NCBI GenBank assembly: GCA_002470165.1
Contig: DKNF01000277.1
Location: forward strand, 1-17,053
DNA from: Betaproteobacteria bacterium UBA7395
GTDB taxonomy: Bacteria; Pseudomonadota; Gammaproteobacteria; Burkholderiales; Rhodocyclaceae
Reading direction: 5' to 3'
DNA length: 17,053 bases
A program made the position numbers and the translations under genes. The number at the start of each line of letters is the position of its first letter. Position 1 is the stretch's first letter. Positions 1-17,053 of the stretch are shown in pieces. The notes beneath the pieces are model-generated. The model had not been told where the DNA came from. It was given only the letters and a program-made list of their open reading frames with translations, and searched no databases.

Positions 1-38
1 GGCGGTGACGCGGCGGCGAACCGGCGCGTTGCGGGCGA

Positions 39-611
39 TTAGTTCTCCGGTCCAAAACATTTGGCGTAATCCTTGCAAACCCCGCACGAGGGGGCGGGGC
101 AGACGTAAATACCTTCCTGGGCGCAGAACTGGCGGTAGAGGAATTTCTTCCACTTCATGTCGCCGCTGTTGGCCAGGGCCAGGCTGGGGAAGTTGATGCG
201 CATCAATTGCGTCAGTTCGTCGCGGTTGATCAGGCCAAGGTCCTGCCACAGGTGGTCGCGACCGGCGCAGGCGGTGGCGACGATGTTGGCGAACAGGGGT
301 GCCGATTCACGCTGGCGGTCGCGGTGATCGAGCAGCAGTTGCTGCAGGTCCGCCCATTCCGGGATGCTGTCCACATGGCGCGGCAGGCCGGCATGGTCGA
401 AGCCGGAAAAATAGCTGGCCAGCAGGCCGCCAAAGACAGCTTCGCCGAGGCCGAGATCGGCCGGCAGGCAACCGTCGCCAACGGCCTGGCCAGCCAGCAT
501 GCTAGCCAGCAACGCCCGGTTCGGATCGTCGGCCACCGCAGCGGCGGCAGGTGCCGCCAGCAGCGCATCGAACAGCATGCGCCGGTAGTGCTGACGATCC
601 GGGGCGTTCAT
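39..611 (-). CDS. nifQ: NifQ, molybdenum donor for FeMo-cofactor synthesis
   Basis: NifQ carries a Mo-Fe-S cluster and is thought to supply molybdenum to the NifEN/NifH machinery during FeMo-co assembly. The protein is about 190 residues, normal for the family, and ends with the diagnostic cysteine cluster C-x4-C-x2-C-x5-C (CPAPSCGVCKDYAKC) close to the C-terminus. It is the last gene of the nifB operon in this window. I chose the ATG at 611, 2 bases after the stop of the preceding ferredoxin gene; a GTG at 617 overlapping that stop would add two residues and is equally possible. Neither start has a strong ribosome binding site, so translation is probably coupled to the upstream gene. The 38 bases beyond its stop hold nothing I can identify. 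Confidence 0.93.
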   Translation of the reverse strand: MNAPDRQHYRRMLFDALLAAPAAAAVADDPNRALLASMLAGQAVGDGCLPADLGLGEAVFGGLLASYFSGFDHAGLPRHVDSIPEWADLQQLLLDHRDRQRESAPLFANIVATACAGRDHLWQDLGLINRDELTQLMRINFPSLALANSGDMKWKKFLYRQFCAQEGIYVCPAPSCGVCKDYAKCFGPEN

Positions 612-613
612 GG

Positions 614-976
614 TCACTTGCTCGGGTATTCGATGAGCAGATCCTCATCGCGCAGGACCATCTGGCAGGCCAGACGCCACTGGGTCGGACACAGGTCGTC
701 GACCAGCATCTTGTCGACTTCGGCCTGGGTGATCTTGCCCAGTTCCTTGAGCACGCGGATTTCGTGATCGGTCAGCGGCGCGCCCATCGGGCTGCGCTTG
801 GCGTCGACCGACGAGACCTTGACCAGGCAGGTGCCGCAGTCGCCGTTCTCGCAGCCGAAATCGATCGGGATGTGGTGTTCCTTGGCCAGCGTGAGGACGG
901 TCTGGCGATTGCTGCCGGCGACGGCGTAAACCGTCTTGTCCTTGTGCAGCGGGCTGGTAAAAGTGATGAGAGCCAT
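614..976 (-). CDS. 2Fe-2S ferredoxin resembling FeSII (Shethna) nitrogenase-protective protein
   Basis: A 120-residue adrenodoxin/plant-type ferredoxin. Cluster ligands are C42, C47 and C50 (CENGDCGTC) and C104 (RLACQ). Unlike a minimal ferredoxin it has an extra segment at about residues 60-95 with the pattern LTDHEIRVLKELGK before the fourth cysteine, and it ends with DEDLLIE. From memory these features match the Azotobacter vinelandii FeSII protein, which binds MoFe and Fe proteins under oxygen stress and holds nitrogenase in a protected inactive complex; I could not run the alignment. A ribosome site GGAGAAAG precedes the ATG. It lies between another 2Fe-2S ferredoxin gene and nifQ in the nifB operon. 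The 2Fe-2S ferredoxin call is secure; the FeSII role is inference, and an electron carrier to NifB or NifQ is the alternative. Confidence 0.88.
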   Translation of the reverse strand: MALITFTSPLHKDKTVYAVAGSNRQTVLTLAKEHHIPIDFGCENGDCGTCLVKVSSVDAKRSPMGAPLTDHEIRVLKELGKITQAEVDKMLVDDLCPTQWRLACQMVLRDEDLLIEYPSK

Positions 977-1045
977 TTGTTCTTTCTCCGGTAAGCGGGT
1001 TTTCGAGGTTTCTCTGTTGTTGTCGGGATGCAGCGGTTGTGGGTC

Positions 1046-1333
1046 TTATGCGGGTTTGACGACGATTTCGCCGCCAAGAATCTGGGCCTGGCAGGCCAGG
1101 CGGTGGCCGCGCGGGGCCATGTTGTCCTTCAGTACCTGATCTTCGAGCACGCTCGGCGGGGCGAGGTTTTCGCCGCCTTCGATCACCTTGGTCAGGCAGG
1201 TGCAGCATTCGCCTTCGCGGCAGCCGTAGGTGATGCCGGCGCCGACCTTTTCCGAGACTTCGATCAGCCGGGTGCCGGCGGGAACGGTCACGGCGACGCC
1301 GATATCCTGGAAGGTGACTTTTGCTTTGGGCAT
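1046..1333 (-). CDS. 2Fe-2S ferredoxin in the nif operon
   Basis: A 95-residue plant-type ferredoxin with cluster ligands C38, C43, C46 (GCREGECCTC) and C81 (HRLACQ), plus an additional C44 inside the loop. The fold order (beta strands, cysteine loop, C-terminal RLACQ) fits a soluble cytoplasmic low-potential electron carrier. It follows the flavodiiron gene by 16 bases and has a good ribosome site (AGGAGA) before its ATG; 69 bases separate it from the next ferredoxin gene. Its place in a nif operon suggests it feeds electrons to nitrogenase, to cofactor synthesis or to the flavodiiron protein next door. Which partner it serves cannot be read from the sequence. Confidence 0.9.
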   Translation of the reverse strand: MPKAKVTFQDIGVAVTVPAGTRLIEVSEKVGAGITYGCREGECCTCLTKVIEGGENLAPPSVLEDQVLKDNMAPRGHRLACQAQILGGEIVVKPA

Positions 1334-1349
1334 TGTTTTTTCTCCTGTT

Positions 1350-2621
1350 TCAGGCCAGTTCGGCCATGTCGATGACGCGCGTTTCGAGGCGGCCGGTCAG
1401 GTGGCGCGCCAGTTGTTCGCCGAGGTCGCGGCAGGCGTCGAGCTCGCCGGCATCGGGGACGAGCTTGATGCGCAGGCCTTCGACCGGGACCCGCAGCTTG
1501 AGTCCGCGCAGGCGGTCCTCGATCAGCCGCACCGCTTCGCCGCTCCAGCCGTAGGAGCCGAAGGCGGCGCCGAGCTTGCCCTTGACGTTGACCGTGGTCA
1601 GCGACGAGAGCACGTCCCACACCGGCTTGACCGCGTCGGCGTTGATCGTCGGGCTGCCGAAGGCGAGGCCGTCGGCTTCCTCGATCAGGTCGGTGAAGAT
1701 GCCGTCTTCGCCGCCTTCGAGGTCGTACAGCGAGACGCGCACGCCGTCGATGCGTTCGGCGCCGGCGGCCAGGGCTTCGGCCATGCGCCGGGTGTTGCCG
1801 TAGGCCGAGATGTAGAAGACGACCAGCGTCTTCTCGCTGTGCGCCTCGTTGAACAGCCGCGGCGTCGCCAGTTCGCGGTAGCGGTGCAGGTAGTCGCGCG
1901 GCTGCTTGCGCAGGATGGGGCCGTGCGCCGGGCAGAGGGTGCTCAGTTCGAGCGGCTCGATCAGCGCCACCGCGTCGAGCACGTGCTCGCGGAAGGGGCG
2001 CATGATGTGCGCGTAGTAGTACTCGAAGGAAAAGCGGAAATCGCCGACCCGGTCGTTGAACAGCCGGGCGTCGCAGAAATGGCAGCCGAAGATGTCGCCG
2101 GAGAACAGGATGCCGTCCTCGACCAGGTAGGTGCACTGGGTGTCCGGCCAGTGCAGGTAGGGCGTGTGCAGGAAGCGCAGGGTGCGCCCGCCGAGGTCGA
2201 CCTGGTCGTCGGTGGTGACCGGGATGTATTCGGGCGGTTTTTCGCCGGTCGGCTTGAGCAGCGCCTTCAACATCATCTGGGCGCGGCTGGACAGGTACAC
2301 CTTGGCCTGCGGCGCGCGCTTGAGCAGTTCCGGCAGGGCGCCGCTGTGATCCGGTTCGAGGTGGTTGAGGACGATGGTGGTGATTTCGTCGTAACGGGCC
2401 ACCGATTCGAGCCGGGTGAAGAAGGTGTCGGCGAAGCTTTCCTTGACCGTGTCGATGACGGCCACGCCCGTCTCGCCGCGCACGACATAGCTGTTGTAGC
2501 TGGTGCCGTTGGCGGTTTTCAGGATGATGTCGAAGGAACGCAGGTGCGGGTCGAGGGCGCCCACCCAGTGGACGCCCGGTGCAATCTCGACGGCGCCGTC
2601 AGTGAGTCCCGCAACCGGCAT
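1350..2621 (-). CDS. A-type flavodiiron protein (FprA family)
   Basis: Flavodiiron proteins reduce O2 to water, or NO to N2O, in the cytoplasm using electrons from ferredoxin or rubredoxin. This 423-residue protein has the two-domain A-type layout: a metallo-beta-lactamase-like domain (about 1-250) with all six expected diiron ligands, H87, E89, D91 (HLEPDH), H152, D176 and H233, then a flavodoxin domain (about 265-420) with an FMN phosphate loop ISAYGNTRRM. I start it at the ATG at 2621 because GAGGAAG lies just upstream; the longer open frame has no such signal and reads inside nifO. The start overlaps the end of nifO by 23 bases, so translation is likely coupled. In a nif operon it most plausibly removes oxygen near nitrogenase, with the adjacent ferredoxins as likely donors (inference). 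Confidence 0.93.
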   Translation of the reverse strand: MPVAGLTDGAVEIAPGVHWVGALDPHLRSFDIILKTANGTSYNSYVVRGETGVAVIDTVKESFADTFFTRLESVARYDEITTIVLNHLEPDHSGALPELLKRAPQAKVYLSSRAQMMLKALLKPTGEKPPEYIPVTTDDQVDLGGRTLRFLHTPYLHWPDTQCTYLVEDGILFSGDIFGCHFCDARLFNDRVGDFRFSFEYYYAHIMRPFREHVLDAVALIEPLELSTLCPAHGPILRKQPRDYLHRYRELATPRLFNEAHSEKTLVVFYISAYGNTRRMAEALAAGAERIDGVRVSLYDLEGGEDGIFTDLIEEADGLAFGSPTINADAVKPVWDVLSSLTTVNVKGKLGAAFGSYGWSGEAVRLIEDRLRGLKLRVPVEGLRIKLVPDAGELDACRDLGEQLARHLTGRLETRVIDMAELA

Positions 2622-3066
2622 GTTCTTCCTCGTCGTGCGCATGGCTGCCACAACTGCCATGGCCCTCCGGCCCGTGCACGCAGGCTTCGATATTGCCTGC
2701 CGGCAGCTCGACACCGTTGAGTCCGACCCAGGCGTCAACTGCGGCCGGATCGAAACCGACCATGCGTTCGTCGCCGACTTCCATCAGCGGGCGGCGGATC
2801 AGCAGCGGGTTCTCCAGCAGCAACTGCAGCGCGTGCTCGAAGCTGATGTTCTCGGGCACGATCTCGCCGCTCTTGATCGCCGGTGCGGCCGGGTTGAACC
2901 AGCGCGCGACCGGCAGCTTGCCGATGAACTGGAGCAGGCGGTCGGCCGTCCAGGCTTCGCTTTTCAGGCTTTTCGCCTGGACGGTGTGACCGGCGGCGGC
3001 AAGCAGCGTCTTCTGGCGCAGATTGCCTTTACAGCCGGGTTTTTCGTAGAAAGTGATGACCGCCAT
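2599..3066 (-). CDS. nifO: NifO, nitrogenase-associated ArsC/Spx-like protein
   Basis: A 155-residue thioredoxin-fold protein of the arsenate-reductase/Spx type: it opens with ITFYEKPGCKGN, has the RRPLMEVGDERMVGF stretch typical of ArsC-like proteins, and keeps only one cysteine (C12) in the redox loop. In Azotobacter, NifO is encoded between fdxN and nifQ and affects molybdenum partition between nitrogenase and nitrate assimilation. The ATG at 3066 shares one base with the fdxN stop (TGATG), a clear coupling signal; a longer frame starting at 3084 would only add residues inside fdxN. An unusual last 25 residues are rich in His, Cys, Asp and Glu (HGSCGSHAHDEEEHAGCGTH) and look metal-binding. 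Confidence 0.88.
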   Translation of the reverse strand: MAVITFYEKPGCKGNLRQKTLLAAAGHTVQAKSLKSEAWTADRLLQFIGKLPVARWFNPAAPAIKSGEIVPENISFEHALQLLLENPLLIRRPLMEVGDERMVGFDPAAVDAWVGLNGVELPAGNIEACVHGPEGHGSCGSHAHDEEEHAGCGTH

Positions 3067-3356
3067 CAGGCTGCCTCCCGCCACAAGCCGAATTCCTTCA
3101 GCTTTTCGATTGGAATGCCGGTCAGTGATCCCGGCGGATTGAGGAATTCCCCGAGTTCATTGACGATCGCCATTTCGATCGGGCAGATCGCCGCGCATTG
3201 CGGGTCGGCGTGGTCGCCCAGGCATTCGGTGCATTTGTCCGCGCTGATCAGGAAATGCGGCGCTTCGTCGCGGTCCGGCTGGTAGATGGCGTCGTTCGGA
3301 CAGACATCGACGCAAGCCCAGCAATTGACGCAGGATTCGGTTATCTGCAGTGCCAT
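3066..3356 (-). CDS. fdxN: FdxN-type 2[4Fe-4S] ferredoxin
   Basis: A 96-residue bacterial ferredoxin with two 4Fe-4S motifs. The first is C9-x2-C12-x2-C15-x3-C19-P; the second is the expanded C42-x2-C45-x8-C54-x3-C58-P form (CTECLGDHADPQC), characteristic of FdxN and Allochromatium-type ferredoxins. FdxN is known as an electron donor in nitrogen fixation, notably to the radical-SAM protein NifB. The gene starts immediately after the nifB stop codon with no gap (TAA then ATG) and shares one base with nifO, so the three are surely co-translated. Nothing is missing or truncated. Confidence 0.95.
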   Translation of the reverse strand: MALQITESCVNCWACVDVCPNDAIYQPDRDEAPHFLISADKCTECLGDHADPQCAAICPIEMAIVNELGEFLNPPGSLTGIPIEKLKEFGLWREAA

Positions 3357-4859
3357 TTACGCCACCTTCAGAGAATCGGCTTGCGGCAGCAATTTGCCGG
3401 TCGCCGCAATTTCCTTGTACACCGCCATCACCGCTTCCTCGATCGGCTCCATCGCGTGTTCGCCGTTCGGCGCAATGCCGGCGGCTTCCAGCTTGGCCCA
3501 GGGCTCGTAACCGACCTTGGAACAGAGCACGACCTCGCAGCCTTCGAGGATGCGGATGTTGCGATCAAGCAGCGATTCGCTGGCGCCCGCCTCGACCACG
3601 TCGCCGTCGCCGCAGGCATCCATGCCGCCGCAGTAGAGCTCGGTCTTGCGGTGGCTGATGAAACGCACGCCTGCCGGCGAAGCCTCGTAGATCAGGAACT
3701 CGCGGGCGTGGCCGAAGTGCTCGGCAACCAGGCCGTTCTTGCCGGCCACCGCCATCAGCACCGGGCGCGAACCTTCCGGAATGTCGGTCGGCTTTGGCTT
3801 GGCGACGCCGCGTTCGGCTTCCAGTTTCTCGATGATCGCGTCATGCACTGCCTTGCGGCGGACCATGGCGGCTTCGTAATCGACCTCCATGACGTCGATC
3901 TTGTCCATGGTGAACTCGTCGCCGCGATCCTCGCCCAGCAGGCCGACCGCGTCGGCGCGGCACTGGCGGCAGTGGCGCATCATCGCCATGTCGCCGGCAC
4001 AGGCGTCCTGCAGCTCCTGCAGCATTTCCTGGGTCGGTTCCGGCTGGCCCATGATGCCGTAGTAGGTGCCGTGCTCGGCCTCGGCGATCAGCGGCATGAC
4101 GTTGTGCAGGAAGGCACCCTTGGCCTTGACCACCTTGGAGACTTCCTTGAGGTGCTGGTCATTGATGCCGGGAATCAGCACCGAATTGACCTTCACCAGG
4201 ATGCCGCGGTCAGTCAGCATCTGCAGACCCTTCTGCTGCTGTTCGATCAGGATGCGCGCGCCCTCGATGCCGAAGATGCGCTTGTTCTGCCAATAGATCC
4301 ACGGGTAGATCTTGGCGCCAACTTCAGGATCGACACAGTTGATGGTGATCGTCACGTGGTCGATGTTGTGTTTGGCGATTTCGTCGACATGCTCGGGCAG
4401 GGACAGCCCGTTGGTCGACACGCACAGCTTGATGTCCGGGGCCTTCTCGGAGAGCTGGCGGAAAGTGTCGAAAGTGCGGCCCGGGTTGGCCAAGGGGTCT
4501 CCGGGTCCGGCGATGCCGAGCACCGTCATCTGCGGAATCTCGGCGGCCACCGCGAGCACCTTCTTGATCGCCTGGTCCGGCGTCAGCAGTTCGGAGACGA
4601 CGCCCGGGCGCGATTCGTTCGAGCAGTCGTACTTGCGGTTGCAGTAGTTGCACTGGATGTTGCAGGCCGGCGCGACCGCGACGTGCATGCGGGCGAAATA
4701 GTGGTGCGCCTGTTCCGAATAGCAGGGATGATCCTGCACCTTGGCGCGGATGTGATCCGGCAGATGGGCCAGCCCGTCCGGCGCCGTGCCGCAACCGCTG
4801 GAAGAACAGCCGCCGCCTTCGGCGGCCGGTGCGTTGTTGCTGATGACTGGAAGTTCCAC
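3357..4859 (-). CDS. nifB: NifB, radical-SAM FeMo-cofactor core synthase
   Basis: NifB fuses two 4Fe-4S units and inserts carbide and sulfur to make NifB-co, the 8Fe-9S-C core of FeMo-cofactor. The protein has 500 residues, the usual length of two-domain proteobacterial NifB. The radical-SAM cluster loop is C66-x3-C70-x2-C73 (ACNIQCNYCNRKYDC), preceded by the family's Cys-rich N-terminus (C18, C23, C46). A NifX/NafY-like cofactor-binding domain occupies about residues 370-490 (MAVAGKNGLVAEHFGHAREF). The start is GTG at 4859, 8 bases after GGAG. It is the first gene of a seven-gene operon and is preceded by a sigma-54/NifA control region, so expression should follow nitrogen limitation and low oxygen. 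Confidence 0.98.
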   Translation of the reverse strand: MELPVISNNAPAAEGGGCSSSGCGTAPDGLAHLPDHIRAKVQDHPCYSEQAHHYFARMHVAVAPACNIQCNYCNRKYDCSNESRPGVVSELLTPDQAIKKVLAVAAEIPQMTVLGIAGPGDPLANPGRTFDTFRQLSEKAPDIKLCVSTNGLSLPEHVDEIAKHNIDHVTITINCVDPEVGAKIYPWIYWQNKRIFGIEGARILIEQQQKGLQMLTDRGILVKVNSVLIPGINDQHLKEVSKVVKAKGAFLHNVMPLIAEAEHGTYYGIMGQPEPTQEMLQELQDACAGDMAMMRHCRQCRADAVGLLGEDRGDEFTMDKIDVMEVDYEAAMVRRKAVHDAIIEKLEAERGVAKPKPTDIPEGSRPVLMAVAGKNGLVAEHFGHAREFLIYEASPAGVRFISHRKTELYCGGMDACGDGDVVEAGASESLLDRNIRILEGCEVVLCSKVGYEPWAKLEAAGIAPNGEHAMEPIEEAVMAVYKEIAATGKLLPQADSLKVA

Positions 4860-4896
4860 GATGAGGGCTCCAAGAAAACTGTTCGGAGCCTCTTCA

Positions 4897-4911
4897 GCAA
4901 TCGCTGTGCCA
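4897..4911 (-). promoter_or_regulatory. sigma-54 (-24/-12) promoter of the nifB operon
   Basis: On the minus strand the sequence reads TGGCACAGCGATTGC, close to the RpoN consensus TGGCACG-N4-TTGC. The invariant GG and GC are separated by exactly 10 bases, as required. It lies 37 bases upstream of the nifB GTG, and with the IHF and NifA sites further upstream it completes a normal nif promoter. Confidence 0.93.
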
Positions 4912-4929
4912 GTGGGTTATTTCTCAATA

Positions 4930-4942
4930 AATCAATGGCTTG
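4930..4942 (+). promoter_or_regulatory. IHF binding site between NifA site and sigma-54 promoter
   Basis: The plus strand reads AATCAATGGCTTG, an exact match to the IHF consensus WATCAANNNNTTR, in a locally AT-rich patch within GC-rich DNA. It sits between the -24 element and the NifA site, where IHF bends the DNA in known nif promoters. Confidence 0.75.
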
Positions 4943-4964
4943 CGGTGTTCGTGTTTTTGCCCTG

Positions 4965-5498
4965 TCAGGCCGGATGTCGCAAACCGGACATCGCCGGCCA
5001 CAAACCCTCACCACCGGCAGCAAGATGGCAGAGATAGACGCGCAGATCGAATTCCAGCTGGTGATAATCCGGCTCGATGTGCCGGCACAACTGGTAGAAG
5101 GCCTTGTCGTGCTCGGCTTCCTTGAGGTGGGCGAGTTCGTGGGCGACGATCATGCGCAGGAATTCCGGCGGCGCCTCGCGGAACACGGCGGCGATCCGGA
5201 TTTCATGCTTGGTCTTCAACTTGCCGCCCTGCACCCGCGCCACGCGGGTGTGCGTGCCCAGCGCCCGGCCGACCGACTGCAGCTTGCCGTCGAAAACGAT
5301 CTTGCTCGGCTGCGGCGCATTGCGCAGGAACTCGCCACGCAAATCCTGCACGTAATCGTACAAGGCCCGGTCGGTGCGTACCGCGTGCGCCTCCGGATAC
5401 TTCTTGCGCAAAGCCTCGCCCAGACGCCCCTGCTCAAGCAGGCGGGCGACCGGTTCGGTCAGGTTGGGCGGGTAGCCGGCGAGGTAGGCGGTGGGCAC
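4965..5498 (-). CDS. YgjP-like (DUF45) zinc metallopeptidase-fold protein
   Basis: A 177-residue protein with the zincin motif H120-E-x-x-H124 followed by H130 and F134 (HELAHLKEAEHDKAFYQL). The spacing HExxH-x5-H-x3-F is typical of the YgjP/WLM-like DUF45 family. No signal peptide is visible, so it should be cytoplasmic. The substrate of this family is poorly defined and I assign none. The start is GTG at 5498 and lacks a convincing ribosome site, so a different start is possible. It is transcribed in the same direction as nifB but the nif control region begins within its 3' end, so it is probably a separate unit. About 110 bases with no recognisable signal separate it from the anti-sigma gene. 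Confidence 0.85.
   Translation of the reverse strand: MPTAYLAGYPPNLTEPVARLLEQGRLGEALRKKYPEAHAVRTDRALYDYVQDLRGEFLRNAPQPSKIVFDGKLQSVGRALGTHTRVARVQGGKLKTKHEIRIAAVFREAPPEFLRMIVAHELAHLKEAEHDKAFYQLCRHIEPDYHQLEFDLRVYLCHLAAGGEGLWPAMSGLRHPA
4975..4990. promoter_or_regulatory. NifA upstream activator sequence
   Basis: TGT-N10-ACA (TGTCGCAAACCGGACA on the plus strand) is an exact match to the NifA enhancer consensus. It is 63 bases upstream of the -24 element, a normal distance. It lies inside the last codons of the YgjP-like metallopeptidase gene, so the enhancer overlaps coding sequence. Confidence 0.88.
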
Positions 5499-5611
5499 GA
5501 ATGGAGGCGGTCAGCGCTGAGGGCGCGATTGTCCCGGGAATTGACCGGTTTGGGTAGCACCCTCGGTTCCCAGTGGGAGAGATTCTGTATGGCGACGCCG
5601 GCAATTGCGCC

Positions 5612-5806
5612 CTATTCCTTTTCCGGGTTCGTCAGCTCGTCCCGGTACCCGCGGCAGGCATCGCGCAACACCTGCAGGTGCTGCTGGTAGTTGCGGCAGC
5701 CCTTGCACAGGGCGAGGTGCATGCCGAGTTCGAGGCGTTCGCCGAGGCCGAGTTCGCGGTCTTCGGCTTCCGACATGCGGCGGGTGGCGTCCTTGCAGTT
5801 CAACAT
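5612..5806 (-). CDS. Small zinc-finger (ZAS-type) anti-sigma factor
   Basis: A 64-residue protein with the anti-sigma zinc-binding motif H30-x3-C34-x2-C37 (HLALCKGC), plus a conserved-looking C4 near the N-terminus that can serve as fourth zinc ligand. There is no membrane segment, so it should act in the cytoplasm, binding the neighbouring ECF sigma factor and releasing it on a thiol or metal signal (family knowledge plus inference). The start is the ATG at 5806: GGAG lies upstream, and it overlaps the 3' end of the sigma gene by 7 bases, which fits co-translation in fixed ratio. The longer open frame lacks such support. Confidence 0.85.
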   Translation of the reverse strand: MLNCKDATRRMSEAEDRELGLGERLELGMHLALCKGCRNYQQHLQVLRDACRGYRDELTNPEKE

Positions 5807-6438
5807 GGGCGTTCTCCGGCGAGGAACCAGCTTTTCTCCAGGCAACCGCGCAAGGCGCTGCGGGCGCGATGCAGGATGACGTGGCAGTTGCTGGTGCTGA
5901 TACCGGCGGCAGAACAGACTTCGCCGGTATCGAGTTCGAGGAACTCGCGCATCATGAAGACGCGCGCGGTGTTTTTGGGCAGCTGCGTCAGGCAGGCGTC
6001 GAAGACGGCCCAGAAGTGCTTGTCGCGCAGCGAGCTTTCCGGATCGCCCCAGGCGGCCGGGCGGTGCGCCGGCTGCCAGTGGGCGTTTTCCTTGAACAGG
6101 GCGTCGAAGGCCTGATCCAGGCTGTCCTCGTCGCCACCGAAAGCCGACACCGGCGTTGTTCGCGACTGCTGGCGGATCAGGTCGACGATCTTGTGGCGCA
6201 GGATGCCGAACACCCAGGTCTTCAGCGCCGAGCGGCCGGCGAAATCCTTGCCGCTGGTCAGCGCGGCGGTCAGGGCGTCCTGTACGGCGTCTTCGGCGAG
6301 CGCGGCGTCGCGCAACTGGAGCTGGGCGAAAGCCAGCATGTCGCGGCGGACCTGTTCGACAAAGGCGTTGTCGATGCTGGCTGGGGGAGCGATGGCGGCC
6401 TCCGTGGCACGGGCGTCAAAGCCGCCATGGTAGCTCAA
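5800..6438 (-). CDS. ECF-type RNA polymerase sigma factor
   Basis: A 212-residue sigma-70 family group 4 factor. Region 2 (about 25-95) shows ALAEDAVQDALTAAL and LKTWVFGILRHKIVDLIRQ; region 4 (about 150-205) shows LPKNTARVFMMREFLELDTGEVC then a helix-turn-helix ending in NCHVILHRARSALRGC. The linker with repeated W-x-P motifs (NAHWQPAHRPAAW) and terminal KSWF recall the TIGR02943-type group, from memory. The start is TTG at 6438, overlapping the thioredoxin stop (TTGA); no better start gives region 2 intact. It is co-transcribed with a periplasmic thioredoxin and the anti-sigma gene, and probably autoregulates through the promoter at 6849-6878. Likely targets are the hvf operon and the ccdA-like gene, which share that promoter element. 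Confidence 0.93.
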   Translation of the reverse strand: MSYHGGFDARATEAAIAPPASIDNAFVEQVRRDMLAFAQLQLRDAALAEDAVQDALTAALTSGKDFAGRSALKTWVFGILRHKIVDLIRQQSRTTPVSAFGGDEDSLDQAFDALFKENAHWQPAHRPAAWGDPESSLRDKHFWAVFDACLTQLPKNTARVFMMREFLELDTGEVCSAAGISTSNCHVILHRARSALRGCLEKSWFLAGERPC

Positions 6439-6815
6439 CGGGCGGCTTCCAGCGCAGCACGCAGCTTGGCCGGATCGGTGTCGCCAGCCAGGCGCGCGAC
6501 TTCCTTGTCACCCTTGAAGACGATCAACGTTGATTGCATGCGCACGCCCAACTGGCGGCGTAGTTCGCGGGCGTTGTCGTAATCGACGACGAGCAGGCGG
6601 CCGGGTACGGCGGCATCGCCGCGCCAGCCGTCGAAAACCTTCTGCTGCGCCCGGCAGGTCGGGCACCAGTCGGCGTGGAAATGCAGAGCGACAGCCTTGC
6701 CGGCAGCCTGTTGCTGGGCAAAGTCGGCCGCCGACCACGGGGCGATGTCGAGCGCCTGGGCAAAACCGGCAATGGTGGTGAAGGCGAGGGCCGCGAGCAG
6801 GCGGATGGTTTTCAT
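6435..6815 (-). CDS. Periplasmic thioredoxin-fold protein (WCPTC)
   Basis: A 126-residue protein with a Sec signal peptide (cleavage expected after AQA, residues 19-21) and a thioredoxin domain with active site W50-C51-P-T-C54. It should act in the periplasm as a thiol reductase. The residue at the normally invariant cis-proline position appears to be S95 (MQSTLIVF), which is unusual for a thioredoxin. The start is the ATG at 6815, placed by GGAG 6 bases upstream and by the signal peptide; the longer frame is non-coding. Its stop overlaps the TTG of the sigma gene. The CcdA/DsbD-like membrane protein at 10956-11690, under the same type of promoter, is the obvious candidate to keep it reduced (inference). 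Confidence 0.9.
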   Translation of the reverse strand: MKTIRLLAALAFTTIAGFAQALDIAPWSAADFAQQQAAGKAVALHFHADWCPTCRAQQKVFDGWRGDAAVPGRLLVVDYDNARELRRQLGVRMQSTLIVFKGDKEVARLAGDTDPAKLRAALEAAR

Positions 6816-6848
6816 GATGGACTCCGATGGGGTTGAGGATGGTGATGA

Positions 6849-6878
6849 TTGGTCGGAGTTGGTGGGGGAATTCTTACA
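6849..6878 (-). promoter_or_regulatory. ECF sigma promoter of thioredoxin-sigma-antisigma operon
   Basis: The minus strand reads TGTAAGAA, 15 bases, then CGACCAA, ending 33 bases before the thioredoxin ATG. The same pair with the same 15-base spacing occurs upstream of hvfA and of the ccdA-like gene. The split into -35 (TGTAAGAA) and -10 (CGACCAA) elements is typical of ECF promoters. Assignment to the adjacent sigma factor is inference. Confidence 0.85.
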
Positions 6879-7045
6879 CTGCGATGTCTTGGTCGGGCTG
6901 AATGAACGCATTGCAATGCACCTGACCGGCAAATATCGTCGTGTTGGTCATGACTTGTCAGGCGGCATTCGGCCACAAGCGGCCTTTCGAAGATGCTGCC
7001 AGAAAGCTGTCGTAGCGCCTCTCAGACCCGTTCGGCATATTGCTT

Positions 7046-7054
7046 TGTTATACT
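7046..7054 (+). promoter_or_regulatory. Possible extended -10 promoter driving the cassettes
   Basis: TGTTATACT matches the extended -10 pattern TGnTATAnT and lies about 115 bases upstream of cassette 1, in the direction of the cassette genes. No good -35 is present. A related TTGTTATAC recurs at 7124-7132. This could be the outward promoter for the array, but the evidence is the motif alone. Confidence 0.35.
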
Positions 7055-7126
7055 GACCGCAAGAACGCTAAGCCACTGACAACAATGCGATTTGAGCAGC
7101 CAATCCCACGTCAACAATATCAATTG

Positions 7127-7152
7127 TTATACGGACCCATGCGTCCGTGTAA
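7127..7152. repeat. Inverted repeat at left cassette boundary
   Basis: TTATACGGAC (7127-7136) and GTCCGTGTAA (7143-7152) form a 10-base stem with one G-T type mismatch around a 6-base loop, ending 6 bases before the crossover G at 7158. A second small dyad, AACAAT/ATTGTT, precedes it at 7113-7128. Integron recombinases use folded sites, so this may be the recipient structure. There is no T tract that would suggest a terminator. Confidence 0.55.
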
Positions 7153-7158
7153 ACACTG

Positions 7159-7699
7159 TTAGAAGGCGCATGGAAATCGTCCTCTCAATTGCCGGCGCTC
7201 TAATTGCATGGCGGTTCCTGCTGCCCTTTGCCGTTGCAATTGCCGTTGGCTTCCCACTTGGCCATCTCTTTGGGCCAGTGCTGGGGTTTTCTGTCGTGCT
7301 CGGCGGCATTGGCTTCGGGCTTATTTGGCAAGGCCGCTGGCTTTCCGGCATTCCACTCTTCGCTTCGGTTCCTTCCCCGCCTATCTCAAGGCCTGTCGCA
7401 TTCCTCGGCCTAGCATTCATTGGGGCTCTCTGGGGCGGGTTCGCTGCCGTGACTCTTGGCTCGGTGCTGGCTGGCGGTGTCGTTCTAGTAGCTGGTGTAG
7501 CTCTTGTTGGCGGTTGGTTCTCTCTCGTCCTCAAGCGCCATGGGCAACTCAACAACCTTGTCTTCGCTACTTTTTCTCTTCTATGTGGCCTTGGCGGTCT
7601 GTATGCACTCAGCGTATATCACGCCAAAGCGCCTTCTAACCCGCCGCTCCAGAGGGACGCTACGCCGGCAAGCCGGCTCCGCGCCCCTGAGCTAGCACG
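7159..7699 (+). mobile_element. Integron gene cassette 1
   Basis: The cassette starts TTAGAAGGC (after G7158) and ends ...CACG at 7699, giving 541 bp. Its inverse core GCCTTCTAAC (7631-7640) is the exact reverse complement of GTTAGAAGGC spanning its left edge (7158-7167). This is expected only if the element once circularised by joining its own ends, so it identifies a true IntI-type cassette. It carries one gene on the plus strand, opposite to the surrounding genes. Confidence 0.9.
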
Positions 7700-7703
7700 T
7701 TAG
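7170..7703 (+). CDS. Cassette-encoded small integral membrane protein
   Basis: A 177-residue hydrophobic protein I do not recognise. It has about four or five membrane segments: roughly residues 3-32 and 34-52, a pair at about 72-118, and one at about 128-148, with Gly- and Ala-rich helices. The ATG at 7170 is 11 bases into the cassette, the usual compact arrangement; a longer frame would begin outside the cassette. The last about 20 residues (NPPLQRDATPASRLRAPELAR) are translated from the attC site, and the stop TAG comes from the first bases of the next cassette (G|TTAG). Such attC-derived tails are common in cassette proteins. Function unknown. Confidence 0.8.
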   Translation: MEIVLSIAGALIAWRFLLPFAVAIAVGFPLGHLFGPVLGFSVVLGGIGFGLIWQGRWLSGIPLFASVPSPPISRPVAFLGLAFIGALWGGFAAVTLGSVLAGGVVLVAGVALVGGWFSLVLKRHGQLNNLVFATFSLLCGLGGLYALSVYHAKAPSNPPLQRDATPASRLRAPELAR

Positions 7704-7705
7704 AC
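7634..7705 (+). other. attC recombination site of cassette 1
   Basis: A 72-base site. The inverse core TTCTAAC (7634-7640) and core GTTAGAC (7699-7705, consensus GTTRRRY) flank an imperfect palindrome: CAGAGGGACGC pairs with GCGCCCCTGAGC with an unpaired base, and the centre is GCCGGCAAGCCGGC. The crossover is between G7699 and T7700. Confidence 0.9.
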
Positions 7706-8315
7706 CTTCTCCATGAACTACCTCGATACGGCATTTGCGCACCTCGAACTGTCAATCAAGTTGATGCACGCTGCTGAGCAAGGTCGGATTAGGCGCGAGG
7801 ATATTGATCTCCCACTGACTATTGCTCAAGGCAAGTCATTTCTAGTGCTCAATGATCAAGCCATCCAGACAGATGATGATTTCATCAACTCATTCCAAAA
7901 CAACGTTTCCATTTCCTTCGGAGCGGCAGCGATCACATTAAATCGATGCAGAGAAGAATGGAAAATTAATCTTCCAGACCCAATCGCCACAGAGCGTGAT
8001 CAGTGGATTGCTCTGGTCTATCAAATTCGCAATGCCTTTGCGCACGACATCGCCGAACCAAAATGGGAGATCAAGCCAAGGTATGCGCGCAGTTACAAAG
8101 TTGGCTGGGTTGAAGCTGACCTTTCCGCACTGAACGGACAGCCATTCGACTACTACCAGTTGGGCGGGCCAGAAGCACTATTTATTCTCAAGGATTATGG
8201 GAAACAACATGTCTTCCATGCCTCTGCTGCGGTTTAACACTACAGTCGAGCGGGACAGTCACAAGCTGCGCTTGTGGTTCCCTTCCCTTCGCTCCGGCTG
8301 TCCCTCACTTCCACG
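7700..8315 (+). mobile_element. Integron gene cassette 2
   Basis: This 616-bp cassette begins TTAGACC at the crossover point of the first attC and ends ...CCACG at 8315 in a second attC. Base composition is visibly less GC-rich than the flanking chromosomal genes, consistent with foreign origin. The circularised ends would pair GTTAGAC with GTTTAAC with one mismatch, somewhat worn compared with cassette 1. Confidence 0.83.
7713..8237 (+). CDS. Cassette-encoded hypothetical protein with HEPN-like RNAFAH motif
   Basis: A 174-residue, mostly soluble and helical-looking protein that I cannot place in a named family. The central segment has YQIRNAFAHDIAEPKW: the R-N-x3-H arrangement matches the Rx4-6H motif of HEPN-domain proteins, many of which are RNases in toxin-antitoxin or abortive-infection systems. 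This is one short motif, so an RNase role is only a hypothesis. The ATG is 13 bases into the cassette and the stop TAA lies inside the inverse core GTTTAAC of its attC. No antitoxin-like partner is present in the cassette. Base composition is lower in GC than in the flanks. Confidence 0.8.
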   Translation: MNYLDTAFAHLELSIKLMHAAEQGRIRREDIDLPLTIAQGKSFLVLNDQAIQTDDDFINSFQNNVSISFGAAAITLNRCREEWKINLPDPIATERDQWIALVYQIRNAFAHDIAEPKWEIKPRYARSYKVGWVEADLSALNGQPFDYYQLGGPEALFILKDYGKQHVFHASAAV

Positions 8316-8321
8316 TTCCTG
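8232..8321 (+). other. attC site of cassette 2 with degenerate core
   Basis: The inverse core GTTTAAC (8232-8238, matches RYYYAAC) is followed by a palindrome: GGGACAG (8252-8258) pairs with CTGTCCC (8298-8304), and inner arms CACAAGC and GCTTGTG surround a short loop. The right core reads GTTCCTG (8315-8321), which keeps only the GTT of GTTRRRY, so the flanking half was probably never an attC. Confidence 0.78.
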
Positions 8322-8342
8322 AACGTCCGCTTTTCGAAGGCC

Positions 8343-8376
8343 TGACCGGCAGCAAAGGGTCGATTCGAGCCGGTCA
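8343..8376. repeat. Inverted repeat downstream of hvfC
   Basis: TGACCGGC (8343-8350) and GCCGGTCA (8369-8376) are perfect 8-base arms around an 18-base loop, 20 bases after the hvfC stop. It could terminate hvfC transcripts, but there is no T tract on the minus strand after it, and it may instead be part of a dispersed intergenic repeat. Confidence 0.4.
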
Positions 8377-8395
8377 AAGTACTGTGATCCCGCGC

Positions 8396-9124
8396 TTACT
8401 CCGTGCCGAGCACTATCCCCTGGCGACGCAGGTCTGCGAGGAGTTCAAGGCCGAACTCGACCAGCCGCTCCGGTTCGGCGTGCTGTAGTTCGGCGGCGAT
8501 CTGCCGGCAGGCGGCTTCGCCGCTTTGTGGCGTTTCCGCGAGCAGCGCGAGCAGGCGGGCGGTGACCGGGTTGGTTGCGCTGAAGCGGACGATATCGTCG
8601 GCGTCGCGATAGACCAGCAGGTGCGTTGCCTGCGCCTTGCGCGGCCGCCAGTCGGGGCCGATGCGGTGGACCGGCCAGGCGTAGGCGAGGTTGAACAGCA
8701 CCGGGTTGAGGATGATCGTGCCGTGGCGCAGGTCGCCGGCCGGGTCGTGCGGCGGGATAGGCGCGTCGGCGATGTCGGCGGCCAGTTCGGCCCATTCGTA
8801 ATGCGCCAGTTCGGGTAGCCAGCGCGGCAGGCGCAGGCCTGGCGTTTGCGCCAGGAACTGTACGAACTCGCTCGGGATTTCGCGGAACCACGGCGTGCGT
8901 AGCGGCCAGTCACGGCGGAAGCGGCGCCCCAGGCGCTGCCAGCGCGCCTCGCCGAGGATGGCGCGGCAGACTGGGAAGGCGCTGTCGATGAAGCCCTGCA
9001 GGTTGTTGCCGACCAGCTCGCGGTACACGCCCATGCCGCGTGCCGGCACGCCGGCCGGTCGGGGGGCGCGTTGCGGGTCGCGCAGGTGATTGGCGAAGGC
9101 TTGCTGGAAGTTCTGGAATTCCAT
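8396..9124 (-). CDS. hvfC: HvfC, DUF2063 partner protein of the MNIO enzyme
   Basis: A 242-residue protein whose N-terminal half is a clear DUF2063 domain: FQQAFANHLRDP, the signature GVPARGMGVYRELVGNN, then FPVCRAILGE, FREIPSEFVQF and LPELAHYEWAEL (about residues 6-112). The C-terminal half resembles the winged-helix-like tail of the family. DUF2063 proteins bind the RiPP precursor leader and present it to the partner DUF692 enzyme (established for HvfC/BufC-type systems). The ATG at 9124 follows the hvfB stop by 2 bases. It is the last gene of the hvfA operon. Confidence 0.92.
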   Translation of the reverse strand: MEFQNFQQAFANHLRDPQRAPRPAGVPARGMGVYRELVGNNLQGFIDSAFPVCRAILGEARWQRLGRRFRRDWPLRTPWFREIPSEFVQFLAQTPGLRLPRWLPELAHYEWAELAADIADAPIPPHDPAGDLRHGTIILNPVLFNLAYAWPVHRIGPDWRPRKAQATHLLVYRDADDIVRFSATNPVTARLLALLAETPQSGEAACRQIAAELQHAEPERLVEFGLELLADLRRQGIVLGTE

Positions 9125-9126
9125 GT

Positions 9127-9969
9127 TCAGGCCGCCTTGCGCTGCTTCGCTGCGGCCTGCAGCCGGGCGATGGTTTCGACCTCTGCGGTCAAGGCCGCCA
9201 GATCGGGAAAATTGAAATCGCGTTCGAGGCAGGTCGGTACCTCGCCGCCGATGCGCGCATAGGCGTCGGCGAGCAGTGCCCACACCGGGTCGATCACCGG
9301 TGCGCCGTGGGTGTCGATGATCAGCCCGTCCGGCTCGACGTAGTGGCCGGCGACATGGACGTAGCAGGTGCGCGCCAGCGGCAGCGCGGCGAGGAATTCG
9401 TGCGCGTCGAAGCCGAAGTTGCGGCTATTGACGTAAATGTTATTGACGTCGAGGTGAAGCAGGCAGTCGGCGGCCTCGGCCACGGCGCTGATGAATTCGG
9501 CGGCGTTCATCTCGGCGCCGGGCGGTTCGACGTAGGTCGAGGCGTTCTCGATGCCGATCTGTCGGCCGAGGATGTCCTGGGCGCGCCGGATGCGTTCGGC
9601 GGTCCAGCGCACCGCCGCCTCGGTCTGCGGGATCGGCAGCAGGTCGTAGAGCTGGCGGTCGTCGGCGCACCAGGAGAGATGCTCGGTGTACAGCGTCATC
9701 CCGTGTTCGCGCATGAAGTCGCGGATGCGGTGGAGCAGCGCCTCGTCGAGCGGCCCGCTGCCGCCGAGCGACAGCGACAGGCCGTGGCAGACGAAGGGGT
9801 AGCGCTCGGTGAATTCGCGTAGTTGCCGCGCCGAGCGCCCGCCCATGCCCGCCCAGTTCTCGGGTGCCAGTTCGAAGAAGTCGATGGCCGTCGGCACGCC
9901 GGCCTGCAGCGGGGCGATCAGTTCGCGCCGGAAACCGAGGCCGGCGCCGTGCGGCGGGCGGGCGTGCAT
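9127..9969 (-). CDS. hvfB: HvfB, MNIO (DUF692) iron-dependent RiPP-modifying oxidase
   Basis: A 280-residue TIM-barrel protein of the multinuclear non-haem iron oxidase family (formerly DUF692). Expected metal ligands are visible: H62 (HGLSLSLG), E96/H97 (TEHLSW), E141/N142 (GIENAS), H172/D174 (HLDVNN), H205/H209 (HVAGH), D219/H221 (DTHGAP) and E249 (LERD). These enzymes oxidise cysteines in precursor peptides to heterocycles such as oxazolone-thioamide or thio-oxazole that bind copper. The ATG at 9969 shares one base with the stop of the peroxiredoxin-like gene (TGATG). Its substrate should be the KCG-repeat precursor encoded by hvfA in the same operon; acting on cysteine there is inference from the family. 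Confidence 0.95.
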   Translation of the reverse strand: MHARPPHGAGLGFRRELIAPLQAGVPTAIDFFELAPENWAGMGGRSARQLREFTERYPFVCHGLSLSLGGSGPLDEALLHRIRDFMREHGMTLYTEHLSWCADDRQLYDLLPIPQTEAAVRWTAERIRRAQDILGRQIGIENASTYVEPPGAEMNAAEFISAVAEAADCLLHLDVNNIYVNSRNFGFDAHEFLAALPLARTCYVHVAGHYVEPDGLIIDTHGAPVIDPVWALLADAYARIGGEVPTCLERDFNFPDLAALTAEVETIARLQAAAKQRKAA

Positions 9970-10502
9970 CAGGCTTCTCCGCGCGCCGGGTAGTCCTTGG
10001 CGACGACAAAGTCGATGGCGCCGAGCATGTCCTTGAAGTGCGGCCGGGCGAAGGGCATGGTCTGGACGTTGGCCCAGTACAGCGTCAGGTCGGGGCGGAT
10101 CAGGAAAACGCCGGGCTCGGAAAAACGCGCCGGTTCCTCGACCCCGGTCGAGGTCAGGCCGCGGCCGGTGGAAATGTACAGGCCCCAGGCGCGGGCGTCG
10201 GCCTCGCTCAGACCGTAGCCGAGGTCGAGCTGGTCGAGCGACCACTCGTCGGCGGCGCGGCGGGCGCGTTCTTCGGTATCCGACGAGAGTACCTTGATGA
10301 CCACGCCGCGGGCGGCGAATTCGTCATGCAGGCGGTTCAGTTCGCTCAGGTAGGTGCGGCACAGCGGGCAGTGGTAACCGCGGTAGAAGACCAGCAGCGT
10401 GAAGGCAGGCGCTGCCCCGGCGGCGAGCGTCAGGCGGCTGCCGGAGAGTTGCGGCACATTGAGCGCCGGGACCGGCTGGCGGGGAATCAGGGATTGCGGC
10501 AT
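9969..10502 (-). CDS. Peroxiredoxin-like (AhpC/TSA fold) protein with CPLC
   Basis: A 177-residue AhpC/TSA-family protein. The redox site is C45-P-L-C48 (FYRGYHCPLCRTYLSEL), a CxxC as in bacterioferritin-comigratory or thioredoxin-like relatives and not the single-Cys peroxiredoxin loop; PGVFLIRPDLTLYWAN follows in the usual place. No signal peptide is visible, so it should be cytoplasmic. The ATG at 10502 is preferred because AGGA lies 8 bases upstream; one at 10529 has no such site. It sits between the precursor hvfA and the modifying enzyme hvfB, with one base shared with hvfB, so a part in precursor thiol handling or protection of the iron enzyme is likely but unproven. Confidence 0.88.
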   Translation of the reverse strand: MPQSLIPRQPVPALNVPQLSGSRLTLAAGAAPAFTLLVFYRGYHCPLCRTYLSELNRLHDEFAARGVVIKVLSSDTEERARRAADEWSLDQLDLGYGLSEADARAWGLYISTGRGLTSTGVEEPARFSEPGVFLIRPDLTLYWANVQTMPFARPHFKDMLGAIDFVVAKDYPARGEA

Positions 10503-10519
10503 GAGGATATTCCTTGAAA

Positions 10520-10542
10520 GGGCCGGCATCGACCGTCGGCCC
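10520..10542 (-). terminator. Possible attenuator hairpin between hvfA and downstream genes
   Basis: On the minus strand GGGCCG, 11 bases, CGGCCC is followed by TTTC, in the 54-base gap after the hvfA stop. A leaky stem here would make more precursor mRNA than enzyme mRNA, as is common in RiPP operons. The U tract is short, so this is tentative. Confidence 0.4.
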
Positions 10543-10556
10543 GTTGCTTCAGCGTC

Positions 10557-10871
10557 TTACTTCTTGGCGCCGCACTTGGCCTCGCCGCATTTGCCATCTG
10601 CCTTTTTGTCGGCCGGTTTCTTGTCAGCGCCGCACTTGGCATCCGTTTTCTTGTCGGCGCCACACTTGGCGTCCTTCGCCTTCTTCTCGGCACCGCACTT
10701 GGCTTCGCCGCATTTACCTTCCTTGCCCTTGGTGTCGGCCTGCGCCAGCTGGTAGCCGGCCGACAGCTGCTTGGCGGCGAAGGGGTTGTCGGCCGCGTGG
10801 GCAACCGGGGTCAGGGCGACGGCGGCGAAGGCGGAACCGATGGCCAGGGAGGTGATTGTCTGCTTTTTCAT
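10557..10871 (-). CDS. hvfA: HvfA/bufferin-type RiPP metallophore precursor
   Basis: A 104-residue precursor. Residues 1-26 are a Sec signal peptide ending VAHA, residues 27-46 a short segment (NPFAAKQLSAGYQLAQAD) typical of the family, and residues 50-104 a Lys/Asp/Ala-rich low-complexity core with six KCG units at C54, C59, C70, C80, C95 and C100 (one EGKCG, two EAKCG, two DAKCG, one DGKCG). EGKCG-type motifs are the sites modified by MNIO enzymes in HvfA and bufferins, which then bind copper in the periplasm. The ATG at 10871 has GGAG 6 bases upstream. It is the first gene of the operon hvfA-prx-hvfB-hvfC, under an ECF-type promoter at 10919-10948. The exact modifications cannot be read from sequence. 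Confidence 0.93.
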   Translation of the reverse strand: MKKQTITSLAIGSAFAAVALTPVAHAADNPFAAKQLSAGYQLAQADTKGKEGKCGEAKCGAEKKAKDAKCGADKKTDAKCGADKKPADKKADGKCGEAKCGAKK

Positions 10872-10918
10872 GATGGTCTCCATTGAGGTGGGGTGATGGC
10901 AGAAAGCCTGCCTGTTGC

Positions 10919-10948
10919 TTGGTCGGCGTCATGGCCGACTTTCTTACA
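10919..10948 (-). promoter_or_regulatory. ECF sigma promoter of the hvfA operon
   Basis: The minus strand reads TGTAAGAA, 15 bases, CGACCAA, identical in both boxes and spacing to the elements at 6849-6878 and 11712-11741. It begins 8 bases after the end of the ccdA-like gene and ends 47 bases before the hvfA ATG, so hvfA can be transcribed independently. Confidence 0.87.
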
Positions 10949-10955
10949 GAAGATT

Positions 10956-11690
10956 TCAGAACAGCGTGGTCAGTCGGACCCAGGAATCCGGCAAACGTTC
11001 GACGATGATGGCTTCCAGCCATTTGTCGGCGCCGCTGAGGATGGCGACGCCGGTGAGCAGCAGCAGGACGCCGAACACGGTCTTGATGCGACCGATGTGC
11101 TGCATGACCCAGCCACGGGCGCGACCGAAGCCAGCGCGCGAGGCATAGGCGACCCCGACCAGCGGCACCGCCGCACCGATCCCGAACAGACCGAGCACGA
11201 CGCCACCGCGCAGGGCGCCGCCTTCGGCTGCGACTAGGCTCAGCGCGGCACCGAGCAGCGGGCCGGAACAGGGACTCCAGACCAGCCCGAGCACGCCACC
11301 CAGCAAAAAGGCGCCGCCCAGCGAGCCGCCGTTCAGCCGCGCCGACGCAGCGTTGGCCTGGCTGGCGATGGGCAGCATCCATTCGGTGAAGCGGGCGTTC
11401 AGCGCCGGCACCAGCATGACCAGGCCGAACGTCAGCAGCAGCCAGCCGCCGAAAGTCCGCACATGGTCGCCGTCGATGCCCAGCGCCGGCCCGAGTGCGC
11501 CGAGCAGCATGCCGATCAAGGCGAACGACAGCGCCATGCCGACGCCCATCGCCACTGGCGCGAGCTTGTTCTGCTGCACGGCACCGCCGACCACCAGCGG
11601 CAATACGGGAAAGACGCAGGGCGACAGCGTGGTCAGGCTGCCGGCCAGCAAGGCGAGGCCGAGAACGGCGGGGGAAAGGGTTTCGAGCAT
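10956..11690 (-). CDS. CcdA/DsbD-like thiol-disulfide transmembrane protein
   Basis: A 244-residue inner-membrane protein with about six membrane segments and the two conserved Pro-Cys sites of the CcdA/DsbD-beta family: C25 in LSPCVFPVLPLV and C141 in WSPCSGPLL, in pseudo-symmetric helices. Members carry electrons from cytoplasmic thioredoxin to periplasmic thiol proteins. The ATG at 11690 has an excellent AAGGAG site. It stands alone under its own ECF-type promoter, just upstream of the hvfA operon, and a periplasmic WCPTC thioredoxin is encoded under the same promoter type at 6435-6815, so the two probably form a reducing pathway (inference). A role in cytochrome c maturation is the alternative. 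Confidence 0.9.
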   Translation of the reverse strand: MLETLSPAVLGLALLAGSLTTLSPCVFPVLPLVVGGAVQQNKLAPVAMGVGMALSFALIGMLLGALGPALGIDGDHVRTFGGWLLLTFGLVMLVPALNARFTEWMLPIASQANAASARLNGGSLGGAFLLGGVLGLVWSPCSGPLLGAALSLVAAEGGALRGGVVLGLFGIGAAVPLVGVAYASRAGFGRARGWVMQHIGRIKTVFGVLLLLTGVAILSGADKWLEAIIVERLPDSWVRLTTLF

Positions 11691-11711
11691 GACGTCTCCT
11701 TGAGTTGGAGA

Positions 11712-11741
11712 TTGGTCGCGGCGGGGGGCGGATTTCTTACA
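11712..11741 (-). promoter_or_regulatory. ECF sigma promoter of the ccdA-like gene
   Basis: The minus strand reads TGTAAGAA, 15 bases, CGACCAA, ending 21 bases before the ATG. This is the third copy of the shared element. The 84 bases between it and the LysE-family gene show nothing else. Confidence 0.87.
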
Positions 11742-11825
11742 GTCGAATCAACCGGACGGCGGCGCTTGCCGGTCCTGCTCGATCCGCCGAGGCGGTGAGC
11801 TTGGGAAGATCGGTCGGTGCGCTTT

Positions 11826-12455
11826 TCAGCGCAGCGCAATCCCCGCCGCAATCGCCAGCATGACCACGCCCGAGCTGCGTTCGATGTGGCGCAGGTGGCG
11901 GTGGAACCAGGCCAGTAGCCGGGGCTGGCCGACGCTGTGGGCGATCAGGGCGTCCCAGGCGAAGACGATGCTCGCCATCCACAGGCCGTAGAGCGCCTGT
12001 TCGCCGGCCGGCGTGCTTGGCGCGATGAGGGCGCCGAAGAGCAGGGCGTAGAACAGCGAGTTCTTCGGGTTGAGGATGCCGGAGAGGAAACCCTGCAGCA
12101 GATGCGGTGCCAGTCGGGCAAAGTGCTTTGTCGTCGCGGACGGCGCTGCGTCGGTGATCGGCAGCCGGCCGTCGCTGCGCAGGAACAGCAGGCCGAGCCA
12201 GACCAGATAGAGACAGCCAGCCCACTTCAGCACAGCAAACAGTTGCGGCCACTGCGCCAGGAGTGACACGCCGGTCAGCGCCAGGGCGATGTAGGCGGCG
12301 TTGGCCAGCGCGATGCCGAGGCTGGTGGCGATGGCCGGGCGCAGGCCGTGCACGATGCGCGTGCGCATGATCAGGAAGAAATCCGGCCCGGGGCTGAGCA
12401 GGGCGACGAAGTGGGCGCTGGCGACGAGGCCGAACTGGGTGAAGTCGAAGGGCAT
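11826..12455 (-). CDS. LysE/RhtB family amino acid exporter
   Basis: A 209-residue inner-membrane protein with about six hydrophobic segments and the family hallmarks: SPGPDFFLIMRTRIVHGLRPA near the N-terminus, GIALANAAYIALALTG in helix 2, LKWAGCLYLVWLG in helix 3 and GFLSGILNPKNSLFY in the middle. RhtB-type proteins export amino acids or related metabolites by proton antiport. The ATG at 12455 begins the SPGP-containing helix properly; the longer frame is non-coding. The AraC-family gene lies 68 bases upstream in the same direction and is the likely regulator. Substrate is not predictable. Confidence 0.92.
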   Translation of the reverse strand: MPFDFTQFGLVASAHFVALLSPGPDFFLIMRTRIVHGLRPAIATSLGIALANAAYIALALTGVSLLAQWPQLFAVLKWAGCLYLVWLGLLFLRSDGRLPITDAAPSATTKHFARLAPHLLQGFLSGILNPKNSLFYALLFGALIAPSTPAGEQALYGLWMASIVFAWDALIAHSVGQPRLLAWFHRHLRHIERSSGVVMLAIAAGIALR

Positions 12456-12523
12456 GGCGGCTTCCGCAAATGGGCGGAGTATCGCCAGCCGGCACCGGCC
12501 GGTCTTGGACGAAATTGCGCGGT

Positions 12524-13348
12524 TCAGCGCCGGGTGGCGTATTGCCCCGGGGTGGCCGCGACGCGTTCGCGGAAGCTGCGGTGGAAGTGGCTCTGGTCGG
12601 CAAAGCCGGTAGCCAGCGCGGTATCGCAGATCGGCGTGCCGGCGGCGAGCAGGCGGCGGGCACGCTGGATGCGGCGGTCGAGTTGATAGGCGTGCGGCGT
12701 CATGCCGGTGTGGCGGACGAAACGGCGGATCAACTGGTAGGGGCTGAGGCCGGCGCGGGCGGCGAGTTCGGCGAGCGGAATGCTTGCGTCGCAATGCGCG
12801 TCCAGCCAGTCGCAGACGTTGGCGATGGCGGGCGGCAGGGCGTCGATTGGCGGCGCGACGGCGAGCGGTTCGCTCAGCGCGACGAACAGTTGGCCGAGGG
12901 CCTCGGCAAAACGGCCGGCATCGGCGCCGGTGCGGACTGCCGCGAAAACCTCGGCGAAGCGACGGTAGGCGAGCGGGGAGCGGGCGTGCCGCCAGGCAGT
13001 GTCGGTCAATGCGGCAGCGAACGGGGTCGTCGCCAGGAAGTCGGCCATCCAGTCAGCGTCGATGTAGAGCATGCGGTAGCTCCAGCGGCCATGTGCCTGC
13101 GGGTTGCAGGCATGGACGCGCTCTGGCGGAATGACGACCAGATCGCCGGGGACGAGCCGACGCTCCTCCGCGCCGACGGAAAATCGGCTGCTGCCGGCGT
13201 CGACCGCGCCGATCGACCATTCGGCGTGGGCATGCGGTCGGTAGCAGGCCTGCGAGTCGGCGGCACTGTGTGCTTCGACGAAAGGCAGGGCGGGCGTTCG
13301 GTGGAAGTGCGGCCGGCTGGCCGCTACAGGGCGGGGGCTTGCTTGCAT
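12524..13348 (-). CDS. AraC-family transcriptional regulator
   Basis: A 274-residue regulator with an N-terminal cupin-like effector domain (YRPHAHAEWSIG at about 37-48, then VPGDLVVIPPERVHACNP) and a C-terminal AraC/XylS DNA-binding domain of two helix-turn-helix motifs: IPLAELAARAGLSPYQLIRRF and the signature beginning ICDTALATGFADQSHFHRSF and ending TPGQYATRR. This architecture is usual for regulators encoded next to LysE-family exporters, which it probably activates in response to an amino-acid-like ligand. The start is the ATG at 13348. About 106 bases without a recognised signal separate it from ccoG. Confidence 0.92.
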   Translation of the reverse strand: MQASPRPVAASRPHFHRTPALPFVEAHSAADSQACYRPHAHAEWSIGAVDAGSSRFSVGAEERRLVPGDLVVIPPERVHACNPQAHGRWSYRMLYIDADWMADFLATTPFAAALTDTAWRHARSPLAYRRFAEVFAAVRTGADAGRFAEALGQLFVALSEPLAVAPPIDALPPAIANVCDWLDAHCDASIPLAELAARAGLSPYQLIRRFVRHTGMTPHAYQLDRRIQRARRLLAAGTPICDTALATGFADQSHFHRSFRERVAATPGQYATRR

Positions 13349-13454
13349 GCGGCGATTTTCTCAGGAATCTTGCCTGTCGCGCGGAGAGTTTGGCGGTCAG
13401 CCGCTCATCAAGCTGCGCGAATCGGGCTGAGCCGCCGCTTGGTTCCACTGGCCC

Positions 13455-14846
13455 TCAAGGCAGGACAAAACTGCTCTTTTCCAGCACCGAGCTTGCTGGC
13501 CGGTCTTGGTCCCAGATCCGGAACTGGATTGGCTGGATGCCGCTTGCGCCGCTGTCGGCGGGGACAGCGAGGGTCAGGGAAACCGGCCGGATGCTGCCGG
13601 CCTCGACGGTGAACTCCCGTTCGCCGACGATGCCGATATTGGCCGGGCCGCTGACATCGACCGTGAAGCTGCGCCGCTTCTCGTCGAGATTCATCAGCTT
13701 GAGCGTGTAGGCGTTTTCGATCGTGCCGTCGGCGGTTTCCCGGTGCAGGGCACCGCGGTCGCGCAGTACATCGACCAGCAGCAGCGAGCGTTCGCCCAGC
13801 GTCCACCCGGCAAGCAGCGAGAACACCAGCAACAGGGCGGCGTAGGCGGCCACGCGGGGTCGCCCGATCCAGCCCCGGGTTGACGTTTCCCCGCCAGCTT
13901 CGCGTTCGGACATGAAGCGTATCAGTCCGCGCGGCGCCCCGATCTTGTCCATCACCTGATCGCAGGCATCGATGCACAGGCCGCAGTTGATGCACTGGTA
14001 CTGCAGGCCGTCGCGGATGTCGATGCCGGTCGGGCAGACCTGCACGCAAATACCGCAATCGACGCAGTCACCGCTGCTACCGGCCTGACGGCGGCTGTTG
14101 CGTGGTTCGCCACGGGCCAGGTCGTAGGCGACGTTGCGGGTGTCCGGGTCGAACATCACGCCCTGGAAGCGGGAATAGGGGCACATGTGCTGGCAGACGG
14201 CCTCGCGCGCCAGGCCAGCCTGGACGTAGGTGAAGGCTGCGTAGAAGATGAGCCAGAAGCTCTCCCAAGGGCCCAGCCGGCCTGCCGGCACGGACGGCAG
14301 CAGTTCGCGGATGGGGGTGAAGTAGCCGACGAAGGTGATCGCCGTCCACGCGGCGAAGAGCAGCCACAAGCCGTGCTTGATCGCCTTGAGCCCGAGTTTG
14401 CGGGCGCTCAGCGGACTCTGGTCGAGTTTCAGGCGAGCCAGGTGGTCGCCTTCCACCCTGGCTTCGATCCAGGCGAAGATCGCGGTGTACACCGTTTGCG
14501 GGCAGGCAAAGCCGCAGAACAGGCGGCCGGCGATGGCGGTCACGAAGAACAGGGCCGTCGCCGCCAGGATCAGGCCAAAAGCCATCAACAGGGCGTCCTG
14601 CGGCCAGAGGACGAGGCCGAACAGGTAGAACTTCTCGTGCGCGATATCGAGCAGGACAGCTTGCCGCGTCACCCCGTTCGTCTCCCAGCTCAGCCAGCAA
14701 GTACCGTAGAAAACGATCTGGGTCAGCCAGACCATGGTCCAGCGCAGGCGGTTGAATTTCCCCGCGGTGGCTCTGGCGTGTATTTTTCCCTTTTTCCGAT
14801 AGAAGGCCAGCCTGGCTTCCTGGGCTTTGGTGATGGGTTTGTGCAT
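13455..14846 (-). CDS. ccoG: CcoG, cbb3 oxidase assembly cupric reductase
   Basis: A 463-residue inner-membrane iron-sulfur protein (FixG/RdxA family) that reduces Cu(II) to Cu(I) for insertion into cbb3-type cytochrome oxidase. It has membrane segments at about 37-55, 70-105, 158-178, 195-212 and 332-350, the CxxxCP motif FCGFACPQTVY (C111, C115), C218 and C222 (CQHMCPYSR), then two 4Fe-4S motifs at C261/264/267/271 and C285/288/291/295, and a C-terminal Ig-like domain. I start at the ATG at 14846 since the longer frame upstream is non-coding. No ccoNOPQ or ccoI genes are in the window. No FNR box was found in its 110-base upstream gap. Being a copper protein near the hvf locus is suggestive but may be chance. 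Confidence 0.95.
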   Translation of the reverse strand: MHKPITKAQEARLAFYRKKGKIHARATAGKFNRLRWTMVWLTQIVFYGTCWLSWETNGVTRQAVLLDIAHEKFYLFGLVLWPQDALLMAFGLILAATALFFVTAIAGRLFCGFACPQTVYTAIFAWIEARVEGDHLARLKLDQSPLSARKLGLKAIKHGLWLLFAAWTAITFVGYFTPIRELLPSVPAGRLGPWESFWLIFYAAFTYVQAGLAREAVCQHMCPYSRFQGVMFDPDTRNVAYDLARGEPRNSRRQAGSSGDCVDCGICVQVCPTGIDIRDGLQYQCINCGLCIDACDQVMDKIGAPRGLIRFMSEREAGGETSTRGWIGRPRVAAYAALLLVFSLLAGWTLGERSLLLVDVLRDRGALHRETADGTIENAYTLKLMNLDEKRRSFTVDVSGPANIGIVGEREFTVEAGSIRPVSLTLAVPADSGASGIQPIQFRIWDQDRPASSVLEKSSFVLP

Positions 14847-14956
14847 TCCGTTTCCTTCCGGTCGCGATGTCGAGACGATCGGGGCGGAGTAAATCACCCG
14901 GCCTGGAATGGGAACAGATTCAGATGCTGTGATTTCCGATAGGCACAGATTGCCGG

Positions 14957-16369
14957 CTATAGCTGCTGTTCGATCAACTGGCCGAGAACCGCCGTTGCCG
15001 CCGTCATTGCCGCGGTGTCGGGGTGGCCGAAATTGAGCCGCAGATAGTGGCCGAACTCCCGCTTGGCCGAAAAGATCGGTCCCGGGGCGATGCTGATGCC
15101 CTGCGCCAGCGCCTGCTGGTGGAGCCGCAGGGTATCGACCTGAGGCGGCAGTTCCAGCCACAGGAAATAACCGCCCTGCGGGCGCGCCAGCCGGGTGGCG
15201 GGCGGGAAATGCCGCTCGATCGCTTCGACCAGCGCCGCTTCCCGCGCGGCCAGCGTATTGCGCAGACGGCGCAGATGGTTTTCGTAGCCGCCCTGCCTGA
15301 GGTAGTCGGCGATGGCGATCTGCACCGGCACCGTCGTCGCCAGGCTGAGCGAAAGCTTCTGGCGCTGGATGCTGCGCGCGTGACGGCCGGCAGCGACCCA
15401 GCCGATCCGGTATCCCGGGGCCAGGCTCTTGGCGAACGAACAGACATGCATGACCAGCCCGCGCCGGTCGGCGGCCTTGCTGCACAGCGGTGCTTGCGGG
15501 CCGAAATGCAGTTCGCCGTACACATCGTCCTCGATCAGCGGTACTTCGTGGCGATCGAGCAGTTCCAGCAGTTCCCGCTTGTGTTCGTCGGCGACCCGGC
15601 TACCCGTGGGGTTGGCGAAATTGAGCATGAACAGGCAGGCCTTGACCGGATGCCGGCGCAAGGCCTCGGCCAGCGCCGGCAGGCTGACCCCGGCGCGGGG
15701 GTGGCTGGGAATCTCGATGACCTTGAGCCCGAGCCGTTCGCTCGCCTGCAGGCCGGCGTAGAAAGTCGGCGATTCGACGGCGATCAGGTCGCCGGGCCGG
15801 GTGACCGCCTGCAGGCAGAGATTGAGCCCTTCCATGGCACCCGAAGTGATGACGATCTCCTGCGGCGAGACGTCGGCGCCGAGCGCCAGGTAGCGTAGCG
15901 CCAACTGCCGGCGCAGCTCCTCGTTGCCCGGCGGCAGGTCGCTGAGGCTGGCCAGCGGATCGAAGCGGCGGGCAGCATTGGCCAGATGACGCCCCAGCTT
16001 GTCGAGCGGAAACAGTCGTGGGTCGGGAAAGCTCGAACCGAGCGGAACGACAGCCGGGTCGCGCACGCTGTCCAGGATCTGGAAAATGAAATCGCTGACC
16101 TGAAGTTGCGTCGAGCCGCCGACCGGGTGGCTCATCGCCGGCTCGGCCAGGCGCTGGCCCAGCCGGGCGCGAACGAAATAGCCCGACTTCGGCCGCGCTT
16201 CAATCAGCCCGCGACTCTCCAGCAGGTAGTAGGCCTGGGTCACCGTGATCGGGCTGACCGCGTGGCTGCGGCAGGCGCTGCGGACCGAAGGCAGGCGCTC
16301 GCCCGGACGAAGCAGGCCGTCGGCGATCAGCTTTTCCGTGTGCGCAGCGAGTTCCCGGTAGCGACTCAT
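14957..16369 (-). CDS. MocR-type GntR/aminotransferase regulator
   Basis: A 470-residue fusion. Residues 1-70 form a GntR winged helix (LRPGERLPSVRSACRSHAVSPITVTQAYYLLESRGLIEARPKSGYF is the pattern, spanning about 20-65), and residues 110-465 an aminotransferase class I fold with the PLP lysine K314 (SFAKSLAPGYRIGW), the ring-nitrogen Asp at D281/D282 (IEDDVYGELHF) and the NFANPTGSR loop. MocR proteins usually sense PLP or an amino-acid adduct and regulate a divergent or nearby gene and do not catalyse transamination. The divergent gene here is the SMUG1-type glycosylase, 84 bases away. The target is not known from sequence. Confidence 0.93.
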   Translation of the reverse strand: MSRYRELAAHTEKLIADGLLRPGERLPSVRSACRSHAVSPITVTQAYYLLESRGLIEARPKSGYFVRARLGQRLAEPAMSHPVGGSTQLQVSDFIFQILDSVRDPAVVPLGSSFPDPRLFPLDKLGRHLANAARRFDPLASLSDLPPGNEELRRQLALRYLALGADVSPQEIVITSGAMEGLNLCLQAVTRPGDLIAVESPTFYAGLQASERLGLKVIEIPSHPRAGVSLPALAEALRRHPVKACLFMLNFANPTGSRVADEHKRELLELLDRHEVPLIEDDVYGELHFGPQAPLCSKAADRRGLVMHVCSFAKSLAPGYRIGWVAAGRHARSIQRQKLSLSLATTVPVQIAIADYLRQGGYENHLRRLRNTLAAREAALVEAIERHFPPATRLARPQGGYFLWLELPPQVDTLRLHQQALAQGISIAPGPIFSAKREFGHYLRLNFGHPDTAAMTAATAVLGQLIEQQL

Positions 16370-16415
16370 GGCCGGATGTTATCAGGTCCGTCCGCCGGCC
16401 ATCGGCTGGATATCT

Positions 16416-16426
16416 GGGATAATCCC
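16416..16426. promoter_or_regulatory. Palindrome and -10-like element in divergent intergenic region
   Basis: GGGATAATCCC is a perfect 11-base palindrome containing GATAAT, 28 bases before the SMUG1-type start codon. It could be the -10 box of that gene or an operator for the divergent MocR regulator. No matching -35 was found, so both readings are tentative. Confidence 0.35.
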
Positions 16427-16453
16427 GGCCTTTCACCGTTGCCCCTTCCGCCG

Positions 16454-17053
16454 ATGACTGCCATTGCCTCCCGCCTTGTTGACGCCGCCCAGACACTTTC
16501 ACACGAGGTTGACGCGATGCGCTTCGCGGCGCCGGTCAGCCATGTCTATAACCCGCTCGACTACGCCTGGACGGTGCATCGCGCCTACCTGGAGCGTTTT
16601 GGCAGCAACAAGAAGCGGATCGTCTTCCTTGGCATGAATCCCGGCCCGTTCGGCATGGCTCAGACCGGCGTGCCGTTTGGCGAGATCGCCGCAGTGCGTG
16701 ACTGGCTCGGCCTGTCCGGCGCGGTTGGCAAGCCGGCGCTGGAAAATCCCAAGAAGCCGGTGGACGGCTTTGCCTGCAAGCGCGGCGAAGTCAGCGGGCA
16801 GCGCCTGTGGGGCCTGTTCCGCGAACGCTTCGGCACCCCGGAAGCCTTCTTTGCCGAGCATTTCGTCGCCAATTATTGCCCGCTGGTCTTCTTCGACGAA
16901 GGCCGCAACCTGACCCCGGACAAACTGCCTGCCGCCGAAGCCGGGCCGTTGCAGGCTGCCTGCGACGCCCACCTGCGGCGCATGGTCGAGGCGCTACAGG
17001 CGGAATGGGTGATCGGCGTCGGTGCCTGGGCCGAGAAGCGCGCCACCATCGCC
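16454..17053 (+). CDS. SMUG1-type uracil-DNA glycosylase (3' end cut by window)
   Basis: The first 200 residues of a uracil-DNA glycosylase superfamily protein; the frame is open to the window end. The active-site motif GMNPGPFGMAQTGVPFGE (residues 60-77) is the hallmark of SMUG1, with the catalytic-loop Asn at N62, and HFVANYCPLVFF (about 136-147) supplies the uracil-recognition Asn. The second catalytic motif (HPSP-type, with His) should lie just beyond the window. It removes uracil and oxidised pyrimidines from DNA in base excision repair. The start is the ATG at 16454; the ribosome site is weak. It is divergent from the MocR-type gene. Confidence 0.93.
   Translation, partial: MTAIASRLVDAAQTLSHEVDAMRFAAPVSHVYNPLDYAWTVHRAYLERFGSNKKRIVFLGMNPGPFGMAQTGVPFGEIAAVRDWLGLSGAVGKPALENPKKPVDGFACKRGEVSGQRLWGLFRERFGTPEAFFAEHFVANYCPLVFFDEGRNLTPDKLPAAEAGPLQAACDAHLRRMVEALQAEWVIGVGAWAEKRATIA

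Follow-up and report, generated by a model that had tools for sequence, protein, structure and literature searches.

Two described regulators lie closest to the system considered here. In Neisseria, the sigmaE-MseR pair (NMB2140-NMB2145, msrA/msrB) consists, in the available parts of the reports, of an ECF sigma factor with a short soluble ZAS anti-sigma factor encoded directly downstream (PMC2893595, PMC3240639). Its regulon is small, comprising the autoregulated sigma operon and a Trx/Msr protein, and its promoter has been described as a -35 element GTMAGBWTT, a gap of 12-13 nt and a -10 element CGTCTAAH (PMC2893595). In Haemophilus influenzae, RpoE2-HrsE (ECF group 13) also pairs a sigma factor with a ZAS anti-sigma factor (67 aa in Haemophilus), and msrAB and a DoxX/COG3767/COG3220/DUF2063 cluster are sigma-dependent; msrAB and the hvf-type cluster are the published targets of the group (PMC7907618). 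The available part of that report gives the ZAS motif as C/H-X23-26-H-X3-C-X2-C and, unlike the locus below, names neither a trx-sigma operon nor a ccdA-like target and finds rpoE2 hardly autoregulated (PMC7907618). The Caulobacter SigF-NrsF system resembles the present one as an ECF regulon under metal stress, with DUF692, DUF2063 and DUF2282 appearing in the paper, and differs in its membrane anti-sigma factor NrsF and its GTAACC-N16-CGAA promoters (PMC3511200).

The whole stretch of DNA analyzed (the window) comprises 17,053 nucleotides from Betaproteobacteria bacterium UBA7395 and carries the following features.

5612 to 5806, minus strand: soluble zinc-type (ZAS) anti-sigma factor, 64 aa (zf-HC2, 8.7e-7; NF052368 antisigmaE, 75.8 bits against a cutoff of 50)
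5800 to 6438, minus strand: ECF sigma factor, regions 2 and 4 (Pfam Sigma70_r2 and r4_2; NCBIfam TIGR02943, 255 bits against a cutoff of 162)
6435 to 6815, minus strand: trx, thioredoxin-fold, first gene of trx-sigma-anti-sigma (Pfam Thioredoxin, 1.4e-9)
6849 to 6878, minus strand: predicted promoter 1, upstream of trx (-35 TGTAAG(AA), 17 bases from TGTAAG to CGAC, -10 CGACCAA)
8396 to 9124, minus strand: hvfC, DUF2063 and NGO1945_C partner protein (PF09836, PF22106)
9127 to 9969, minus strand: hvfB, MNIO-type RiPP maturase (PF05114, 1.6e-96; NF003818, 384 bits against a cutoff of 360)
9969 to 10502, minus strand: redoxin of the AhpC/TSA family, within the hvf operon (Pfam search)
10557 to 10871, minus strand: hvfA, KCGE/KCG-repeat metallophore precursor (RiPP) (NF050137, 46.7 bits against a cutoff of 19.5)
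10919 to 10948, minus strand: predicted promoter 2, between the ccdA-like gene and hvfA
10956 to 11690, minus strand: ccdA-like gene, DsbD/CcdA-type membrane reductant transporter (DsbD_TM, 3.1e-21)
11712 to 11741, minus strand: predicted promoter 3, upstream of the ccdA-like ATG

The sigma factor scores 265.9 bits against PRK12532, just under the cutoff of 276, and its start codon is uncertain, the furthest upstream being a TTG at 6438. The start of the adjacent anti-sigma gene overlaps the sigma stop. Its product, above the NF052368 cutoff, has the ligands of a short soluble ZAS protein (C4-X25-H30-X3-C34-X2-C37). By eye, the trx product shows a signal-like stretch at its N terminus as well as a WCPTC motif. 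The hvf genes supply the parts of an HvfABC-type MNIO metallophore (oxazolin/fontiphorin) system, namely a KCG/EGKCG-repeat precursor, an MNIO enzyme and a DUF2063 partner; HvfA stays below the cutoff of the equivalog NF050188 (47.2 against 95 bits), and a Pfam search matched no domain in it. On the basis of family profiles, the sigma factor is most likely related to sigmaE of Neisseria and RpoE2 of Haemophilus. Because the system appears to match this known group, any implication in the first-pass annotation of a new kind of system is set aside. Neither of the marks of Caulobacter SigF-NrsF, a GTAACC -35 element and a membrane NrsF anti-sigma factor, is found in the window system.

The paired element TGTAAGAA-N15-CGACCAA has three exact matches in the window, all on the minus strand, and a scan allowing up to 3 mismatches gave no further match. 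All three lie in intergenic DNA, 21-47 bp upstream of ATGs, with distances from the -10 box of 33 bp for trx, 47 bp for hvfA and 21 bp for the ccdA-like gene. Positions and uniqueness in the window are thus as first described. Pairwise, the sites agree at 5-8 of 15 spacer positions and 8-20 of 60 positions in the 60-bp flanks; since spacers and flanks diverge to this extent, a recent duplication was rejected as their origin, in keeping with the earlier proposal of conserved function. That three intergenic stretches are alike by chance is a reading for which no supporting point was found and which is exceedingly improbable. In 200 shuffles of the window, the mean number of matches was 0.13 and the largest 2, so that none gave three matches even at 3 mismatches. 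The genome assembly (2,465,274 bases in 282 contigs, 83.59% complete, so that further sites may be missing from it) contains three exact sites, none at 1-2 mismatches, which covers the one-mismatch scan proposed earlier, and 18 at 3 mismatches. The last are regarded as background, because the reversed pattern gives 44 matches at up to 3 mismatches. Numerous sites beside unrelated genes, named beforehand as evidence that would speak against the proposal, were looked for and not found in this genome. The shuffles and the genome scan led to rejection of a chance repeat, and the site also precedes related target genes in relatives.

Comparison with relatives refines the element. The core that they share is TGTAAG followed, after a gap of 16 or 17 bases, by CG(A/T)C(C/T)AA; the pair described in the first-pass annotation is real, and neither its exact spacer length nor the AA that follows TGTAAG belongs to this core. 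With the core TGTAAG-N16/17-CGWCNAA, a fourth site of the form N16-CGACTAA appears elsewhere in the genome (contig C150:2940-2968, genome G000), preceding a MsrA-Trx-MsrB fusion gene, and the earlier claim of a self-contained regulon is consequently not supported. Both published targets of the group, msrAB and the hvf-type cluster, therefore recur here, behind the sites at C150:2940-2968 and 10919-10948. The core shares with Neisseria the -35 GTMAG, an equivalent spacing (16-17 bases from GTMAG to CG) and a related -10, CGTCTAA there against CG(A/T)C(C/T)AA here. The window sites differ in having CGACCAA, with A rather than T as third base, and 17 bases between TGTAAG and CGAC. The layout also differs: the window sigma sits with trx, the hvf genes stand apart in a unit of their own, to which a redoxin is added, the ccdA-like gene has its own predicted promoter, and the domains of the Msr protein run MsrA-Trx-MsrB. 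In both cases the regulon is small, and autoregulation of the sigma operon is predicted here.

In the neighbourhood of 60 related sigma loci, TGTAAG and CGAC are paired 26 times with a spacer of 16 (two of these within sigma genes) and 20 times with a spacer of 17, compared to 0-2 times for every other spacer from 10 to 25. With this sharp spacing optimum, their position before genes and their match to the Neisseria sigmaE consensus, the three sites look like ECF promoters, and we infer promoter activity at all of the sites. In principle, a short paired element that recurs ahead of several operons might also be a transcription-factor operator. This is a very unlikely reading: inspection by eye shows no inverted symmetry between the two boxes, the spacer is strictly 16 or 17 bases, and the pair fits a promoter consensus whose +1 agrees, in the available part of the report, with the mapped gonococcal msrA/msrB start (PMC2893595).

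If the sites are ECF promoters, the sigma factor encoded alongside them at 5800-6438 is the one most likely to read them, as first suggested. In a family sample of 150 genomes, with sigma presence defined as a match at E<=1e-40, the site was found in 59 of 70 sigma-bearing and 12 of 80 sigma-less genomes (117 vs 14 sites; Fisher 2e-18), or 100 vs 14 sites once 17 sites inside sigma genes are subtracted. The reversed pattern gave 40 matches with and 58 without the sigma. For these counts the shorter core was used, the original exact pair at 1 mismatch being too strict (29 of 150 genomes). With the core pattern, no site was found in 11 of the 70 sigma-bearing genomes. The 12 sigma-less genomes with a site, some of which may hold more distant sigmas, leave some room for another ECF sigma as main reader, for example one of the SigF/NrsF type of bufferin clusters; Buf1 clusters are described as containing sigma and NrsF genes in the accessible part of the source (PMC12452194). 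Such a reader is improbable, given that the sites track the presence of this sigma and that promoter 1 is the promoter of its own operon. The -35 of the Caulobacter SigF consensus differs from that of the sites in the part of the paper at hand (PMC3511200), and at the 60 loci no preferred spacing of 16 or 17 bases emerges for GTAAC with CG[AT]C; on these two grounds a SigF/NrsF promoter type was rejected.

In relatives, this promoter also precedes trx, ccdA-like and hvfA genes that are arranged differently, which upholds the grouping of the three units into one regulon; in the same-genus relative L223, it precedes a single gene in which a CcdA-type domain is fused to a thioredoxin domain. Among cultured relatives, Azonexus hydrophilus (L156) carries the sigma gene. 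The recurrent targets in the family are periplasmic repair and metallophore genes. Downstream of 112 non-embedded sites, the clusters are DUF2282/BufA1 (15), ArsS (10), Trx/CcdA (9), MsrP (8), HvfA (6), a TVP38-reductase fusion (6), BufA2 (5), MsrA/MsrB (5) and anti-sigma (4), and DUF3047, DUF1223 and DUF3179 proteins also recur. Start codons lie 10-130 bp downstream of 102 of the 112 sites, weak evidence in that they were chosen by a scoring rule that had no control.

In many relatives, the same promoter is also seen within the sigma gene, in the region 4.2 codons just upstream of the anti-sigma gene; the window's own sigma gene is without it. Ten of 15 N16-CGTC matches lie within sigma coding sequence, and their reading as ordinary upstream promoters was rejected for this reason. 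The codons involved, C-(K/Q)-x-x-x-x-x-x-(S/T)-N, are written TGT (A/C)AG ... xCG WCN AA with a 16-base spacer, in many sigma genes of this group from Betaproteobacteria and a few Gammaproteobacteria. Strong codon bias marks the Cys and -10 codons, the Cys bias being seen again in 58 other sigma genes, and this codon-choice test ruled against a pure protein-coding coincidence. A column scan carries less weight than the codon counts, since z reaches 8.3 in a control group without the motif. It is probable that the helix-turn-helix codons of region 4.2 also spell a promoter read by the same sigma, and that the active sigma thereby boosts its inhibitor, together with any metallophore genes that follow, but not itself. 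The region 4.2 domain reads the -35 element; the DNA encoding this domain would, if so, itself hold a -35 element. A literature search, with most subscription papers outside its reach, gave a single precedent for promoters inside sigma genes, sigH-rshA of Corynebacterium glutamicum. There, a sigma-dependent promoter within the coding region of a distant, actinobacterial sigma drives the anti-sigma gene only, and the available part of the report makes no mention of region 4.2 codon placement or synonymous constraint (PMC3489674).

Taken as a whole, a model in which a ZAS anti-sigma/ECF sigma switch drives the window promoters and msrA-trx-msrB is highly probable. At rest, the anti-sigma factor (5612-5806) would sequester the sigma (5800-6438), which would be released on thiol oxidation, hypochlorite-like stress or metal stress. 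The inducing signal is uncertain, because one study saw no response of meningococcal sigmaE expression to oxidative stimuli, as far as that report was available (PMC2893595); we infer the signal, like the electron path, from the genes present. The freed sigma would take RNA polymerase to TGTAAG-N16/17-CG(A/T)C(C/T)AA promoters. Promoter 1 would then yield trx-sigma-anti-sigma, providing positive and negative autoregulation, and the other outputs would be the ccdA-like gene and hvfA-redoxin-hvfB-hvfC in the window and the msrA-trx-msrB fusion elsewhere. The CcdA-like protein and exported thioredoxin may pass electrons across the membrane to methionine sulfoxide reductase and oxidised thiols, perhaps also to the HvfA cysteines, and HvfBC would convert HvfA into a thiooxazole/oxazolone metal-binding peptide.

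Very likely, the regulon works as a small alarm that responds both to metal stress and to damaged sulphur-containing proteins. The promoter consensus appears specific enough for regulons to be read from sequence, and the location of ArsS, the TVP38-reductase fusion, DUF3047, DUF1223 and DUF3179 behind it suggests for each a role in the same stress that can be put to the test. The promoter inside the sigma gene would be a clean case of protein code and regulatory code sharing one DNA stretch. Across a bacterial family, one sigma would link biosynthesis of a predicted metal-binding peptide, repair of methionine sulfoxide and the supply of thiol reductant.

The first-pass annotation had placed three identical ECF promoters on the minus strand and named the ECF sigma factor encoded at 5800-6438 as their likely reader. 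A window scan recovered the three copies of TGTAAGAA-N15-CGACCAA at those positions, with no further copy in the whole window at one to three mismatches and a mean of 0.13 matches over 200 shuffled windows. In the organism's own genome (2,465,274 bases, 282 contigs, 83.59% complete), the same three exact sites were found and none at one or two mismatches; at three mismatches there were 18 matches, compared with 44 for the reversed pattern. All three sites are intergenic, and their spacers and flanks show little mutual likeness.

Candidate promoters and genes of the window
6849-6878, minus strand: promoter 1, 33 bp to the trx ATG
10919-10948, minus strand: promoter 2, between the ccdA-like gene and hvfA, 47 bp to the hvfA ATG
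11712-11741, minus strand: promoter 3, 21 bp to the ccdA-like ATG
6435-6815, minus strand: trx
5800-6438, minus strand: ECF sigma factor
5612-5806, minus strand: zinc-finger anti-sigma, 64 aa, above the antisigmaE model cutoff (C4-X25-H30-X3-C34-X2-C37)
10956-11690, minus strand: ccdA-like gene
10871 down to 8396, minus strand: hvfA-redoxin-hvfB-hvfC

The hvfB product matches the HvfB maturase model, hvfC combines DUF2063 with NGO1945_C, and hvfA matches the KCGExKCG repeat model and falls below the stricter HvfA equivalog. The redoxin within this operon (9969-10502) is of the AhpC/TSA type, and its relatives also lie near the sigma gene in two compared stretches (L092, L117). Upstream of the trx promoter, two plus-strand ORFs without a Pfam match (7208-8237) interrupt the minus-strand cluster and are possibly an inserted segment. 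Elsewhere in the window (39-4859) lies a nitrogen-fixation block of NifQ, a NifB-like protein with radical SAM and Nitro_FeMo-Co domains, a metallo-beta-lactamase/flavodoxin protein and an ArsC-family protein.

With a slightly wider -10 (CGWCNAA), four sites are observed in the own genome and one with the reversed control; relaxing the -35 to TGTMAG adds none there. The fourth site (G000:C150:2940-2968, in stretch L222) lies ahead of a gene whose 442-aa product carries MsrA, thioredoxin-like and MsrB domains and, judged by eye, a lipoprotein signal. The neisserial Msr protein has the domain order Trx-MsrA-MsrB, whereas this fusion is ordered MsrA-Trx-MsrB.

A search with the sigma protein covered 150 family genomes, including that of the window, and gave matches at 74 places in 70 genomes (E<=1e-40). 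In 60 stretches, which cover 61 of the 73 sigma places outside the window's genome, the spacer between TGTAAG and CGAC peaks at 16 bases (26 matches, two inside sigma genes) and 17 bases (20 matches), with 0-2 matches at every other spacer from 10 to 25. For TGTAAG and CGTC, the peak is at 16 bases (15 matches, 10 of them within sigma genes). The pattern TGTAAG-N16/17-CGWCYAA occurs at least once in 59 of the 70 genomes with the sigma versus 12 of the 80 without it (Fisher 2e-18). Site totals are 117 and 14, respectively (reversed control, 40 and 58), or 100 and 14 when 17 sites inside sigma genes are excluded.

To describe the genes behind the promoter, 129 distinct sites were read from 131 places (G113:C3:172670 was left out and one pair was identical): 17 inside sigma genes and 112 outside. 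Downstream genes were grouped by sequence and mostly named from a single representative; further scans covered the Msr members, the second same-genus MsrP, one anti-sigma and the CcdA-Trx fusion. For 102 of the 112 sites, an uncontrolled start-picking rule places a start codon 10-130 bp downstream.

Genes downstream of the 112 sites outside sigma genes
DUF2282/BufA1: 15
ArsS radical SAM: 10
thioredoxin/CcdA: 9, two in the window
MsrP: 8
HvfA: 6
TVP38-reductase fusion: 6
BufA2: 5
methionine sulfoxide reductase: 5 (own-genome fusion, three MsrB, one MsrA)
anti-sigma: 4
DUF3047: 3
DUF1223: 3
NPCAA-repeat peptide, DUF3179, sigma gene, small EF-hand-like protein (by eye): 2 each

The remaining genes are singletons, and some of their sites probably reflect chance. 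ArsS-type radical SAM proteins and the TVP38-pyridine nucleotide reductase fusion recur after the promoter (L086, L091, L111, L116 and others). Small NPCAA/NPCAAK-repeat peptides with signal-like starts follow the same promoter in L111 (4176-4379) and L232 (1460-1738); the L232 peptide, the one tested, has no NCBIfam match, and these peptides are possibly another metal-binding precursor.

Among same-genus relatives, the pieces are arranged differently and the promoter is retained. In L141, trx-ccdA and anti-sigma-hvfABC are two units, each with the promoter. In L223, the promoter precedes one gene (1432-2559) in which a CcdA-type domain is fused to a thioredoxin domain, the counterpart of the window's separate ccdA-like and trx genes. 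In L224 and L225, it precedes MsrP. This independent reshuffling, together with the fusion, provides good evidence that trx and the ccdA-like gene act jointly, in one regulon with hvf.

In relatives, the pattern is also found inside the sigma gene itself, where region 4.2 encodes C-K-E-x-x-I-x-x-(S/T)-N. It lies 76-91 bp upstream of the anti-sigma ATG in 11 of the 12 cases examined first (in L128, the script chose another start). Examples, with strong codon bias, include L131, L136, L142, L143, L161, L297, L300 and more. As the conserved peptide alone could create the pattern, codon choice was tested. In 58 sigma genes encoding C-K, TGT AAG outnumbers TGC AAG 39 to 2 when an in-frame -10 is present; when it is absent, TGT and TGC number 8 and 9. 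After thinning to <80% identity (119 genes, 50 of the 58 C-K genes kept), genes with the -10 use TGT:TGC at 32:2 at the motif versus 18:82 over the rest of these genes (Fisher 9e-16). In 44 thinned C-K genes, Ala, Pro, Ser or Thr stands at the -10, with a codon ending in CG in 40 of them, versus 34% gene-wide; without C-K, the count is 14 of 43 versus 33%. Both boxes occur together in 32 of the 119 genes (-35 only, 7; -10 only, 8; neither, 72; Fisher 6e-15), and their association within C-K genes alone has a Fisher value of 2e-4. In a column scan of codon conservation, the motif AAG (z 8.1) and GAA (z 12.6) top 102 columns, with TGT at 3.6 and other columns up to 6.7; only GAA stands above background, because values of 8.2 and 8.3 are seen in some columns of the C-K-free group, although no promoter is present.

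Since the first 12 genes had been chosen by DNA motif and another search used an EICKE peptide, the test was repeated with sigma genes retrieved through protein similarity alone (70 of 90 places read; 58 genes once sequences near the earlier set or one another had been dropped). Both boxes are present in 34 (TGT[AC]AG allowed), which is not a prevalence because the query itself carries the element; -35 only, -10 only and neither account for 4, 3 and 17. TGT:TGC is 35:2 at the motif versus 25:89 elsewhere (Fisher 9e-16). A zinc-type anti-sigma ORF lies directly downstream, by the script's rule, in 33 of these 34 genes. Of the 119 thinned genes of the first set, 38 carry the element; the anti-sigma follows immediately in 38 of 38, and also in 75 of the 81 that lack it. 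Loci read backwards gave one site in total, as against 38 within sigma genes and 54 outside them. A quick FastTree tree that left out the motif columns puts the number of changes in the trait at 12 or more, six of these forced by well-supported branches, so a single frozen accident does not explain the candidate element; weak branches blur the change count. When the sigma and anti-sigma genes diverge (L130, L133, L141), it is the anti-sigma gene that the promoter precedes; L134 and L138, with the same layout, have no site with the searched pattern. The window's own sigma lacks the in-gene element, and promoter 1 would serve both sigma and anti-sigma.

Neisseria sigmaE has a -35 of GTMAGBWTT, 12-13 nt, a -10 of CGTCTAAH, a ZAS anti-sigma, and NMB2140-2145 and msrA/msrB as targets (PMC2893595, PMC3240639); Haemophilus RpoE2-HrsE controls msrAB and a DoxX/DUF2063 cluster (PMC7907618). 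MNIO peptides and hvf clusters are covered in PMC12452194 and PMC12668002. The window fits this Neisseria sigmaE/Haemophilus RpoE2 group, with its sigma a probable member. The in-gene promoter logic is not new, because in C. glutamicum sigH-rshA a sigma-dependent promoter lying within the sigma gene drives the anti-sigma gene (PMC3489674); in the literature listings searched, no report was noticed of an in-gene anti-sigma promoter in this sigma group or of codon constraint. Added here are the family consensus, the trx/ccdA-like limb, a longer list of targets and the candidate promoter inside the sigma gene.

The sequence itself shows the sites, the gene families and their co-occurrence; the mechanism outlined next is a probable one. 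Thiol or metal stress, the presumed signal, would free the sigma from its anti-sigma. Acting at the putative promoters, the freed sigma would raise reductant supply through trx and the ccdA-like gene, by a predicted flow of electrons, methionine repair through MsrA-Trx-MsrB, and metal-binding peptide, with its presumed metal, through hvfABC. The anti-sigma would rise in parallel and end the response.
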